From a virus, in the IMG/VR virus record IMGVR_UViG_3300045947_000193, positions 1 to 64,000 of that record: 64,000 nt of DNA. One strand, 5' to 3'. The notes under the pieces are model-generated. The model had not been told where the DNA came from, made no database searches, and saw nothing but the letters and a program-made list of their open reading frames with translations. A program made the position numbers and the translations under genes. The first letter of the stretch is position 1. Each line of letters begins with the position of its first letter. Shown here piece by piece: positions 1 to 64,000 of the stretch.

Positions 1-1306
1 GCATTATGTGGGCATAGGACAAGCCACCCCGGCGACGCCCCTGGAGCTGCTGGACACCCGCAGTCAGGGCGCAGGTGCGAGTGGAAACTACGCTTCAACG
101 GTGACGATTTACCAGCGCCATAGCCTGACTGCCGCCTCACAATTTGGGCATTACGGCCTGACTATTGACCAGCAGATAAACCAGGGGAGCTTTGCCACGA
201 CCAGCCCCACGGGCGTCCATGGGATCAATGTGGCGTCCGTGGTGACGGGCAGTAGTGGCCGCATGCCGCGCATCGTGGGGGTGCGTGTCGGCTTGCAAAA
301 CATGGGGAATGGCCCCGTCACGAATAGCTATGGCTTTCTCGCAGACGGGTATTTTGGCCCTGGACCGATGGCCGAAGCCTATACGGGCGTGCATATTGCC
401 GATACCGCCGCCTCGCCCACCAACGGGCTCGTGTGTGGCATCCATAGTGTGATCGGCGACGGGACGAATCGCTGGAATCTCTACTGTTCGGGCAGCGCGC
501 GCAATTATCTTCAGGGCCTGGTGGGGATTAACATGCTCCCCAGCGGCGCCTACAACCTGGATGTGACGGGCACGGCCCGTGTCTACACCTCGCCCCAGGG
601 CTACAACGTGGTCATGAGTAGCGGCAGCGTCACCACGACGGATGGCTATTATGTGAGCAATACGGCTGGCCGCTCAATCAATGCCTTTGCCAGCGCCCTG
701 GACAATGCGACCGGGCACTGGAATATCTACTGTTCGGGGAATGCGCCCAGCTATATGGCGGGTCCGTTGCGCCTGGGCGTCCTGGGCGCGGCAGCCAATT
801 ATATCTTGATGGCGCAGGGCGATGCCCGCATCAACGGCGCTCTGGCCGTGAATATGGACGCCCCGGCGCCGTGGGCCTGTGCCATTAACGACCGGCTCTA
901 TATTGTGAGCTACCTGGCGATTGCCTCAACCAGCCCCAGCTATGGCTTTCATTGTAATACCAACGCGGGCACCCCAGGGGGAGCCTGGGTCAATTCGTCC
1001 TCCCGCCTGGAGTTTAAGACCGACGTGCAACCGCTCACCGGCGCCCTGGCCACGCTGCTCAGTCTCCAGGGACGGACCTGGCGCTGGAGCAGTCTGGACC
1101 TGGAAACCCTGCTCCCAGGGCGTCAAGTGGGCTTGATTGTGGAAGAAGTCGCCCCCGTGTTGCCGTACTGGATCAGCAAGGACGGGGAGGACCGTGAGAA
1201 TCTCGCAGAGCGTGGGCTCAGCGCCTACGTCATTGAAGCCTTCCGGGAAGTCGTGGCGATGGTTGAGAGCCTGACGCAGCGCGTGGACGCCCTGGAAACC
1301 GCCTAA
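1..1306 (+). CDS. Tail fibre protein with C-terminal S74 intramolecular chaperone (5' partial)
   Basis: The frame is open from the first base and reads HYVGIGQATPATPLELLD, the VGIG-x-P-x-x-L repeat typical of phage fibres that end in an endosialidase-type chaperone. The body is rich in Gly, Ser, Asn and Tyr with repeated NIYCSGxAxxY blocks, as in beta-helical receptor-binding proteins. The last about 100 residues (from about base 1000, SSSRLEFKTDVQPL, then an RQVGLIVEEVAP stretch and a terminal heptad helix) match peptidase S74, which helps trimerisation and then cuts itself off at a serine in the SSSRL region. The N-terminus lies outside the window. It would act outside the cell in host recognition. 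Function class is confident; the receptor is unknown. Confidence 0.85.
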   Translation, partial: HYVGIGQATPATPLELLDTRSQGAGASGNYASTVTIYQRHSLTAASQFGHYGLTIDQQINQGSFATTSPTGVHGINVASVVTGSSGRMPRIVGVRVGLQNMGNGPVTNSYGFLADGYFGPGPMAEAYTGVHIADTAASPTNGLVCGIHSVIGDGTNRWNLYCSGSARNYLQGLVGINMLPSGAYNLDVTGTARVYTSPQGYNVVMSSGSVTTTDGYYVSNTAGRSINAFASALDNATGHWNIYCSGNAPSYMAGPLRLGVLGAAANYILMAQGDARINGALAVNMDAPAPWACAINDRLYIVSYLAIASTSPSYGFHCNTNAGTPGGAWVNSSSRLEFKTDVQPLTGALATLLSLQGRTWRWSSLDLETLLPGRQVGLIVEEVAPVLPYWISKDGEDRENLAERGLSAYVIEAFREVVAMVESLTQRVDALETA

Positions 1307-1317
1307 AGGAGACACCG

Positions 1318-1674
1318 ATGGCCGAACCCTCCTTAACCCAGATGCAGCTTGTGGCCAGCAACACCTTTTTACGCCGCGTGACCTATTTATCCTGGGAGGA
1401 AGCGGAGCGCGTGCTGGCGGAGCCGGAGACGACCTACGGCCATGACGAGCGGCTAGCCCTGGCCAATGCCGTCCTGAGCAGTCCTGAGCGGCAAGCGCCG
1501 ACCCTGGCGCTGGCGATCTGTCGCAGCAATGCGGCAGGCCGCGTGATTCTTGGCACCGTGGTTGACAACGAAGACCCTGATCTGGTGGATAGTAGTGCCT
1601 CAGACCTGGCCGTCGCCAGCGCCCTCACGTATTACTGGAATACCGTGGCGCATGTCCCGGCAGAGACGCCGTAA
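1318..1674 (+). CDS. Small protein downstream of tail fibre, unknown function
   Basis: The 118-residue protein starts at ATG 1318 behind AAAGGAGAC, 11 bases after the fibre stop. It is mostly alpha-helical by eye, with no signal peptide, membrane helix or cysteine pair. Its position suggests a fibre assembly or baseplate-linked accessory protein, but the sequence alone does not show this. Confidence 0.7.
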   Translation: MAEPSLTQMQLVASNTFLRRVTYLSWEEAERVLAEPETTYGHDERLALANAVLSSPERQAPTLALAICRSNAAGRVILGTVVDNEDPDLVDSSASDLAVASALTYYWNTVAHVPAETP

Positions 1675-1714
1675 CCCACGCCGGAACCACCGGCGACACC
1701 CAAGGAGCACCCCG

Positions 1715-1960
1715 ATGAGGGAAACGAGCATCATTCAAGAGCAACTGGACACCCTCCAGAAGGCGCACCGCGAGACCCAACAACAACTCATAACCCTGGA
1801 GCGCCAACAGGCGCAGCTTGCCCAGCAGAAAGAGCAGGCTATCCAGGTGTTGCTGCACCAACAGGGCGCGATTCAGAGCGCAGAGGAGATGCTCCAAAAA
1901 CTCCAGCAGGCCCTACCCGTCCAGCCCACGCCGGTAGACGGTGTGCTGGTGGAGAGCTAA
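1715..1960 (+). CDS. Short coiled-coil protein
   Basis: The start is ATG 1715 behind AAGGAGCACC. The longer open frame upstream overlaps the previous gene and was not used. The 81 residues are almost entirely a Gln/Leu-rich heptad coiled coil (QEQLDTLQKA onward) with a short Pro-rich tail. It lies between a fibre-linked gene and a holin-sized gene. It may be a small structural or lysis-accessory protein; no family was recognised. Confidence 0.65.
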   Translation: MRETSIIQEQLDTLQKAHRETQQQLITLERQQAQLAQQKEQAIQVLLHQQGAIQSAEEMLQKLQQALPVQPTPVDGVLVES

Positions 1961-1963
1961 GCC

Positions 1964-2098
1964 ATGCTGACCATTAGCGTCATACTTGGCGTCCTGGCGC
2001 TGCTGTGCGCCGTCGCCGCCGCGATGAACCACGCGCCGCTGTGGGTGTCGGTGATCTTGCTCTGTGTGCTGAGCTTACTCCAGCACCTGCCACGCTAG
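1964..2098 (+). CDS. Holin-like two-helix membrane peptide (44 aa)
   Basis: ATG 1964 follows the previous stop by three bases. The 44-residue product has two hydrophobic segments (about residues 3-21 and 25-40) separated by a short NHAP turn, and ends QHLPR. Size, two-helix topology and position before exported envelope proteins fit a small holin or a membrane peptide of a lysis cassette. No endolysin is seen nearby, so the role is inference. It is not a shadow, because it fills the gap between two genes exactly. Confidence 0.55.
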   Translation: MLTISVILGVLALLCAVAAAMNHAPLWVSVILLCVLSLLQHLPR

Positions 2099-2105
2099 GA
2101 GCCCT

Positions 2106-2546
2106 ATGCGCGCCGTCTGGCTGGCCCTCGCGCTCTCCCTGCTCTGGGCACACGCCAGCCTGGCACAGGAGCCCGTGGGGCTCATCAAGACCACGCGTGG
2201 GGAGGTGTCCCTGCTACGCCAGCAGACCACCCAGCAGGCCGCGCCGGGTATGCCGCTCTATGTGGGGGACACACTCCGCACTGGCTCACCCCCGAGCGCG
2301 GTAGCCGTAACCATGATCGACGAGACGCGCGTGGCGCTGGGCAGCACCAGCCGCCTGGTGCTCCACCAATTTGACTACAACCCGACCACCCAGACGGGAC
2401 GCATGCGCGCGGAGCTGCCCCAGGGGACCATGGCCGTGCAATCCGGGAAGCTGGGCAGCAGCGAGCAGGCCACCCTGGCGGTCACCACCCCCAGGAGTAC
2501 CGTGCACATACGCGATGCCCAAACCGCCATCAAGGTCAAGGAGTAA
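2106..2546 (+). CDS. Exported FecR-domain protein
   Basis: A clear Sec signal peptide (residues 1-21, hydrophobic core then ASLA before QEP) precedes a compact FecR-type domain: GLIKTTRGEVSLLR, a GMPLYVGDTLRTG block and ALGSTSRLVL. The 146-residue protein should be periplasmic. FecR domains of this short form are beta-rich and in bacteria often sit beside OmpA-like proteins, as here. It is followed four bases later by the OmpA-domain lipoprotein, so the two are probably co-translated. Such a pair is unusual cargo for a phage. It may alter the host envelope during lysogeny or help outer-membrane disruption at lysis. Confidence 0.75.
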   Translation: MRAVWLALALSLLWAHASLAQEPVGLIKTTRGEVSLLRQQTTQQAAPGMPLYVGDTLRTGSPPSAVAVTMIDETRVALGSTSRLVLHQFDYNPTTQTGRMRAELPQGTMAVQSGKLGSSEQATLAVTTPRSTVHIRDAQTAIKVKE

Positions 2547-2550
2547 GCCC

Positions 2551-3132
2551 ATGCGCCTGGCTGCCCTGCTCCTCTGCGGGCTCCTCCTGTCTGCCTGCCC
2601 TGCCTCTGAGACGGTGGTCCTGGTGCGCCAACTCCGCGACACCACCGGCGCCGTCACCATAGAGTCAGGCACCCAGACGCAGACGCTCAGCGCCCCCCTG
2701 CACACGGCCACCCACGACGGGGACCGGCTGCGCACCAGCGTGTCCAGCCAGACAGATGTCCGGGAGCAGTTTGGCCCGACGCTGGACGCGCTCCCCGCCG
2801 CCTCACAGGTGTACACCGTCTACTTTACTACCGGCAGCACGGCCTTGCTCCCCGCGTCCAGTGCCCTGGTCGACCGCATTGTCGAGGAGGTAGCCCGGCG
2901 CCGTGCGGTCGAAGTGCAGGTAACCGGCCACACAGACCGCGTGGGGAGCCTGGAGAGCAACGACCAGCTTTCTGAGCAGCGCGCCGCCGCTGTCCGCGAT
3001 CTGCTGAGCGCACGCGGACTGCATGCGTCCCTGGTGCGCGTGGTGGGACGCGGGGAGCGAGAGCCCCTGGTGCCCACCCCGGACGAGACCCCGGAGCCTC
3101 GCAACAGACGAGTGGAGATACTCATAAGGTAG
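2551..3132 (+). CDS. OmpA-domain lipoprotein
   Basis: The start ATG 2551 gives a lipoprotein signal with lipobox LSAC (Cys16). After a variable region, residues 88-193 form an OmpA C-terminal peptidoglycan-binding domain: VYFTTGSTAL at its start, VQVTGHTDRVGSLESN in the middle, LSEQRAAAVRDLL, and NRRVEI at the end. The Asp and Arg of TGHTD and NRR that bind diaminopimelate are present. The product should anchor in the outer or inner membrane and grip the cell wall. A peptidoglycan-linked lipoprotein could act like a spanin or modify the lysogen envelope. It also shows that the host has diderm-type lipoproteins. Confidence 0.85.
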   Translation: MRLAALLLCGLLLSACPASETVVLVRQLRDTTGAVTIESGTQTQTLSAPLHTATHDGDRLRTSVSSQTDVREQFGPTLDALPAASQVYTVYFTTGSTALLPASSALVDRIVEEVARRRAVEVQVTGHTDRVGSLESNDQLSEQRAAAVRDLLSARGLHASLVRVVGRGEREPLVPTPDETPEPRNRRVEILIR

Positions 3133-3136
3133 GGCT

Positions 3137-3724
3137 ATGGCAGAGACCAACGAGCACCCCAAAGCCGCCAAGTGGTGGCAAACGATGTTGACCACCCCGG
3201 CCTTGCTCTTGGCCCTAGGGGGAGGCATTGGGACCGCCATCCCCGCTGTCTGGCAGGAGTACAAAGCCTGGCGCTTAGGGGTGCAAGCGAACCAGCTTCA
3301 GCAGATCGAAGACCAACAAGTGCTGTGGGAGAAAAATCTCCATTGCTTGCGCGTGAAGCCCGTCTACACGATCACCCTGGACGCGGACGTAGAGGTGGGC
3401 GTCATTTTGTGCCAGAGCGGCGATGCGCTCCTGCGCTACCAGCGCGCGCCGGAGGTGGTGACCTACACCTGGATACCGTACCCCAGGCATAAACCCGTGC
3501 CGGAGCCCCAGCACTCCAGCGCTGGGGACCTGGTGACCCCGCAGACGCGCGTGGTCTATGGCGCCACGCGCTGCGTGATCCTCCAGGCTCGTCTTCTCGC
3601 GTGGGTGCTTGCCGATGATGACACGCTCCAGCGCTGTCACATTGAGTACATTACCCTCGTGCGTGGCACGCTCCTAGAGCGTCGCGAGCTGCCCTGTACG
3701 CGCTGTGAGGATGCCACGAGCTAG
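3137..3724 (+). CDS. Single-pass membrane protein, unknown
   Basis: The 195-residue product begins four bases after the OmpA gene. One hydrophobic segment (about residues 18-40, TTPALLLALGGGIGTAIPAVW) follows a short charged N-terminus, and the rest contains a short coiled stretch and a Cys-containing beta-like domain. The topology (N-in, soluble C-terminal domain outside) and neighbours suggest it works with the FecR and OmpA proteins at the envelope. It ends the left operon, facing a convergent gene. Confidence 0.6.
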   Translation: MAETNEHPKAAKWWQTMLTTPALLLALGGGIGTAIPAVWQEYKAWRLGVQANQLQQIEDQQVLWEKNLHCLRVKPVYTITLDADVEVGVILCQSGDALLRYQRAPEVVTYTWIPYPRHKPVPEPQHSSAGDLVTPQTRVVYGATRCVILQARLLAWVLADDDTLQRCHIEYITLVRGTLLERRELPCTRCEDATS

Positions 3725-3759
3725 ACCCCTCGCCTCAACTTCTGATAGAAACCATTATG

Positions 3760-4290
3760 TCAACTTTGGCGATATGTCTCTGAGCTAAAGAGTGCTAAGA
3801 AAGATGGTGGCAAAGCAAACCATTCCCCCTGCATATGCCAGTCATGTAATTGCTGATGGAGATAATGCTCACAGGCAAAAGCATCCATCACCAAGACTTT
3901 AGCAGCGACTTCTAAATGCCACATACTCCCAACTTGTAGACCACCTAACCGCGTCTCTGGCTTGAGGCTGCGCCCTATCTTGACGTATTCGGTCCCCTGT
4001 GCCCGGATGAAATACACATACTCCTTGCCTGGTGGGGTATGCACAGGAAGGGGAGGGTGCAAATTCCGACAGGCGGCAGCGATCCCGGCAAGCCTGGTAA
4101 GGTCCTCGACCGTATACGCTGGCCTGTCCTGCAGGGCCAGGTACTGGATGAGTGCCTTGTTGACCACGTCCGACATAGACCGCGCATGGGCCATAGCAAA
4201 CGCCGCAAGGTGGGTGCGCAGGCGGAGGGGAATCGACACGCTCAAAAGCACACCGGGATTCGTATCTCTGGTACAATGGACAGCATCCAT
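3760..4290 (-). CDS. RHH plus T5orf172 (GIY-YIG-like) protein
   Basis: The start at 4290 follows GAGGAGACAAGCCTC on the minus strand; the longer frame has no support. Residues about 10-50 (SVSIPLRLRTHLAAFAMAHAR then SDVVNKALIQYL) resemble a ribbon-helix-helix DNA-binding segment. The C-terminal half (EYVYFIRAQGTEYVKIGRS, then LQVGSMWHLEV, EHYLHQQLHDWHMQGEWFAL) is a T5orf172/MUG113 domain, related to GIY-YIG nucleases. It lies alone on the minus strand between convergent and divergent neighbours, with its own candidate promoter and leader hairpins. It may be a mobile endonuclease or a regulator. Confidence 0.75.
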   Translation of the reverse strand: MDAVHCTRDTNPGVLLSVSIPLRLRTHLAAFAMAHARSMSDVVNKALIQYLALQDRPAYTVEDLTRLAGIAAACRNLHPPLPVHTPPGKEYVYFIRAQGTEYVKIGRSLKPETRLGGLQVGSMWHLEVAAKVLVMDAFACEHYLHQQLHDWHMQGEWFALPPSFLALFSSETYRQS

Positions 4291-4326
4291 GAGGCTTGTC
4301 TCCTCGAAAGACAGGCACGGTGGGGA

Positions 4327-4412
4327 GAAGCATGCCGGTGGTGACACACCGGCATGCTTCGTTAGACTTCCCCTAGTATACCTATGGTCACTGCCATGCA
4401 CTAGGGGAGTCT
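4327..4412 (-). promoter_or_regulatory. Leader hairpins and candidate promoter of the T5orf172 gene
   Basis: A perfect 14-bp inverted repeat (GAAGCATGCCGGTG at 4327-4340, its complement at 4347-4360, six-base loop) lies 37 bases upstream of the start at 4290. A second inverted repeat, 13 pairs with one bulged base, pairs 4364-4377 with 4400-4412. On the minus strand TATACT (4375-4380) is a possible -10 box placed so that the RNA would begin just before the 14-bp stem. There is no T-run, so a simple terminator is less likely than a leader structure. Confidence 0.5.
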
Positions 4413-4440
4413 CTGTATGGGAATTTGTACCACTCTGTCA

Positions 4441-4782
4441 TCACAGATCGAAGCCCTTAAAGCGCTCATAGAGCAGCAGGAACATCTGGGCCATAAGACG
4501 GCGCCCAGGGGGACTACAATAGTCCTCGACCTGGTCCAGCAAGTCCAGCAGCCCGGCCCGCTCTGTAGGGGTGATCAGACGGGTGACCTCGACCCCCAGG
4601 GCGCGCGCCAGGGCGTGACAGACCTCTAGCGTGGGACTAAAGCGCTCTGCCTCTAACCGGGTGATGACATGGCGTGAGAGCTGTGCCCGCTCTGCCAGGG
4701 CACGCTGAGACAACCCACGCTGGAGCCGCAGACGGCGCAAGCGCTGGCCAAAGGTTTCGAGTACTCCTGGTGGAACCTCCAT
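4441..4782 (-). CDS. XRE/Cro-C1-type HTH regulator
   Basis: The 113-residue protein has a classical HTH_3 domain at about residues 10-65: FGQRLRRLRLQRGLSQRALAERAQLSRHVITRLEAERFSPTLEVCHALARALGV. The C-terminal part is a short helical extension. ATG 4782 has AGGAG only two bases away, so a slightly different start is possible. It lies downstream of a second minus-strand HTH gene and may be part of the immunity region. Target operators are unknown; the inverted repeats near 5.5 and 5.6 kb are candidates. Confidence 0.85.
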   Translation of the reverse strand: MEVPPGVLETFGQRLRRLRLQRGLSQRALAERAQLSRHVITRLEAERFSPTLEVCHALARALGVEVTRLITPTERAGLLDLLDQVEDYCSPPGRRLMAQMFLLLYERFKGFDL

Positions 4783-4898
4783 TACTCCTAACCTCTTGCC
4801 CGTTGGTGCACTACGCACACCATAGGCCCAAAAATGGACGCAAGGTAAGCAGGGGATGCGCAGGACACGCACCTTGCCAGGTGGGGGACGGGGACACG

Positions 4899-5357
4899 TT
4901 AGGGTTGGGGAGACTGAGGCAGCGGAGGGCGTGCAGGAGCAACCGGCAACGGCACCAGCCCGGCCAGCGCACGCAGTAGGCGCGTATTCGGCGGCTTGCC
5001 ATACGGGCGCTTGCCTTCCACCGCCAGCACAAAATACCCCAGCACCTCCTGCCTGGCCGCCACGTCCATGCCCTTGAGCATGTCCGCCATCATTGCCCCG
5101 ACGCGAGCCCAGGAGGGCTCGCGCCGCTCAGGCTTGCGCTTCTTGGGGGGGAGCCAGAACTGTTCCGGCAAATCCAGCCGCGCCGCCAGGATGCGCAGCT
5201 CTCGTTCCACCCAGCCGCGCCGCCCTGAGAGTTTTTCCGACAGCCGCGCCTGGGTTGTGCCAATCCACTCAGCGGCTATACGCTGGGACACCCGTAACTG
5301 CCGCATGCGTCCGCCAAGTTCAAACCGTTGTGCTTCTGTGAGATCAATAAGGGCCAT
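4899..5357 (-). CDS. HTH repressor-like protein (C1-like candidate)
   Basis: Start M at 5357 has GGAG nine bases upstream; an upstream ATG at 5381 lacks a good site. Residues 1-60 (LTEAQRFELGGRMRQLRVSQ, then IAAEWIGTTQARLSEKLSG) look like a lambda-repressor-type HTH. The rest (SWARVGAMMADMLKGMDVAARQEVLGYFVLAVEG) is helical, ending in a Pro-rich tail. It is transcribed away from the HTH gene at 5676 across about 300 bases that carry operator-like repeats. This is the usual arrangement of a repressor facing Cro, so it is the best repressor candidate in the window. Confidence 0.75.
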   Translation of the reverse strand: MALIDLTEAQRFELGGRMRQLRVSQRIAAEWIGTTQARLSEKLSGRRGWVERELRILAARLDLPEQFWLPPKKRKPERREPSWARVGAMMADMLKGMDVAARQEVLGYFVLAVEGKRPYGKPPNTRLLRALAGLVPLPVAPARPPLPQSPQP

Positions 5358-5440
5358 AGGCGTGTTCTCCGGGATGCTCATAGTTGCCTGACAACCAGGC
5401 GCAGGCCATCTATCCCTCTATGGCCGCGATGACTGTTAAG

Positions 5441-5482
5441 TCATGATAAAGTAAAGCGTTCCCCGCTTGATAATTTATCATG
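5441..5482. promoter_or_regulatory. Operator-like inverted repeat, left side of switch
   Basis: CTTGATAATTTATCATG (5466-5482) is an inverted repeat with seven-base arms (one mismatch) around a three-base centre. A related half-site CATGATA begins at 5442, two helical turns away. It shares its arm sequence with the doublets at 5606-5633, 31992-32018 and 59225-59254. It lies upstream of the minus-strand repressor candidate. Confidence 0.65.
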
Positions 5483-5605
5483 CGCACTCGGAATGTGCAA
5501 TACGGGCACAAAACTGCACCCACAATAGGCGCGGTTTTCTTATAGAAACCACACTGCGCTATTGGTCCCTCCTATAGCATTTTTCGCGCACTTTTTCCTT
5601 GCCCC

Positions 5606-5633
5606 AGATAAAATATCTTGATATTGTATCAAG
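5606..5633. promoter_or_regulatory. Operator doublet upstream of the rightward HTH gene
   Basis: Two overlapping inverted repeats have centres 13 bp apart: AGATA-AAA-TATCT (5606-5618) and CTTGATA-TTG-TATCAAG (5617-5633), the latter perfect over seven bases each side. They share the core TATCTTGATA (5614-5623). The doublet lies 43 bases upstream of ATG 5676 and overlaps the place where a -35/-10 pair for that gene would be expected. This is a likely repressor/Cro binding site. The rest of 5382-5675 holds no other gene. Confidence 0.7.
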
Positions 5634-5675
5634 CCTATAAGATCACAAATTCCCGCCCACAGGAGAGGGGGACCT

Positions 5676-5951
5676 ATGTCCATGCCTACCCATGAGCGGC
5701 TCCGGTTTTGGCGCCAGGCCCGTAGCCTCACACAGCAAGAACTTGCGTCCCGTGTGCAGGTGGCACAGTCCTGGATTGCTACGCTGGAAAAGGGACTCTT
5801 TCCCATCCGGGAGCCACTCCTCTCAGCCCTGGCTGAGGCACTCCATGTCCCGGTTGTCTGCTTCCTGCCCCAGAGCCCGGACCCGCTGCGCGTGACCGAA
5901 GAGGCATACACCATGATCTGCGCCCAGCAGCCCGTGGACGCCGTGGCATGA
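5676..5951 (+). CDS. Cro/XRE-type HTH regulator
   Basis: The 91-residue protein starts at ATG 5676 behind AGGAGAGGGGGACCT. Residues 5-60 are an HTH_3 domain: HERLRFWRQARSLTQQELASRV, then QVAQSWIATLEKGLFPIREPLLSALAEALHV. It is divergent from the repressor candidate at 4899-5357 and is the first gene of the rightward early operon, directly downstream of an operator doublet. This makes it the Cro-position regulator. Its stop overlaps the next start (ATGA at 5948). Confidence 0.85.
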   Translation: MSMPTHERLRFWRQARSLTQQELASRVQVAQSWIATLEKGLFPIREPLLSALAEALHVPVVCFLPQSPDPLRVTEEAYTMICAQQPVDAVA

Positions 5952-6265
5952 GCCATACCCATGTCTACCACTGCCAGTGTCCCGCTGGGACGCCGTCGCA
6001 CCCGCATACTCCCTGCCCCGTCGTGCAGCGCTGGCTCAGCCTGGCATGCTGGGGAGAGGGAGGCATTGCAGGCGTGTGCTGGCGCGATCCCCACCCCCAC
6101 CGTCCTGGCCATCGGATGATTTTGCCTGTTAAGGAGGGCGCCCTGTGGTGTCCTCCCCAACACTTGCACCGGAGCCCGTTGCCGGTAGGCGTGTTTCTCT
6201 GCCTCGACACCTGGGTGCGTGCGATGATCCAAGAGGACGCAGCACATGAACAAGATCGGTTTTAG
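5948..6265 (+). CDS. Small His/Cys/Pro-rich early protein, unknown
   Basis: The ATGA overlap with the preceding HTH gene and the 20-base overlap with the next gene support this 105-residue frame. It is rich in His, Cys, Trp and Pro (SHTHVYHCQCPAGTPSHPHTPCPVV), so it may bind metal. The ending HEQDRF overlaps the next start. No family was recognised. Confidence 0.6.
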   Translation: MSHTHVYHCQCPAGTPSHPHTPCPVVQRWLSLACWGEGGIAGVCWRDPHPHRPGHRMILPVKEGALWCPPQHLHRSPLPVGVFLCLDTWVRAMIQEDAAHEQDRF

Positions 6266-6563
6266 TGACCCCGCCAACGACCCAGAGCAAGTCAGCCTGC
6301 CCGGCATGCTTGCCACCCTCCCCGAGACCGTCCAGGGCGTCAGCCTGTCTATGGTGGAGCAATTTTTGAAGGGATGGATTGCACTGGATGGAGAAGCCGC
6401 CGTGATCACCGGCAGGAAAAAAGACCTCTGCGACGACTTTAAGCTCAGAGGGATGCCCCTCAAAACGGTGAAGGCTGCCATTGCCATTGTCAGGGCGCAG
6501 CAACGCGCAGAGGCACCCCCAGACCTCTTAGATGCCTGTGTGGAAGCCGTCAAGCGCTTGTAA
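6246..6563 (+). CDS. Small acidic/helical early protein, unknown
   Basis: The 105-residue product has segments such as VEQFLKGWIALDGEAAVI and a helix-rich C-terminus (TVKAAIAIVRAQQRAEAPPDLLDACVEAVKRL). It lies in the rightward early operon after the Cro-position gene. There are no cysteines or membrane segments beyond a short stretch. The function is unknown. Confidence 0.65.
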   Translation: MNKIGFSDPANDPEQVSLPGMLATLPETVQGVSLSMVEQFLKGWIALDGEAAVITGRKKDLCDDFKLRGMPLKTVKAAIAIVRAQQRAEAPPDLLDACVEAVKRL

Positions 6564-6575
6564 ATGGCGCAGCGG

Positions 6576-6839
6576 TCACGCGCTGGATGTTGTGCTCACC
6601 CTGTACCCATGGCTTTCATCCTGGCGCGCGCGTGCTTCTCGCAGCAGACGCCGGATACACGCGCTAGCGCCGTCCGGCTGGTCTTTTGCCCATTCCCAGT
6701 CCGCAGGGGAGAGAAGCAGTTGAAACCGTACATACCCCTGGGGCTTTGGCCCTGTTTTCTTTTTGGGTTTCTGTGGTGTGGTGTCTTGGTAATTCATACA
6801 CAAATAATACACACGGGTTTTGCATTGTGCAATGCGCAT
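6576..6839 (-). CDS. Small basic protein with RHH-like C-terminus
   Basis: On the minus strand GTAGGAG lies four bases before ATG 6839, which decides the start. The 87 residues contain a Lys-rich block (PQKPKKKTGPKPQGYVRFQLLL) and a C-terminal amphipathic part (SACIRRLLREARARQ) like a short ribbon-helix-helix protein or antitoxin. It is divergent from the replication initiator gene, sharing an 80-base promoter region, so it may regulate it. Confidence 0.55.
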   Translation of the reverse strand: MRIAQCKTRVYYLCMNYQDTTPQKPKKKTGPKPQGYVRFQLLLSPADWEWAKDQPDGASACIRRLLREARARQDESHGYRVSTTSSA

Positions 6840-6921
6840 TCCACTCCTACAATGGTTACAACAACAGTTGTATTAATAGTTGTGTATACATTCATTCGCA
6901 TGCACAATGGAGGTAGCAAGG
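6840..6921. promoter_or_regulatory. Divergent promoter region with inverted repeat
   Basis: This AT-rich gap separates the minus-strand RHH-like gene from the initiator gene. It holds TACAAC-AACA-GTTGTA, an inverted repeat with six-base arms, and TATACA as a possible rightward -10. GGAGG lies eight bases before the initiator start at 6922. The inverted repeat is an operator candidate for the small basic protein. Confidence 0.5.
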
Positions 6922-7803
6922 ATGGCTGAGCCCGCAACCCTCTCCACTGATTCCCGGCGCACGCATGCCTTCTACGTGGACGATGACCTCATAGACACCT
7001 ACGCCGAGCAGATAGGGGTGAATGGGATTGCCGTCTATACCCTCCTGGTACGCTACGCCAAACGCCACCACGCCTGGCCCGGCTATAAGACGATCACGGC
7101 GAAGTTGCACATTGGCCGCAGTACCCTGGTGCGCACGCTGGCCCGCCTGGAGCGCGTCGGACTCATCACCATCACCCGGCGCTACACCACAGCGGGGGAC
7201 CGAGACACCAACCTCTATACCATTCTCGACCTGCACCAGCCCCCCGAGCAGCTCACCCTGGAGGGTGGTCCCACAGTGGCACCAGGTGGTCCTATGGCGG
7301 CGCCACGGTGGTCCTGTAACGGTAGCACGGTGGTACCGGAGCAGGACTGGAAGGAATCTCATTTGAAGGAATCTCATTTAAGGAAAGACACACCCCCTTC
7401 CCCCTCAGAGAGGGGGGGAGTGTGCGACCTCACCCCATTGCTGCGCAGTAAACGCCCGAAGAAAACCCCCAGGCCGCCGTCCCTCGATGAGCAGCAGGCC
7501 CTGTACCACCACGTCACAGATACGGCCTTCCAGGGGTGGTACCACAGCACCGCCCTGCCCTATGACCTCGACGACCAGTGGGCACGCTTCATGATCGACG
7601 CAGGCGCCAATGGCCGGGAGTATGCCGACTGGCGCGACGCTTTCAAAAACTGGCTGTTGTCCCCGTTCCGGCGCATCCCGACCGGCGACGAGCCCAGCAA
7701 GGCCGACGCGCGCGACGCCCGCAACAAGGCCACAAGCATCCAACTGGAGGCACTCATTACCAATGGACGCGCAACACATACCCGCATTCACCAAGGCTCT
7801 TGA
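6922..7803 (+). CDS. Phage replication initiator, lambda O-like (wHTH)
   Basis: ATG 6922 has GGAGG upstream; the open frame begins earlier at 6880 without a site. Residues about 10-100 form a winged-helix domain: FYVDDDLIDTYAEQIGVNGIAVYTLLVRYAKRH, then TITAKLHIGRSTLVRTLARLERVGLI, as in phage O/DnaD-type initiators. The middle is encoded by four regularly spaced 8-bp repeats followed by an AT-rich repeat (see 7264-7379), the same plan as lambda O and its origin. The C-terminal 120 residues (YHHVTDTAFQGWYHSTALPYDLDDQWARFMIDAGANG...WRDAFKNWLLSPFRR) would contact the next gene product. The helicase-loader-like gene overlaps its 3' end. Confidence 0.8.
   Translation: MAEPATLSTDSRRTHAFYVDDDLIDTYAEQIGVNGIAVYTLLVRYAKRHHAWPGYKTITAKLHIGRSTLVRTLARLERVGLITITRRYTTAGDRDTNLYTILDLHQPPEQLTLEGGPTVAPGGPMAAPRWSCNGSTVVPEQDWKESHLKESHLRKDTPPSPSERGGVCDLTPLLRSKRPKKTPRPPSLDEQQALYHHVTDTAFQGWYHSTALPYDLDDQWARFMIDAGANGREYADWRDAFKNWLLSPFRRIPTGDEPSKADARDARNKATSIQLEALITNGRATHTRIHQGS
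7264..7379. other. Candidate replication origin: four iterons plus AT-rich repeats
   Basis: GGTGGTCC occurs at 7264, 7285 and 7307, and GGTGGTAC at 7329, a spacing of 21, 22 and 22 bases (about two helical turns). Directly after lies a 15-base-period repeat, AAGGAATCTCATTT at 7351-7364 and 7366-7379, in an AT-rich stretch. Iterons inside an initiator gene followed by an easily melted repeat is the arrangement of lambdoid origins. Confidence 0.65.
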
Positions 7804-8158
7804 CCTGCTCGCCGCCGTGTTTAGCGCGGACGTGAGCCTGGAAAAAAAGCATGGGTACTGGATGGCCCTCGCAGACTATCCCCTAGAGGCGGTCGAACAT
7901 GCCTGCCTCATGGCTATGCGCACCGAGCCCCATTTTCCCGTGCCTGCGATCTTGCGCGCACTGGCCAGGGAGTACCAGCACACGCAGCGCGCCAAGGCCC
8001 GACCTGTCGACCTGGACCTGCAGGAGCGCATCTCTGCGGCGGACGTGCAGGCCCTCATTGCCAGTGTCTGGCCGGAGATGGCCCAGCGTGACGCCGTCGA
8101 CCCGTGGGACGTGGCCCAGCCGGAGGACCCGCATGGCGCCGCCAGCGACGCCGCCTAA
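7763..8158 (+). CDS. Helicase loader-like protein (G39P/P-like)
   Basis: ATG 7763 overlaps the end of the initiator gene by 41 bases. The 131 residues match the pattern of phage helicase loaders of the SPP1 G39P type: FTKALDLLAAVFSADVSLEKKHGYWMALADYPLEAVEHACLMAMRTEPHFPVPAILRAL, an N-terminal helical domain followed by a flexible acidic C-terminus. Its place directly after an O-like initiator fits lambda P. The replicative helicase itself is not encoded in this window, so host DnaB is the likely partner. Confidence 0.65.
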   Translation: MDAQHIPAFTKALDLLAAVFSADVSLEKKHGYWMALADYPLEAVEHACLMAMRTEPHFPVPAILRALAREYQHTQRAKARPVDLDLQERISAADVQALIASVWPEMAQRDAVDPWDVAQPEDPHGAASDAA

Positions 8159-8486
8159 GCCCGTCTGTACGGCGGACATGGACAGCCACGCCTGGCGTCT
8201 GCTGGACCGGCTCCTGCTGGGACTGTACGACACCCAGGGGTACGCGGAGCAGCTCCTCACCTGGGAGTGCGCCCGGTGTGGCGTGCGCATCTGGGCAGAC
8301 GGGATGGTGCACCGGGAGACTGGCCATATCTGCCCGGTAGCGTGGGAAGCAAACACGCGCAAGGAGCGCAGCAGGAAGGATGCCTGGGGAGCCGCCTGGA
8401 ACACCATCGAACGCAGCCAGCGCCAGGCCGCCATTGTGGCCGCGCGCCAGCGCCTGGACGTGCAGAGGCGCTTAGGAGTGGCATGA
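8133..8486 (+). CDS. Zinc-ribbon protein of early operon
   Basis: ATG 8133 has CCGGAGGACC just upstream and overlaps the loader gene. The 117-residue product has CARCGVRIWADG and GHICPVAWE, which may form a zinc site, and a long Arg/Gln-rich C-terminal helix (ERSQRQAAIVAARQRLDVQRRL). Unknown function; DNA or RNA binding is plausible. Confidence 0.65.
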   Translation: MAPPATPPKPVCTADMDSHAWRLLDRLLLGLYDTQGYAEQLLTWECARCGVRIWADGMVHRETGHICPVAWEANTRKERSRKDAWGAAWNTIERSQRQAAIVAARQRLDVQRRLGVA

Positions 8487-8719
8487 GCAAGAAACCGAGC
8501 CCCAGACCGTCCCACCGGGAGGATGCCTGCACGGCCTTTCCGGCGTCGACCCGCAAGGAAGGGCTCTACAAATGCCCCCGCTGTAGTGGTGTGGTGACGG
8601 CTGGGGACGTGCCGGGTGTCTGGGTGACCCCGGTCAAGGGGGACGCACACGACTGTACCACCTGGCTGCAACGGCTGGCAGCCTGTGGGCTAGGAGGAGA
8701 GGATGGCCGCCACTGTTGA
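8483..8719 (+). CDS. Small zinc-finger protein
   Basis: An ATGA overlap links it to the previous gene. In 78 residues it has CPRCSGVVTAGD and a later HDC and C pair, giving a likely zinc ribbon. No family was recognised. Confidence 0.6.
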   Translation: MSKKPSPRPSHREDACTAFPASTRKEGLYKCPRCSGVVTAGDVPGVWVTPVKGDAHDCTTWLQRLAACGLGGEDGRHC

Positions 8720-8969
8720 CAATGTGCGCCTGGTCGACCAGTGCTGGTGCTTTACGGTGTCCGTCGACCCCCCGGAACACTTGCCGGGTGTACTGGCTGT
8801 GCTGATACAGGCTATTCCCATGACCGAACGGACGTGCGACGCCGACACGCAGACCTGGCGCATTACCCACAGCGCGCGCAACAAGGCGATCTTGCGCAGT
8901 ATGTTTACCAACTTCGCCAGGGCAGCGGACGCGCTCAGGCGTCAGGGCACCCTGCACACGAAAGGCTAG
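8703..8969 (+). CDS. Small protein, unknown
   Basis: The 88-residue product overlaps the previous gene by 17 bases and has GAGGAGAGG before its ATG. It appears alpha/beta (CWCFTVSVDPPEHLPGVLAVLIQAI, then TWRITHSARNKAILRSMFTNFARAADAL). It sits directly before the RDF-like gene. No function can be assigned. Confidence 0.6.
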   Translation: MAATVDNVRLVDQCWCFTVSVDPPEHLPGVLAVLIQAIPMTERTCDADTQTWRITHSARNKAILRSMFTNFARAADALRRQGTLHTKG

Positions 8970-8972
8970 ACG

Positions 8973-10364
8973 ATGGTTGCAACCCCGCGACTGGTACAAA
9001 AAAAGCTGGTCGAACTTGGCAGAATCCGTATCGGGGACCGTGTCCCCACGCAGAGCGGCAAGGGGACCAGGCCGCACAAGCTCTTGCAGTTTCGGCTGAC
9101 CTCGCCCAACCCGGCCTTGCTCAACTTTGCCGCGAGCAGCTACGGCGGCGACGTGCGCCCGTGGGTAGGCGACGGCGCCCCGGTCGACGAACACGGCAGG
9201 CCGACGCAGCGCGAACTCTACACCAATGTCAACGCGCTGGACGTGCTTATCCCAACCATGAGCGCGGTCAACCTGTCGTATGAACTCTGGAGCGCCGCTG
9301 GGTGTCAGCGCCGCTGTACCGGCGACGTGATCACCCACTGCCCGCTGCATGAAGCGCAGATTGGCAGCCCGTGCTGTTGCCCAGAGGATGACCACGAACG
9401 CCAGGCCCTGGCCACCCAGGGCAAAGCCTGTGCCCGCATTTTGCGGCTCAATGTGCTGCTCCCGGACCTGCCCGGTATGGGCACCTGGCGCCTGGAGACG
9501 AAAGGCTACTACGCCACCGCAGAACTCTTAGGAACGCTCGACATGCTGACCATGGCCGGACAGACGCACCATATCATAGAAGCCGTCCTGCGGCTGGAGC
9601 AGCGCACGGTGAAACGCCCAGGGAATGGCCAGGGCACGGGGACCCTGACCTTTGCCGTGCCTATCCTGTGGCCCAAGTGGAGCCCGCGTCAGATTCTCGC
9701 CTCTGCGGCCAGCCAGGGCCATATCTTGATGGCCACCCCGAGCACCCCAGAAGCCCTGAAGACCCTCCCCGAGCACATAGCCGACCTGTACGGGGACGAT
9801 GCCAGCGCCCTGCCCCCAGGGACCCCGGAAACCGACCTCCCCGAGCCCGACAGCGCCAGTGTGGCCGCGCGCCAGCTCCGAGAGGAGATAGAGGCACAGC
9901 TCACCACGATGGGCTACAGCGCCCAGAAACGGACGCAGTGGCGTGGCCGGGTGTGTAGGCGCTACAACGTGCAGCGCTTTGAGCAGCTCACCCTCGAAAA
10001 CCTCAGCGCCTTGCTGACCATGATCGAAACCCATACCACGGCGCCCACTGAGGAGCCCACACCGGCAGAGCCCAGGCCGGAGCCGGAGCCAGAGCCGGAG
10101 CCTGCCCCAGAGCCCGAGCCCAGCCCAGAGGAGGACGACACCCCACCGGCGCCCGATGTCGACCCGGCGACGGTCGAAACCCGCAGCATGATTCTCGACT
10201 TGGCGCCGCATGTGCAAGACCGCTGGAAGGCCGAAGAGGCGACCGCCCTCGCAGAGGACCCCGCAGCAACGCTGGACCAACTCCAGGCCGCCCTGCTCAC
10301 CCTGCAAAATGTGGCCGCCGATGAACACCGACAAGGAGCACTAGATGGCCCTGACCCCGCGTGA
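8973..10364 (+). CDS. phiC31 gp3-like recombination directionality factor family protein
   Basis: The first about 240 of 463 residues follow the gp3-like family pattern: RIRIGDRVPTQSGKGTRP, LLQFRLTSPN, then SSYGGDVRPW, SAVNLSYELWSAAGCQRRCTGD, a Cys-rich stretch, RLNVLLPDLPGMGTWRLETKG, YYATAELLG and the basic LEQRTVK. In phiC31 this protein makes serine integrase perform excision. A Pro/Glu linker (about residues 350-380) leads to a helical C-terminal part. No serine integrase lies in the window, so pairing cannot be shown. Family members are often annotated only as hypothetical, so excision control is inference from family. Confidence 0.7.
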   Translation: MVATPRLVQKKLVELGRIRIGDRVPTQSGKGTRPHKLLQFRLTSPNPALLNFAASSYGGDVRPWVGDGAPVDEHGRPTQRELYTNVNALDVLIPTMSAVNLSYELWSAAGCQRRCTGDVITHCPLHEAQIGSPCCCPEDDHERQALATQGKACARILRLNVLLPDLPGMGTWRLETKGYYATAELLGTLDMLTMAGQTHHIIEAVLRLEQRTVKRPGNGQGTGTLTFAVPILWPKWSPRQILASAASQGHILMATPSTPEALKTLPEHIADLYGDDASALPPGTPETDLPEPDSASVAARQLREEIEAQLTTMGYSAQKRTQWRGRVCRRYNVQRFEQLTLENLSALLTMIETHTTAPTEEPTPAEPRPEPEPEPEPAPEPEPSPEEDDTPPAPDVDPATVETRSMILDLAPHVQDRWKAEEATALAEDPAATLDQLQAALLTLQNVAADEHRQGALDGPDPA

Positions 10365-11184
10365 TGTGATCATTCTCGACTTAGAGACCTCCCGCAGCCC
10401 GGACGATTGCCGCCTGTGTGGCAAGGACCGGACCCAGCACATGCCTGGGGTGCTGGTGTGTCCCACGCCAGATCGGCTGGCCGTGGACCCGGCGAACGTC
10501 TACCAGCCGCTAGGCTGGGACAACAAGCCCGCGCTAGGGCTCAGCCTGGGTGCGTACTACTCCTACACCCAGCAGGCCCTGACGCTGTTTGACGTGCATT
10601 CCCTGGAAGCGACGCTGCAGCACTTTGTCAGTACCGCGCCGTTCCTGGTGTCCTTCAATGGGCTGGGCTTTGACTTTGTGCTCATGAGGGGATTGCTCCG
10701 CCAGGAAGCCAGCGCGCTGTTTCTGGCAGGGACCCCCGAAGAGAGCGCCAGAGCCCGTGCCCTGGTGACCCTCTGCGATCACTTCAAGGGGCTCTGCCTG
10801 ACCTCCTACGATCTATTGCAGGCCATCTGGGACAGTGACCCTGGGAGCCGCCGCGTGCGTGGGCTCAACGGCCTGGACGCCCTCTGCGATGCCAATAGTA
10901 TTCCCGGCAAACGCCAGGACAGCGCCACGATTCCTCAGCACTGGAAGGAGGGACAGATTGCGCTGGTAGCCAACCATTGCATGGGGGACGTGTACGCCAC
11001 CAAGGCCCTGTTTGAGGTAGCGCTCTCGACGGGCAGCCTGGCCAGGCACAATGGCACGCGCGTGGTGCTCCCGCGTCCGCCTGGTCTGCCTGAGTGGTTT
11101 GTCTGGCAGCTTCGCCCCAGAGAGGTACTCGACAGCGACGCCGCCGACATGGCCGCGTTTCTGGCGGAGGAGCGCACGCCATGA
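10345..11184 (+). CDS. Predicted 3'-5' exonuclease, DEDD superfamily (PolB-exo2-like)
   Basis: The 279-residue protein has the RNase H-fold exonuclease signatures: D12-x-E14 in VIILDLETS, SFNGLGFDFVLMRG with D110, and D215 in MGDVYATKALFE. Between the first two motifs lies a small Cys insertion (CRLCGKDRTQHMPGVLVCP) that may bind zinc. It overlaps the RDF-like gene by 20 bases and the next gene by four. It probably degrades or proofreads DNA during phage replication or recombination; no polymerase is seen here. Confidence 0.75.
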   Translation: MALTPRDVIILDLETSRSPDDCRLCGKDRTQHMPGVLVCPTPDRLAVDPANVYQPLGWDNKPALGLSLGAYYSYTQQALTLFDVHSLEATLQHFVSTAPFLVSFNGLGFDFVLMRGLLRQEASALFLAGTPEESARARALVTLCDHFKGLCLTSYDLLQAIWDSDPGSRRVRGLNGLDALCDANSIPGKRQDSATIPQHWKEGQIALVANHCMGDVYATKALFEVALSTGSLARHNGTRVVLPRPPGLPEWFVWQLRPREVLDSDAADMAAFLAEERTP

Positions 11185-11591
11185 GCCAGACGCTGTACGG
11201 ACGCCTGATGCAGGCCGTCAACCGCCGCTGTGGCACGCTCATAGATACCGACCCCGCCGCGCACCTGGACGCGCTGGCGTCACTGCTGGAGGTGGTCCAA
11301 GCGGAGGAGCGCACCGCTCAGCACGCCCTGTATGAGGCACGGCTCACCGACGTGCTCTGCTGCAAGTGTGGCGCGCGTGTGATCAATGAGCCGGACTATC
11401 TCCGGCTGCGTCTCTGCGTCATGTGTCGTGCGTGTGGCTGTATGGCCTACTGCGCAACGTGTGGCGAGAGCTACCCGGAGCACAACCCTGGAGGGCGTGG
11501 GTGTGCGACGTGGCAAGACCCTGTGCCCCCGCGCCACGTGACCGTGCGCGCTGGGGTACCCGCTGGGAATGAGGAGGACTGCAGCGCATGA
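11181..11591 (+). CDS. Zinc-ribbon protein
   Basis: The ATGA overlap with the exonuclease supports the start. The 136 residues have a helical N-terminal half and a C-terminal Cys cluster: CCKCGARVINEPDYLRLRLCVMCRACGCMAYCATCGE. This could hold two zinc ions. The function is unknown. Confidence 0.65.
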   Translation: MSQTLYGRLMQAVNRRCGTLIDTDPAAHLDALASLLEVVQAEERTAQHALYEARLTDVLCCKCGARVINEPDYLRLRLCVMCRACGCMAYCATCGESYPEHNPGGRGCATWQDPVPPRHVTVRAGVPAGNEEDCSA

Positions 11592-12646
11592 GTGACAAGA
11601 GCAAAATCGCCTGGACGCAGAGCACCTGGAACCCCTTGACCGGGTGCGCGCGTGTCTCTTCCGGCTGTGCCCATTGCTACGCCATAGGCGACGTATGGCG
11701 CATGGCCCATAACCCGGACCCGCATATAGCCCACGCCAACGCTGGCCTGGTCGAACGGCACGCCAATGGCCAGCTTGACTGGACGGGAGATGTGCGACTC
11801 CATGAGCCCCGTCTCACCATTCCCCTGCACTGGCAGAAGCCGCGCCGGGTGTTTGTCAACAGCCTGAGTGACCTCTTTGCAGACGGTGTGCCGGACGCCT
11901 GGATTGACCAGGTACTCACCGTCATGCTGCTGGCGCCGCAGCACCGCTTCCAGGTACTCACGAAGCGCCCGGAGCGCATGGCCCTCTACTTGCGAGACCG
12001 CGCCCTGTACCGGCGTGTGCTCGACTGTGCCGACCGCACCCGCCTCAGCATGCCGAAGCTGGGCAACATCGCGATCAGCAACCCCACCACGCACCCGGCG
12101 CCCTGGATATGGTGGGGTGTGTCCGCCGAAGATCAAAGCACCCTGGTCGACCGTTCCTGGGTACTCAGGCAGACGCCCGCTGCAGTGCGCTTTCTCTCGC
12201 TAGAGCCCCTGCTAGAACGGGTACGGCTGCGCTATCACCAGGACGACTGGACCACGGACTTGCTCAGTGGGACCCACAGCAGGCCCGACTGTGACGACCC
12301 GGCCTGGGATGGCCAGGCGCCCATTCATTGGGTGATTGTAGGGGGAGAGTCAGGCCCGGCTGCCCGTGGCACGCACATAGCCTGGATTCGTGAGGTGGTG
12401 CAGCAGTGCCAACGTGTGGACGTGCCGTGTTTTGTGAAGCAGCTAGGGCGCCGGGTGTTCTGGGATGGCCATGGCGCCATAGGGGCAGACTACCTTTTTT
12501 ACAGCCCGGTGAGGCACGCCGGTGTCCAGGGGTACCGCCTCGACTGCTACCGCTCCCGTGCCGCCGCTGACCCGGAGGAATGGCCGGAGGACCTCCGCGT
12601 CCGTGAGTGGCCCCGTGAGCCCAGCCGCGAAGGAGCCGCCGTATGA
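11588..12646 (+). CDS. DUF5131 / phage Gp37-Gp68 family protein
   Basis: The 352-residue protein opens SKIAWTQSTWNPLTGCARVSSGCAHCYA, with C20, C27 and C30 in the C-x6-C-x2-C pattern typical of the family. Later blocks, RVFVNSLSDLFADGVPD, VLTKRPERM, WWGVSAEDQ, RFLSLEPLL and WVIVGGESGPAARG, also match. Members are widespread in phages and are thought to be radical-SAM-like Fe-S enzymes; the substrate is unknown. It overlaps both neighbours by four bases in the early operon. A TcmP partner, common beside this family, is not seen. Confidence 0.85.
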   Translation: MSDKSKIAWTQSTWNPLTGCARVSSGCAHCYAIGDVWRMAHNPDPHIAHANAGLVERHANGQLDWTGDVRLHEPRLTIPLHWQKPRRVFVNSLSDLFADGVPDAWIDQVLTVMLLAPQHRFQVLTKRPERMALYLRDRALYRRVLDCADRTRLSMPKLGNIAISNPTTHPAPWIWWGVSAEDQSTLVDRSWVLRQTPAAVRFLSLEPLLERVRLRYHQDDWTTDLLSGTHSRPDCDDPAWDGQAPIHWVIVGGESGPAARGTHIAWIREVVQQCQRVDVPCFVKQLGRRVFWDGHGAIGADYLFYSPVRHAGVQGYRLDCYRSRAAADPEEWPEDLRVREWPREPSREGAAV

Positions 12647-13131
12647 GTGACGAGAACCAGGCCAGAGAGAGCGCCCTCTTTCAGGAGCCTACCCCGAGCC
12701 GCGACTGGCCCGACCCGACGCAGGCCCAGCTCGACAGCCCGGCCTTTGACGCCGTCTGGCAGTGTATCAAGCGCTGGGACATCAATGTCCCCGATGTGTA
12801 CACCGGCTACATGGGCGCCACGGGGAACCACGTCAGGGCGATCCTGGACGCGCTAGGAGGGGTGACGGTGCCGGTCGAACTCCATCAAGTGGACTTGCGC
12901 CCGGACCCGCAGAGCGTGCTTGTGGTGCGTGTGCCCTTGCACATGATAGATGAGCAGACCTTTGACCGGATCATAGAGGACGTGCACGGACTCCGGCCCC
13001 AGGGTGACGAGTGGCGCGGGCTGCAGATTCCCGTCTTTATCATGACGAGCGACTCCAGCATAGAACAACTCGACAAGGAGAAAATGCGCGCGCTGGGGTG
13101 GGTACGGGTGGAGGAACAGGCGCGTGAGTGA
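12643..13131 (+). CDS. Early protein, unknown
   Basis: The 162-residue acidic protein overlaps the DUF5131 gene by four bases. It contains DVYTGYMGATGNHVRAILDAL and QSVLVVRVPLHMIDEQTFDRIIEDV, an alpha/beta pattern. The segment ESALFQEP near its N-terminus lacks the Gln of a clamp-binding box. No family was recognised. Confidence 0.65.
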   Translation: MSDENQARESALFQEPTPSRDWPDPTQAQLDSPAFDAVWQCIKRWDINVPDVYTGYMGATGNHVRAILDALGGVTVPVELHQVDLRPDPQSVLVVRVPLHMIDEQTFDRIIEDVHGLRPQGDEWRGLQIPVFIMTSDSSIEQLDKEKMRALGWVRVEEQARE

Positions 13132-13288
13132 GGACTTCTTTGTCTGCCCGTGGTGCTGGGAACTCTCTGACGACCCCGCCGTGCATCGCCATCCCCTGGA
13201 CGCATGCGCGGGCTACGATGCTGAGACCGGCGAGCCGCTCTGTGAGGGGTGTGTCGAGGCAGCACGCGAAGAGGAGCAGCAGGCATGA
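13124..13288 (+). CDS. Small zinc-ribbon protein (54 aa)
   Basis: The GTG start at 13124 overlaps the previous stop, and the stop overlaps the next ATG (ATGA at 13285). Without this gene a gap of about 150 bases would break the otherwise overlapping operon. It has CPWCWE near the N-terminus and CEGCVE near the C-terminus, a two-pair zinc ribbon. Confidence 0.65.
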   Translation: MSEDFFVCPWCWELSDDPAVHRHPLDACAGYDAETGEPLCEGCVEAAREEEQQA

Positions 13289-13671
13289 GAGACCTGCATG
13301 GCCTTGGACGTGTCGCCTATGGCGCCTATTGCCGCGTGGTCTACGGCGACGACGCACACCTTGGCGATTACGCGGACCTGACCTGGGGACAACAGCTCGC
13401 CTGGGAAGCCGTCGCAGCGGCAGTGCAGGCGCAGCGGCCTGGCACACCAGCGGAGCAGCAGCCTATGAGCCCGGTACTAGAAGAGTGCCTGCGCCTGATA
13501 GCGATGGCCTACGCCGTCTGGCGCTGTCGCATGGGGTACAAGCCCATCGGCTATCTCAGTTACCTGGACGCCATCGGACTCGACAGCGCGGGGGAACTCT
13601 GGGCGCCATGGACGGCGACGCTCACCGTCACCCAGCGCGCACGCCCACAGGAGAAGGGTATCCGGCGATGA
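13285..13671 (+). CDS. Early protein, unknown
   Basis: The start at 13285 is fixed by ATGA overlap. The 128 residues are helical with Trp and Tyr (LARVAYGAYCRVVYGDD region; WRCRMGYKPIGYLSYLDAIGL). No cysteine pairs or membrane segment. No function can be assigned. Confidence 0.6.
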   Translation: MRDLHGLGRVAYGAYCRVVYGDDAHLGDYADLTWGQQLAWEAVAAAVQAQRPGTPAEQQPMSPVLEECLRLIAMAYAVWRCRMGYKPIGYLSYLDAIGLDSAGELWAPWTATLTVTQRARPQEKGIRR

Positions 13672-14162
13672 GCGGAGGCAGTGACACGCCCGAGAAGCAA
13701 CGCCAGGGCCAGCAGGCCATTCAGAATGGCAAAGCCTTGGAGAACGACCTGGCCCGGAAATTTGCCGAGCAGCTAGGCTACGAACAAGCCCGGACCGTGC
13801 CGACGTTGCCCACCATCCTGGCCGACCGCGCCTATTTTGTGCGCGAGTGCAAGGGGCTGGTGCGCAACGTGGTGGGTGGTCCTATGTCGCTGGACTTCTA
13901 CCTGCACCACCCCACCAAGCACCCGGACGGTTTCGTCATTGAGGCGAAATATCAGGAGCGCGGCGGCTCCATAGATGAAAAGCTCTACTTTACGGTCAAC
14001 AGCCTGCTCCGCATCAAGATACCAAGTCTCTTATTGCTGCTTGGGCATGGGTACAAGCAACCTATCTACCGCTGGTGCTTACAACAACATCACCCTGGGA
14101 CGTTGTGGGTGGTAGCCGATTGGGCAGACTTGCTCCGTATGGTCAACGGGGGATTTTTTTGA
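13668..14162 (+). CDS. PD-(D/E)XK superfamily nuclease
   Basis: ATG 13668 follows AGGAGAAGGG and overlaps the prior stop. The 164-residue protein has a helix with E25, D76 in SLDFYLHH, and E92-A-K94 in GFVIEAKYQERGGSIDEKL, followed by a beta strand IPSLLLLLGHGY. This is the D...E-x-K layout of restriction-like nucleases, and SIDEKL after the motif is typical of phage PDDEXK proteins. It may cut host DNA or process recombination intermediates. An early position argues against a packaging role. Confidence 0.7.
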   Translation: MSGGSDTPEKQRQGQQAIQNGKALENDLARKFAEQLGYEQARTVPTLPTILADRAYFVRECKGLVRNVVGGPMSLDFYLHHPTKHPDGFVIEAKYQERGGSIDEKLYFTVNSLLRIKIPSLLLLLGHGYKQPIYRWCLQQHHPGTLWVVADWADLLRMVNGGFF

Positions 14163-14191
14163 GCGTCCACAGAAGGGAGGGATACGGCGAG

Positions 14192-14422
14192 ATGGCTGAG
14201 GTTCTGAGGCAGAAGCCCGCAACGAACTTCCGCGAGCGCGAGCGCCTCAAGCGCCTGGTTGCCCGATGGGTGGCACGCTTTGAGGCACGATTGCCACACG
14301 AACAAGCCGCGCTCTATGCGGCGCTGAGTATCGTGTGGTGGGGACAACACGGGATCGGGGATGTGACCGCACCCCCGACCCCTTCCAGCAGAAAGGCACG
14401 CAATGGAACGCCGAAATATTAA
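14192..14422 (+). CDS. Small basic protein, unknown
   Basis: ATG 14192 has GGAGG 11 bases upstream; the gap of 29 bases from the nuclease gene is larger than its neighbours'. The 76-residue product is Arg-rich (NFRERERLKRLVARWVARFEARLPHEQAALYAALSIVWW). It overlaps the ParB-like gene. Nucleic acid binding is possible. Confidence 0.55.
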   Translation: MAEVLRQKPATNFRERERLKRLVARWVARFEARLPHEQAALYAALSIVWWGQHGIGDVTAPPTPSSRKARNGTPKY

Positions 14423-15398
14423 GCTAAATTCCGTGACTATCACACCTGACGCTGCACGCTCTATCTTGCTGCATGAACGCTACGAACGGCAGCGCCCGAT
14501 AGATCAGAGTTTTGTGCAGGAATACGCGCTAGACATGCTCAATGGTGAATTTCGACAAGGCACACTGATTAGTTTTTGTGTCTATGGTGGCAAACGGTAT
14601 TTGATCAATGGACAGCATACCCTGGAAGCCATCTGCCGCTCTGGGGTCACCATGGAGCTTGCCGTTGAAGAAATCCACGTCCAAAGCCTTGAAGAACGCG
14701 CGTACTGGTTTGGGAAATACGACCGGATTAAACAGCGCTCACTCAAGCAGATTTATGACGCTAATGTCATTCACGAAGCGGTCAACATGAACAAAAGCCA
14801 GGCGGATTGTCTTGGCGCGTGCCTCCCGTTGCTCGCTAGTGGCTTTTCGAGTACCCCGCGTGCGCATGGCAGTATGCGCATGTATACGGGCAATCCCCGG
14901 CTCCGTATGGACTTTATCAGGGAGTGGGCTGACGAAGCCTCACGCTTCTATAGTGCGATCAAGGGCGCCCCTGGGACCTTGAGTATGAATATCCGCCGTG
15001 CCCCCGTGATGGCCGTGGCCCTGGTCACCTACCGCTTTACAGGCACAGATGCTGAGGAATTTTGGACGAACGTCTGCCGGGATGATGGGCTGCATCAAGG
15101 CGATCAACGGAAAGCCCTGCATATCTTTCTGCGCACGACCAAGCTCAGCAGCTACCAGCCCCATGCCTATAGCCGCTCCATCGCCTCTGCCTGGTGTCGA
15201 CACTGGAAGGGGCAACGCGGCAAAAATATCCAGCCACAGCCCGAACAGCAACCCATTTTCCTGGAGGGGACCCCGCATGACGGTGTGAGCGTTTTTCGGT
15301 ATATCAGCCCGCGCGGGGAGGTGTTGCATGACCCGGTGAAGTACGAAGCGGAGACCTGGCAGATGGGACTGTTTGGGAGAGAAGCAGCGGCGGACTAG
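14403..15398 (+). CDS. ParB/DGQHR-like nuclease-fold protein with C-terminal clamp-type box
   Basis: The 331 residues contain FRQGTLISFCVYGGKRYLINGQHTLEAICRSG, close to the ParB/sulfiredoxin-type motif G-x-H and the DGQHR variants. It continues through LEERAYWFGKYDRIKQRSLKQIYDA to a helical C-terminal half. The tail has QMGLF at 320-324, a good match to a beta-clamp-binding peptide, eight residues from the end. The region has lower GC than the genes to its left. Three perfect 26-bp tandem repeats begin at its stop codon and may be its binding sites. The role is not known: partition, DNA modification sensing or nicking are options. Confidence 0.65.
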   Translation: MERRNIKLNSVTITPDAARSILLHERYERQRPIDQSFVQEYALDMLNGEFRQGTLISFCVYGGKRYLINGQHTLEAICRSGVTMELAVEEIHVQSLEERAYWFGKYDRIKQRSLKQIYDANVIHEAVNMNKSQADCLGACLPLLASGFSSTPRAHGSMRMYTGNPRLRMDFIREWADEASRFYSAIKGAPGTLSMNIRRAPVMAVALVTYRFTGTDAEEFWTNVCRDDGLHQGDQRKALHIFLRTTKLSSYQPHAYSRSIASAWCRHWKGQRGKNIQPQPEQQPIFLEGTPHDGVSVFRYISPRGEVLHDPVKYEAETWQMGLFGREAAAD

Positions 15399-15474
15399 CC
15401 AGGGACCTAGAGAGCGAGACCCAGCCAGGGACCTAGAGAGCGAGACCCAGCCAGGGACCTAGAGAGCGAGACCC
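15397..15474. repeat. Three perfect 26-bp tandem repeats
   Basis: Units lie at 15397-15422, 15423-15448 and 15449-15474. Each begins AGCCAGGGACC and ends GAGCGAGACCC. They start inside the stop codon of the ParB-like gene and end one base before an unused ATG at 15475. There are no spacers, so this is not a CRISPR array. Iteron or centromere-like binding sites for the adjacent ParB-like protein are possible. Confidence 0.9.
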
Positions 15475-15492
15475 ATGAAAGGAGGGACAACG

Positions 15493-15864
15493 GTGGCACT
15501 CGCCGGACAGAAAAAAGCACTGTATATGTTGGCCTACCGTCGTCGGCGCTATCAGGAGCGCAAAGACGCGGGACTCTGTCCACGGTGCGGAGAACGTCCG
15601 CCTTATGAAGACAGGGTGGCGTGCTTGGAGTGTCGCAAGGAGTTTCGGATATATCAGCAGCGCTACGACTTCAAAATCAAGGCTATGAAGGCGCAAGGGA
15701 TTGAGATTATCCGTTGCCCCTGTCGCAAGCGTGCCATGGTACTGTGCATCCAGTGCCAGGCCCCACTTTGCGATACCTGCTATGACGTGAACGAAGGACG
15801 GTGCCCAGCCTGTAGCGATACGGCCAACGAACAAGGGGAGCATGATGGCGAATCGCCTTCCTGA
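15493..15864 (+). CDS. B-box/zinc-ribbon protein 1 of a tandem pair
   Basis: AAAGGAGG at 15478-15485 places the start at GTG 15493, not at ATG 15475, which would put the ribosome site inside the gene. The 123 residues have CPRCGERPPYEDRVACLECRKEF and a second cluster CPCRKRAMVLCIQC, then CDTCYDVNEGRCPAC, resembling a B-box type zinc finger. The next gene carries the same second cluster. The function is unknown. Confidence 0.7.
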   Translation: MALAGQKKALYMLAYRRRRYQERKDAGLCPRCGERPPYEDRVACLECRKEFRIYQQRYDFKIKAMKAQGIEIIRCPCRKRAMVLCIQCQAPLCDTCYDVNEGRCPACSDTANEQGEHDGESPS

Positions 15865-16183
15865 GTGGCAAGACAAGGCCAAGCGATATGGCCAAGCGGT
15901 AAGGGCGTTGGACAGGCTGGTTGAGACCTATGGCCTGCTCGATGTCTGTCATAACGTGCTTGCCGTCTTCCTATGTAACTGGAACGTCCCTGGCGTCATA
16001 CCGGAAGAAGACGAAATGGTCTGCCAGTGTACAGCGGACGCCGTGATCTTGTGCCAGACCTGCCATACCACATGGATATGCGATCCCTGTTATGTCCTGG
16101 GACAAGGACGGTGTGCCGACTGTGTCACAGATGCGCTATGCCAGCCAGAGGTAACCCATGGACGGCTTACACCCGGTCGATGA
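15842..16183 (+). CDS. B-box/zinc-ribbon protein 2 of a tandem pair
   Basis: The 113-residue protein overlaps the previous gene by 23 bases. Its C-terminal cluster (CQCTADAVILCQTCHTTWICDPCYVLGQGRCADC) has the same spacing as in its neighbour: C-x-C, C-x2-C, C-x2-CY, G-R-C-x2-C. The N-terminal halves differ. Tandem duplication of the zinc domain is likely. Confidence 0.7.
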   Translation: MMANRLPEWQDKAKRYGQAVRALDRLVETYGLLDVCHNVLAVFLCNWNVPGVIPEEDEMVCQCTADAVILCQTCHTTWICDPCYVLGQGRCADCVTDALCQPEVTHGRLTPGR

Positions 16184-16505
16184 GCCCACGCTCCCCGATG
16201 TCTTTGTACGCGGGCAACCGATGCAGATCACCCAGGCCCCGACCTACTTCAGGCTGAAGAACCTAGCCGCCTGGGGTGCAGACATCCAGATTCACCCCTG
16301 GGACACCTGGGACCGCTTAGCGGACCGCATTGGCACCCGACTAGGGAAGCACATCTGGCACCTGTCGCATTGGGACACCTACTATGCGACCTTGCCCGAC
16401 GTGCCCGCGTCTGCGCCTGGCGCCGTGCCGACCACGCGCGCTGAAGCCCGGCAGAAACAGCAGGAACAGCAACGCACGGAGGATGCACAGTATGCCCTCT
16501 TCTAG
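16158..16505 (+). CDS. Small protein ending in a QYALF box
   Basis: The 115-residue product overlaps its neighbour by 26 bases. The N-terminal part contains FRLKNLAAWGADIQIHPWDTWDRLADRIGTRL, and the C-terminus is a charged helix ending QYALF at residues 111-115. A Q-x-x-L-F pentapeptide at the very end is the typical site of a clamp-binding peptide, though Y at position two is not the best residue. Unknown function. Confidence 0.65.
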   Translation: MDGLHPVDEPTLPDVFVRGQPMQITQAPTYFRLKNLAAWGADIQIHPWDTWDRLADRIGTRLGKHIWHLSHWDTYYATLPDVPASAPGAVPTTRAEARQKQQEQQRTEDAQYALF

Positions 16506-16716
16506 GCCCACAATGCCGGTGACCTTCCTCCCGGCCTGGCAGCCGTTGCCCGTGGTCCCGGCCTGGCAGCCCTGCCCGACATGCGGCAGTGTGTGCAGCC
16601 TGCCCCGCGTGTGCCCCTGTCCCGGCAGCCGCCGTGCACCGACCCCACCGCCGCGCCGTCCCTGGTGGCATTTGAGCACCTGGTGGCTCTGGCTACGGAG
16701 GAGTAAGGAGCCATGA
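16492..16716 (+). CDS. Small Pro/Cys-rich protein
   Basis: ATG 16492 is nine bases after GGAGG, overlaps the previous gene, and the stop overlaps the next start (ATGA at 16713), which supports coding. The 74 residues include CPTCGSVCSLPRVCPCPGS, a likely metal site, and a Trp-rich tail. Composition is extreme, so a translation role with no stable fold cannot be excluded. Confidence 0.45.
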   Translation: MPSSRPTMPVTFLPAWQPLPVVPAWQPCPTCGSVCSLPRVCPCPGSRRAPTPPPRRPWWHLSTWWLWLRRSKEP

Positions 16717-16958
16717 CATCCCCCTATTGCATGCGCCTGGACATCGTTGGCTTTATACTAGATGCACGCCTCTCTGATTACCGCAATTTGTGCCTGAATG
16801 CGCAAGGCCCGATGATGGACCCTATTGACGTGAAGCGCCACATGCTAGAGGAACTGCTTAAGGGGCATCGGTATTTCCCCCTGTGTACGCACAACAACTT
16901 TGACCACCGTGCTGGCCTGTGCCGTGGTCCCCAGCCAGAGGAGGACACCCCGATATAG
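16713..16958 (+). CDS. Small protein, unknown
   Basis: The 81-residue product has AAGGAGCC before its ATG and an ATGA overlap. It includes DPIDVKRHMLEELLKGHRYFPLCTHNNFDHRAGLC, with His and Cys that could bind metal. No family was recognised. Confidence 0.6.
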   Translation: MTSPYCMRLDIVGFILDARLSDYRNLCLNAQGPMMDPIDVKRHMLEELLKGHRYFPLCTHNNFDHRAGLCRGPQPEEDTPI

Positions 16959-16983
16959 GTCACCGACCCTATAGACGTGAAAC

Positions 16984-17004
16984 GCGGTACAACTGGTGTA
17001 CCGC
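16984..17004 (+). promoter_or_regulatory. Hairpin abutting a ribosome binding site
   Basis: GCGGTAC (16984-16990) pairs with GTACCGC (16998-17004) around a seven-base loop. AAGGAGGGG begins at the next base, 17005. The stem could limit or time ribosome access to the gene at 17024. An imperfect inverted repeat (ATAGGT ... ACCCTAT) lies just before it. Confidence 0.55.
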
Positions 17005-17023
17005 AAGGAGGGGAAGTGTGGAG

Positions 17024-17422
17024 ATGGAGAATGGACTAGGTACCTGGATACGCACAGATTATGCCTTTTATCAGCACCGCGCTGTTATACGGATAAGCCC
17101 CACAACGCTGCTCACCGTCCCGGCCTGGCATGCCCTCTTTACCCGTGGCATCCCGGCAGACATTGCCGCCGCCCTGACCCGCCTGGTCACCAGCGCGGAG
17201 GATGGCCGCTATGCAGGCGCCGTGGTGGTAGGACTGGCCTACGATATTTTTACGCATGGCTGGCAGGTGTCCATTATGCACCCGGCCTTGCACGAACTGG
17301 CGCCGTTTGAGCGTGCCCCCGAAGTGACGTTGCACGTCACAGCGGACCAAGTCCAGGCCGCCGCTGCGCCGCCCACTCTCACCCAGGGGACCACCCCGTG
17401 GACGTGGCCCGAGTGCAACTAA
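17024..17422 (+). CDS. Early protein, unknown
   Basis: ATG 17024 lies 11 bases after AAGGAGGGG; GTG 17018 in the same frame is an alternative. The 132-residue product is alpha/beta (YAGAVVVGLAYDIFTHGWQVSIMHPALHEL). Its stop overlaps the next start as TAATG. No family was recognised. Confidence 0.6.
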   Translation: MENGLGTWIRTDYAFYQHRAVIRISPTTLLTVPAWHALFTRGIPADIAAALTRLVTSAEDGRYAGAVVVGLAYDIFTHGWQVSIMHPALHELAPFERAPEVTLHVTADQVQAAAAPPTLTQGTTPWTWPECN

Positions 17423-17808
17423 TGCCCCAGGTGGTGCACCTGCCCCGGCTGCGCACCACCAGCACCCTCAATGCGCGCGTGTCCTGGTATGCCCGGTACC
17501 GGCAGAGCCAGGCCCAGCGCACCATGGTACTCCGCATCTTGCAGGCGACCTATGGGCTCACCTGCCCGTGGCCCCTGCCCGTGACGATCACGCTCACGCG
17601 CATTGCCCCGCGTGCCCTCGACCAGGGCGACAACCTCCCTGGTGCGCTCAAGAGCTGTAGAGACGGCGTCAGTGACTACCTCAGCGGGGGGACCTATGGG
17701 AAGGGGAAGGACAACCTGCCCGGCCTGACCTGGTGCTATGCGCAGCGCCGGGGAGGTGTCGGAGAATACGGCGTTGAGATACGCCTGGAGGGCACCGCAT
17801 GCGCCTGA
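17422..17808 (+). CDS. RusA-like Holliday junction resolvase
   Basis: Translation is coupled to the previous gene by TAATG; a GTG at 17398 is an alternative start. The 128 residues show the RusA-type order: STLNARVSWYARYR near the N-terminus, a strand VTITLTRIAPRALD, D70-N71 followed by K77 and RDGV 80-83, D97, then TWCYAQRRGG. RusA proteins are dimeric Mg-dependent nucleases that resolve branched DNA. Its position shortly before terminase suggests cleaning of replicated DNA before packaging. Confidence 0.7.
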   Translation: MPQVVHLPRLRTTSTLNARVSWYARYRQSQAQRTMVLRILQATYGLTCPWPLPVTITLTRIAPRALDQGDNLPGALKSCRDGVSDYLSGGTYGKGKDNLPGLTWCYAQRRGGVGEYGVEIRLEGTACA

Positions 17809-18089
17809 CCGTGCTCACCCTGGGAAGCAATGACGTGCTCCTAGAGACCGATGTCCCGCCAGGGCTCCGGCCTGGCAGAGGGGAGTGTCTGGCTCTCACC
17901 TATGGGGGACTGGTGCAATACTGGCTGGTCGACGATCTTACCTGGCACTGGCACCTGGCACCCCCACGGCCCGCTGCCCACGAAGGCGACCCGCCCACCC
18001 CCGCGCGTGCCACGCAGCCGCCGTCTCTGGTGGTGCGCGTGTCCCGCGTGCTGGATAACCCCGAGAAAGGAGATGCGCTCTATGGCTGA
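17799..18089 (+). CDS. Small protein, unknown
   Basis: The 96-residue product overlaps the RusA-like gene and contains beta-rich segments (VLTLGSNDVLLETDVPPG; LTYGGLVQYWLVDDLTWHWHL). No motif gives a function. Confidence 0.6.
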   Translation: MRLTVLTLGSNDVLLETDVPPGLRPGRGECLALTYGGLVQYWLVDDLTWHWHLAPPRPAAHEGDPPTPARATQPPSLVVRVSRVLDNPEKGDALYG

Positions 18090-18435
18090 AGACGCGACGA
18101 TTGAAGGCTGGGCGATTGTCGCCCAATTTGGACACCGCAAGCTGGCAGGGTACGTGAGTACCAATACCTTTGGCAACAACAGCCTGCTCAGGATTGACGT
18201 ACCGGCGAGCCCCTACGCGCCCGCGTTTACGTCCTACCTGGGCATCAGCAGTATCTTTGACCTGACGATGGTCACCGAAGAGATTGTACACGCCACCCTG
18301 GCCACTCTGAAGCCGCGCCCGGTGACCGTGTACGAGCCCTACCAACAACTGAGCCCGCCGCGTGTAGAGGAGTGGGACCAGGCCCAGGAGGACGACGGCG
18401 ACGCCTACGACGAGGAGGACCAGCCGTATGAGTAA
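18082..18435 (+). CDS. Conserved phage early protein, unknown
   Basis: ATG 18082 follows AAAGGAGATGC. The 117-residue protein reads EGWAIVAQFGHRKLAGYVST, then LLRIDVPASPYAP and IFDLTMVTEEIVHATLA, a pattern I recall from uncharacterised phage proteins encoded near replication or recombination genes. The C-terminus is acidic (EEWDQAQEDDGDAYDEEDQ). Confidence 0.65.
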   Translation: MAEDATIEGWAIVAQFGHRKLAGYVSTNTFGNNSLLRIDVPASPYAPAFTSYLGISSIFDLTMVTEEIVHATLATLKPRPVTVYEPYQQLSPPRVEEWDQAQEDDGDAYDEEDQPYE

Positions 18436-18772
18436 GCCCGAGACGCTCCGCATCTGCCCGCAGTGCGACGCCGCGACGCGCGCCACGCCGCACCAGCTCT
18501 ACATGGAGGCAGGTGTCAACCTGGACGGCGAAGGCTTTGTACACCTGGCCTGGCGTAAGGAGCGTGCCCAACTGACCCCCGACGAAGCCCGGCAGCATGC
18601 CCTGAGCTTGATCCAGATAGCCGAAGCCGCCGACTATGAGGCAGCCTTTGTGCGCTGGTGTCAGGCCCGGTTAGAGATGAGCCTGGAGCAGGCCGCCCGG
18701 ATGCTAGAGGACTTGCGCACCTTCTTTACCGTGGCTGAGGAGCGCCCACTAGGGAGGGGACGCTATGAGTGA
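18428..18772 (+). CDS. Small protein before terminase, unknown
   Basis: The 114-residue product overlaps both neighbours by eight bases. It starts CPQCDAATRATPH and is otherwise helical (LTPDEARQHALSLIQIAEAADYEAAFVRWCQARLEMSLEQAARMLEDLRTFF). It has one Cys pair only. No family was recognised. Confidence 0.6.
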   Translation: MSKPETLRICPQCDAATRATPHQLYMEAGVNLDGEGFVHLAWRKERAQLTPDEARQHALSLIQIAEAADYEAAFVRWCQARLEMSLEQAARMLEDLRTFFTVAEERPLGRGRYE

Positions 18773-19235
18773 CCCGGACGCCGCCGCTTTTTCCAACCCG
18801 CTGCCCCGCTATAAATTCTGGGAGAAGCGCGTGATTGCTGCCTATCTGCGCATGCTAGGCCACAGTCAGAAAGCCGTGGCAGCGGCAGTCAACCGCAACG
18901 TGCGCACCATACGGAATTGGGAAAACGAGACGGCCACCTGGACCCAGGCCCGTGACGAAGCCGCCGCGCGCTGGCTCTCGGACCTGGTCGACGCCGCGCG
19001 GGGGACCGTGCTCACCGCTGTGCAAGGGGGAGACGCCGCCCTGGCCCTGAGTATCTTAGAGCGCAGGCTCCCCGAACTGGCGCCGCCCAAGTCCCGCGTA
19101 GAGCTAAGCATCCCGTGGGACAACCTGACGGATGACCAACTCCGCCGCATCGCGAGCGGGGAACCCCCCGCCAAGGTGTTGAGCTATGTCAACGCTGGTC
19201 TCCATCCAAGCGGAGGCGCTCCTCCGGTGGCGTGA
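18765..19235 (+). CDS. terS: Terminase small subunit
   Basis: The 156-residue protein has an N-terminal HTH (KRVIAAYLRMLGHSQKAVAAAVNRNVRTIRNWENETATW), a helical oligomerisation part (ARDEAAARWLSDLVDAARGTVL, then GDAALALSILERRLPELAP), and overlaps the large subunit gene by 50 bases. TerS recognises the packaging site and regulates the large subunit ATPase. Position and architecture make this a strong call. The packaging site itself was not identified. Confidence 0.85.
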   Translation: MSDPDAAAFSNPLPRYKFWEKRVIAAYLRMLGHSQKAVAAAVNRNVRTIRNWENETATWTQARDEAAARWLSDLVDAARGTVLTAVQGGDAALALSILERRLPELAPPKSRVELSIPWDNLTDDQLRRIASGEPPAKVLSYVNAGLHPSGGAPPVA

Positions 19236-20013
19236 ACGCCAGCGCCAGGAGCAGGCCGCCAGTGTCAGTGCCTGGCGTGACCAGGCTGCAGCGAGCTGTC
19301 GCATTCCCCATGCCCAGCAAGTGCGCTTTCTAGAGTCACCTAGCAAGCGCAAGGTGATCCGAGCCGGGAGGCGTGGGGGGAAGACGGTAGGCATGGCCTT
19401 GCTGGCAGTCCGCGCGTTTCTGGCAGGCCGCCGTATCCTCTATGCTGTGCCCACCCAGGAACAGATGGACCGCTTCTGGTTTGAGTGCAAGCTGGCCCTC
19501 AGTGCCGCCATTGACGCGGACCTCCTGTACAAGAATGAGACCAGGCACGTCATAGAGGTACCGGGGACGGAGAACCGCATACGGGCAAAGACAGCCTGGA
19601 ACAGTGACAATTTGCGCGGAGATTACGCGGACCTAATTTTGCTTGACGAGTACCAGTTGATGGCCGAAGATGCGTGGGGAACCGTAGGTGCTCCCATGAT
19701 GGCGGACCGGGATGGCGATTGCGTTTTTGTATTCACTCCGCCCTCATTCCGTAGTGCCAGCGTGTCCAAAGCGCGCGACAAACAGCACGCGATTAAACTC
19801 TATCGGCAAGCAGCTCAAGATACGACTGGACGCTGGGAAGTCTTCCATTTTTCAAGCCAGGATAATCCGCACATCTCCGCCTCAGCCCTTGAAGACTTAG
19901 CCGAAGACATGACAGAGCTGGCCTATCGCCAGGAGATTTTAGCGGAGGATTTGGAAGACAACCCTAACTCGCTTTGGCGTCGCGAACTCATTATATATAA
20001 AGGTCTTTCTTGA
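19186..20013 (+). CDS. terL: Terminase large subunit, ATPase half (split gene)
   Basis: The 275 residues are the motor part of TerL: Walker A GRRGGKT (61-67), Walker B LILLDE with D154-E155, and a coupling-type block FVFTPPSFRS. It stops in frame shortly after NPNSLWRRELI, just where an intact TerL would continue into its nuclease domain. That domain is encoded separately at 20847-21359, after an HNH gene. The last about 400 bases use visibly more A/T-rich codons than the first half, like the inserted endonuclease. The two halves probably assemble as a split packaging motor. Confidence 0.9.
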   Translation: MSTLVSIQAEALLRWRERQRQEQAASVSAWRDQAAASCRIPHAQQVRFLESPSKRKVIRAGRRGGKTVGMALLAVRAFLAGRRILYAVPTQEQMDRFWFECKLALSAAIDADLLYKNETRHVIEVPGTENRIRAKTAWNSDNLRGDYADLILLDEYQLMAEDAWGTVGAPMMADRDGDCVFVFTPPSFRSASVSKARDKQHAIKLYRQAAQDTTGRWEVFHFSSQDNPHISASALEDLAEDMTELAYRQEILAEDLEDNPNSLWRRELIIYKGLS

Positions 20014-20021
20014 TTTTTGGC

Positions 20022-20069
20022 TATACTTAAAGAGTCTACCCACGGGAGAGACACCGGCTCTCCCGTGGG
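20022..20069 (+). promoter_or_regulatory. Candidate promoter and leader hairpin of the inserted HNH gene
   Basis: TATACT at 20022-20027 is a possible -10 box. A perfect 12-bp stem (CCCACGGGAGAG at 20039-20050, complement at 20058-20069, seven-base loop) begins 11 bases later and ends 33 bases before the HNH start. It lacks a T-run. The gap between the TerL stop and the HNH gene is too short for a group I intron core. Confidence 0.55.
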
Positions 20070-20101
20070 CTTCACCACGTTAGCTATTGGAGGTAGCTAC
20101 C

Positions 20102-20839
20102 ATGGCTCTGAGCAGTATAGCATGTACAATCGCGCACTGTGATCGTCCTGCTTATCGGTATGGCTGGTGTCGCCGCCATCATTACCGCTTCCTGGTGCAT
20201 GGCGATCCTGAAGGCGGAGAGCCTTTGCGCAACACCGAGCACGCCGCAACGTGTGCCATCCCTGGGTGTAACCGCCCCTATGTAGGGAAGGGGCTCTGTG
20301 GTCTACATTACCAACGGCGTGCCCTGCATGGGGACCCGCTCTATCGCCCACGCTGGTACAAAGATCAACCCTGTACCGTGCGCGGCTGTAAAAATTTACA
20401 ACGCTATGAAGGCTATTGTAGTAAGCATCAGCAACGCCTCAAAAAGCATGGCGATCCCACTATACGGCTCATAGCAGAGACCGGCAGTGGAACCATCTCC
20501 CGGCAAGGGTACCGCCGTGTCTATAAGCCAGGGCATCCAGGCGCCACCAAAACGGGCTGGATGCTAGAGCATCGCCTTGTGATGGCGGAGATGCTAGGGC
20601 GTGCGTTGCTCTCAGACGAAGTGGTGCACCACAAGAACGGGAACCGCCTAGACAATCGCCCGGAAAACCTGGAGTTGTGGCTCAAATCGCAACCCCCAGG
20701 CCAGCGAGTTATGGACCAACTTACATGGGCACGCCAGATCATTGCGCAATACGGACACCTGGCGCGCAGTCCATATTTCCAGGATGGTCACACGGACACA
20801 AGGCAGCCCGACAGCGCGCAACTCTCTCTCTTGGAGTAA
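20102..20839 (+). CDS. HNH homing endonuclease inside the terminase locus
   Basis: ATG 20102 lies after GGAGGTAGC. The 245 residues have three N-terminal zinc-type repeats (C-x5-C-x3-Y/V-x2-G-x-C-x2-H-x-R-x4-HGDP forms) for DNA binding, then an HNH nuclease: [38 protein letters not shown]. The C-terminus reads QLSLLE, a weak clamp-box resemblance. It separates the ATPase and nuclease halves of TerL with its own ribosome site and likely promoter. Such free-standing genes spread by cutting uninvaded alleles; the intact TerL junction would be the expected target. Confidence 0.85.
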
Positions 20840-20846
20840 GTATCCT

Positions 20847-21359
20847 ATGCCCACCTACAAGGACGCCGCCCGTATTGTGATAGCGGTCGACCCGGCTGTC
20901 ACGTCGACCAGCAGCAGTGATGAGGTGGGGATTGTGGTCTGTGCTCGTAGCCTTGATCACACGGGCTATGTGCTGGAGGACCTCAGCGGACGCTTTAGCC
21001 CGGAGCGCTGGGCACGCCGGGTGAGCGATGCCTATTGGGACCTGCAAGCGGACCGGGTGGTAGCCGAAGTCAACAACGGGGGAGATATGGTGGAAGCCGT
21101 CCTGCGTATGGTGGACAAGGAAATCAGCTACAAGGCCGTGCATGCCAGTAGAGGCAAGCAGACCAGAGCGGAGCCCATAGTAGCCTTGTACGAGAAAGGC
21201 CGCATCTTTCACACCAGACCCTTCCCCGCGTTGGAGGATGAACTCTGTAATTGGGACCCGACCAGTGGCGCCCGCTCTCCCTCACGCCTGGACGCCCTGG
21301 TCTGGGGCTTTACCGAGCTATTTCTAGGCATGCGGGCGGGCCGGGTGGTGTTGATATGA
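20847..21359 (+). CDS. terL: Terminase large subunit, nuclease half (split gene)
   Basis: ATG 20847 has TTGGAG upstream, so this half can be translated alone. The 170 residues form the RNase H-like nuclease domain: D15 in VIAVDPAVTS, VVAEVNNGGDMVEAVLR, the SRGKQTRAEPIVALYEKGRI block, and D149 in SRLDALVWGF. It is in a different frame from the ATPase half. Together the two lack only a handful of residues compared with an intact TerL. This is a true gene split, not a decayed remnant, because both catalytic parts are intact. Confidence 0.88.
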   Translation: MPTYKDAARIVIAVDPAVTSTSSSDEVGIVVCARSLDHTGYVLEDLSGRFSPERWARRVSDAYWDLQADRVVAEVNNGGDMVEAVLRMVDKEISYKAVHASRGKQTRAEPIVALYEKGRIFHTRPFPALEDELCNWDPTSGARSPSRLDALVWGFTELFLGMRAGRVVLI

Positions 21360-21538
21360 GCGAACTCCCCCGCTTTTTTCTGGTGTGTGTCGCCTGTCGC
21401 AGCGTGCTGGTGTTGCTGAGCGGGAGCCGTGACAGCGACGGCGTCTGGCTGGTGATGCACTGCGCTGGCTGTGGTGCGACGCAACGCGCCGGACCGCTGG
21501 CCATGGAGGAAGACCCCGCATGCCCGCACACCGCCTGA
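21356..21538 (+). CDS. Small zinc-ribbon protein (60 aa)
   Basis: The start overlaps the TerL-C stop (ATGA). It has CVACRSVLVLLSGS and HCAGCGATQ, a compact two-pair zinc ribbon, and ends EEDPACPHTA. Unknown function. Confidence 0.6.
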   Translation: MSELPRFFLVCVACRSVLVLLSGSRDSDGVWLVMHCAGCGATQRAGPLAMEEDPACPHTA

Positions 21539-21567
21539 CCGTAGCACTTGGATAGGACAGTATCCCC

Positions 21568-22683
21568 GTGGCTCTCGTGGAAGTGCTCCACCCGCTCAAC
21601 CCGTGGCATGCCGCTGTGACGCGCGCCGTGGACGCGGTCGACGCCTACGCCCCGCACCCGTCCGCCTTGCTGCGCCGCCTGGTGGTCTATGCGCATGGGC
21701 GCTTGCGCCACCGTCCCCTGTGGGACGCGATGCAGGCCCGTGGCTGGTCCCAGCGCGACCTCTGCGACTTCTTAGGGTGCACCTATGCCAATGGCACAAA
21801 GATGGTCTGCTTGCAACACATCCCCACCTCGCCCACCATCCAGCGCCGCCTGATGGAACTCACCGGCTGGGCCATCGACGATCTTTTTCCGCCTGTGTTT
21901 TTCCAGGCGCTCTGGAATACGCACCGCGCGACCAGCCGCGCCACCCCGCGCGCGATCCGCCAGGCGTGGTACCCGGAGCCGAGCCCGGACCCGGCCACCG
22001 CGTACCAGGAGGGGGAGCTGCAGCGCGTTGTGCGGGGGGAGCTAGACACCCTCACCCCCAACCAGCGCACCGTGCTTGAGGGGTATTTTGGGCTGGAAGG
22101 GCCACCGCAGACCCTGGAAGCGCTGGCCAAAACCCAGGGCAAGAGCTACGAACGTATCCGCCAGATGCGAGACGCCGCGCTCCGCAAGCTCAGCCACCCC
22201 GCGCACCGTGCCAGACTCAGGCCGTACCTGGAGGACCTCGACGGCATCCGTCCCACCTGGGGACGCATGGCCTACCTGCCTGAGAGGGATGCGCCAGCGC
22301 CACGCCCGAAGCCACCCCCGGCGCCGCTGCCCAAGGTCTACACCTGGCACCGCACCCCCTGGCCGATCACGCAGCCCGCTGACCTGGTGCTGCAGGCCAC
22401 CGACGTGCCCGGCTGGGAGCTACAGCGCGCGCTGGGACCAGGGGAGCATGTACTAGGGTTTGAAGTGGTCACCTTTGACCAGGAGGGCACCGGCTGGACC
22501 ACGTCCCCGGCCACCATGACCCAGGCCCTCCTGTTCCCGGAGATGTTCCGCGTGCGTCGACGCCCACAGCCCCCGCCGCCGATCTTTACCGTGCTACCGG
22601 GCACGCTGCGCTGTCTCATACGGTGGAAGATTCACGGCACCCCTTTTTTGCCCGCAACACGGGAAAGGAGCAAGCAACGATGA
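21568..22683 (+). CDS. Sigma-70 region 4-like regulator with N-terminal HTH
   Basis: A GTG start gives 371 residues. Residues about 55-115 look like an HTH (MQARGWSQRDLCDFLGCTYANG, then HIPTSPTIQRRLMELTGWAIDDLFP). Residues about 153-208 match sigma region 4: LDTLTPNQRTVLEGYFGLEG, PQTLEALAKTQGKSYERIRQMRDAALRKLSH. After a Pro-rich linker, residues about 280-332 (WELQRALGPGEHVLG...VVTFDQEG...FPEMFRV) resemble the N-terminus of the capsid-operon protein at 62545. Regions 1-3 of a sigma factor are absent. It follows the terminase genes and is a candidate late transcription activator. Confidence 0.7.
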   Translation: MALVEVLHPLNPWHAAVTRAVDAVDAYAPHPSALLRRLVVYAHGRLRHRPLWDAMQARGWSQRDLCDFLGCTYANGTKMVCLQHIPTSPTIQRRLMELTGWAIDDLFPPVFFQALWNTHRATSRATPRAIRQAWYPEPSPDPATAYQEGELQRVVRGELDTLTPNQRTVLEGYFGLEGPPQTLEALAKTQGKSYERIRQMRDAALRKLSHPAHRARLRPYLEDLDGIRPTWGRMAYLPERDAPAPRPKPPPAPLPKVYTWHRTPWPITQPADLVLQATDVPGWELQRALGPGEHVLGFEVVTFDQEGTGWTTSPATMTQALLFPEMFRVRRRPQPPPPIFTVLPGTLRCLIRWKIHGTPFLPATRERSKQR

Positions 22684-22859
22684 CCGATGACCAGGAGTAT
22701 GCCGCTGACCTGCTAGAGGAAATGTGTGGCCCGCTGGATGAACTCCTAGCCGAGTACAAGGACGCCTTCACCCCGGCACAAACGAAGAAGCTAGGAGAAA
22801 TCCGTGACTGCATAGAGGAAATGCTCACCGAACTCCAGGAGAGCCCAGACGATGTCTGA
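22680..22859 (+). CDS. Small acidic protein, unknown
   Basis: AAAGGAGCAAGC precedes ATG 22680. The 59 residues are acidic and helical (QEYAADLLEEMCGPLDELLAEYKD, then KLGEIRDCIEEMLTELQ). The gene overlaps both neighbours. An anti-sigma or regulatory helper of the preceding protein is conceivable but not shown. Confidence 0.6.
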   Translation: MTDDQEYAADLLEEMCGPLDELLAEYKDAFTPAQTKKLGEIRDCIEEMLTELQESPDDV

Positions 22860-23214
22860 GGACTGGCGCAGTGACCTGGAAACCGCCCTCTTTACCCGGC
22901 TGCCCGCCCATGAGCCGGACTGGACCTATGAGGGGAGCCAGTACGTGGCAGAGCGGGCACTAGAGGACGTGCGTGGACAACTGTACTTTGTGGAAACGTG
23001 GAGCGACCGACGCACGCACAAGGTAGCGGGGAGCTGGCGCCTGGCCCTAGAGGCTGGCGCCTTTGTGGGTGTCCCCGACTGGCTGTTACAGCGCAGCGTG
23101 GACACCCTAGTGCAGGCGATAGCGCGCGAACGTCCGAAGCCCAAGACGCGCACCGAGCCCGAGACGTTCAACCCTGGGAGATTTGCCGCACAGGAAGGCC
23201 GCAGACGTGGCTAG
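22852..23214 (+). CDS. Small protein, unknown
   Basis: The 120-residue product overlaps its upstream neighbour by eight bases and meets the next gene tail to tail. It contains WTYEGSQYVAERALEDVRGQLYFVETWSD and a basic C-terminus (PKPKTRTEPETFNPGRFAAQEGRRRG). No family was recognised. Confidence 0.6.
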   Translation: MSEDWRSDLETALFTRLPAHEPDWTYEGSQYVAERALEDVRGQLYFVETWSDRRTHKVAGSWRLALEAGAFVGVPDWLLQRSVDTLVQAIARERPKPKTRTEPETFNPGRFAAQEGRRRG

Positions 23215-23660
23215 CGCCCCGCCCGCTCTGCCTGCTCCCGTAATTCCTTGATACGCTGCTCTGCGCCTGTGGTGCGTGGCTCACTGGCAGGCCGCGCCGC
23301 TGGCTGTGCCGTAGGCGTGGGCGTGGCATGGAGCGCCGCGCCTGTGAAGAGGAGCACCCCGGCAAGTAGGCCCGCCGCCATGCACGTCCCCAGCGTGGTG
23401 AGGACCTCGACGACCAGGCTGGCACTGCCTGGCTTGTCTGGAGGGACCGCGCCCGGCGCACTAGGGAGGACGGCGATCACCAGCGCGAAGGGACCCAGCA
23501 CGTAGGTGAGGAGACTCCACACCACCGCACTACGCCCACGGACCAGGGCACAGTAGGCCACCAGCCACCGGAAAGGGAAGCTCAGGAGAATCACGACCAC
23601 CGCCAGCAGGAAGAGGGGAGCAACACCCCCGTACCAGGGGGACCAGGTTGGCGTACCCAT
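23211..23660 (-). CDS. Membrane protein, three or four helices
   Basis: The 149-residue product has hydrophobic segments at about 13-35, 45-67 and 84-108, and a charged C-terminal helix (EQRIKELREQAERAG). It converges with the preceding gene, with overlapping stops. It is the last gene of a leftward accessory cluster that runs from 25704. A superinfection-exclusion role is possible for such a protein in a temperate phage, but nothing in the sequence proves it. Confidence 0.65.
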   Translation of the reverse strand: MGTPTWSPWYGGVAPLFLLAVVVILLSFPFRWLVAYCALVRGRSAVVWSLLTYVLGPFALVIAVLPSAPGAVPPDKPGSASLVVEVLTTLGTCMAAGLLAGVLLFTGAALHATPTPTAQPAARPASEPRTTGAEQRIKELREQAERAGR

Positions 23661-23700
23661 AGGGGAGCCTTTCAGGGCGCCCGCCTGGACGCCCGCGTAG

Positions 23701-23973
23701 TTAGTTCATCAGTGCACGGGGAAGCAGCACCGCCGCCCCGACAATGCGCTGCCCGGCGATCATAGAGGCGTAGTAGTTAAATGCCAGGTTCTGCCAGAGC
23801 CCTTCCTCATTGACCAGCATGCACATGGTAGGATGGCCTGGCACCCCGACCAGCTCTATGTAGCCCGCTACTGCCTCTTGTAAGGCTTTGAGCCAGGCAC
23901 CATCTCCGTCTGGCTTGGCCAGTGGCCGGGTGCTCCCGTCGACCTCGATCACAATGGCGCCGTCTTGCTCCAT
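23701..23973 (-). CDS. DUF3846 protein
   Basis: The 90 residues match the DUF3846 pattern: IVIEVDGSTRPL, then LKALQEAVAGYIELV, MCMLVNEEGLWQNLAFNYYASMI and QRIVGAAVLL. The family is common in phages, plasmids and actinobacterial elements and has no assigned role. It is encoded just downstream of an HNH gene. Confidence 0.75.
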   Translation of the reverse strand: MEQDGAIVIEVDGSTRPLAKPDGDGAWLKALQEAVAGYIELVGVPGHPTMCMLVNEEGLWQNLAFNYYASMIAGQRIVGAAVLLPRALMN

Positions 23974-23975
23974 AC

Positions 23976-24509
23976 TTATGCAACCCTACCTTTCTGCCGT
24001 TCGTGTTCGTGGTGTTCAACGTGGCAGTTGGCACATAACAGCTCAAAGCGCTCTGGGTGTGCCACCAGTTCCCGTATGGAGGTACCACCCTTTTTCGTCC
24101 AGGCGTACTTTTCATGGCTTACTTTATGATGGAAATGCAGCGCGGCTGTGCAACGGGCATACCCACACCTAGCACAACAGCCCCCGAACCGCTGCAGCAT
24201 GTCTCGCCTTTGCTGGCGTTCCTTCCTACGCCAGCGGATTTTTTCACAATGCGGGCAGCGTTGCTTCCACCGTTCATAGCCCTGATAACTGAGCGGGCTC
24301 TCACAGTCACAACAACGCCGTTCTGGTTTCAAGTCAACGCTCAGACATCTGTGCTCAGCGTGAGGGGAAGCGAGCATAAGACCGCACGCCTGGCAGCGTA
24401 TGGCAAGCGTACAGGCTCTGCACATCGTTGTCTTGCGGTCTGGACGGTCAGCAATAGAGGCGCCGCAGCCTGTACAGGGCATCAAAGGATAGGCCATTCT
24501 TTGCTCCAT
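23976..24509 (-). CDS. HNH endonuclease with zinc ribbons
   Basis: The 177-residue protein begins with three Cys pairs (CTGCG, CRAC, CQACG), then CCDCE and CPHCEKIRW, a basic helix, and an HNH core: CARCGYARCTAALHFHHKV, then LVAHPERFELLCANCHVEHHEHER. HFHH and C-x2-CH give the nuclease metal site. It lies between two leftward genes with a small hairpin (GGGGACC...GGCCCCC around 24520) before its start. It is a free-standing HNH of the homing type; whether it split a gene is unclear. Confidence 0.85.
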   Translation of the reverse strand: MEQRMAYPLMPCTGCGASIADRPDRKTTMCRACTLAIRCQACGLMLASPHAEHRCLSVDLKPERRCCDCESPLSYQGYERWKQRCPHCEKIRWRRKERQQRRDMLQRFGGCCARCGYARCTAALHFHHKVSHEKYAWTKKGGTSIRELVAHPERFELLCANCHVEHHEHERQKGRVA

Positions 24510-24542
24510 GAGACAGGGGACCCGTAGGCCCCCCGCCAGGTG

Positions 24543-24782
24543 TCAGGCTGTCGCCCCGTTGAAAGGCAGCTCCATGTCTGCCTGCTCTGCCAGGGCTTCC
24601 AGGGCGTGCACCGCCGCCCGTAATTCCGGGAGGTGTGCCGGGGAGAGTTGCAGGCTCAGGCCGTGGCCATCGCCGTGGTACCCGGCTCTGTAGAGGGTAA
24701 TCGCCTCAATTTCCGGGTGCACGGTGAGGAGCAGATGCTCATGAGGATGGAGGACAAAGCATTGATCTATCCAGGTTTGCAT
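24543..24782 (-). CDS. Small protein, unknown
   Basis: ATG 24782 directly adjoins the upstream gene. The 79 residues include HEHLLLTVHPEIEAITLYRAGYHGDGHGLSLQLSPAHLPELRAAVHAL. The pattern looks like a compact alpha/beta domain. No function can be assigned. Confidence 0.6.
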   Translation of the reverse strand: MQTWIDQCFVLHPHEHLLLTVHPEIEAITLYRAGYHGDGHGLSLQLSPAHLPELRAAVHALEALAEQADMELPFNGATA

Positions 24783-24783
24783 G

Positions 24784-25467
24784 CTACTCCTCCCCCAATT
24801 CTTCCAGGCTGACCATGTCGATATTGAGCGCATCGCGCAACACGCGGGACTTGGCCCGTGTGAGCGCCACCCTCCTGAAATGTGCCCCCACTTTCTTGGT
24901 GACGTTGTCCGGGCTGGCGTCGCCGCACTCTGCGAACCGACCAAACGGGAAGACAGCCACCGCATGCGCCAGGGAGAGGGTGGCATCGTTATAGGTCCAC
25001 TCCGCCGCCAACTCGATCAAGCCCCGCTCATGCGCCAGGGCCAGCAGGCCCGCGTATTTGATGAAGGGCTTCCCCTGTATCAGAGCAATGTATTGCTGGG
25101 GAATGACCGGCGCCAGCCTGGCCACCGGCGCCAGGGCTGGCAGCTCCTCTGCGCCTGCCTCACCCTGGAGCAGCGCCAGGACCCGCCGATGCATGCCCGC
25201 TGCTATCCTGTGCTGGCACATGCCGCCATGGGGAGCTTTTTCCGCGTCTGGACAGGGACACACGCCATTGAGCGCGTAGTGCTTCGTGGGGTCCGTCAGA
25301 CTCTGCACGCTGTAGCCGTGCGCCGTCTGGATGACCCCGCCCTGCGTCAGGATAGTGACCGCCCGCGCAATGCGCCCGTTCGCCTCTGGGAGCGCATGGG
25401 TAGCCCGGCTGGCCACCTCTTGCACCAGTGCCGGGAACCGGGGATCAGTGTGGAGAGAGTGCGCCAT
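24784..25467 (-). CDS. SWIM-type zinc finger protein, possibly recombination-linked
   Basis: The 227 residues contain HYALNGVCPCPDAEKAPHGGMCQHRIAAGMHRR, a C-x-C...C-x-H SWIM zinc finger. The C-terminal part ends VGAHFRRVALTRAKSRVLRDALNIDMVSLEEL. That last motif, RxALTRAxxRxLRxxLNI, recurs in phage proteins linked to single-strand annealing and Rad52-like systems. The call of a recombination role is inference; the zinc finger is clear. Confidence 0.65.
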   Translation of the reverse strand: MAHSLHTDPRFPALVQEVASRATHALPEANGRIARAVTILTQGGVIQTAHGYSVQSLTDPTKHYALNGVCPCPDAEKAPHGGMCQHRIAAGMHRRVLALLQGEAGAEELPALAPVARLAPVIPQQYIALIQGKPFIKYAGLLALAHERGLIELAAEWTYNDATLSLAHAVAVFPFGRFAECGDASPDNVTKKVGAHFRRVALTRAKSRVLRDALNIDMVSLEELGEE

Positions 25468-25704
25468 CTAGCACCCCCTCTCTGCGTCCGCCAGCCGCTG
25501 GGCTTCGATCACGTCCCACCGACCCAGCAGGACCAGTGCCGGGTGTGCGTGGGCCAGCAGTTGGAACGTGCTGGTCCCCTCTGCCTGGTACACAAAGCCA
25601 CCGGGGACACAGTCCGCCGTCCCTGGCGTGTCGCCCAGGTGTGCAAAGTAGCGGTGCGAATGCCACTTGCGGCCCTGGATGGTTTTGGTTACTGTCTTCT
25701 GCAT
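25468..25704 (-). CDS. Small protein, first gene of leftward cluster
   Basis: GAGAGG lies eight bases before ATG 25704. The 78-residue product has TIQGRKWHSHRYFAHLGDTPGTADCVPGGFVYQAEG. No family was recognised. It is the promoter-proximal gene of the leftward cluster. Confidence 0.6.
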   Translation of the reverse strand: MQKTVTKTIQGRKWHSHRYFAHLGDTPGTADCVPGGFVYQAEGTSTFQLLAHAHPALVLLGRWDVIEAQRLADAERGC

Positions 25705-25877
25705 CTGAGTGCCTCTCGTTAGGTGTTCAGGACCAGAGGGCAGCCTGTACTTGTCGAGGGTGACGGGCTGCCCTTTGTTGTGTTCTAATTATACAAGCAA
25801 AGAATAATGAATGCGATAAGTATTGAACAAGTTATAATGATAGAGTAGGCTCTTTTTTTTGAGAGAGGAGGACCACT
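25705..25877. promoter_or_regulatory. Divergent promoter region of the second HTH locus
   Basis: This AT-rich stretch separates leftward and rightward operons. TATAAT occurs on the plus strand near 25835 and on the minus strand near 25787-25792, so divergent promoters are likely. A T-run follows, then GAGAGAGGAGG before ATG 25878. The TATCTTGATA core found at the other control sites is absent, so a different regulator, probably the adjacent HTH protein, may act here. Confidence 0.5.
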
Positions 25878-26135
25878 ATGGAAGCAACCAGGACCTGGGA
25901 AATCACCCTGGGTGCGCGGATACGGCGAGCCCGGCAACGCCTACCCATGAGTCAGGCTGAGCTATCCCGCCGCCTGGGGATCACCCGCAATGCCATGAAC
26001 TTGATAGAGATGGGACGCAGCGACCCGCGCGCCAGCCGTGTCAAAGAGATTGCATCTATCTTGCGTGTGAGCACTGATTATTTACTTGGGATGGAAGAGG
26101 AGTACAGCACCGATGCTCAGCGATCCGCCGTATAA
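25878..26135 (+). CDS. XRE-type HTH regulator
   Basis: The 85-residue protein is almost entirely an HTH_3 domain: LGARIRRARQRLPMSQAELSRRLGITRNAMNLIEMGRSDP, then RVKEIASILRVSTDYLLGMEEE. GAGAGGAGG precedes the start. It is the first gene of the rightward operon leading to the second initiator-like gene and is divergent from the leftward cluster, so it probably controls both. Confidence 0.85.
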   Translation: MEATRTWEITLGARIRRARQRLPMSQAELSRRLGITRNAMNLIEMGRSDPRASRVKEIASILRVSTDYLLGMEEEYSTDAQRSAV

Positions 26136-26376
26136 CGACATCGACGCACTAGGCGACTGCTGCGACCGCAGCCACGCGCTAGGGTATGATCACTGCCCCA
26201 TATGCCAGGGGAGCGCAACGCTCACACTCCCCCCGGCCACCCCCCAGGCCCTCTTGTTGGACCTGGAAGACCAGATGCGCCACCAACGGGAGAGCAGCAC
26301 CCCGGTAGCGCCCTGGCAGCTCGATATATGGATAACCCTGGTCAATCAGGCCAGGCGACGTATGCAGGAGAGGTAA
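26113..26376 (+). CDS. Small zinc-ribbon protein
   Basis: ATG 26113 overlaps the HTH gene. The 87 residues include CCDRSHALGYDHCPICQG and a helical C-terminus. A metal site of C, C, H, C, C is likely. Unknown function. Confidence 0.6.
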   Translation: MLSDPPYNDIDALGDCCDRSHALGYDHCPICQGSATLTLPPATPQALLLDLEDQMRHQRESSTPVAPWQLDIWITLVNQARRRMQER

Positions 26377-26478
26377 GGCTCTACATAGACAAAGAGCATA
26401 GACCAGGGAACGCCAGCCAGCACCCCTATGCCTATGCTCCTTGATGGTCCGTACCACGTACCATGGAAGAGAGTATAC

Positions 26479-27087
26479 ATGACAGCAAGTGGTTATATCT
26501 ATGCCATAGGAGTAGACGGTAGCCCTGGTGTCAAAATTGGTTGTACGCGGACGGCTGTAGCAAAACGTCTGGCACAGCTCCAAACAGGGCACGCTGAGCA
26601 GCTCACCCTTTTTGCAGCAGTAGAAGTCAGAGAGCACCTTTTTGCTGTGGAAGACCTCATCCACCGCGCCCTTGTTGCGCACCAACTAACCGGAGAGTGG
26701 TTTGCATGCACCATGACGCCAGAACGTCTCAGCGCGTTGGTCACACAAGCCCAGGCGACACTCTCACGCACGCCAGCGACCGATGGAGAGGACGCGATCA
26801 TTGACGACATTTTAGCGGCATGTGGACTGAGTACCTCGCAGAAAATGTTGCTCATTGTCCTTGCGTCTCTCCCCCCACTGGCGACCGGAGGCGTCCCTCC
26901 CTCTCTCCGTCGCCTGGCGCAGCGCAGTAGCCTGGCCCTCTCCACGGTCTGCACGCTCCTCAAGGACCTCACAGAGCGTGGCTACCTGACCGTCCAACGC
27001 AGGCACGGCCACAGGCAGGGCAATGACTACCGCATCAACCGCGCGCGCCTGGCGCAGGCCGACCATGTCAGAGAGGGGAGCATATGA
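26479..27087 (+). CDS. T5orf172 domain fused to winged helix
   Basis: Start ATG 26479 has AAGAGAG six bases before it. Residues 1-85 are a T5orf172/GIY-YIG-like domain: YIYAIGVDGSPGVKIGCTRTAVAKRL, AEQLTLFAAVEV, IHRALVAHQLTGEWFAC. Residues about 115-190 form a winged helix: STSQKMLLIVLASL, PPSLRRLAQRSSLALSTVCTLLKDLTERGYLTVQRR, nearly the same as in the next gene. The upstream leader has an 8-bp stem (GAGCATAG/CTATGCTC, near 26396 and 26433). The shared helix suggests it arose by fusion of a mobile endonuclease-like domain to an initiator DNA-binding domain. Confidence 0.75.
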   Translation: MTASGYIYAIGVDGSPGVKIGCTRTAVAKRLAQLQTGHAEQLTLFAAVEVREHLFAVEDLIHRALVAHQLTGEWFACTMTPERLSALVTQAQATLSRTPATDGEDAIIDDILAACGLSTSQKMLLIVLASLPPLATGGVPPSLRRLAQRSSLALSTVCTLLKDLTERGYLTVQRRHGHRQGNDYRINRARLAQADHVREGSI

Positions 27088-28070
27088 CGTATGCTATCCA
27101 TCCCCCTCAGCTTGAGGCGATCTTTGGGGACAACACCCTCAGCCCGTCAAAAAAACTCCTCTTACTTGTGCTGCAGAGCCATGCGAGTGGTCCAGGGCAA
27201 GGCGTGTATCCCTCACTGCGCCGCCTTGCTTCATATAGCGGGCTTTCTCTCGCGCATGTCTGCACGCTTTTACCCGAACTGGAAGCCAGCGGACACCTGG
27301 CTATTCAACACCGCCAGGGTCCGAAAGGCGGCAATGTGTATGTACTGACCCTCTCCACTGTACCAGTAACTGGAGCACCATCTACTGGAGCTGTACCAGT
27401 GGCTGGTACTCATCAGGCTGGTGCTCCACTGGCTGGAACAGAATTAAATACTGAAAGGGAAAAGGCTTTAATTCTCTTCCAGACCCCAGAGCACCAGTCA
27501 GTGGTGCTCCAGCCAGTGGTACACCCGACCACCGTCAACGAGGCTGGCGCCCACTGGCTACGCCATCAAAGCGGTATAGACCCTCACCATGACTTTTATG
27601 GTGCACTTGCTGGGACTCCGCCGTCAGAACCCGAGACCACCCTAGAGCCGCCAACACCCCCAGCCGAATGGTCCACCATAGAGCTAGAGACTCCCCCTAC
27701 CGACCCGGCGAACGCGGACACCCCCGTTATTGACATCACCCAGCGCACACCCCGGAAGCCCCGCACCCGCAATGCACCTGGAACGGCGCCGCTGAAGCTG
27801 GGCAAGCTGTGCCCCCGTGGCCATGAGCATGAAGAGACAGGGATGAGTCTCCGCCGTGTCCCAAGTGGAAGTTGCGACCTCTGCGAACGGGAGCGGCAAC
27901 GGGAACGCGACCGCGCCAAAAACCCCAACCCACGCGCCCACAAGCCCTATAACTGGCAGCGACCGCCAGCCACCGCGCGCGTCATTCTCGCCCCAGGGGA
28001 AGCCCCTCGACAGCGCGAACACCGGGCGCATGCCCTGCATGTTGCGCAACAAGGAGCAAAACATGAGTAA
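27084..28070 (+). CDS. Second wHTH replication initiator-like protein
   Basis: The 328 residues start with a winged helix: SPSKKLLLLVLQSHA, YPSLRRLASYSGLSLAHVCTLLPELEASGHLAIQHRQG. A middle segment, TGAPSTGAVPVAGTHQAGAPLAGT, is encoded by CTGG-containing DNA repeats 15-18 bp apart that are followed by an AT-rich inverted repeat. The C-terminal third is basic with CPRGHEHEETGMSLRRVPSGSCDLCERERQRERDRAK, a zinc ribbon. The plan repeats that of the O-like gene at 6922, so it may start replication at a second origin or regulate the first. Confidence 0.65.
   Translation: MTYAIHPPQLEAIFGDNTLSPSKKLLLLVLQSHASGPGQGVYPSLRRLASYSGLSLAHVCTLLPELEASGHLAIQHRQGPKGGNVYVLTLSTVPVTGAPSTGAVPVAGTHQAGAPLAGTELNTEREKALILFQTPEHQSVVLQPVVHPTTVNEAGAHWLRHQSGIDPHHDFYGALAGTPPSEPETTLEPPTPPAEWSTIELETPPTDPANADTPVIDITQRTPRKPRTRNAPGTAPLKLGKLCPRGHEHEETGMSLRRVPSGSCDLCERERQRERDRAKNPNPRAHKPYNWQRPPATARVILAPGEAPRQREHRAHALHVAQQGAKHE
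27358..27509. repeat. Iteron-like cluster plus AT-rich inverted repeat inside the second initiator gene
   Basis: CTGG-led repeats begin at 27370, 27385, 27403, 27418 and 27433 (CTGGAGC, CTGGAGC, CTGGTAC, CTGGTGC, CTGGAAC). CTGTACCAGT occurs at 27358 and 27391. An AT-rich stretch follows with GAATTAAA (27441-27448) and its complement TTTAATTC (27468-27475). GAGCACC (27489-27495) and GGTGCTC (27503-27509) form another inverted repeat. The 15-base steps also encode a pentapeptide-like repeat, so some regularity may be protein-level. Confidence 0.6.
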
Positions 28071-28404
28071 CGTGATCGACCGCATAACCTACCGCCCTTT
28101 GCAACGCCCTGGCTTCGTCATGCGCCCGCCCGAGGATGGCCACCTGTGCGAAAAGGTCCGCACCCGTGGTGGTATCTGTACGCGCCGGTCCTGGCGTTGG
28201 TTTCTCCTGCCCCCGCGTGACGGCGCCCCTGGCTGCCGGGTGCAGCTCTGCCGCTTCCATGCCACGGACGCGGAGCGCACACTAGGCGCCACGGACATCA
28301 CTGTTGACGTGCTCTGCGAAGGCCAGACCTATCCCTGTGGGCACACCCATCAGGTACCCTACCCGCGTCCGATGCCCTCTTTTGGTAGGAGAGCACCCGC
28401 ATGA
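28063..28404 (+). CDS. Small Cys/His-rich protein
   Basis: ATG 28063 overlaps the initiator-like gene by eight bases. The 113 residues include GHLCEKVRTRGGICTRRSW, CRVQLCRFH and CEGQTYPCGHTH, giving several possible metal ligands. Unknown function. Confidence 0.6.
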   Translation: MSNVIDRITYRPLQRPGFVMRPPEDGHLCEKVRTRGGICTRRSWRWFLLPPRDGAPGCRVQLCRFHATDAERTLGATDITVDVLCEGQTYPCGHTHQVPYPRPMPSFGRRAPA

Positions 28405-28901
28405 GCACCGACGCCGACGAAACCGGCTACCTCCTGGTGCAACGCCGCCAGTGCGCAACGTGCATCTACCGCAAAGAGAGCAGGCTCAGCCTGGCCAAGC
28501 TAGAGGCGGACATTGCCGACCCGCGCAAGGCTGGCTATTTTCTGGGGTATAGAGTCTGCCACCACAGCAAAGATGTGTGCTGCCGTGGCTTCTGGAACCG
28601 GCACCGCTGGCGCTTCACCTTGGGCCAGATTGCGCAACGCCTGGGCTTCGTGCGCTATGTCGACGTGGACCGCTTTGCTGAGGAAAGGACCCCGATGCAG
28701 ACCCTGGACTTGCGCGCCTTGCGCACCACCCACCATATGAGTCAGCAAGACCTGGCCACCCGGCTGGGCTGTTATACGGCCAACCACCTGGCGCGCGTCG
28801 AACGCGGGGAGCTGCCCATCAGCCCCAAGCTCGCCCGGCTGCTGCAGGCCCTGTTCCCGGCGTGCACCAGTGATATAGATTGCTCTATGCAGAATAAATA
28901 G
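28401..28901 (+). CDS. Zinc motif fused to C-terminal XRE HTH
   Basis: The 166-residue product begins with CATCIYRKESRLS and later has CHHSKDVCCRGFWNRHRWRF, a possible metal site. It ends in an XRE HTH: LRALRTTHHMSQQDLATRLGCYTANHLARVERGELPISPKLARLLQALF. An internal ATG (28695) behind AGGAAAGGACC could also give a short free HTH protein. The start overlaps the previous stop (ATGA). Confidence 0.65.
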   Translation: MSTDADETGYLLVQRRQCATCIYRKESRLSLAKLEADIADPRKAGYFLGYRVCHHSKDVCCRGFWNRHRWRFTLGQIAQRLGFVRYVDVDRFAEERTPMQTLDLRALRTTHHMSQQDLATRLGCYTANHLARVERGELPISPKLARLLQALFPACTSDIDCSMQNK

Positions 28902-28952
28902 GTACACTGTCCGGGTGTCCCATAGTTCACCCTCGACACCGAAAGGCACCCG

Positions 28953-29207
28953 ATGGCACGGAAAGCACAGAGCCTGGACAGTCTCATAGTCAAGGCCGCA
29001 GACAAGATGCTCCGATCAAACCCGGACTATCCCAGCCATGTATGTGTGATGCGTGGCCGTACTGGCTTCTGGGCGTATGTCCCACAGTGGGGACCGCCCA
29101 AATATCAAGACTCCAACACCTGGCCCACCTGGCAGCAGGCTGTCCAGGACATTATTGACGGCTACGAGCCAGAGCGCCTGGCCAGTGATGATGAGATAGA
29201 GGAGTAA
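28953..29207 (+). CDS. Small protein, unknown
   Basis: The 84-residue product reads LIVKAADKMLRSNPDYPSHVCVMRGRTGFWAYVPQWGPPKYQDSNTWPTWQQAVQDIIDGY. It starts behind GAAAGGCACCC after a 51-base gap. No function can be assigned. Confidence 0.55.
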   Translation: MARKAQSLDSLIVKAADKMLRSNPDYPSHVCVMRGRTGFWAYVPQWGPPKYQDSNTWPTWQQAVQDIIDGYEPERLASDDEIEE

Positions 29208-29210
29208 CTC

Positions 29211-29507
29211 ATGACCTCTCAATTTATCACCTATCAGGGAGTACAGATGAGCCCAGACTGGCCTGCAAAGATTCGTGCAGCACAGCACCAGACGACTCTT
29301 GTCATACATGGGCACGTCTATGACCGCATTCCCTATGGAGCCGAAGCGCGCCCTAGTGCCGTCTTGCCAGCGCCATGCCGTGATTGTGGCGTACTTGTTG
29401 GGCAGTTCCATGTCCATCATTGCTGTATAGAAGCCTGCCCGCGCTGTGGCACAGGCCAACGTATTACGTGCGACGTGGACGGATGCCCCGCAGAAAGGGA
29501 TGTATGA
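29211..29507 (+). CDS. Small zinc-ribbon protein
   Basis: GAGGAG precedes ATG 29211; ATG 29247 is an alternative. The C-terminal half carries CRDCGVLVGQFHVHHCC, CPRCGTGQRITCDVDGC, a two-knuckle metal site. It is followed by an ATGA-linked gene. Confidence 0.6.
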   Translation: MTSQFITYQGVQMSPDWPAKIRAAQHQTTLVIHGHVYDRIPYGAEARPSAVLPAPCRDCGVLVGQFHVHHCCIEACPRCGTGQRITCDVDGCPAERDV

Positions 29508-29911
29508 CCACAACGGAGATGATCACCCTCACGATCACCGGCGACACCCTAGAGCACCTCAACACCATTGTGGACCAGACCGGCGAGACACACCTGCAAG
29601 CTGTTATGCGCCTGGTAGCGCTGGAGCGGGCACGCCTGGTCGACGCCGGGCACGCGCGCGCCAAGGGCGCCAAACGTCCCAGCATGCGGAAACTCATCCG
29701 GGTAGGCCAGCGCCTGGTCCGCTGGGACGGCCAGCGCGGCTACGTCAACCTCAACAGTCAGGGCGTCCGCGTCTATGGCCCTGGCGAACTGTTCACCATC
29801 CACTGGCAGGATGAAGAGGGGAATTTTGACGGCGACGAGACCGCCATGCTGGAAACCCTGGAAGAGTTAGGGATCACCTGGGGAAAAGGCGTCATGCGCT
29901 GGGCACGCTAG
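29504..29911 (+). CDS. SH3-like small protein 1 of a related pair
   Basis: The 135-residue product has a helical N-terminal half (LEHLNTIVDQTGETHLQAVMRLVALERARL) and a C-terminal beta domain: RVGQRLVRWDGQRGYVNLNSQGVRVYGPGELFTIHWQDEEG. The beta part is shared with the next gene. Unknown function. Confidence 0.6.
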   Translation: MTTTEMITLTITGDTLEHLNTIVDQTGETHLQAVMRLVALERARLVDAGHARAKGAKRPSMRKLIRVGQRLVRWDGQRGYVNLNSQGVRVYGPGELFTIHWQDEEGNFDGDETAMLETLEELGITWGKGVMRWAR

Positions 29912-29919
29912 GGGGAGCG

Positions 29920-30138
29920 ATGGCGATCAGAACACAAATCCGCGTAGGCCAGAACGTGCGCCGGGATGATGGTATCACGGGCTACGTCGACACCAACCCC
30001 GAAGGCATCACCCTCTATGGCCCGTGGCATCATTTCCGCATTGTCTGGGACGATGGCAGCGACGAAGTCCGCCGCGTCTCAGACCTTGCCCATGAAGGCA
30101 TCACCCTCACCCCAGGGCGTAGGCGCCTGGGATGTTAG
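29920..30138 (+). CDS. SH3-like small protein 2 of a related pair
   Basis: The 72-residue product is a free version of the beta domain of its neighbour: RVGQNVRRDDGITGYVDTNPEGITLYGPWHHFRIVWDDGSDEVRRVSDL. Shared positions include RVGQ, DG, GYV, the YGP turn and F-x-I-x-W-x-D. A duplication within the operon is likely. Confidence 0.65.
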   Translation: MAIRTQIRVGQNVRRDDGITGYVDTNPEGITLYGPWHHFRIVWDDGSDEVRRVSDLAHEGITLTPGRRRLGC

Positions 30139-30152
30139 GGGGAGGCACACCC

Positions 30153-30869
30153 ATGCAAACCCGCATCACTTACCACGTCATGGCTGACGTGTACAGAAAC
30201 ATTGACGTTGACGACTATGCCACGTATCTGCGCCTCACGCTGGCCGCGCGCTATCCCACGGCGCAGATTTGCATCCACACCGTCCAGGGCGATGGTCCCC
30301 TACCGTCCAACAGGATCGAAGCCAACACCGCGCAAGAAGTGGAAGACATCATACAGACCATGGCGGACCTCTGGGAGACGTATCGACGCGCCAGTGCACA
30401 CGCCAGGAGGGCATACATGAGCCAGAACCCCGACGACACCACCCCCGAGCCCGACGAGGGCTACTACCGGCCTGAAGGCCAGCCCTATGCCAACGAGCAG
30501 GAAGCCATTGACGCGCTCAATCGCGACCTGGACCGGCTACTAGGGGACGACGCCCTCAACGCCCACATCAATAAAGTGCTGGGCACACCGGAGGGCACAG
30601 ACCACGGTTTCAGGATTATCCGCAACGAGACGCCGCGCCATGATGCCCTGACCTGGACCACCGACCAGCCCGACACCACCGGCGCCAGGCACACCACCTA
30701 CCCGCCGCCTCTCTTCATGGCGGAGGAGTTGAACACGCCCGGCAACCCGGACTGCCATTGTACGAACCCCATGCAGGCTATGTTCTGTCTTGAAGGGCAC
30801 ATGATGGAATGCCATGCGGGCATGGACTGTGCTACGGCCCGCTGTAGTCACCTGGCACGGTACGAATAA
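30153..30869 (+). CDS. Accessory protein, unknown, with C-terminal Cys cluster
   Basis: GGGGGAGG lies seven bases before ATG 30153. The 238-residue protein has an N-terminal part with LRLTLAARYPTAQICIHTVQG and an acidic middle (NPDDTTPEPDEGYYRPEGQPY). It ends in CHCTNPMQAMFCLEGHMMECHAGMDCATARC, likely to bind two zinc ions. No family was recognised. Confidence 0.6.
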   Translation: MQTRITYHVMADVYRNIDVDDYATYLRLTLAARYPTAQICIHTVQGDGPLPSNRIEANTAQEVEDIIQTMADLWETYRRASAHARRAYMSQNPDDTTPEPDEGYYRPEGQPYANEQEAIDALNRDLDRLLGDDALNAHINKVLGTPEGTDHGFRIIRNETPRHDALTWTTDQPDTTGARHTTYPPPLFMAEELNTPGNPDCHCTNPMQAMFCLEGHMMECHAGMDCATARCSHLARYE

Positions 30870-30905
30870 CGGTAAAAGTAACGGTATCCGTCAAGGAGTA
30901 GAACT

Positions 30906-31109
30906 ATGGCCACCGAAGACACCCCGGAGTATATGAGCCACGCCTGTGCCCACTGTGGCACGCTCTTGGCCGCGAGCTACCCGTATGCGTACTGCATACC
31001 CTGCCAGGAGGGCCAGCACTGCGCCCATGGCGTGCTGTACAAGGACGTGTGCAACCGCTGCAATGTGGAGAGTGATTTTGCCTATGACGCCTGGCGTGAG
31101 AAAAGGTAA
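30906..31109 (+). CDS. Small zinc-ribbon protein
   Basis: CAAGGAGTAG precedes the ATG. The 67 residues carry CAHCGTLLAAS, YCIPCQEGQHC and VCNRCNVE, a dense set of Cys pairs. Unknown function. Confidence 0.6.
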   Translation: MATEDTPEYMSHACAHCGTLLAASYPYAYCIPCQEGQHCAHGVLYKDVCNRCNVESDFAYDAWREKR

Positions 31110-31128
31110 GCGAGAAAGGACCCACCCT

Positions 31129-31314
31129 ATGACAACATCCGTATCCTGTAGCTGGTGTCATGCCATGAATGACAGCACCATCCACTGGTGCGTTGCGTGT
31201 GGACACGACGCCCAGCAACCCCGCATCCTGTGTCGCCGCCCACAGTGCCAGCGCACCTATCCCATCCAGGCCGAGATTCCCCCCGCACCACCGGAGGGCG
31301 ACCATGCGCCATGA
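31129..31314 (+). CDS. Small zinc-ribbon protein
   Basis: The 61-residue product has CSWCHAMNDSTIHWCVACGH, a zinc-ribbon of the type found in small ribosome- or RNA-binding proteins, and LCRRPQCQ. It overlaps the next gene. Unknown function. Confidence 0.6.
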   Translation: MTTSVSCSWCHAMNDSTIHWCVACGHDAQQPRILCRRPQCQRTYPIQAEIPPAPPEGDHAP

Positions 31315-31735
31315 TGAAGACGGCTATACCTGCCCCTGTGGACGATACCATCCCTTTCCTGGCTACGTCTACAACCATCGCAACACCGACCTGGCCCACC
31401 GCTGCCCGTGTGGCCGTATGGCCCACATACGCAACACCCATGTCTTTCAGATCACCGGCGAGCCCGTCACAGCAGCCCCCTGTTGCTGCACCATCGGCCA
31501 CCGCTGCCCGTGGGCGTGGCAGCTCATTATCCTGGCACAGCAGGCCAGAGCCCGACACCAGATCACCATCCTTGACCAGGCCCGACGTGACTACTGCACG
31601 CATCTCCAGGACGCTGGCGCCCTCCCGCGCGCCCCTGGTGTCAGTAGTATGCCAGACCTGTGCACGATCACCATGGCGGAGGACCCCCGCTGCCCACAGT
31701 GCCCCCCGCTGGCGGAGGGCACGCACCATGACTGA
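31304..31735 (+). CDS. Cys/His-rich protein
   Basis: The 143 residues include YTCPCGRYHPF, HRCPCGRMAHI, CCCTIGHRCPW and CPQCPP, so four metal-type clusters. The middle is a helix rich in Gln and Arg. It overlaps both neighbours by 8-11 bases. Unknown function. Confidence 0.6.
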   Translation: MRHDEDGYTCPCGRYHPFPGYVYNHRNTDLAHRCPCGRMAHIRNTHVFQITGEPVTAAPCCCTIGHRCPWAWQLIILAQQARARHQITILDQARRDYCTHLQDAGALPRAPGVSSMPDLCTITMAEDPRCPQCPPLAEGTHHD

Positions 31736-31904
31736 GGACGTAGAGTATCACCAATGCCGTAGGTGTCGAGCACAGGCCAGCTTTGTGGTGAACGTCGACA
31801 ACTGGAATTACTGGTACTGCGTCAGCCATACCGACTGGACGCAGGCCGTGTTCGCGCCCACCCCACCCGAACCCCCGCCCGGCTACCATGACCTGGAATA
31901 CTGA
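31728..31904 (+). CDS. Small protein with Cys pair
   Basis: The 58-residue product contains QCRRCRAQASFVVNVDNWNYWYCVSH, a C-x2-C...C-x2-H zinc pattern. It ends the accessory operon just before a hairpin terminator. Confidence 0.6.
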   Translation: MTEDVEYHQCRRCRAQASFVVNVDNWNYWYCVSHTDWTQAVFAPTPPEPPPGYHDLEY

Positions 31905-31916
31905 CCTGTCACGCAT

Positions 31917-31937
31917 GGGCGCTAGCTCCTAGCGCCC
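31917..31937 (+). terminator. Hairpin, likely terminator of the accessory operon
   Basis: GGGCGCTAG (31917-31925) and CTAGCGCCC (31929-31937) form a perfect 9-bp stem with a three-base loop, 12 bases after the last stop. A pyrimidine-rich tail (TCTCCCTTCCC) follows instead of a pure T-run. Confidence 0.6.
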
Positions 31938-31991
31938 TCTCCCTTCCCGCGTGTCTCTCTATTTGTACCCCTCTCAACATTCGTGTATCCT

Positions 31992-32018
31992 CTTGATAAG
32001 TTATCTTGATACATTATC
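31992..32018. promoter_or_regulatory. Operator doublet before the portal operon
   Basis: CTTGATA-AGT-TATC (31992-32005) and CTTGATA-CAT-TATC (32005-32018) have centres 13 bp apart and share TATCTTGATA (32002-32011) with the switch doublet. TTGTAC near 31963 and TATCCT about 18 bases later may be a promoter directly upstream. Binding of the immunity repressor here would silence the head operon in a lysogen. Confidence 0.7.
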
Positions 32019-32049
32019 GCGACGGTGAGACGCCAGGGAGAATGCGCCC

Positions 32050-32427
32050 ATGCCAGAAGCTGTCCCGGTCTTTACCTTCCTCATGACCCCACGCGCGAGC
32101 CGTACCCCGTTGTGTGTGCATACCTTTTACAAGGGCCAGCCCGAAGTCTGGATACTTGCCCTGGACTGCACCCCCGCGCTTCCCCCTGGCATCCTCCCGG
32201 CTGACGTGCTGGTCACCGCCCTGGACTGTACGGACGGCAGCGACGCCACCGAGGTAGTCCTGGCCGACGCCAGCACCCCCATTGCTGGCGCCCTGGCACA
32301 GATCGTAGTCAAGGAGGGGACCCCGGAGCATGCCTACAGCCTGGACATGCAGGTAACCCTGGATGATGACCTAGCCACCGTCATGACGGAAACCGTGATG
32401 ATGAGCATTTTGCCGGAGGGGACCTAG
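32050..32427 (+). CDS. Small beta-rich protein before portal
   Basis: The 125-residue protein is beta-rich (VFTFLMTPRASRTPLCVHTFYKGQPEVWILALDCT; VLVTALDCTDGSDATEVVLADAS) and ends LPEGT. It is the first gene of the head operon, four bases before the portal gene. A head decoration or fibre role is possible. No family was recognised. Confidence 0.6.
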   Translation: MPEAVPVFTFLMTPRASRTPLCVHTFYKGQPEVWILALDCTPALPPGILPADVLVTALDCTDGSDATEVVLADASTPIAGALAQIVVKEGTPEHAYSLDMQVTLDDDLATVMTETVMMSILPEGT

Positions 32428-32430
32428 TCT

Positions 32431-34236
32431 ATGGCCCGCACACAGTCCCGGCGCCAGCGCCAGCGTATCCGCCAGCTAGAGAAGGCCCTCAGCGAGGCGA
32501 AGCAGGCTCAGAGCCCCCAGGTATGGTATCCCGTGCCCCAGCGCGAGCGCGCGCTAGCCAAGGCCAAGCAAGGCCAGATGCCTGCAGGCGTGCTCGACCT
32601 GGTCAAGCCCGTCTACCAGTCCCAGATTCCCCGGCTCGACCTGTACCAGATACCGGACACCTTTGGTGCGTACCAGAAAGGCCGCCTGTGGTCTCAGTAT
32701 GGCGGTGGGGTGTCGTTTGAATTGCTCAGGTTGACCGTGAAGCGGTGCATGCTCATCCAGGCGATACACTCCTGTTGCTTGCATGAGCTGTTGCAGCTCA
32801 CCGCCTATGCCAAGACCCCCCAGGACTTAGGCTGGCGCATAGAGCACCTGGACGCGCACGACGAGACACGCGACACCGACACCCCCGAGATTCAGGCCCG
32901 CTGTGACCGCGTGCGCCGCATCTTCCAGACGCCCCACCCCATCCATGAGGCAACCTTTCCGGGCTTCATCGCACGCGCCTTGCGTGATCACCTGACGATT
33001 AACCGCGTGGTGATCGAACTCATACGCGACCGGCGCAACCGCGTGGTGCAATTTCGCTGTGTTGACGGCGCCACGATCCTGCCCACCTACCGCGTGATCC
33101 AGCGCTTTATTGGTCTGAATGACTCCGTCAACCCGCAGCGCCCGGACGCCTACGAAGTAGGCGCCAAGCTGTTAGAGCAAGAGACCGGCATGCCGATCAG
33201 GGACAGCGAGTATGTCTGCGTGATCAGGGGAGAGCTGGTAGGGACATTTGCCCCTGGTGAGTTATTGGTCTGGGAGTTTGACCCGAGCAGCGATATTAGG
33301 GACATCTTCCCGGCAAGCTATGTTGAAAAGGCCCTAGAGGGTATCATCAGTTGGTTGCATGCCTTTCATTACAATAGAAACTATTTTACTGTGGGCAACC
33401 CCATTGAGGTGATTTTAGGTATCTCCGGCGAGATAGAGGATGACTCCTTTGTCACGCTCCAGGAGACCTTACGCGAGAATTTTTCAGGATTGAAAGGCGC
33501 GTGGAGGGTCCCGCTGGTCCAGCTCCCGACCGACCAGACCATGCAAGTGGTCAAGCTCAAAGAGAACCATAAAGACATGGAATTTATGCAATGGATGAAC
33601 AGCCTCATTTCTCTGGTCTGTGCCATCTACCGCAAGGACCCGAGCCGCATCTATTGCCAGGGCATGACGCACCAGGGCACGGCCCTCTTTGAGCACACCC
33701 GCGACAAGGAAATAGAGGCGAGCGAAGAAGAGGGCTTCCAGATCAATAGGGCATTCTTTGGAGAGAACCTGGCCGCCCTGGTGCGCTTGATTGACACGGA
33801 CCTCACCTTTACCTGGTCCGGGCTCGACGCCGAAGACCGCAACGCCGAGATGCAGCTAGAGACCCAGGACGTGCAGCACTTCCGCAGCGTCGACGAAATC
33901 CGCCAGCTACGCGGGGACAAGCCGTACAAGCAACCCTGGAGTGAAGTCCCCCTGAACCCGCTCATTTTCCAGGCCGCTGGCATCGGCGCCAGCGGCATGC
34001 CCCCTGGGATGGAGGGACCAGGAGGGCAAGGGCCACCCGGAGAGTCTGGGGAGGACGATGGCTATCCGGGTGTCCCCCCGGCTGTACTGGCCAGGCTGAA
34101 GCAAGAGCAACAGCAGCAGGGAGCCCCTGGCCAGCAGGCCCAGGGACCGCCCCAGCAGGCCCAGGACGACGACGAAGAGGACGACGACGGGGAGCCCATG
34201 GGCAAGGCCCTGGCGTGGGAGGAGGTACGCCTGTGA
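32431..34236 (+). CDS. Portal protein
   Basis: The 601-residue protein has the portal pattern: a long N-terminal charged region, HLTINRVVIELIRDRRNRVVQFRCVDGATILPTYRVIQ in the wing, then SPASYVEKALEGIISWLHAFHYN-type sequence, GNPIEVILGISGEI, LKENHKDMEFMQWMNSLISLVCAIYRKDPSRI, and a C-terminal tail rich in Pro, Gly and Gln ending in an acidic stretch. It forms the dodecameric ring at the head vertex and docks terminase. The protein is followed by a radical SAM gene rather than a protease. Bases 33290-33480 are more A/T-rich than the rest, suggesting mosaicism. Confidence 0.85.
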   Translation: MARTQSRRQRQRIRQLEKALSEAKQAQSPQVWYPVPQRERALAKAKQGQMPAGVLDLVKPVYQSQIPRLDLYQIPDTFGAYQKGRLWSQYGGGVSFELLRLTVKRCMLIQAIHSCCLHELLQLTAYAKTPQDLGWRIEHLDAHDETRDTDTPEIQARCDRVRRIFQTPHPIHEATFPGFIARALRDHLTINRVVIELIRDRRNRVVQFRCVDGATILPTYRVIQRFIGLNDSVNPQRPDAYEVGAKLLEQETGMPIRDSEYVCVIRGELVGTFAPGELLVWEFDPSSDIRDIFPASYVEKALEGIISWLHAFHYNRNYFTVGNPIEVILGISGEIEDDSFVTLQETLRENFSGLKGAWRVPLVQLPTDQTMQVVKLKENHKDMEFMQWMNSLISLVCAIYRKDPSRIYCQGMTHQGTALFEHTRDKEIEASEEEGFQINRAFFGENLAALVRLIDTDLTFTWSGLDAEDRNAEMQLETQDVQHFRSVDEIRQLRGDKPYKQPWSEVPLNPLIFQAAGIGASGMPPGMEGPGGQGPPGESGEDDGYPGVPPAVLARLKQEQQQQGAPGQQAQGPPQQAQDDDEEDDDGEPMGKALAWEEVRL

Positions 34237-35078
34237 GACTGCTCCGCGTGTTCCCCCGGCGTACCAAGGCGACCCCAGACGACCCCCTGGCCTACGTGGG
34301 AGAGCCGGACCTGTTCGCCCAGGGGGACCGCGTGCATATCAGTGTGGCCTTTACCTGGGACAAGCCCTATGCCGAAGCCTTAGCGCAGAGCTGGCGCCAT
34401 GTGGCCCCGGTCGACGTGGGGGGTGTGGCCTATGGCGATCCCGGCCATGACTTTGTCCCAGGGAGGTACATCAAGACGGGCTATACCTTCACCAGCCGTG
34501 GCTGTCCAAGGCGTTGCTGGTTTTGCAGCGTCTGGCGTAGGGACCCTGTGCCCCGGTTGCTCCCTATTCAGGAGGGCTGGAACATCCTGGACGATAACCT
34601 CCTAGCCTGCCCGGAGGACCACGTCCGCGCTGTGTTCGCCATGTTGGCCAGGCAACCGCGCCGCGTGGAGTTTACGGGGGGACTAGAGGCACTGGCACTC
34701 CAGGACTACCAGGTTGACTTGCTCGCCAGTCTGCACCCGCGCCCGACGTGCTTCTTTGCCTACGATCCCGGCGACGCCTTTGACACACTCGCCCATGCGG
34801 CCCACAGGCTGCTAGAGGCAGGATTTACCAGTGCCTCTCACCGGCTACGCTGTTACGTGCTCATAGGCTACCCCAAGGACACCTTTGTACTGGCTGAGGA
34901 ACGTCTCAGCGCGATCAGTGGGCTAGGCTTCACCCCTATGGCCATGCTGTGGAAACCGGAGCACCCGAAGCAAGAGAAGCATGCCCCCGGCCCGGCCTGG
35001 TCGACCTTCCAGCGTCGCTGGGCACGCCCGGCCATCATTCACGCCCGCCAGGGCAGAGAGGTGACCGCGTGGCACTAG
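34233..35078 (+). CDS. Radical SAM family protein
   Basis: GTG 34233 overlaps the portal stop (GTGA). The 281 residues carry C91-x3-C95-x2-C98 (SRGCPRRCWFCSV), the [4Fe-4S] site of radical SAM enzymes. Later parts, GWNILDDNLLACPEDHVRAVFAML, VEFTGGLEALALQDYQVDLL, FFAYDPGDAF, RLRCYVLIGYPKDTF and PMAMLWK, follow a TIM-barrel order. The substrate is unknown. Being locked between portal and late genes by start-stop overlap, it is probably expressed late. It could modify a virion protein, nucleic acid or host target. Confidence 0.75.
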   Translation: MRLLRVFPRRTKATPDDPLAYVGEPDLFAQGDRVHISVAFTWDKPYAEALAQSWRHVAPVDVGGVAYGDPGHDFVPGRYIKTGYTFTSRGCPRRCWFCSVWRRDPVPRLLPIQEGWNILDDNLLACPEDHVRAVFAMLARQPRRVEFTGGLEALALQDYQVDLLASLHPRPTCFFAYDPGDAFDTLAHAAHRLLEAGFTSASHRLRCYVLIGYPKDTFVLAEERLSAISGLGFTPMAMLWKPEHPKQEKHAPGPAWSTFQRRWARPAIIHARQGREVTAWH

Positions 35079-35797
35079 GGCATATCCGCTTCCCAGAGCA
35101 CGGTAAGCGCATACCCACACGCCATCGCATGCGCGGCCTTTTTGGCATCATTCGCCACATTCCGTTGCTGAATTGGGCTCAAGGCGTCCGGCTCGTATTT
35201 GCGCGGATCAGCATGCCAAAACGTGCCATGCACTTCCACAAGGGTATGCGTGGCAGGCAGATAGAAATCGAACACAAAACGGCCAAGCGCGTATTGCTGT
35301 TGATAGGAGAGACCAGCGGCATCAAACATGCGGGCTACACGGGTTTCCAGTTTGTTCAAGGCTTTGCCTGTTCTGCCGTCTTGAATTTGCTTAATCGTCA
35401 ACAACGCCTGAGTTTCACGCGCGCCTGGTGCACTGAATTGGCGTTGAGAGGCTTGACGGAGTTTTTCCACGGTTTCCGGCGTATGTGTACGTCCATACAT
35501 CCCATTGGTTACGCCACGATGACCGAGATAGCCTTGGAGCCCCAATTGCTTGGCACGAAGACGTATAAGCCGTGCAGAACAATGCAGATCACGGGCAATT
35601 TGCGCCCAACGGTCCCCGTTCTGAAAGCGCTGAACAAGCATGGCGTCAATATCGTCTGGCAGTTTGGTATGTGCCTTGCCAAAGCATTTGAGCGAACAAT
35701 ACGTGCCTCTCGTTGTGTGCGCATAACATGGCCTGAACTTAAAAAGGAACGCTTGTCCGCAGCATTTACACGTCCGTACTTCTGTCGTTTTTTTCAT
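35075..35797 (-). CDS. Vsr-like homing endonuclease
   Basis: AAGGTGG places the start at 35797. The 240-residue protein begins with a zinc motif (CKCCGQAF...YCSLKCFGKAH), then a helix-turn-helix-like part (RWAQIARDLHCSARLIRLRAKQLG) and a NUMOD-like NGMYGRTHTPETVEKLRQA segment. It ends in a Vsr/EDxHD nuclease domain: VFDFYLPATHTLVEVHGTFWHADPRKY, AHAMACGYALTVLWE. It is on the strand opposite to the head genes, meeting the radical SAM gene with overlapping stops. A mobile intruder is likely. Its likely promoter and spaced inverted repeat lie at 35826-35898. Confidence 0.8.
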   Translation of the reverse strand: MKKTTEVRTCKCCGQAFLFKFRPCYAHTTRGTYCSLKCFGKAHTKLPDDIDAMLVQRFQNGDRWAQIARDLHCSARLIRLRAKQLGLQGYLGHRGVTNGMYGRTHTPETVEKLRQASQRQFSAPGARETQALLTIKQIQDGRTGKALNKLETRVARMFDAAGLSYQQQYALGRFVFDFYLPATHTLVEVHGTFWHADPRKYEPDALSPIQQRNVANDAKKAAHAMACGYALTVLWEADMP

Positions 35798-35825
35798 GCG
35801 TGCCACCTTCTTGGCTATGGATAAC

Positions 35826-35898
35826 TGCCGGGCTCCACAGTGAGAAGGCACCGCAGATTTAGGCTAGCTAGGCCAACCCGGCATTAGGTTATATTATA
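35826..35898 (-). promoter_or_regulatory. Promoter and leader of the Vsr-like gene; opposing methyltransferase promoter
   Basis: On the minus strand TATAAT (35893-35898) is a good -10 box. TGCCGGG (35826-35832) and CCCGGCA (35877-35883) could pair across 44 bases in the leader. On the plus strand the same AT-rich spot (TATATT) could serve the methyltransferase gene, whose GGAG lies eight bases before ATG 35921. Confidence 0.5.
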
Positions 35899-35920
35899 CC
35901 TAAAAGGCGGAGTATAAGCG

Positions 35921-37108
35921 ATGGAATGCTGGCAGATTGGGACAGCAACGCTGTATTGTGGAGATGCGCTTGCTGTGCTCCCCATGCTTCCAGACGCAAG
36001 TGTTAATCTCATCATCACAGACCCGCCCTACTACCGTGTGAAGGACGAAGAGTGGGACAAGCAATGGGCCAGCGCGGACGCCTATCTCAGTTGGCTCAGA
36101 GACCTGGCCAAAGCCTGGCAGCGCGTGCTCACCCCCAACGGCAGCCTGTATTGCTTCGCCTCACCCCAGATGGCCGCGCGCGTGGAGGTAACGCTGGCGG
36201 AGGTGTTCCAGGTACTCACGCATATTGTGTGGACGAAGACCGACCCCCAGGGACAGGCTAAGGGCTGGAGTCAGAAGGCCAGCAAGGAAGCACTGCGGCA
36301 GTTTTTCCCGCAGACGGAGCGCATCCTCTTTTGTGAGCAGTACGGCGCCGATGAGGCAGACCAGGCCCTGCGCGCGCGCATCTTTGCCCCGCTCCGCGCC
36401 TATCTGGAGGGCGAACGCCAGCGGGCAGACATTGACAAAATCGCCTGCAATGTGGCGCTAGGCTTCCGGCCTATTGCTGGAGGCATGGCCAGCCGCCACT
36501 ACTTCAGCAGCTCGCAATGGTGCTTACCCACGCGCAAGCACTACGCCGCCCTGCAGGACCTGTTCAACCGTCAGGGACGCCGCCCTCTCCCCAACGTGCA
36601 CCCGTACCACCCGGCAGACAGCCCGCTCATGGATGACCCGGACGCCGCTTACAGGTATCTCCCGCGTGACTACAACGCCCTCCTGGCGCACTACCGTTTG
36701 CTGGATGCACAGTACCAGGCCCAGCGTGCGCCCGTGCATCGCCCGTTCCAGGTGTCTGCCAGCGTGCCCTATACCGACGTGTGGACGTTTGCCCCGCTCA
36801 TGGTCTTACCGGGCAAGCACCCGGCTGAGAAACCGCTCTCTCTGCTGCGCCACATGATCCGCACCTCTTCCCGCCCTGGGGATACCGTGCTGGACTGCTG
36901 CGCCGGGAGTGGCAGCACCCTGGACGCCGCGCGTGCGTGTGGCCGTCAGGCCATCGGTATCGAACTCCAGGCCCGTTGGTGCTCTATGGCCAGTAGTCGA
37001 CTGCGCCAGCTTGCCCTCTTCCCGGACGTGGACGAATGCACGTACACCGCCATCGACCGCAGCACGGGGATGCACCCCAGGGGCTTTTTTACCCCGCGTG
37101 CACCCTAG
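35921..37108 (+). CDS. DNA methyltransferase (N4/N6 amino type) with clamp-type box
   Basis: The 395-residue protein has catalytic DPPY at 34-37 (NLIITDPPYYRV), a target-recognition middle, and the AdoMet site DCCAGSGSTLDAARACGRQAIGIEL around residue 325. The order DPPY then F/CxGxG marks the beta class. QLALF lies at 363-367, in a linker after the catalytic fold, matching the beta-clamp consensus. It would modify phage DNA against host restriction or alter gene control. No cognate endonuclease is adjacent, so it is an orphan enzyme. Confidence 0.85.
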   Translation: MECWQIGTATLYCGDALAVLPMLPDASVNLIITDPPYYRVKDEEWDKQWASADAYLSWLRDLAKAWQRVLTPNGSLYCFASPQMAARVEVTLAEVFQVLTHIVWTKTDPQGQAKGWSQKASKEALRQFFPQTERILFCEQYGADEADQALRARIFAPLRAYLEGERQRADIDKIACNVALGFRPIAGGMASRHYFSSSQWCLPTRKHYAALQDLFNRQGRRPLPNVHPYHPADSPLMDDPDAAYRYLPRDYNALLAHYRLLDAQYQAQRAPVHRPFQVSASVPYTDVWTFAPLMVLPGKHPAEKPLSLLRHMIRTSSRPGDTVLDCCAGSGSTLDAARACGRQAIGIELQARWCSMASSRLRQLALFPDVDECTYTAIDRSTGMHPRGFFTPRAP

Positions 37109-37120
37109 AGGAGAACCGTC

Positions 37121-37498
37121 ATGGCCCGCAATACCGAGGTGGGCATTGTCTATAGCCCCAGCGATTTGCGACCGGAGCGCACCTGGAGCATCCAGGCGGT
37201 CTTTGACACGGCTGGCGGTGTGGCTGGTCTCACATTGCCGCTGGGAGCGCTTGGTGTGGGACTCTATCCGCGCACAAATGATGTGCGGTTCAGTTTGGAC
37301 AATCCGCCTGATCCCACGCCCATTGTCACCGCGCTGCCCACGATCCAGGAAGGCATCAAAGCCGCCGAACTCGGACGCGGTGCGATTGCCAAGGGCAATC
37401 AGTGGACGCGGCGCCTTCTGCCGGGAGACAAGCCAGGGTATACGCTCTACGTTCTGGCCGAGAGCGCCAACACCACCGTGGACATTGAGGTGTGGTAA
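37121..37498 (+). CDS. Probable head decoration or structural protein
   Basis: The 125-residue protein is beta-rich (VGIVYSPSDLRPERTWSIQAVFDTAG; YTLYVLAESANTTVDIEVW) and precedes the Mu gpF-like gene with TAATG coupling. GGAG precedes its ATG. A small virion protein is likely from position, but no family was recognised. Confidence 0.6.
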   Translation: MARNTEVGIVYSPSDLRPERTWSIQAVFDTAGGVAGLTLPLGALGVGLYPRTNDVRFSLDNPPDPTPIVTALPTIQEGIKAAELGRGAIAKGNQWTRRLLPGDKPGYTLYVLAESANTTVDIEVW

Positions 37499-38676
37499 TG
37501 GAACACATCCGGCTGAGCCTGGCCACCGACACACCCCCGGACAAGTTTGTCTTGCTGGCCAAGTATTGCCTCACCCGTGCTGGTGTGCCGTTCGACGCCG
37601 CCCCGGAGGCACTCCACAAGGCCACCGGCACCGTGCGCCGCCGCCGTGGTCGACCGCCGACCGGCACCCTGGACGCCGAAGCCAGCCACAGCCTGGCCAC
37701 CCCAGGGCTAGAGGCACACTGGCGCCAGTTGGAAGCGTGGGGCAGGACCTGGCCCACGATCCTGCAGGAGGCGCTCAACCGCCTCATGATCGACACGCCT
37801 GTCACTAACGAGCTAGTCAAGGCCCGCGTGTTTGGCTGGCTCATACCGTTCACTGGCCAGCAATGGGCGACGCTCCGCTTTACCCTGGACGGTGTGGCGA
37901 GCATCGCCCTCGACTGGCTCACCGGGAGGAAGCCCGGCCCGGAATCGCGCCCGCGTGTCGACCCACGCGCCTTCCCGCCTGCACTGCGGGATAGCTACGG
38001 GAACGCCGCCCGCGCCGGGATGGAGCACGGCGTCCAGGAGACTCCACCGGCACCCCGACCCAGGGCACTGACGCCCGCCGAGCGCGCCGCCATCAGGATA
38101 GCGCAGCAACACGCTGGCGCCCGGCTACGTCCGATCTTTCGGGGACTGAATGACCGCCTGGAAGCGCGCATCCTGGAGCAGGAACGCCAGGCCGTCCGTA
38201 CCCTCATCCCGCAAGCGCTAGAGACCCGGACAGGCCCTATGGCCCTGGCGTCTGCGCTGGCTGACGAAGCCGGAAACTTCGACCGAGACTGGCACCGCGT
38301 TGCACGCACAGAACTGAGTGAGGCTTTCAATCAAGGTGCCGCTGAGGCACTGATTGCCAGGCATCCGAGCAACCAGGAACGGATAGCGAGAGGCGAAGCC
38401 CCACAGATTCCTAATGTAAAAGTGTTCAAAATAACCAGCGTCAATGCGTGCCTATCGTGCCAACGTATCTGGTTACAGCCCGATGGCACACCACGTCTCT
38501 ATGATCTTCAGGAGGTAGTGAGCAATCCAAGCAATGATGGTAGGCCAGCCGCTGAGTGGACGGCTCAAATAGGACCAATCCACCCAAACTGTACAGAGGG
38601 AAGTCTCCTTGAGTATAGCCCGGTTGTGGAGCCCACTTTTGAGCGGATGCGCCAAGAGGCTGCCATCAGGCCGTAG
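37498..38676 (+). CDS. Mu gpF-like minor head protein
   Basis: ATG 37498 overlaps the previous TAA. The 392 residues end in a Mu gpF-like domain: the RTELSEAFNQGAAEALI helix, VFKITSVNACLSCQRIWLQPDGTPRLY, a QEVVSNPSNDG turn and IGPIHPNCTEGSLLEYSP, with the Cys and His typical of the family. The N-terminal region has RRRRGRPPTG (about residues 43-52), an AT-hook-like stretch. Family members sit inside the head near the portal and may be injected. The last about 400 bases are more A/T-rich than the rest. Confidence 0.8.
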   Translation: MEHIRLSLATDTPPDKFVLLAKYCLTRAGVPFDAAPEALHKATGTVRRRRGRPPTGTLDAEASHSLATPGLEAHWRQLEAWGRTWPTILQEALNRLMIDTPVTNELVKARVFGWLIPFTGQQWATLRFTLDGVASIALDWLTGRKPGPESRPRVDPRAFPPALRDSYGNAARAGMEHGVQETPPAPRPRALTPAERAAIRIAQQHAGARLRPIFRGLNDRLEARILEQERQAVRTLIPQALETRTGPMALASALADEAGNFDRDWHRVARTELSEAFNQGAAEALIARHPSNQERIARGEAPQIPNVKVFKITSVNACLSCQRIWLQPDGTPRLYDLQEVVSNPSNDGRPAAEWTAQIGPIHPNCTEGSLLEYSPVVEPTFERMRQEAAIRP

Positions 38677-38688
38677 GAGGAAAAAGGC

Positions 38689-39066
38689 ATGCCGTCCAAT
38701 CTTGTGCACACGAAAGACCAGGAACGCCACTGGCAGCACGCTAAACAACGAGTACAAGAGCAGTATCCAGAGGTAGGGGAAGACAGCGACCGCCATTGGG
38801 CGCTTGTCACGTCGATCTATAAGAAGATGTCAGGGCTACGCAAGAACCTCATGCATGATATGCATCCTGATCTACAGCAGGCCATCGTAGACCGGACCTG
38901 TGCCAAATGTCAGGACCTCCCGCTAGGCGCCAAGGTGGACTATTTACGCAAGATCGTACAGCGGTATAGGGAGTGCGAGCACGCGCAGGCATTACAAAAA
39001 GCCCGCCCGACAGGCCAGCGACGTTACCGGCTGGTGTTATGCGTACCCCTGAGCGTCAAAGGTTAG
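38689..39066 (+). CDS. Small head-operon protein
   Basis: The 125-residue protein opens MPSNLVHTKDQERHWQHAKQ, continues VGEDSDRHWALVTSIYKKMSG, a short domain I recall in phage head-operon proteins, and has a C-x2-C pair (CAKCQDLP). GGAGG precedes the start. Its function is unknown. Confidence 0.65.
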   Translation: MPSNLVHTKDQERHWQHAKQRVQEQYPEVGEDSDRHWALVTSIYKKMSGLRKNLMHDMHPDLQQAIVDRTCAKCQDLPLGAKVDYLRKIVQRYRECEHAQALQKARPTGQRRYRLVLCVPLSVKG

Positions 39067-39086
39067 AGAGAACCAGCGCGATATGT

Positions 39087-39143
39087 TACAATTAGGACAC
39101 ATAACGAGCGAATCCCGGCGATGCGCCAACACCACCGGGATTC
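39087..39143 (+). promoter_or_regulatory. Promoter and leader hairpin of the GIY-YIG gene
   Basis: TTAGAG (39063-39068) and TACAAT (39087-39092) are 18 bases apart, a possible promoter. GAATCCCGG (39110-39118) pairs with CCGGGATTC (39135-39143) around a 16-base loop. The start at 39179 lies 35 bases further. The layout matches the leaders of other endonuclease genes in this window. Confidence 0.5.
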
Positions 39144-39178
39144 TCGCCATACCGCCATGCATCAGGAGTGCACGCGCC

Positions 39179-39985
39179 ATGACTATTGTCCATGATAGCA
39201 TATCGCCCTTTTCTCGCAGCACCGCGCAAGGAATCTACCGCATTGTCCACCGCGCTACAGACCGCTGGTACATTGGAAGCGCGGTCAACTTCGCTGCGCG
39301 CATACAACTCCATCTGCGACGGTTGCGAGCAGGGAGGCATCACAGCCCAAAGCTCCAAGCCGCCTGGACCATGTACGGTGAGGATGCTTTTGCTTTTGAG
39401 CTAATCGAAGCCGTCCCCGACCGCGATCTACTCAAGGCGCGCGAACAGTTCTACCTGGACACACTCAAGCCGCATTTCAACATCGCGCTTAGTGTCACGG
39501 CTCCGATGCTTGGAAGAAAACAAAGCGCGCGCTTTGCGGCTGTACAAGCTGCCCGTCCGCATCCTTCCCCCTCCCCTGAACTGCGGGCACGCATCAGCGC
39601 TACGTTGACGGGACGCAAGAAAGGCCCTGTCCCTCTTGAACGACGCCAACGCATTGCCGCCACACTCAAAGGCCATACGGCGAGCGCTGAGACGCGCGCC
39701 AAAATATCCGCCAATCGCAAGGGATTTACACACACTGAGGAAGCTAAGGCCCGGATACGCGCTTCATCCATTGAGCGTGCACGCTTTTTTGTTCCTGCCC
39801 TTGCTGGAGAAGACAACCCACAGGCCAAGCTCTCATGGAGCACAGTACGGACAATCCGTAGCCGATACCGCCCCGGCGTCGTGACACTCAAGCAGCTTGC
39901 CCATGAATATGGCGTGGATGGGACGACGATCAGCCTAATCGTGCGCGGGAAAATCTGGAAAGAGGCAATGCTATGCTCAGACTAG
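39179..39985 (+). CDS. GIY-YIG homing endonuclease with NUMOD3 repeats
   Basis: AGGAGTGCACG precedes ATG 39179. The first 90 of 268 residues are a GIY-YIG nuclease: GIYRIVHRATDRWYIGSAVNFAARI, FAFELIEAV, EQFYLDTLKPHFNI. Three NUMOD3-type motifs follow (SPELRARISATLTGRK, LERRQRIAATLKGH, SAETRAKISANRKG, with a fourth partial), then an HTH (LKQLAHEYGVDGTTISLIVRGKIWK). This is the I-TevI/SegA-like layout of free-standing homing enzymes. It sits between two head-operon genes and overlaps the next by 13 bases. Confidence 0.88.
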   Translation: MTIVHDSISPFSRSTAQGIYRIVHRATDRWYIGSAVNFAARIQLHLRRLRAGRHHSPKLQAAWTMYGEDAFAFELIEAVPDRDLLKAREQFYLDTLKPHFNIALSVTAPMLGRKQSARFAAVQAARPHPSPSPELRARISATLTGRKKGPVPLERRQRIAATLKGHTASAETRAKISANRKGFTHTEEAKARIRASSIERARFFVPALAGEDNPQAKLSWSTVRTIRSRYRPGVVTLKQLAHEYGVDGTTISLIVRGKIWKEAMLCSD

Positions 39986-40221
39986 GACCCCGGCCCTGGT
40001 GGATACAGGTGGAGTGGAACATACACGATGCGTGGCTAGGGGTGTACTGGTGTTGGAAGGCCGCGTGCTACGCCACCGCGTATGGCCTGGTGATGCAGGA
40101 GCTACATCTCTATATCTGTGTCCTGCCCTGTGTGCCCGTGCACCTGGTCTTTGGACGCCATGCCCCACGCCCGGACACCCTGGAGGATGAGGACTATGGT
40201 CACGTTTACGGCCACAGGTGA
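39973..40221 (+). CDS. Small aromatic membrane-like protein
   Basis: The 82-residue product is rich in Trp, Tyr and Cys (WWIQVEWNIHDAWLGVYWCWKAACYATAYGLVMQELHLYICVLPCVPVHLVF), perhaps with a membrane-embedded hairpin. It overlaps the endonuclease gene end and the next start. Unknown function. Confidence 0.5.
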   Translation: MLRLGPRPWWIQVEWNIHDAWLGVYWCWKAACYATAYGLVMQELHLYICVLPCVPVHLVFGRHAPRPDTLEDEDYGHVYGHR

Positions 40222-40435
40222 CAAGCGCACCTTGATAGGACTCGGACTGACCCGCGCTCATGTGACCCGCCTTATGTCCGGGCAACCGATCACGAGCCCC
40301 CTGGAGGACGTGGGTATCCGAGGCTGTACGTTGTTCCTGTTCTATGGCGAGAGTGACGAGAGTATCCAGGCCGACCTCCGCAGCCAGGGCGTGACAATCA
40401 CCCCCACCGCTGCGCCACACTACCAGCCCGCCTAG
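40196..40435 (+). CDS. Small protein, unknown
   Basis: The 79-residue product has GACACC-type early codons and reads LIGLGLTRAHVTRLMSGQPITSPLEDVGIRGCTLFLFYGESDESIQADLRSQGV. The sequence suggests a small alpha/beta domain. It precedes the first large polyvalent gene by 12 bases. Confidence 0.6.
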   Translation: MVTFTATGDKRTLIGLGLTRAHVTRLMSGQPITSPLEDVGIRGCTLFLFYGESDESIQADLRSQGVTITPTAAPHYQPA

Positions 40436-40447
40436 AGGAGCGCTCCC

Positions 40448-43408
40448 ATGCGTTTTGTGCTCACCCTCAACCGACTGCGCAGCACCGCCGACCTGCTCAA
40501 AGCCTACGTGCGTGGCCACCGGCGCCACCTGCCCAGCGGGGAAACGGTGTGGGTGGAGCCCTATCACACCTCCGTAGTGGCCCAGCCACAACTGACGCTT
40601 TTCCACCCCAGGCCCGCCCCCAAAGAGGAGCCCCCCACCCCCGCGCCCCCACGCCCCGCGCTGGAGCCTGCCCGGCCCATGCGCCAGCAGTCCCTGTTCG
40701 ACCTGCTCCGCCCGGCGCCGAAGCCGGAAGCACAACCCGAGCCCGCGCCCCGGCCCGTGATCCCGCCGCGCGTGGAACCCGTGGTGCCGAAGCCCCCAGC
40801 CCCGGCCCTGGTGCTCACCCCGCCCGCCGCTGAGCCCGCGCCCGAGCCACGGCCACCGACCACCCAGGACGTGCAGCGTGTGGCGCCTGTGCACCCGGAT
40901 GCCAAGCCCCACCCCACCCTTATGGACTGCATTGAAAGCCTGGCTGGCCAGTGTGATGGCGCCCGCACAAAAGACGAGGTGGGCTTTGCAGGCCCCGATG
41001 CCATGTGGGGCAAAATGCTGGCCATGTCTGGGAACGACCGCGACTGGACCGACGACGAACGCCGCGCCGCCTGGGAACGACTGCGCAAGTACAAGGGGCA
41101 ACTGGCCCGCAACGGCATTGACTTTGACGCCATCCCCGTGCCCCCACCGATGGACCGCCCAGACGACCGGCCCCGGCGCCAGGCTGCGACCACCACAACG
41201 ACGAGCACCCCGGAGGACGGCCCTGGTGTGTGGCGCTGGATTGACGGGCACGCCGTCTTTATCCCGGAGCATGAGCGGCAGAGCTACGACAAAGCCGACA
41301 TGAGCGCGTCGACCGTGACCGCCTTCCCTGGCCATATCGGGCTGCACTTTAAGTATGACCCGCGCCTTGTGGCCCTGGTCAAGACTGTCAGAGGCGCCCG
41401 CTGGAACCCGATCACTAAAAGCTGGAGCGTCCCCATGGAGCGCTTCCAGGAGGTGATCGACCTGGCCAACGTCGACATGACCCAGAAGGCCATGGCCGCC
41501 TGGCAGGAACACCAGGAGCGCGCTGTAGCCCGCGAGCAGGCCCAGGCCGAAGCCAACGCCCTCCTCAGTGAAGCAGACCGTGGTTTTACCCAGGACATTT
41601 TGATGCTCACCCCGGAGCAGCTCGCCCAGGTGGACACGCTCGACAACTGGACCCGTGGCACCTTCCTTCCGTCCAATCTGGGGAAGTCACGCGACCGCCT
41701 GAGCCCCAAGCAGTTACGCATTGTCGACCGGGCACAGGAGGAGCTAGACAACTGGCTCAATGCCAACCCGCACCAGCGCGCCATGTTCGCCCAGGCGTGG
41801 CGTGACCGGGAGGGCCAGCTCAAGGCCGCTGCACAGGCCAAGACTAACGAACTCGACGCCCTCAGCCATGACCAGGACATCAGCAATTTTCAAATGCCCG
41901 CTGGCTTTAATCCGGCTGTGCTCACCGGAGGGGAACTCTACCCGCACCAGAAGCAAGGCGTGGCGTGGCTCATGCGCGCCAAGGCAGGCATTCTCGCCTT
42001 TGCTACCGCGCTGGGCAAAACCAACACGGCTGTGACCGCCGCCGCCAAGCTCCAGGAAGAGGGCAAGGCCAAACGCTGCCTGTTTGTGGTCCCCAGCGCC
42101 CGCAAAATTGGCACGATACGGGACATCAAGGCGTTATTCCCTGGCAAAAAGGTGGTACTGGTCGACGGCACCCCGGCTGAGCGTGCCCGGCAGTACCGCG
42201 ACGCGGAAACGGCGGACTTTGTGGTAGCAGGCTACGGGCTTATCCAGCGCGAACCGGAGAAGCTCCATGGCTCAGGCTTTGACATTGTGATCAATGACGA
42301 AGCCGTCCGCCTCAAGGGCAAAAGCAGCCAGACCGCCAAGAACAGCAAGGAGTTTTTCAGCGCGCCGTATACCTGGGACCTCAGCGCTACCCCGATCCCC
42401 AACAGCCCGGAGGACCTCTACCAGCTCATGCAACGGCTGCAGCCAACCCTCTTTGGCTCCCGTGCCCAATTCTTGCGCCAGCATTGCCGCACAGACCGCG
42501 TCTATGCACAAGGCCGCATGATCACTCGCATAACCGGCTACCAGAACCTGGCCTATACCCGCAGTGTGGTAGCGCCCTATATCCTGGCCAGGACCTGGCA
42601 GAGCCCGGACGTGCAGATTCCCATGCCCGAGCGGCGCAACGCCCGGCAGACGCTCGACCTGCACCCGGCGCAGTCCGTCTACTACGAAGCCGCGCGGACT
42701 GGCGCCCTGGAAGCCCTCAAGCGTGTGAACAACCCTGGCCAGATGACACGGGAGGAGCGCGCCAACATCCTGACCAACATCTTGCGCATGGAGCAAGTGG
42801 CCATCACCCCGGAGCTGGTCGACCCGTCCTACAAGGGGGAAGCGCCCAAGGTGGCAGAAGCCGTGCAGATGGTCAAGGACCACTTTGGCGCCGGACACAC
42901 CAAGGCGTGCGTGATCTATTCCCACTACCTGCCCGTGATCGACATCCTGCAGCGGGAACTCCAGAAGGAAGGCTTGACGAACGGCGACATTGCCACCATC
43001 AAGGGTGGCATGACGCCTGAGAAAATCCAGGACATTGTTGACGGGATCAATACCGGCAAGCACAAGGTCCTGATAGCGTCGGACGCCGCCGCCGAAGGGT
43101 TGAACTTGCAGCACAACTCGCAGATGCTCTTGCACATGGACACGCCCTGGCGCCCGGACATCTTAGAGCAACGAGAAGGCCGCATCTACCGGCCTGGCCA
43201 GACGGCTGACGTGGTGATGATGCGCCTTATGACCAACACCTCTGTGGAGCAACACAAGGACAACCTGGTCAAGCGCAAGGCTGGCGCCCAGCGCGCGATT
43301 GTGCACGGGGAGAGCCCCGCCGATGATCCCGAGATGAGCTACGAGGACTTTTTAGCACTCGTTGGCGCCACCGACAGCGAGAAGAGAGGCATGCGCCATG
43401 CAGCTTGA
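40448..43408 (+). CDS. SNF2-family helicase, polyvalent-type protein with clamp-type boxes
   Basis: The 986 residues begin with a KGHWR-like module (VRGHRRHLPSGETVWVEPY) followed by QLTLF (48-52) and QQSLFDL (80-86) in a long Pro-rich linker. Residues about 155-240 form a helical domain with WTDDERRAAWERLRKYKGQL. Residues about 255-345 resemble a HARP domain (GLHFKYDPRLVALVKTVRGARWNPITKSWSVP). The SNF2 motor has LGKT (about 520), DEAV (about 616), SATPIPN, and C-terminal ASDAAAEGLNLQ and REGRIYRPGQ. Lone SNF2-HARP proteins can anneal or remodel DNA. Position after Mu gpF fits proteins delivered with the genome. Confidence 0.85.
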   Translation: MRFVLTLNRLRSTADLLKAYVRGHRRHLPSGETVWVEPYHTSVVAQPQLTLFHPRPAPKEEPPTPAPPRPALEPARPMRQQSLFDLLRPAPKPEAQPEPAPRPVIPPRVEPVVPKPPAPALVLTPPAAEPAPEPRPPTTQDVQRVAPVHPDAKPHPTLMDCIESLAGQCDGARTKDEVGFAGPDAMWGKMLAMSGNDRDWTDDERRAAWERLRKYKGQLARNGIDFDAIPVPPPMDRPDDRPRRQAATTTTTSTPEDGPGVWRWIDGHAVFIPEHERQSYDKADMSASTVTAFPGHIGLHFKYDPRLVALVKTVRGARWNPITKSWSVPMERFQEVIDLANVDMTQKAMAAWQEHQERAVAREQAQAEANALLSEADRGFTQDILMLTPEQLAQVDTLDNWTRGTFLPSNLGKSRDRLSPKQLRIVDRAQEELDNWLNANPHQRAMFAQAWRDREGQLKAAAQAKTNELDALSHDQDISNFQMPAGFNPAVLTGGELYPHQKQGVAWLMRAKAGILAFATALGKTNTAVTAAAKLQEEGKAKRCLFVVPSARKIGTIRDIKALFPGKKVVLVDGTPAERARQYRDAETADFVVAGYGLIQREPEKLHGSGFDIVINDEAVRLKGKSSQTAKNSKEFFSAPYTWDLSATPIPNSPEDLYQLMQRLQPTLFGSRAQFLRQHCRTDRVYAQGRMITRITGYQNLAYTRSVVAPYILARTWQSPDVQIPMPERRNARQTLDLHPAQSVYYEAARTGALEALKRVNNPGQMTREERANILTNILRMEQVAITPELVDPSYKGEAPKVAEAVQMVKDHFGAGHTKACVIYSHYLPVIDILQRELQKEGLTNGDIATIKGGMTPEKIQDIVDGINTGKHKVLIASDAAAEGLNLQHNSQMLLHMDTPWRPDILEQREGRIYRPGQTADVVMMRLMTNTSVEQHKDNLVKRKAGAQRAIVHGESPADDPEMSYEDFLALVGATDSEKRGMRHAA

Positions 43409-43685
43409 ACGCCCCTGGACCCGCTTACGCCTGGAGGAAGAACTGACGCGCCTGGCCAACCCCGCCGCGCGCGCGGACGCCCAGGCCGATGGCAGCGCCC
43501 CCGTGCTGTGTATCGGTATCCTGGACGCCTGCAAACGCTATCACGTTTTCCGGCCCTGGTGGTTTGAGCAGTGGGCACGCCAGATACACGACCAGGGCAC
43601 CGCCAGCTTACGGCCCAGGGAGGAGGACCTCCCGGCCAACACCATGACCCCTGAAGCCCGGCGCCAGCTAGGCATGGAGGACTAG
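43398..43685 (+). CDS. Small protein between polyvalent genes
   Basis: The start overlaps the helicase stop and the stop is one base before the next ATG. The 95-residue product (LRLEEELTRLANPAARADAQADG, ILDACKRYHVFRPWWFEQWARQIHDQG) shows no recognised motif. Coupled translation suggests it works with its large neighbours. Confidence 0.6.
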   Translation: MQLERPWTRLRLEEELTRLANPAARADAQADGSAPVLCIGILDACKRYHVFRPWWFEQWARQIHDQGTASLRPREEDLPANTMTPEARRQLGMED

Positions 43686-46600
43686 ATGCTGCAGTTTGTA
43701 CTCCTCCTCAACAAGGCCCACGTCAAAGGCCACTGGCGGACCACGCCCACTGGCCAGCGCGTCTATGTCTCACCCCACGAACGCCAGGACCAGGAAGGGT
43801 ACGACCCCTCACAGCTTCCCCTGTTCGGCGCACCCGCTGCCCGGCCACCGGAGCCAGCCCCACCGCCGAAGCCAGAACCAGAGCCCGAACCGGAACCGGA
43901 GCCAGTACCCACGCCAGAGCCCGAGCCCGAACCGGAACCCGTGCAGGCTGAGACCACACCCGCGACGATCCCGGAGTACGTCAAGGACGCCGTGAAGCTC
44001 AACGCCGAGCGTATCCATTACTTCAATGAGGAAGTGGAGCGACTACGCAAGCTAGGGCAGCGCTTTGGCAGTCCAGGCCGCTATGAGTACGAGTACCGCA
44101 CCGAGCATGAGCACCAATTTGACGCGAACGTCGACAAGCTCAAATACATTGAGGGACTGGCTGAAAAGAACGGTTTTAGCTTAGAGCAGCTCTATGCCCA
44201 TGTGGAGGGTGGACGCCCGGAGAAAATCCCGTGGAGCATGGCCGCCAGCGCGTGGGGACGCCCCAGAGAGCCCAAGACCACGCCGGAGCCCACACCCCCA
44301 CCGGCGCCCGCACCAGAGCCCGAGCCCACAGCCACCACACCGGAGCCCTGGCAGATGACGCGCCGGGAGTTTCGACACGCGGAGAATGCGCCGAAGGTCC
44401 AGGCGATCCAGGCCGCCATCCGGGCTGGCAAGCGGATCACGGCAGTGACGCAGCTACGAGTGACGCCGCTCACATCCCCCGAGCATATCCGCCTGACCAG
44501 TACCGGGCATGTGCAGACACGCGAACGGACCACCTGGGTCAATATGACGGACGACATGGTGGACACACTCGCCGCCCAGGCCGGGATGAAGCTCCCGGAC
44601 TTCATGGAGAAGGTCTACCACCGCGCAGAGGTAGCGCAGGCCCTCAAGGAGGGGAAGCCTGTCCCGCCCGAGGTGTTAGCCGAGTACCCCGAGCTGAGCA
44701 GCCAGGAGGACGAGGAACCGGAGGAAGCCCCACCGGCAATACAACATCGCCCCCTCACTGAGGATGCCATCCATAATTGGGACGCTCCCTATATCCAAAA
44801 ACAATATGGCGAGCATCCCGAGGAAATCCGCCAGGCGGCCATGCAAGCCATGCGGCGCCACCATCAAAAAGGCACAAGCGCCCGCGAGGAAGCGCAAGCG
44901 CTCAATGCGCAGTTTGGCCTCACGAAGGAACCAGAGCCCACCCCCACGCCGGAGCCGGTCGACACCACCACTGCCCAGCTTGACCAGGCCGAGCACGATC
45001 TAGGGGACCTGGAGGGCGACGTAGCCAGCACCGAGCGTGCGCACACCGCCGACACCGAAGACGAGCAGGACGACGACGCCGAGGGCGACGGCGACGAGGG
45101 AGAGCAGACTTTCAGCCTGATCACCGGCAGGACCTACCCGCTGCGCCGTGACCTGGTGAGTCTGGGTGCGCGCTGGCATGCCGATGAGAAGGGCTACATT
45201 GTGCCCACCGGCAAGGCAGAACAGGTAGAAGCCTACGCCCGCAGCAAGGGGCTCACCGTGGGGAAGGTCGACCTGCCCGCCGAAGACTACCACCGCGAGA
45301 AGCTCACCGGCGAAGCCCTCCGCGCCCACCGCCAGGCCGGACTCGACAAGAAAATCACCCGCTGGCGGAGCCAGGCCGCGCGCCTGGAGAAACAGGCTGC
45401 AGCCCTGGAGGCACGGCTCAAGCCCTACGATGATATGCAATTCTGGACGGAGCCCCTGAAGCCCGACCATTACAGCTATAACCGGCATCGCAACTTGCGC
45501 GAGCGACTCAGGGCCATGATGGACAAGCGTATGGGCATGCTCCGCGACGCCCACGCACTCAGGCAGAAGGCGGACGGCTGGGACCGGGCTGGCGCCCAGA
45601 TAGCAGGCGACCGGGAGCGCCAGCGCCAGGCCCAGCGCGAGATGGTCAGCTCCCAGGTGACTGTAGGGAGCCGCATCCATGACGCGATCTATGGCAAGGG
45701 GACCGTGGTCAAGGTCAACCCCAAGACGTTCACCGTGCGCTATGACAACGGACACACCTCTGCCACCGACAAGAGCCACGCCATGCCACTAGGGGAGACT
45801 GTGCCCCTGGCAGAGCTGAAAGAGCAGACCAGGCCGAAGTACAAGAAGGGCGACACCGTCCGCTTTAACTCGTTCGGACAGGATAGAGTGGGGACCATTA
45901 CGAGCGTAGGCCCACGCTCCTACAGTATTCGTGTCCATGGCGCCGTCCAGACCAGCCCGCTCAAGGTCGACCATCAGCGCGTATTAGGCCCGGACACCAC
46001 CCCGGAGCCCGCGCCCGCAGCCGCGCCAAGTGCTCCGCTCAGGCGTGGCCAGTTTGTGCGGTTTACCCATGGGGTACTGAGCAGTACACCCCGCTATGGC
46101 ACCATTACGAACGTAGGACCGGACACCTATACCATTCGCGCGATGGACGGTGGACGGATACTGGAAGTGAACCATAAAGATGTGATGGCCAAGGCCCGCA
46201 ACACGCCCCGCCTGGTGCTCCTGCTCAACAAGGCCCACGTCAAGGGCCACTGGCGCACCATCCCGACTGGCCAGCGTGTGTACGTGGCAGCCCATGAGCG
46301 CCAGGACGACCCGCACGCCTGGTCCAGTCAGATGCCCCTGTTTGGCGCCCCGCGTGGGACCCTGGTCACCGTGCACCAGCTCACCCCGCAAGAGGCACCC
46401 GCGTTCGCCTCACCCGAAGCCCCCGCTGTCACGGCCATGCCCGTGAGCGTACCAGCCCCCGTGCGCCCGACGCCGAAAGAGGCGCCACACCTGCCCATGC
46501 CCGAAAAGGCCAGCAAACACCCGCGCCGTGCCGAGTCTGCCCCCGCTGAGACCTACGCACTGCGCCCAGGCGGACGGTTTAACTTTACCTCGCAGGAAAT

Positions 46601-49600
46601 CGACCAGATTGTGACCATGATCCAGGAGTACCAGAAGGGCGCCGACCATCCGAGTCTGCGACTCCGCCCGCAAGTCAAGGAGTATGCGCTAGCCTATAAC
46701 CTCCTGGAGCAAGCAGACAGGAAGAAGCGCCCCACGTTCAACTTCCGGGGACGCTTTCAGCCCATGCACGACCTCCCCCCGGAAGCCCTCTGGCGCATTG
46801 TGGAGCCCATGCTTGAAGGCCAAAGAAGCCGTGGTGCGTCGATCACCAGAGACCCGCGCTGGACCACCCTGGACATTTACCCGGTAGGCCATCGCATCCA
46901 CCGCAACAGCAACATGAAAGAAGTGCCTGGCGCCGAGGGCGAACCTAGCACCTGGGTAGAACAACCGGAGCTGACCGAGCGCAGCGAACAGCATGCGATG
47001 GAAGCCCAGGCCGAGGTATTAGGGAAGCTCGCCCTGCATCAATACCTGTACTTCCAGCGTGGTGGCAGTATCTGGGACGTGAGCCGCCATGAGCGCTACA
47101 GCCCACCCATCCAGAAGGCTCACACCTTCACCCTGGGGAAAGCCCGCGTCAAGGGCCACTGGCGCATGCTAGAGCAGGGTCCCGTGTACGTGCACACCTA
47201 CCACCGCCCGGACCGGCCCGGAGGGGTAGCTGAACCGGCGCAGCAGCTTGGCCTGTTTGGTGCACCTGTGAGCAGCCTACGCACCACGCAACCGGCACCG
47301 CTCAAGCATACCCCGGAGCCACCCGCGCCCGTGGTCCCCGAGCGGGCACCCGTGCAGATCGCCAAGCCGGAGCCCAGCCCGCCGCCGAAGCCGTCCCCGT
47401 TTCTGAGCTTTCCCAACGACACGGGCACGCCGACCCCCGAGCAACGCCAGGATGCTATCGACACCGTGTGGAACATGGAGGCACCGCTGCGCGCCTTTGA
47501 GCGCTTCTTTACCCGGAAGGATGCCCCACCCTCCGCCATGCGCACGGCTCTCTTGCTCTACCAGGGCGCCAGGCCCGCCGTGGGCGAACGCTTCCGGGAG
47601 CGCCTGACCACCCTCACCGACACGACCACGCGCCGCAGTCTGCATGCCGTGGTCGACTTCGCCGCCCAGGACCTGACCAACGTAGGCCAGCACCTGATAG
47701 CCATGGCCATGAAGTACGGCATGCGTGACACCGACCTGCCCGCTGGGCTAGAGCGGGATGCGTTCCAGCGCTACCAGCACAACAACCCCTATGCGCGGGG
47801 GACCCCGCTCCCGCCTGACGTGACCCCGGCGCCCGCCCCAGCACCGGAGCCAGCCCTGACGTTTCCGGCTGACGACAAGCGCCCAAGCAAAAAGGAGCGC
47901 GAACAGGCATACAATGCCGTCTGGGCAGTTGAAGGCCCGCTGCATGACTTTGAGAGCTATTTTACTGGCCCCAATGCCCCGAACACCCCCTGGCGTGGTG
48001 CGCTCAACTTCTACCGTGGCGCCCGCCCTGGGACCGTAGGGACGCACTACCGCGCCGCTGTCCAGGGCATCCACAGCCGCCAGAACGCCCACCCGACGCC
48101 CACCCGTGCCAGCCTGCACCGGGCTGTTGAGCGGGCTCAGCAGGAGATGGAGTCTGTGGGCAAGAAGTACATGGCCGCCATGCGTGGCATGGGCATGGAC
48201 ACCCCGGACGTGCCCCCTGGACCACTCCGCGACACGTTTACGCAGTACGCCCGCTTGCTCGACGCCGAGCCCGCCGCTGAGCAGACGCCCGCTGTCCCAC
48301 CGGCACCCCCCAGCTACCGCAGTCTGAGCCTCAAGCTCGACCGCACCCAGGACATCCCGGTCACCAGCCTGTATGCGCGCACGGCCAAGGAGGTAGCCGG
48401 TATCTTTGAAGAGATGCGCCAGGGCGAGCGCGAGAAACTCATGGCCGTGCACACCGATGCAGACGGCAGAATCCGCAGCCTGGAATGTATCAGCATGGGG
48501 ACCCTCAACTCTAGCCCTGGGACCATCCGGGAGGTACTCAAGGCCGCCGTGGTCCAGGGCACAAGCGGTATGTGGCTCATTCACAACCACCCCTCTGGCG
48601 CGTCGGACCCGAGCGAAGACGACAAGGTTCTGACCCGCAAGGTCAACGACTATGGCAAGCGCTTAGGTATCACCCTGCACGGCCATGTCGTCATAGGCGA
48701 GCACGGCTACCACGCCCTGAACCCGGAGGGCCACACCAACGGCGAGAGCGCCTACCCGACCGGCACCGAGACCGAAGGCAAAGTGCCCATGGTTGCGTTG
48801 CGGCAACACCGCGAAGCCGAACCGATGTTACAGGGCAAGCAGCTCAAGAACTGGCATGAGGTAGCCGACATGGGGAAGCAGCTCCTACGCGGGGGAGCCC
48901 ACCAGACCTATGTCGTGCTCACGGACACGCGGCTGCGTGTCAATGCCGCCATCCCCATCAAGAGCACCGGCGAGGGGCAGGCCCAGCAGGACGCCCTCAA
49001 TGAAGTGCTCCGGCAAGCCATCCTGCACAATGCCCATGCGGTGACCCTGGTCTCTGACGTGGAGAAACGCGAGCGCTTTTTTGGGTTTAGCAAGCGCCTG
49101 CATCAGGCCCTGGACCGAACCGGCATGCACTTGATGGACGCCGTGCACCTACGCGGCGATACCTACGCCTCTGCACGCGGAGAGGGCATGATTAAAGCCC
49201 TGGTGATCGACCTCAGCAAGGCCCGCAAGCTGCACGGACGGCGCCGCTGGCAGGGGATGCAGCTCAGTATTGAGAACCGCAAGGGGAGCATCCGACGTGG
49301 GCACGATCACGACGGCAAGCCGTGGGCGAACAAGATGCAGCACCCCTATGGCTACATCAAGGGGACGGTGGGTATGGACGGCGCCCAGATTGACTGCTTT
49401 GTAGGGCCACACCCCGGCGCCCCGCATGTCTATGTGGTGACCACCCGCAAAGCCCCGGACTTCCAGGTAGCCGATGAGCAGAAGTGCTTTATTGGCTTCA
49501 CCTCCGCGAAGAAGGCCAAGCAAGCGTTTCTCACGCACTACGATGACCCGCGTCATTTCGGCAACATGCTGGAGATGCCCGTAGAGGAATTTAAGGCCAA

Positions 49601-49646
49601 GGCCAAGGCCACCATGGAGAACCCTGGTGCGATCCAGGCCGTATAG
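43686..49646 (+). CDS. Giant polyvalent protein: KGHWR modules, SH3 repeats, JAB/RadC, pyrophosphatase-like
   Basis: The 1986 residues hold, in order: KGHWR module plus QLPLF (43-47); EP-rich linkers; helical domains, one with ALKEGKPVPPEVLAEYPEL; a GARWHADEKGYIVPTGKAEQVEAY domain and a DUF3560-like coil (about 480-640); three SH3/KOW-like repeats (about 655-835); a second module with QMPLF (882-886); a third with QLGLF (1187-1191); two copies of a 130-residue helical domain (about 1240-1525); a JAB/RadC domain with HNHPSG from H1633; a degenerate RadC-like domain; and a pyrophosphatase-like domain (GYIKGTVGMDGAQIDCFVG, about 1890). Such combinations mark polyvalent proteins, thought to enter the host and counter defences. 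Confidence 0.85.
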   Translation: MLQFVLLLNKAHVKGHWRTTPTGQRVYVSPHERQDQEGYDPSQLPLFGAPAARPPEPAPPPKPEPEPEPEPEPVPTPEPEPEPEPVQAETTPATIPEYVKDAVKLNAERIHYFNEEVERLRKLGQRFGSPGRYEYEYRTEHEHQFDANVDKLKYIEGLAEKNGFSLEQLYAHVEGGRPEKIPWSMAASAWGRPREPKTTPEPTPPPAPAPEPEPTATTPEPWQMTRREFRHAENAPKVQAIQAAIRAGKRITAVTQLRVTPLTSPEHIRLTSTGHVQTRERTTWVNMTDDMVDTLAAQAGMKLPDFMEKVYHRAEVAQALKEGKPVPPEVLAEYPELSSQEDEEPEEAPPAIQHRPLTEDAIHNWDAPYIQKQYGEHPEEIRQAAMQAMRRHHQKGTSAREEAQALNAQFGLTKEPEPTPTPEPVDTTTAQLDQAEHDLGDLEGDVASTERAHTADTEDEQDDDAEGDGDEGEQTFSLITGRTYPLRRDLVSLGARWHADEKGYIVPTGKAEQVEAYARSKGLTVGKVDLPAEDYHREKLTGEALRAHRQAGLDKKITRWRSQAARLEKQAAALEARLKPYDDMQFWTEPLKPDHYSYNRHRNLRERLRAMMDKRMGMLRDAHALRQKADGWDRAGAQIAGDRERQRQAQREMVSSQVTVGSRIHDAIYGKGTVVKVNPKTFTVRYDNGHTSATDKSHAMPLGETVPLAELKEQTRPKYKKGDTVRFNSFGQDRVGTITSVGPRSYSIRVHGAVQTSPLKVDHQRVLGPDTTPEPAPAAAPSAPLRRGQFVRFTHGVLSSTPRYGTITNVGPDTYTIRAMDGGRILEVNHKDVMAKARNTPRLVLLLNKAHVKGHWRTIPTGQRVYVAAHERQDDPHAWSSQMPLFGAPRGTLVTVHQLTPQEAPAFASPEAPAVTAMPVSVPAPVRPTPKEAPHLPMPEKASKHPRRAESAPAETYALRPGGRFNFTSQEIDQIVTMIQEYQKGADHPSLRLRPQVKEYALAYNLLEQADRKKRPTFNFRGRFQPMHDLPPEALWRIVEPMLEGQRSRGASITRDPRWTTLDIYPVGHRIHRNSNMKEVPGAEGEPSTWVEQPELTERSEQHAMEAQAEVLGKLALHQYLYFQRGGSIWDVSRHERYSPPIQKAHTFTLGKARVKGHWRMLEQGPVYVHTYHRPDRPGGVAEPAQQLGLFGAPVSSLRTTQPAPLKHTPEPPAPVVPERAPVQIAKPEPSPPPKPSPFLSFPNDTGTPTPEQRQDAIDTVWNMEAPLRAFERFFTRKDAPPSAMRTALLLYQGARPAVGERFRERLTTLTDTTTRRSLHAVVDFAAQDLTNVGQHLIAMAMKYGMRDTDLPAGLERDAFQRYQHNNPYARGTPLPPDVTPAPAPAPEPALTFPADDKRPSKKEREQAYNAVWAVEGPLHDFESYFTGPNAPNTPWRGALNFYRGARPGTVGTHYRAAVQGIHSRQNAHPTPTRASLHRAVERAQQEMESVGKKYMAAMRGMGMDTPDVPPGPLRDTFTQYARLLDAEPAAEQTPAVPPAPPSYRSLSLKLDRTQDIPVTSLYARTAKEVAGIFEEMRQGEREKLMAVHTDADGRIRSLECISMGTLNSSPGTIREVLKAAVVQGTSGMWLIHNHPSGASDPSEDDKVLTRKVNDYGKRLGITLHGHVVIGEHGYHALNPEGHTNGESAYPTGTETEGKVPMVALRQHREAEPMLQGKQLKNWHEVADMGKQLLRGGAHQTYVVLTDTRLRVNAAIPIKSTGEGQAQQDALNEVLRQAILHNAHAVTLVSDVEKRERFFGFSKRLHQALDRTGMHLMDAVHLRGDTYASARGEGMIKALVIDLSKARKLHGRRRWQGMQLSIENRKGSIRRGHDHDGKPWANKMQHPYGYIKGTVGMDGAQIDCFVGPHPGAPHVYVVTTRKAPDFQVADEQKCFIGFTSAKKAKQAFLTHYDDPRHFGNMLEMPVEEFKAKAKATMENPGAIQAV

Positions 49647-49656
49647 GAGCGCTCCT

Positions 49657-52600
49657 ATGGTCACCCGCACAGCCCCTACGCCCCTGCCCGCCGTGGTGTA
49701 TCTGCACGGCAGCGACCGCCCGCACCCGTGCTACGTGCGCCTCATGCCCCGCCTGGCCAAGGCCAAGGACATCCCGCCTGGTGCGCGCTGGATTACCGTG
49801 CACCCCAACGGCATGGAAGAGAAGGGTGTCCCGATTCTCATAGAGCCCCGAGGCGACGGCTCGTGGAGCGTCACGGCTGGCGCCGGTGGCAAGCTCAACT
49901 ATCTCCGCCTGACCAACGTCAAGAGCGAAGCCGAGTACAGACAGACCGCCAGAGAGCGTGCCGAGCAACGCCGGGAAGCCCAGAAGGAGCGCGAAGCCAT
50001 CACGCCGCCCGAAGTCAAAAAAGCCCAGCGCGAAGCCCGAACCGCCGTGCAGCAACAGGCCCGCATCGCGCAACGCGCCTTGATAGAGCGCGTCAGGGCG
50101 ACCCTGGGTGGGGTGAGTGCGGACCTGCCCCCGGAGCGCCTGGCTGGCCTGACCCTGGGCGCCCAGAGTCTCATAGCATCCCGCCATCACCGCAAGCAGC
50201 TCAGCGAAGCCCGCGCACAGTTGGCGGAGCAGAAGCGGACCCTGCTCCTTGACGCCGACGCGCGCGCCGCCATTGGTATGGGCGACCTGCCCCTGCATGG
50301 CAAGACGGACGCCGGGCTCTTTGGTGGTCCCACCCTGGGGCTCACCGACCTGGAGCCCGAACCGACCGGCGCCAGCCGTGGCCCCAGCCGCCGCGAGAAG
50401 GCCACCGCCAACATCATTGACGACCTGCAAAAGCTCGACGTAGACGCCACCAAGCAGGCCCTGGAGCAGCTTGACGAGCAGGAGCCCGACGCCGACACCG
50501 AGCGCGCCCGCGCCAAGTTACAGGCCCAACTGGACGCGCGCGCCCTCCTCGATACCAGCCCGGAGAATCACAAGGCCATTGTGGACCTGGTGCTCACCCC
50601 GGACAAGCAGGCCATGATTGACGACACCGTGGCTGCCCTCAACGCTGAAGGCCGGGACGAGGAAGCCGAGCGCTTACAAAACGGCTCAGCCGGGTTGCGT
50701 GCCTTGCATGCCGAAGTACGCCAGGCGAAGCAGGCCGGACTGACCGACACCGACCAGACCGCTGTGCTGAAGCAGCCCGCTGCAGACATTGTCGACATGC
50801 TCAAGCAAGAGAAAGAGGTTGCCGCCGCTGAGCAGGACGCCCGCCGCATGAAGAAGACCATAGAGACGGGTGGGGTGGTCGACACACAAAAAGCCTTCCG
50901 GGTGATGACCTCAGAAGCCCTGGACAAGCAGGTGATCAGCGACTTGCAGGACCAGATACGCGCGGACCTGGCACACAGCATGCTGGAACACGTCAAGGGC
51001 AAGGAAGAGACGGCCTACCGGGCTCCTATTGCCGCTGGCATGCAGAGCGCCATAGATAACTTGTCCCTGGCAGCATTAGGGAGTGCCATGCTCAGCCGGG
51101 ATGTGATCGACTTTCTAGGCCCCAAAAGCTCCGCGCAACTGCTGGCCTGGCACTTGCACAACACCATCCCTGGCGAGATGGAGCGCATCCGGGAAGGCGT
51201 GGAAGCGCACCACGCCGCAACGGAGAGCAAGCTGGCGGAGGAAGCCCTCAAGGCCGCAGACCCGCTGCTCAAAGAAGCGGAGCGCATGGCCCAGACCATG
51301 ACCGATGAGCCGAGCGACCTCAAGGCCGCCCTGGAACAGAACCGCCAGCGCCTGGACCTCCTGGAGCAGGCCCGTGGGCTCATTGGCACCACCCTGGGAC
51401 GCCTGGAAGGCCAGGCCCTCCTTGGGGAAGCGCTGCGCCGCCCGCCTGTGGAGCACCTGGAGGTGAGTCTAGGAACCGTGGGCAATGCCGACGTACTCAT
51501 GGCCGCGCGTGCGTTAGGGCTCACCCCGGACGACTTCAGCATGGACCTGGTGGGAGGGACGCGCCTCATGACGATCCACCCGGACGCCCTCCCCAAGCTG
51601 CTCAGTCAGACCCCCAAGGACGCCGTGCAACGCGCGCGCACGGTAGCCGACATCAAGGCCGGGAAGCACGACGAAGCCGACTGGCTCCCGGACGGCATTG
51701 TTGCCAGGCCCCTCACCGAGTTTACAGACCCCGTGCGCCAGGCCCACTATGCCACCACACCGCTGGAACTCACCGAGCAGATGAGTGAGCCCGATGCAGA
51801 GCACGCCATCCAGGCCCACGTTGCCAGCCGTGCCTACCTCGACGGCGCCGAAGATTTTAGAGACATACGCTCTGACCTGCTCAGTGCCGAGCGCCAGGCC
51901 ACTATTCCCCCGGCCTTGCTGCCCACCTATCAGCGCATTGTGGAGGATGCTTTCCCCCTGGAGACCCCGCGCGCGCGGGAGCTGACGCACGAAATGGCCG
52001 GGATACGCCAGCAGCTAGAGGACCTGGAAACCCCCTCGATGTTTGGCCCACCCGCTGAGGGCGACCCCGACGCCTTGAAAAGCCGCCTGGCCGCCGCTGA
52101 GCGCGAACACGCCGAAGAGAGCCTGCCCGAGAAGCAAGAGGCAGCCCTGCACAGCCGCGCCGCGCAGTGGGTCAAGCCCTACCTGGACGCGCACCCAGAA
52201 ATGACACCCCTCGATCACCAGAGTATTCCCGACACTGAAGACACGCGCCGCGCCGTGTTCCGCGCCCTGGCCAGTGTGCCAGAGGGGAGCGTGGCCTTTA
52301 AGAAGGTGGGGGAGCTAGGGGACCACGCCAGCACCAGCATGCTGCAGGAACACTTCTGGAAGCACCACAGCCCCATAAGCAAGGATGAAGCCCTAGAAGC
52401 CCGCCAGCAGCTCAAGGACCTGCCCAACCCTGGCAGAGACTGGCGCCAGTGGCAGGCCCAGCATGGCACGGGAGACGCCGCCTACCATGCCATCCAGGCC
52501 CATCTGCAAAAAAAGGAAGAGGAGGAAGCTGGAGGGGGACTCTTTGGAGCGGTAGCAGAGCCCAACCTCATGGCCGCTGGCAAGCTCGACAACATAGAGG

Positions 52601-54966
52601 ACCTGGCCACCATGGCTGGTATGATCACCGCCGACGATGCAGAGCCCATCTCCCGCGCCGCCCAACTGTACGCCTACGAGCGCGAGAACGACGCCGAGAA
52701 GCAGCAACGGATGGAGAGCCTGCAGCACCTGGTCAAGGGGCACTTGCGCGACATCTTTGACCGGCAAATTGCCAACGGGGGGAAGGGTGTCACCGCGCAA
52801 GACCGCGAGAACTACGACCGCGCCAAGCTCGCAGCGGACCCGTGGGCTGCCTACGTGCTGGCACACGGGGGAATCCGCCGCGCCAGGGAGGCACTGCTCT
52901 CTAGTGCCCGTGGCAAGTTTGCCGATGCCTTCAGCCACGCATACGGGCAGATCACCGGCGAGCCGCTGAAGACGGGCAAGCAACGCCTGGCACAGTGGCA
53001 GGGGCATGTACGCGGGAGCATGAGCCCGGACGACCTCCTAGCGCACCTCAAGGAACAGCGTGCCAGCACCGCCAGTGCGCATGCCGCTGTGGCCCGCCGT
53101 GGCACGGGGGGACAGTTTGCAGAGGGGGAGCGCGCCGCTATCGCGACCGCCAGACAGGAGCAGGCCGCCGCGTCGCAGCTTGGCTTTTTCTCGCCCCAGC
53201 CCACCGTCACCAAGGCCGCGCGCCAGGCCGAGACCGACCGCACCACACTAGGGAAGTTGGCGGAGAATCAGCTAGGGGGAATCATCAACCATCCGGGTTT
53301 TGCGCCCATTGTGGAGCAGATGAAGGCCACCGGAGGGCGAGGCGTCAAGCTCATGCCAGGGCTCAGTATGTCAGGCCAGTATGCCCCGCAGCAGCGCGCC
53401 GTCCGCATGATGGACGCCGCCAAACGGATAGCCATCCATGCTGGCGTAGGCAGTGGCAAGACCCTCATTGCCCTGGGGACCCACACGCACCTGCACAACA
53501 AGGGCGACATCCACAAGACCATTATGGCCGTCCCCAGCGCCGTACAGGGCCAGCTCCCAGGGGAGATATTGCGCTATACGGACCCTGGCAAGGTCAAATT
53601 TTTCGCGACGCCGGGTGCGGACCGTGCCACCCGCTTGCGTGCCCTGGCTGACCCCAAGACGCCGCTGGTAGTGGCCACGCATCAGAGCCTGAGAGATGAC
53701 CTTGTCCACCTGGTAGCCGAGCATCAAGGCAAAAGCCCGGCAGAGGTAGCCACCTTCTTTCGCGACTCAGCGCAGAAGGACGGCCACCGCCAGGCCCTCA
53801 GAGCCGCCCTCGACAACGCCGGAATCCCGCCCAGCATTATGACCGTCCTGGACGAAGGCCACACCACGCTTGACCGCATGGGCAAAGACGACAGCCTCAT
53901 GAGCAACGTCTTTACCGCGCTGTCCCACCCGGACAACTCGACGCATCACATGCTTATGACCGGCAGCCCGCTCAAGAACGATGTGAGCGAAATCTACAGC
54001 ACGCTGGAAAAGTTGCACCCAGGCGAGTACACCGACCGTGACGCTTTCCTGCGGCAGTATGCGGTACTCACCCCTGCCTTACAGGAAAGCCTACAGCGCA
54101 AAGTGGCGTCGCATTTTTACGCCACGCGCGTCAGTCCGAGTGTCCCCGCGCATCATAAGGTGTTAGAGCACGACTTGAGCGACGCCCAGAGCACCGCCGC
54201 CAACGCCGTACAGGAGCACTACGACCGGCTCCGACTGGCGCAGCAACGGGGAACGGTCGACCTCGACGCCGCGCGCGCCCTGAGCCCGAGCAGCTTTGCG
54301 CACCTCCCGGAGGACCAACACGAAGCCCGCGCGCGCCAGTTGCAAGAGAACGCTGGCCTACTCAGAGACAGTGCCCTGGCCCGCGTGATCCACAGCACCC
54401 CGCCCGCCGACAATGCCAAAATCCAGGCCATTGTGCAGCATGCCAGAATGCGCGTGGACCAGGGCAAGCCCGGTATCATCTTTGCGCACAACCGGGACGC
54501 CGTCCAACACCTGCATGACGCGCTGAAGGCCGCTGGGATACGGGTAGGCACCCTCACTGGCCAGCACACGGCTGGAGAGAAGAACCGCGTGCGCCAGGCA
54601 TTCCAGCCTGAGCAGGGCGACCCAAGTATAGATGTACTTGTGGCATCTGACGCCGGAGCCACCGGGTTGAACCTGCAACGCGGACAATGGCTGCACCAGT
54701 ATGACATTCCGCAAACGGCGATGATCAAGGAGCAGCGAGACGGACGCATCCACCGGCTAGGGCAGACCAACCCGGTAGAGCTGAGCATCTCCCGGACACG
54801 CACGCCCTACGATGCGCAAGCCTGGCAGCGCCTGCAAACCAAGCGCATGCTGGGGGAGGTGTTTCAATCGCCAGCGGACCAGCTCGACGATACCGGCCTG
54901 GCACAGTACCTGCATCACGCCGCTGTACAGCAGGATGAACGGGAGATGTTTCACCGCGCCGCCTAG
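49657..54966 (+). CDS. Giant SNF2-family helicase, polyvalent-type
   Basis: GGAGCGCTCCT precedes ATG 49657; 1769 residues. Residues about 30-95 form a domain with HPNGMEEKGVPILIEPRG and TAGAGGKLNYLRLTNVKS, seen at the front of phage SNF2 proteins. Then follow long coiled coils (EYRQTARERAEQRREAQKER) and about 900 residues of helical sequence. The motor has GVGSGKTLIAL (about 1264), DEGH (about 1398), MTGSPLKN and, near the end, ASDAGATGLNLQ and RDGRIHRLGQ. QLGFF (1174-1178) may be a clamp-type box. Chromatin-like remodelling of entering DNA, or blocking host nucleoid-bound defences, is an inference from the family. Confidence 0.82.
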   Translation: MVTRTAPTPLPAVVYLHGSDRPHPCYVRLMPRLAKAKDIPPGARWITVHPNGMEEKGVPILIEPRGDGSWSVTAGAGGKLNYLRLTNVKSEAEYRQTARERAEQRREAQKEREAITPPEVKKAQREARTAVQQQARIAQRALIERVRATLGGVSADLPPERLAGLTLGAQSLIASRHHRKQLSEARAQLAEQKRTLLLDADARAAIGMGDLPLHGKTDAGLFGGPTLGLTDLEPEPTGASRGPSRREKATANIIDDLQKLDVDATKQALEQLDEQEPDADTERARAKLQAQLDARALLDTSPENHKAIVDLVLTPDKQAMIDDTVAALNAEGRDEEAERLQNGSAGLRALHAEVRQAKQAGLTDTDQTAVLKQPAADIVDMLKQEKEVAAAEQDARRMKKTIETGGVVDTQKAFRVMTSEALDKQVISDLQDQIRADLAHSMLEHVKGKEETAYRAPIAAGMQSAIDNLSLAALGSAMLSRDVIDFLGPKSSAQLLAWHLHNTIPGEMERIREGVEAHHAATESKLAEEALKAADPLLKEAERMAQTMTDEPSDLKAALEQNRQRLDLLEQARGLIGTTLGRLEGQALLGEALRRPPVEHLEVSLGTVGNADVLMAARALGLTPDDFSMDLVGGTRLMTIHPDALPKLLSQTPKDAVQRARTVADIKAGKHDEADWLPDGIVARPLTEFTDPVRQAHYATTPLELTEQMSEPDAEHAIQAHVASRAYLDGAEDFRDIRSDLLSAERQATIPPALLPTYQRIVEDAFPLETPRARELTHEMAGIRQQLEDLETPSMFGPPAEGDPDALKSRLAAAEREHAEESLPEKQEAALHSRAAQWVKPYLDAHPEMTPLDHQSIPDTEDTRRAVFRALASVPEGSVAFKKVGELGDHASTSMLQEHFWKHHSPISKDEALEARQQLKDLPNPGRDWRQWQAQHGTGDAAYHAIQAHLQKKEEEEAGGGLFGAVAEPNLMAAGKLDNIEDLATMAGMITADDAEPISRAAQLYAYERENDAEKQQRMESLQHLVKGHLRDIFDRQIANGGKGVTAQDRENYDRAKLAADPWAAYVLAHGGIRRAREALLSSARGKFADAFSHAYGQITGEPLKTGKQRLAQWQGHVRGSMSPDDLLAHLKEQRASTASAHAAVARRGTGGQFAEGERAAIATARQEQAAASQLGFFSPQPTVTKAARQAETDRTTLGKLAENQLGGIINHPGFAPIVEQMKATGGRGVKLMPGLSMSGQYAPQQRAVRMMDAAKRIAIHAGVGSGKTLIALGTHTHLHNKGDIHKTIMAVPSAVQGQLPGEILRYTDPGKVKFFATPGADRATRLRALADPKTPLVVATHQSLRDDLVHLVAEHQGKSPAEVATFFRDSAQKDGHRQALRAALDNAGIPPSIMTVLDEGHTTLDRMGKDDSLMSNVFTALSHPDNSTHHMLMTGSPLKNDVSEIYSTLEKLHPGEYTDRDAFLRQYAVLTPALQESLQRKVASHFYATRVSPSVPAHHKVLEHDLSDAQSTAANAVQEHYDRLRLAQQRGTVDLDAARALSPSSFAHLPEDQHEARARQLQENAGLLRDSALARVIHSTPPADNAKIQAIVQHARMRVDQGKPGIIFAHNRDAVQHLHDALKAAGIRVGTLTGQHTAGEKNRVRQAFQPEQGDPSIDVLVASDAGATGLNLQRGQWLHQYDIPQTAMIKEQRDGRIHRLGQTNPVELSISRTRTPYDAQAWQRLQTKRMLGEVFQSPADQLDDTGLAQYLHHAAVQQDEREMFHRAA

Positions 54967-54979
54967 AGAGGGGAGAAGG

Positions 54980-55312
54980 ATGGACCTGGCAGAGGCACTG
55001 GAACGCCTCATACACACGGAATGCGACACGATCACCGTCTATGGACAAGCCCGCCATCCGTTGACAGGACGGGAGCAGAGCTGGACCGTCACCTTGATTA
55101 CCAATCAGTCCAAACGCGCCCACCTGAAGCGCGTCGGAGAGGGCGCCACGGTGACGGAGGCGCTCTGCGCGGCCCTGGCGGAGGAGGGCACCACGGTAGC
55201 CGATCACGCCAAGCGCCGGAGCCATCGGAACAGCTTAGGCTTGGAAGGTATCCCCGCCAAGTATCAGGGCAAAACCTTCAAGAAGGCGCTGCGCTCACGT
55301 CTGTTGTACTAG
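54980..55312 (+). CDS. Small protein, unknown
   Basis: AGGGGAGAAGG precedes ATG 54980. The 110-residue product is basic at its C-terminus (GIPAKYQGKTFKKALRSRL) with an N-terminal alpha/beta part (DTITVYGQARHPLTGREQSWTVTLI). The function is unknown. Confidence 0.6.
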   Translation: MDLAEALERLIHTECDTITVYGQARHPLTGREQSWTVTLITNQSKRAHLKRVGEGATVTEALCAALAEEGTTVADHAKRRSHRNSLGLEGIPAKYQGKTFKKALRSRLLY

Positions 55313-55326
55313 AAAGGATGTGCCCT

Positions 55327-55596
55327 ATGGAACCCCGCGAGCAGTTACAGGCAGCCCTGGCTGTGATCGAAGCCCACGCCCGCAGTGCGCACAAGCGACA
55401 GCAGGACCTGGAAGCGCTGGCCAGCGACAGCGACGCCCGGCTGCAGCAGGCCCTCAGCCGCTACCAGGCGATTCTGCCCGCACTCGGAGCAGGCAAGAAC
55501 CGCGCCATAGAGCGCGACTATGTCAACCGGCTGGGGGACCGTCGCAGCATGACGCTGGCGCCGATGGAGCACGAGACCCCAGGACAGGAAGGCTGA
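55327..55596 (+). CDS. Small helical protein, unknown
   Basis: The 89-residue product is mostly coiled or helical (REQLQAALAVIEAHARSAHKRQQDLEALASDSDARLQQALSRYQAILPAL). AAAGGATG precedes the start. Unknown function. Confidence 0.6.
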   Translation: MEPREQLQAALAVIEAHARSAHKRQQDLEALASDSDARLQQALSRYQAILPALGAGKNRAIERDYVNRLGDRRSMTLAPMEHETPGQEG

Positions 55597-55610
55597 GAGG
55601 AGGGACCATC

Positions 55611-55826
55611 ATGGCAGAGGAGCGCGTGCGACTGATGCCCCAGGGTATCCGTCCGATAGGCATGTGCATGCAAGGCTTTGGCGTCGACGCAGAGGCACAA
55701 CTCCGCGCCATGTGCAATGGTGCACTCCCCGTGGTAGGGCAGCGGTATGTCTGGCTGTGTACGGCTGTCCAGACCGACGCCGACCCGGTCTATGCCCATT
55801 TTACCTTGATCCCCGTGGACGAGTAG
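55611..55826 (+). CDS. Small protein, unknown
   Basis: GGAGGGACC precedes ATG 55611. The 71-residue product reads LRAMCNGALPVVGQRYVWLCTAVQTDADPVYAHFTLIPVDE. A small beta domain is likely. Confidence 0.55.
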   Translation: MAEERVRLMPQGIRPIGMCMQGFGVDAEAQLRAMCNGALPVVGQRYVWLCTAVQTDADPVYAHFTLIPVDE

Positions 55827-55837
55827 AGGGGGACCCC

Positions 55838-56035
55838 GTGCCCGAGCAGCTCCCCACGCTGTACGTGTCTGATGGCACCCCGGCCTTTACGCACCCGCGC
55901 GCCCATGCGGGCACCCTCACCCGCTGCGTGACCGCGCACCCGGCCCCCGTGTGTACCTGTGGCATGTATGCCCTGGTCTGGCTGAAACCTGGAGAGGAGC
56001 CCCCGGATGACCGGCCCGACCGGCAATACGTGTAG
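55838..56035 (+). CDS. Small protein, unknown
   Basis: GTG 55838 lies behind GAGGGGGACCCC. The 65 residues include VCTCGMYALVWLKPG. It overlaps the next gene by 29 bases. A Cys pair may bind metal. Confidence 0.5.
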   Translation: MPEQLPTLYVSDGTPAFTHPRAHAGTLTRCVTAHPAPVCTCGMYALVWLKPGEEPPDDRPDRQYV

Positions 56036-56204
56036 ACGCTGCCACAAGCGGATTGTCCGCCCTGAAGAGGACGCATTAATCCTCACCAAGGCCCTCCAGA
56101 TACGCCAGGGCGTGCTGTACCTCCAGTGTCAGTGTGGCACCTGGAATGCCGCACCCTCACGCCTGTGTGACCGTCTGCGGCTCATTTTGATCCTGACGGC
56201 CTAG
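56007..56204 (+). CDS. Small zinc-ribbon protein
   Basis: GGAGAGGAGCCCCCGG precedes ATG 56007. The 65 residues have CRRCHKRIVRP and CQCGTWNAAPSRLC, a zinc ribbon. It is the last gene before the C-rich non-coding array. Confidence 0.6.
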   Translation: MTGPTGNTCRRCHKRIVRPEEDALILTKALQIRQGVLYLQCQCGTWNAAPSRLCDRLRLILILTA

Positions 56205-57916
56205 CCCGCCGCGCCTTTCCTCCCCGTTCCTAGCCCCTCCTCCCACGCCAGGCCCGTCATGTCACCTCTTTACGTGATGTGTACAAGGGGAAAATCACGC
56301 CCGCAACGCCTGGCCGCCCGCGTCAGGCCATGCCATCCATGCCTTGCCTGCCTGGCCCCGCCCGGCCCCGCGCCGCCCCGCATGGCCTCACCATACGCTC
56401 CATGCCCTGCCCCGCCTGCCATGCGAGCCCTAGCCTGACCTGTCGACCCATGCTGCGCCTTGCCTGCCAAGCCATGCCCCACTCCGCCTCTGCAAGCCGT
56501 GCCCGCCGAGACATGCCGCGCCCGTCCTTCCTGGTCCGTGCCATCCTTGCGAAGCCTGCCACGCCGGACCGTGCCAGTGCTGGCGCCACCGGCCCTCGCG
56601 CCGCCACTCCAGGCCCGCCGTGCCATCCCGAGCGCCGCCCAGACATGCCGACCCTCGCCCAGCCTGCCACGTCACCCCTAGCGACACCTACCACCCTTGT
56701 ACTGCCATGCCAGCCGCACCGCGCCAATCCTCCCGTGCCGCACCCCTCCCTTCCTGGCGCTCCCGCGCCCGCCGTCCCGTGCCCCGCCGTCCCTAGCCTC
56801 ACCGTCCTTGCCAACCCCGGCCAGGCCGCGCGGTCCCTTGCGATACCCCGCCTGCCATGCCACGCCCATCCTCACCAACCATGCCCTGCTATGCGCGTCA
56901 GAGCCTTGCCTTGTCTCGCCCGCCGCACCAATCCTCTCCCTTGCTCGCCAACGCACGACAAGCTAGGCCCGTCCTTGCCTCGCCCGCCAAGCCACGCCAT
57001 GTGTAGCCTAGCCCAGCCCGCCGTCCGCGCCCGTCGACACCGCGCCAATCGAGGACGGTCGACGCCTTGCCCGCCGCCCCGCGCCTCTGCGTACCACTCC
57101 GCCCATGCCAGGCCCGCCGTGCCTATCAGCGCCTGTCCTCACCGTCCAAACCACGCCAGCCGCGCCGCTGCGCCCTCGCCCAGCCTTGGCTCACCAGTCC
57201 ATGCGTCGCCTGCCTGGCCTGTCCCTACCCCTCCTCTCCGATCCAAGGTGTCCCTATCCCTGCCGAGCCTGCCACGTCTCGCCTAGTCTCTCCGCCCTCA
57301 CCATGCCCTGCGCTGCCTGGCCCGCCTTGCCACTCCTTGTCAGGCCCTACCGTCCCCGCGCTGCCTGACCCTCCGCCGCCTGGCCCGCCACGTCTCGCCT
57401 GGCCTTCCGGCCCTACCCGGCCCACGCCATGCCTACCCAGCCGGTCCGACCCTCTCCCTGGCATGTCAGTGCTTGTCCAGCCAATGCACGCCTGTCCTCC
57501 CTCGCCAAGCCGTGCCCGCCGTGCCACCTGTCCCCGCCTGACCATGCCCGTGCTCGCCACGCGGTCCGTCGCCACGCCTGCCTTGCCAGTCCTCACCCGT
57601 CCGGTCCACACCGTCCCCGCCGTGTCACGCCTGCCCACGCCAGCCCTCGCCCGCCTTGGCAATCCGCGCCTTTCCTCTCCACACCGTCCGCGCCTTGTGA
57701 CGCCTGGCCAGCCTCCCTCGCCGTGGCCACCCTCGCCATCCTTTCCGGCCCAACCCACGCCATGCCTGACATACCAGTCCGCGCCAGTCCTGGCCATTCC
57801 ACCCGTGCCGGTCCGGTCCCAGCTTCGCCGGTCCCAGCCAAGCCCGCCACTCCCTGCCAGTCCCCGCCATCCAAGGCATACCTCGCCCGCCATGCCATGT
57901 CTGTGTGTTGACGGGC
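56205..57916. repeat. C-rich quasi-periodic array, 1.7 kb, no credible gene
   Basis: The plus strand is made of words such as ATGCC, TTGCC, ACGCC, GTCC, AAGCC, so that a CC pair recurs every four to six bases for about 1.6 kb. G-runs are rare on this strand; the minus strand is GG-rich with the same spacing. Long open frames exist in most frames on both strands, have low-complexity products and no ribosome sites, and follow from the scarcity of A/T-rich stops. The array lies between the polyvalent operon and a leftward gene pair. GG every four to five bases could allow two-layer G-quadruplexes. Confidence 0.8.
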
Positions 57917-58417
57917 TTACGACGCGCGCCGCCGCCGTCCCCGGCGCCCACGGGCTTGCTCCCGTGCGGACGGCTCCTGCGTGGGCACTACCACCTTGGA
58001 CGCCTGCGCCACCGACGCCACCAAATCCTCAAACATGCGGTACCGCCACATCCAGGCCCGTAGCCCGATAAGCGCCGTCTGCAGCATCTCCTCCCGGAGC
58101 ACGTCGTCTACGAGAACCTCCTGCATCACTCGGTAGCCCCCGCCAGGCCGTCCCCGGTCTGATTGCAGCGACAGGTACACCGTCTCGACCTTGCGTGGGA
58201 CCTCTGGAGGAGGCACCACATAGACCGTGCGTATGAGCCGCCGCGCCTGGTCGACGCGGTATTGATGGCCCGCTACGCGATCATCCCACTCAAAATGTGG
58301 ATGCAACGCACTGGCAGGATTACTGGCAGCTTGCACCACAGCCACCGGCTGGAGCAAGCGCTCCGGGTGCGCTGCATGGATGGCTTCCAGCTCCCTACGC
58401 ACCGCCGCTGGTAGCAT
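57917..58417 (-). CDS. Conserved phage-type protein, unknown, partner of the next gene
   Basis: ATG 58417 follows GAGGAG; the frame also has an upstream TTG. The 166-residue product reads HFEWDDRVAGHQYRVDQARRLIRTVYVV, a pattern I recall from uncharacterised prophage proteins, and ends in a very basic tail (GRRGRRRRAS). It overlaps the upstream gene by 23 bases, so the two are co-expressed. Confidence 0.65.
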   Translation of the reverse strand: MLPAAVRRELEAIHAAHPERLLQPVAVVQAASNPASALHPHFEWDDRVAGHQYRVDQARRLIRTVYVVPPPEVPRKVETVYLSLQSDRGRPGGGYRVMQEVLVDDVLREEMLQTALIGLRAWMWRYRMFEDLVASVAQASKVVVPTQEPSAREQARGRRGRRRRAS

Positions 58418-59120
58418 CGGCAAACTCCTCTCTGGTGATCAGCTCGAAAAAGCCCATATCAATCCCATTACTCTGCTTGCTATCTGCCCGGCCCTCGCCC
58501 ACCGCGACCTGTGCCCCCATGCGCGTAATCAAGTTGGTAATGTCCGACTCACTGAACAAGTCCGCGTCGTAGCGCACGCGCAGCTTGACATGCCACTCTG
58601 TCCACAGCGGACGGCTGCGTATATCGGTGACTCCAGAGGCGTTGCGCACATGCATATGGTTCTCTACGGGCTCTCCGTAAATCCGTACCAGGGGTGTCCC
58701 GTCTGCCACGTCCAGGCCGTCTGCGACCACGAACACAGCCAGCTTGGCTTTGGTCATATGGTAGCCCACCGTGCGACAGGCAGAAATCATGCCGTTCCTG
58801 AAGGCACCGCACGGGATGCCACAACTCCCGTCCGCCATCTTATGCTTGGCATTCTCATAGTCTTCCGTAAAGTTGCGCGGCTCCCGGACCTTCTTCGACC
58901 GTGCCTGGGTCCCCTGTGCCTGGGTGTCCATCATTTTCTGCAAGGTCTTTTCCGAGAAGCGCAGTTGGAGATACGGCGTCGTGCCCCGCAGGTAAAACTC
59001 TAAAAAGCGCTGATTGAGGGGCTTGATACTGATGGCCGTGGCCACCGTATTCACCGGCTCCTCTGCGGGGACCGTGCCGGTGTGTTTCGCCGTCTTGCGT
59101 GGTGTCGTTGCTGTCGCCAT
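58395..59120 (-). CDS. Conserved phage protein with RAMP-like glycine-rich C-terminus
   Basis: CCAAGGAGG precedes ATG 59120; the longer frame is unlikely. The 241 residues include AFRNGMISACRTVGYHMTKAKLAVFV, DGTPLVRIYGEPVENHMHVRN, RPLWTEWHVKLRVRYD, and near the end AQVAVGEGRADSKQSNGIDMGFFEL. The last motif resembles the G-rich loop of Cas7/RAMP folds, but phage proteins of this type are otherwise uncharacterised. It is transcribed leftward from a region with the shared operator, so it is probably repressed in the lysogen. Confident as a gene; the fold is inference. Confidence 0.7.
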   Translation of the reverse strand: MATATTPRKTAKHTGTVPAEEPVNTVATAISIKPLNQRFLEFYLRGTTPYLQLRFSEKTLQKMMDTQAQGTQARSKKVREPRNFTEDYENAKHKMADGSCGIPCGAFRNGMISACRTVGYHMTKAKLAVFVVADGLDVADGTPLVRIYGEPVENHMHVRNASGVTDIRSRPLWTEWHVKLRVRYDADLFSESDITNLITRMGAQVAVGEGRADSKQSNGIDMGFFELITREEFADATSGGA

Positions 59121-59224
59121 GGGTGTGCCTCCTTGGGACATCTGCGGATTGTGTTGTGACATCCGGGCACCATGCCCGTGCCTGGTACTATATACGACGC
59201 AGCAAAAAGGGGTCAAGAACATTC

Positions 59225-59254
59225 GTGATAAATTATCTTGATAATGTATCTTGA
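59225..59254. promoter_or_regulatory. Operator doublet before the capsid operon
   Basis: GTGATA-AAT-TATC (59225-59237) and CTTGATA-ATG-TATCTTG (59238-59253) have centres 13 bp apart and share TATCTTGATA (59234-59243) with the other two control sites. TTGACG at 59251-59256 may be a -35 box for a rightward promoter. The site also lies upstream of the leftward pair. The remaining bases of 59121-59423 hold a second part (59356-59404) described separately. Confidence 0.7.
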
Positions 59255-59355
59255 CGTGATAAGTGCTGGCATTGTAGGCTCTTGGCAAATTTGACGTGCT
59301 ATATGCACCTGGCAATGTCGCAAACGGGCTAGCTCCCTAGCCCATGTCGCGTAAT

Positions 59356-59404
59356 GGCCGCCGTATCTGGGAGGATATTTTCCCAGGAACGGCGGCCTTT
59401 TTTT
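59356..59404 (+). terminator. Strong terminator hairpin in the leader of the capsid operon
   Basis: GGCCGCCGT (59356-59364) pairs with ACGGCGGCC (59389-59397); inside, CTGGGA pairs with TCCCAG; seven T follow at 59398-59404. It points rightward and ends 19 bases before the protease start. It could insulate the operon or act as an attenuator needing antitermination. Confidence 0.8.
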
Positions 59405-59423
59405 GTGCCCGGAGACGGACCCC

Positions 59424-60233
59424 ATGGCCGCAGTGCTCCCGGAAACCACGCGCCACTTCCTGGTGGACTTTGGCCTGGTCAAGGCCGAACCCCTCACCCC
59501 AGGCCAGCCCTGGATGATCTACATCCAGGCATCCACCCCTGGTGTGGACTACGACGGGGAGCGCGTGCTGCCCCAGGCCATGCAGGACGCCCGGCCTTAT
59601 TTCCTGGCCAATGGGCGTATCAGCTACGAGCACATCACCCCGGACACCCGACATGACCCCAGCGTGCTGATAGGCGAACCCAGGGAGATGACCATCACCC
59701 CCGATGGCCGGACCCTGGTCAAAGCCGAACTGTACCAGCGCGTCAAGAAGGCCCAGGAAGTCTGGGACATCTTGCAGAGCGGGGGAAAGATGAAGGCCAG
59801 TGTGGGTGGCTCAATCCTGCGCCGTCAGCAGGACGTGACCGGCACCCCCGTGGTCACCAAGCTATTCCTCAACCACATCGCCCTGACCCCCTGGCCCGTC
59901 AACGATGACACCAATGTCCAGCTCACGCCTTACGACTCCTTCATGAAAGCGCTGGGGTACCGCGTCCATAAGGCCCTGGGTGCGACCACAGGCACCAGTG
60001 CCCAGCCGCTGGTCATGCAGGACCTGGAAGGTCAACGCCAACGCCTCACCCCTGCCTTTGCCACGCGCTGGCAGGCCCTCACCGACATCATTCAGCAACT
60101 CAGCCAGGAGCGCGGCAAAGCCCTGTCGGACGACGACGCCCGGCAGTGTGCCCTGGCCGTGCTTATCCGCCGTGGAGAAGCGCGGCAGGCATATGTCGCC
60201 GCCAGTGGGAACCGGCTCCCCGGCAGCGTCTAG
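59424..60233 (+). CDS. Prohead protease-like protein
   Basis: GGAGACGGACCCC precedes ATG 59424. The 269 residues follow the phage capsid maturation protease pattern: RISYEHITPD with H70 as candidate catalytic His, GKMKASVGGS with S126 as candidate nucleophile, and VTKLFLNHIALTPWPVNDDT. The C-terminal helical part may serve as scaffold. It starts the capsid operon. It would trim capsid proteins inside the prohead and then be lost. Confidence 0.8.
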   Translation: MAAVLPETTRHFLVDFGLVKAEPLTPGQPWMIYIQASTPGVDYDGERVLPQAMQDARPYFLANGRISYEHITPDTRHDPSVLIGEPREMTITPDGRTLVKAELYQRVKKAQEVWDILQSGGKMKASVGGSILRRQQDVTGTPVVTKLFLNHIALTPWPVNDDTNVQLTPYDSFMKALGYRVHKALGATTGTSAQPLVMQDLEGQRQRLTPAFATRWQALTDIIQQLSQERGKALSDDDARQCALAVLIRRGEARQAYVAASGNRLPGSV

Positions 60234-60243
60234 GAGGACAGGT

Positions 60244-61017
60244 ATGGCTTTCACCAGTAACACGCTCGAAGACGACCTGAAGGCGTTGGAGGGCAAGCTC
60301 AACGGGTCCCAGGAGGACGATGGCGACCTCAAGAAGGCCCTGGCAGATGTGGCCAAGGGTGCTATCGGGCTGGCCACCAAAACCCTCAGCAAGGCCCGTG
60401 GGGACGATGACGACATGGGCGCCGATGAGGACGAAGGCGACGACGACCGCCCCGGCACCGACGACGACGACACCGAAGAGTGGATACAGAACCTGCTCCA
60501 GAACAAGGGAGGGGAGCCCGCCCAGAAATCCCGCCGCCAGGAGTGGGGAGGGGAGGGACTCTACAAGGCCCTCAGTGCCGACAGCGATGTAGGCGCCGTC
60601 GACGTGGGAGGGTACCTGCAGGAAGAGTTAGCGATCCGCGAGCGTGACCGCAAAGAACTCCGCCGCTTGCGCAAGCAAAACGGCCTACTCCTGAAAGCCA
60701 TCACCGACCTGCACGCCTCAAGCACCGCCAACAGCCGCGCCCAGCAGCGTGTCAACGCTGTGCTGGCCAAGGGGCTCATGAAGCTCCTCGACGCCACCGA
60801 CGACTTGAACAGCCAGCCTGCCACGGGCTCCCGCTTCGCCCTGATGGAGAAGTCTGTCAGCGCCGCCAGGGACCACCTCCGTACTCAAGGAGGGCAGGAG
60901 GTGAAGTACACCAAGGACCACGCCGTCCGCCTGCTCCAGAAAGGCATCATCACCCAGGAACAGCACCGCATCTGGAAGACCACCAACATGCTGCCACCCG
61001 GCATTGACGCCGCCTAA
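60244..61017 (+). CDS. Probable scaffold or internal head protein
   Basis: The 257 residues have a highly acidic segment (ARGDDDDMGADEDEGDD) then coiled-coil stretches (ELAIRERDRKELRRLRKQNGLLLKAITDLHA) and a C-terminal region ending GIITQEQHRIWKTTN. AGGAGGACAGGT precedes the start. Acidity, coiled coil and position between protease and capsid fit a scaffold; no direct family match was seen. Confidence 0.65.
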   Translation: MAFTSNTLEDDLKALEGKLNGSQEDDGDLKKALADVAKGAIGLATKTLSKARGDDDDMGADEDEGDDDRPGTDDDDTEEWIQNLLQNKGGEPAQKSRRQEWGGEGLYKALSADSDVGAVDVGGYLQEELAIRERDRKELRRLRKQNGLLLKAITDLHASSTANSRAQQRVNAVLAKGLMKLLDATDDLNSQPATGSRFALMEKSVSAARDHLRTQGGQEVKYTKDHAVRLLQKGIITQEQHRIWKTTNMLPPGIDAA

Positions 61018-61044
61018 CCTGCCCAGCAGTAGAGGAGCACGACC

Positions 61045-62529
61045 GTGATAGGTTTTGACTCATTGGTAAGCTCTGGGATGCTCCAGGACGAACTGCTCAA
61101 GGCGCTGGCGTCGACAGCAAGCGCGGGCACGGACGCATCCCCATTAGTCAAAGAGGACTTGGAGGTAGAAGCCCACACCCAACTGTGGCTAGAGACCGAC
61201 CCGGTTGAACTGGTCATATTGAAACACTTGCCACACGTCCAGGCATTCAGCGTGCTGCATGAGTTTGACCAGATCATAGGCTATGGCGCGCGTGGGCATG
61301 ACGGTTTTTACGGGGAGAACAGCCTACCCGCAGAAGCCGCGATCCAGTCCAGACGCAAGACCGTCAATATCCGTCTGATGGGTGACATCTCTAGCGTGTT
61401 CGCGCTGGCCAGCTTCCAGACGCCGATCCAGGCGTTAGGACAGTCCAACCTGGTCGACGAGAACATGGCCAGCACCCGGCTGGACCTGCTCCACAAGATG
61501 GCCGTGGCGGTCTACAACGCCGACGATGGCAGCACCACCCACACGCTGCGCTTTAAGGGACTGCGCCAGCAGATACTAGAGGGCACCAGCCCGTCCAGTG
61601 CTGCGCCGTTCACGATCAACCCGGATTACATCATTGACCTGCGTGGTGCGAAGCTCGACCCGCCAGAAATTAGAAAGCGTGCCCGCCAGGTACGGGAGCG
61701 CTTTGGGGCTATGCGCTGGCTGTACATGGCGCCGTCCGTCTCAGAGTTTCTGGAAGAGAGCCTGGACCCCGCCGAGCGCTTGATGATCCCGCGCACCCCA
61801 GGGGACGCGGTGATTCTGGGGCAAAACATTGGTGGCATGAACACCGCTGGCGGCATTACGCGCTTTGCGGTGGACAACACCCTCACGAGCAGCCTGTACA
61901 TGGGCGCTGCCCCACTTGTGGCGGAGACCAACGCCCCGGCGCCGCTCCCGGCTGGCAACATTGCTGCCCCGGTTGTCGCCGCTGACGCTGCCTCTCTGTG
62001 GGGAGCCGCTGACGCCGACGCCGCCGTGGTCTATGACATTACGGCCCTCAATGCCGCTGGCGAATCGACCGCCACGCGCGTGGGTCCTATCGCCGTCGCC
62101 GCTGGCCAGAAGGTCACCATTGCGATCACCCCGCGCGCCGCAGACACCTCGTACCGCATCTACCGGGGAGACAGCACCCTCAACCCGCCGCTGTTTATCC
62201 GGGAAATCAAAGGCACCGGCAATACCACCGCATTCAATTTTGTCGACCTCAATGAACGCATCCCAGGCACCACGGACGCCTTTGGTCTCAACATCGCCAG
62301 TGCCAACAGTGACGCCATGCGCATGAACGACATGAGCCGCGTCACCTTGCAGAACCCGCCCCGCCCGCGCAATACCGCGTCGCTGGTCACACTAGGCCCA
62401 TGGATGGGCATTTTTGAACTGGCCCATATTCTCCATACCGCCAGCCGTGACCTGCTCTTTTCGGCCTTTACCCCACAGATCACACACCCCTATCAAAACG
62501 TGGTGTGGATCAATGTAGGCGACCGCTAG
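61045..62529 (+). CDS. Major capsid protein with Ig/Fn3-like insertion
   Basis: GTG 61045 follows GAGGAGC. The 494-residue protein has capsid-type features: an E-rich N-terminus, FYGENSLPAEAAIQSRRKTVNIRLMGD, a P-domain-like RKRARQVRERFGAMRWLYMAPSVSEFL, and a C-terminal TLQNPPRPRNTASLVTLGPWMGIFEL. Residues about 290-410 (LPAGNIAAPVVAADAAS through TSYRIYRGDS and FNFVDLNERIPGT) look like an inserted Ig/Fn3 domain. Such insertions decorate capsids and may bind host surfaces. A capsid of this size fits a large genome. Confidence 0.82.
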   Translation: MIGFDSLVSSGMLQDELLKALASTASAGTDASPLVKEDLEVEAHTQLWLETDPVELVILKHLPHVQAFSVLHEFDQIIGYGARGHDGFYGENSLPAEAAIQSRRKTVNIRLMGDISSVFALASFQTPIQALGQSNLVDENMASTRLDLLHKMAVAVYNADDGSTTHTLRFKGLRQQILEGTSPSSAAPFTINPDYIIDLRGAKLDPPEIRKRARQVRERFGAMRWLYMAPSVSEFLEESLDPAERLMIPRTPGDAVILGQNIGGMNTAGGITRFAVDNTLTSSLYMGAAPLVAETNAPAPLPAGNIAAPVVAADAASLWGAADADAAVVYDITALNAAGESTATRVGPIAVAAGQKVTIAITPRAADTSYRIYRGDSTLNPPLFIREIKGTGNTTAFNFVDLNERIPGTTDAFGLNIASANSDAMRMNDMSRVTLQNPPRPRNTASLVTLGPWMGIFELAHILHTASRDLLFSAFTPQITHPYQNVVWINVGDR

Positions 62530-62544
62530 AAAGGGAGGAGCGGT

Positions 62545-62961
62545 ATGGCCTGGAAGATTAGCCGCGTCTCTGGCCCTGGGGACCACGTACTAGGAGGGAC
62601 CACGGTCACCTTTGACGCTGAGGGTGTCTGCATCACCGACAACGCCGACGTGGCCGCCAACGCCCGGCAATTCCCGCGCTATTTCCTGGTGGAAGACACC
62701 AGCGAGACACCTCCCGCCCCACCCGCTGAGGAGGGGGAAGCAGAGGAGCCTGGCGCGAGCCCGGACGCCGTGCCTCCGTCCGAGACCGCACCAGAGGAGG
62801 GCGCCGCCAACCAGACGGCGCCTGGCTTCACGCAGGAGGACCTCGAAAGCCTCACCGTGACCGAACTCCGCGAACTGGCCAGCGCCGCCGATATTTCCGG
62901 CGCCAGCCGCATGACCAAGGCCGAGCTGGTCACCGCCTTGCTCGCCAGCCAGGGAGGGTAG
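62545..62961 (+). CDS. Head-operon protein: conserved N-domain plus SAP/Rho-N-like C-domain
   Basis: AAAGGGAGGAGCG precedes ATG 62545. Residues 1-50 (WKISRVSGPGDHVLGGTTVTFDAEGVCIT, then FPRYFLV) resemble the C-terminal domain of the sigma-like protein at 21568. After a Pro/Glu linker, residues about 100-138 (DLESLTVTELRELASAADISGASRMTKAELVTALL) form a SAP/HeH or Rho-N-like fold that often binds nucleic acid. It may be a head-associated protein that touches the packaged DNA. Confidence 0.7.
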   Translation: MAWKISRVSGPGDHVLGGTTVTFDAEGVCITDNADVAANARQFPRYFLVEDTSETPPAPPAEEGEAEEPGASPDAVPPSETAPEEGAANQTAPGFTQEDLESLTVTELRELASAADISGASRMTKAELVTALLASQGG

Positions 62962-62964
62962 GCC

Positions 62965-63810
62965 ATGCCCGGTGGCTGGCAGATGGGACTGAAGCCGAAG
63001 CCCGACAACCTCAAGGGCATGCTCATTGACAGCATGGTCCCTGAGTACATCCGGCAGACCTACCTGGTAGGCGTCAACCTGGGTGTGGCCTGGCAGGGTA
63101 TGCCCGGCGACATCGCCATGCAGAACATCCTCAACGGCATTATTGCCGACGTACAGAGCAAGCTGGGCATCCGTTTTGAGCGCCAGGTAGTCAAGACCGA
63201 CCCGGACGCGGACATGGTGCAGGGCGAAGACTTTGACCTCTTAGGGGAGCGCCTGCACCACTTCCGCGCGCAGCTCACCTCGACGCACTACTACATACCC
63301 CTGCCCTATAGCAACGTCGTGAGTGTGGAGCGCGTGCGCCTGTTTTACGGCAACCAGCTTGTGTACACCGTACCAGCCGACTGGATTTACTTCACCAGCA
63401 AGGAGGGGATTCTCCGCCTGACCCCGAGCCTCACCAACTCTGTCTTGCAAGGCAACTTTGGCGGTTTTGACTCTGTCTTTTACACCTGGACCTATCGCGA
63501 CTGCATCCCGCATGCCTGGTCTCTCGACTACACCATAGGCTACGACCAGATAGACGCAGATATTGCGCGCTATATCGGCCTGGCAACGGCCATCCAGGTG
63601 CTCTCGACCGCTGGCCAGGGGAGCGACATCTCCGGGGGACTGAGTAACGAAAGCCTGAGCCAGGACGGCATCAGTGAGTCTGTGGGCTATGCCCAGGGCA
63701 AGTATGGCCCCTACAGCGGGCTCATCCAGATGTACGCGGACGAACTCGACCGCATGGACCTGAAGCAGAAACGGCTGGCCAAGAAGGGCATCAAGGTAGC
63801 CGTGGTCTAG
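62965..63810 (+). CDS. Head-tail connector protein
   Basis: GGAGGG precedes ATG 62965. The 281 residues include AMQNILNGIIADVQSKLGIRFERQVVK, YYIPLPYSNVVSVERVRLFYGNQLVYTVPADWIYF and YIGLATAIQVLSTAGQ, in line with connector or adaptor proteins that sit between portal and tail. It is followed directly by another structural gene at the window edge. Confidence 0.65.
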   Translation: MPGGWQMGLKPKPDNLKGMLIDSMVPEYIRQTYLVGVNLGVAWQGMPGDIAMQNILNGIIADVQSKLGIRFERQVVKTDPDADMVQGEDFDLLGERLHHFRAQLTSTHYYIPLPYSNVVSVERVRLFYGNQLVYTVPADWIYFTSKEGILRLTPSLTNSVLQGNFGGFDSVFYTWTYRDCIPHAWSLDYTIGYDQIDADIARYIGLATAIQVLSTAGQGSDISGGLSNESLSQDGISESVGYAQGKYGPYSGLIQMYADELDRMDLKQKRLAKKGIKVAVV

Positions 63811-63820
63811 GAGCACCCCC

Positions 63821-64000
63821 GTGATCTACACCGGACGGCTGGGCAAGCGGCATTTTACCGTGCAGAAGCAACGGGACATGATCGCCGGGCACGGCGCTAA
63901 TGTGCTGGTGATTCCGACCGTCACCTGCCCGTGCCTCACCCTGGAGCAGCTCTTTGACCCGCTCTGCCCGGAGTGCTTTGGTACTGGACGCTTCCCCCAG
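63821..64000 (+). CDS. Zinc-containing head-tail adaptor candidate (3' partial)
   Basis: GTG 63821 follows GGAGCACCCCC and reads to the window end without a stop. The 60 visible residues are IYTGRLGKRHFTVQKQRDM, then CPCLTLEQLFDPLCPECFGTGR, a C-x-C...C-x2-C-x-G-T-G metal site as in phage neck proteins. The C-terminus is outside the window. Confidence 0.6.
   Translation, partial: MIYTGRLGKRHFTVQKQRDMIAGHGANVLVIPTVTCPCLTLEQLFDPLCPECFGTGRFPQ

Follow-up and report, generated by a model that had tools for sequence, protein, structure and literature searches.

A phage large terminase gene interrupted by an HNH endonuclease gene between its motor and nuclease domains

Introduction

Can a phage DNA packaging motor act as two separate polypeptides? 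Models based on T4 hold that the hinge between the motor and nuclease domains of the large terminase (TerL) couples ATP hydrolysis to DNA movement. When T4 gp17, which has an inter-domain surface of >1000 square angstroms, was split at the linker, the ATPase and nuclease activities were kept and translocation was abolished in vitro (PMC3012670). The question is raised by the terL gene of an uncultured phage represented by a 66,383-base IMG/VR contig (IMGVR_UViG_3300045947_000193), of which the first 64,000 nucleotides were analyzed here (the window). An earlier note on this DNA, made from the letters alone, had proposed that an HNH gene divides terL in the manner of the split nrdA/mobE locus of an Aeromonas phage. 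Both Aeh1 nrdA/mobE and the split gene 43 give active two-piece enzymes (PMC2988022). Given the outcome of the T4 gp17 linker split, however, a working two-piece packaging motor would be surprising and is a bolder proposal than the analogy with nrdA.

Results

terL consists of three adjoining ORFs

In the window, terL is made up of three adjoining ORFs on the + strand (19186-21359): an ATPase (motor) half of 275 aa (19186-20013), an HNH homing-type endonuclease of 245 aa (20102-20839) and an RNase H-like nuclease half of 170 aa (20847-21359). Profile matches and coordinates agree with the original assignment of an HNH gene between the motor and nuclease ORFs, and the ~90 bases said to precede it and fewer than 10 said to follow it were measured as 88 nt and 7 nt, the latter being a + strand spacer from the HNH stop to the nuclease ATG (20840-20846). 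Directly 5´ of the motor half and overlapping its start lies an ORF on the + strand (18765-19235) for a probable small terminase, an HTH protein, which matched HTH_23 (E=4e-4) and, weakly, the terminase-small-subunit family phrog_2538 (E=0.018). The earlier note had allowed that an intact terL might be encoded elsewhere in the genome. A search of the entire 66,383-bp contig gave one N-half and one Terminase_6C match only, and no second terL was found in the contig.

The same three-ORF split was found in a second contig, G001 (IMGVR 3300045930_000277), where the spacer before the nuclease ATG is 5 nt. Among ~115 viral loci surveyed, this pair of contigs, which is one population deep, is the only place where the split was seen, and among the relatives compared an HNH ORF at the terL joint was detected in the window and L038 only.

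The interruption falls in the linker between the two domains

The motor half matched phrog_2 TerL (E=5e-23) and Terminase_6N (E=4e-4, narrowly below the cut-off of Pfam). Its Walker A sequence (RAGRRGGKT), Walker B residues (D154/E155) and T184-P185 motif are the residues invariant in 22 intact relatives, as expected from the Walker motifs first noticed in this 275-residue ORF. Modelled alone, the motor half had a mean pLDDT of 81 and was confident to ~residue 257 with a disordered tail (258-275), and its best Foldseek matches and PDB match were isolated ATPase domains of P74-26 TerL. The nuclease half matched Terminase_6C (E=1.6e-12) and phrog_979 TerL (E=4e-28). Its RNase H triad corresponds to D15/E74/D149, at positions invariant in intact relatives, and a GGAG Shine-Dalgarno (SD) sequence (20833-20836) lies 10 nt before the ATG at 20847, bearing out the claim of a separate 170-residue nuclease ORF with its own ribosome site. 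The folds, motifs and domain order are those of P74-26, T4 gp17, HK97 and MetMV TerL, which are single polypeptides with a linker, whereas the window has two ORFs.

Alignment to intact TerL homologues, which the note had suggested as a check, showed that the joint is continuous in relatives and interrupted in the window. A first genome-contig scan with a single protein query gave no matches. In 26 relatives terL is one reading frame through the joint, and 19 further intact TerLs were obtained from named bacterial and archaeal metagenome-assembled genomes, giving ~45 intact relatives altogether. The TerLs of relatives are 58-71% identical to the window in the motor half, and no HNH-free allele was found nearer than ~71% identity in this half. 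terL is thereby seen to be interrupted by the HNH gene exactly between the motor and nuclease domains: the cut is in the linker that connects the final helix of the ATPase domain to the first strand of the nuclease. When the intact relative L028 was modelled (pLDDT 88.7), the equivalent position lay where helix 237-243 ends, ahead of nuclease strand 251-259. No target-site duplication was evident, the longest direct repeat across the insert being 5 bp, as expected by chance.

The linker, counted from motor residue 269 to nuclease residue 9, is ~12 residues long in most relatives and longer in a few. Motor residues 1-269 are homologous to intact TerL, and the final six (IYKGLS) are not. Compared with the intact form, the split form lacks ~five linker codons, among them the codons for one Arg and one Pro found without exception in the 23 intact relatives that were aligned, and has gained these six residues and a new start codon. 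The earlier judgment that both halves look intact therefore holds for the domains, whose catalytic residues are kept, but not for the linker, from which the Arg and Pro are gone.

The HNH gene is preceded by a stable hairpin

The product of the HNH ORF matched HNH_3 (E=1.3e-10) and phrog_20891 (E=1e-29) and contains three Cys/His knuckle repeats. Its relatives are free-standing phage genes; the copy in Gordonia phage Kabocha is directly 3´ of an intact terminase, and others adjoin head, methylase and polymerase genes. The HNH gene has a GGAGG SD sequence with a spacing of 8 nt to the ATG at 20102. The 5´ part of the insert (19993-20101, + strand), recognized by a drop in GC content, comprises an AT-rich start, a strong hairpin and a hairpin at the HNH ribosome-binding site (RBS). 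Its GC content is 0.46 compared with 0.58 for the motor half, and is 0.30 in the 40 bases from 19980. The candidate hairpin reported beside the HNH gene proved real: a 12-bp G+C-rich stem-loop on the + strand 5´ of the RBS (20039-20070; -25.4 kcal/mol, z -5.0), with no U run after it, for which none of 200 shuffled sequences was as stable. A second, weak stem-loop (20080-20105, + strand; -10.5 kcal/mol, z -0.86), whose stem is shared by the second contig, encloses the SD sequence and start codon of the HNH gene. We could not substantiate the candidate promoter proposed for this gene, as there is no sigma70-like site on the + strand in 18700-21700. In a search of viral_contigs from which records near the window's own may have been excluded, the 5´ sequence of the insert occurred only in the second contig, and the hairpin pattern in its exact form was not found. 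Another homing endonuclease gene, of the GIY-YIG type with NUMOD3, is located at 39083-39985 of the window, just 5´ of an SNF2-type helicase gene (40448-43408).

Routes by which the two halves could be rejoined

The insert could be a self-splicing intron, of a degenerate or unknown type, that encodes the HNH protein, with the visible stops and starts being intronic and splicing restoring a continuous TerL. Phage terL genes are often interrupted by spliced group I introns with HNH genes (PMC11878797, PMC12363816, PMC10448857), and joining 19186-20004 to 20847 would give a linker whose length, 12 residues, is exactly that of most relatives. However, the covariance-model search for intron RNA that the note had recommended was negative: at E<=5, 19900-20950 gave no match to Rfam, and at E<=10 neither contig had a match to a group I intron (RF00028), although eight control genomes were positive in the same search. 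The non-coding part of the insert comes to ~115 nt altogether, in contrast to the 350 +/- 108 nt of non-coding sequence in the group I introns of Bastillevirinae (PMC11878797), and the contention that too little sequence flanks the HNH gene for a group I core agrees with these empty searches. A group I intron was rejected at the sensitivity of the tools, the conserved core (P3-P8) being detected in neither contig.

The translation signals also argue against splicing. Each part of the split terL has its own translation start, with GGAGG and GGAG SD sequences preceding the two downstream ORFs. Additionally, a 2-nt indel that distinguishes the contigs, located 1-2 nt past the HNH stop, shifts the frame upstream of the nuclease half (WSKYP- vs LGVRP-). 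Given this change of frame, the nuclease half probably does start at the ATG at 20847, which is preceded by the GGAG, and a 3´ splice site 5´ of this ATG is unlikely. Overall, we consider it unlikely that an intron restores TerL.

Two other routes were rejected. For an intein or split intein, the motor half has six extra residues only and the nuclease half is without intein homology; because the motor half ends 6 aa past the conserved helix, room for an intein half is lacking. For ribosome bypass or frameshifting, the halves are in different frames and ~830 nt apart, with many stops between them.

Both halves are under purifying selection in two diverged contigs

The window and G001 are collinear across 46.4 kb. 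Comparison of the two contigs gave protein identities of 89% for the motor half, 97% for HNH and 99% for the nuclease half, with NG86 dN/dS values of 0.12, 0.062 and 0.040, respectively (dS 0.26-0.67), and no stops or frameshifts in the three ORFs of either haplotype. Purifying selection acts on all three ORFs, and both halves are maintained. The presence of the same split in G001, the low dN/dS and the lack of stops indicate that the split is not a fresh lesion. As it is shared by diverged alleles under selection, the split is older than the divergence of these alleles.

These data bear on the possibility that terL is broken and that the phage is defective or reliant on the TerL of a helper. 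This would account for the loss of linker residues and would fit the T4 precedent, in which the split motor does not translocate. However, selection on both halves across diverged haplotypes, free of frameshifts and stops, argues against a defective phage, and the remaining 41 kb is identical in the two contigs, as for a circulating phage; we regard a broken terL as improbable. The HNH dN/dS of 0.062, as tight as for the terminase halves, could instead reflect domestication of the HNH protein, which would then be part of the packaging complex as its third subunit and might bridge the halves. The gene is in the same operon as both halves, and the HK97 HNH protein gp74 acts with terminase (PMC10448857, PMC9410871). 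Low dN/dS is also expected from selection for homing, however, and in both its knuckle repeats and the context of its family the protein is like free-standing homing endonucleases, leaving domestication a slim prospect. That an assembly or strain-mixing artefact made the split or the divergent tract is highly improbable: strain mixing could have occurred there as the second contig ends inside the tract, but the split is present in two contigs with ~7% local divergence and identical architecture.

The differences between the contigs are concentrated around terL-HNH. From 23247 to 64552 (41 kb) there is 1 base difference, while base-by-base comparison revealed 352 differing alignment positions in ~5 kb between 18141 and 23246, the left limit of this tract being the end of G001. 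Within the tract, identity drops to ~73% in a patch at 19500-19920, and there are zero differences at 19968-20058, the 5´ edge of the insert. Repeated rounds of gene conversion at an endonuclease gene would produce such a tract; this reading is suggestive only, however, because both alleles carry the HNH gene and G001 ends inside the tract. We note that 18141-23246 is, in comparison with G001, a candidate strain-level recombination hotspot around terL-HNH. A gene for a sigma-70 region 4 protein (21568-22683), close 3´ of the nuclease half, is nearly invariant between the two contigs.

The two halves have different closest relatives

The motor half falls within a single TerL clade, with a median identity of 64% to its 27 members compared with 18% for the other set, and its sister is L005 (98/81). 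The closest relatives of the nuclease half are from another set (best 64%, L039) with motor domains that show no relationship at this level, and the two-residue insertion of this set in DPAVTS..SD is also present in the nuclease half. The window/L005 pair has identities of 0.74 in the motor and 0.45 in the nuclease domain, which is at the bottom of the range for pairs with that identity in the motor. Constraining the nuclease half with the sisters of the motor half, L005 and L025, was rejected (p=5e-5), while an AU test constraining it with the nucleases of the whole main motor clade gave p=0.07, disfavored but not rejected. When more sequences were added, the grouping of the nuclease half with L039 was weak (81/69).

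On the basis of these phylogenies, we conclude that the terL halves are of mosaic ancestry. Since they have different closest relatives, the split TerL is not one ancestral TerL simply cut in two. We do not claim that the HNH gene caused the mosaic: intact motor-clade TerLs with clade-B-like nuclease domains and no HNH exist (L020, L026, L163 and L168), which indicates that module exchange at the linker recurs without an HNH gene. The idea that HNH was carried in with the nuclease domain was dropped, given these HNH-free combinations and the AU test (p=0.07). The different ancestries of the halves and the concentration of divergence around terL-HNH are the new findings of this analysis. We also observed that, within a single TerL motor clade, the nuclease domain is of at least three kinds, the main type, the clade-B-like type and a 'GHDFG' type, as seen by comparing L033, L036, L037 and L167 with L003-L035 and with L020, L026 and L163.

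Discussion

A putative two-piece terminase

The reading that we favor, with a probability of about 0.62, is that a free-standing HNH gene split terL and that the products act as two polypeptides. A homing-type HNH gene carrying an RBS of its own and preceded by RNA hairpins would have inserted at the ATPase/nuclease linker, turning one gene into three cistrons for motor, HNH and nuclease. The motor and nuclease would be translated separately, the latter by means of an SD sequence of its own that overlaps the stop region of HNH, and would assemble non-covalently with each other, the portal and TerS to package DNA. Homing would keep the HNH gene, which may drive gene conversion around itself. 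We infer HNH cleavage and homing, the non-covalent assembly and the packaging activity.

Whether this is a natural packaging motor whose ATPase and nuclease domains are separate polypeptides of different ancestry, with no need for a covalent linker, we consider evenly balanced. The missing Arg and Pro, invariant in the linker of relatives, count against a two-piece motor. Given the T4 result, the possibilities are a motor that tolerates the missing tether, splicing that has escaped detection or a defective phage. If true, a natural two-piece TerL under purifying selection would mean that the covalent hinge is dispensable and would provide a ready test of inchworm-type versus ATPase-ring-only models. 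A homing endonuclease gene sits here at the joint of repeated terminase module exchange, and by such insertions at joints selfish genes could reshape essential phage machines.

Relation to known systems

The likeness to nrdA/mobE first pointed out for this locus extends to the organization and to the hairpin 5´ of the endonuclease RBS. In Aeh1, as here, the gene for an essential enzyme is divided by an HNH gene of the homing type, with no intron or intein, both parts have their own starts, and a hairpin is present at the endonuclease RBS (PMC2988022). The terL split has the features of the nrdA/mobE kind, namely continuity in relatives, no rejoining element, own starts and selection. However, two-piece function is proven for NrdA, whereas terL encodes a packaging motor for which action in two pieces is inferred; in addition, the terL halves have different ancestries and the terL HNH is of the knuckle-repeat type. 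An endonuclease gene also lies between the parts of an essential gene in gene 43/seg43(25) of Aeromonas phage 25, where a very stable hairpin is found just 5´ of the endonuclease RBS, and in T4 topoisomerase/mobA (PMC2988022). These systems differ in having other host enzymes and, for seg43(25), a Seg endonuclease, and the gene 43 split may predate the endonuclease (PMC2988022).

Interruptions of terL have been published for Bastillevirinae (PMC11878797), Jug phages (PMC12363816), ICP1 (PMC10448857), Campylobacter phage IBB_35 (PMC3322345) and mycobacteriophages (PMC5050341). As in these phages, terL here is a favored target of homing elements, HNH ones included. In the intron- and intein-interrupted genes, splicing restores one TerL, whereas no splicing element is detectable in the split terL and each of its pieces has its own translation signals. 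In the part of the literature covered, we found no case of an unspliced split terL, the interruptions, Mic1 included, being introns or inteins.

Interruptions of other kinds were observed among the relatives. In the TerL of L024, an intein is located toward the end of the nuclease domain (Hint and Intein_splicing matches; L024:285-2351 and 1559-2194; L027); L026, L029 and L034 lack it. A different frame of the DNA encoding this intein contains an HNH ORF (HNH_3, E=3.7e-18), which resembles the 'hidden HNH' (PMC11855218) but is inside an intein. In L176, from a Ca. Methanoperedens metagenome-assembled genome, terL is interrupted precisely at Walker A by ~1.05 kb (~2950-4001), probably an intein, that separates motor residues 66 and 67. 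Elsewhere in the window, an N6/N4 DNA methylase (35921-37108) has a Pfam match of 221 positions spread over 330 residues, with ~110 inserted, and two adjoining genes (26428-28070) both match phage replication initiation (O-like) families.
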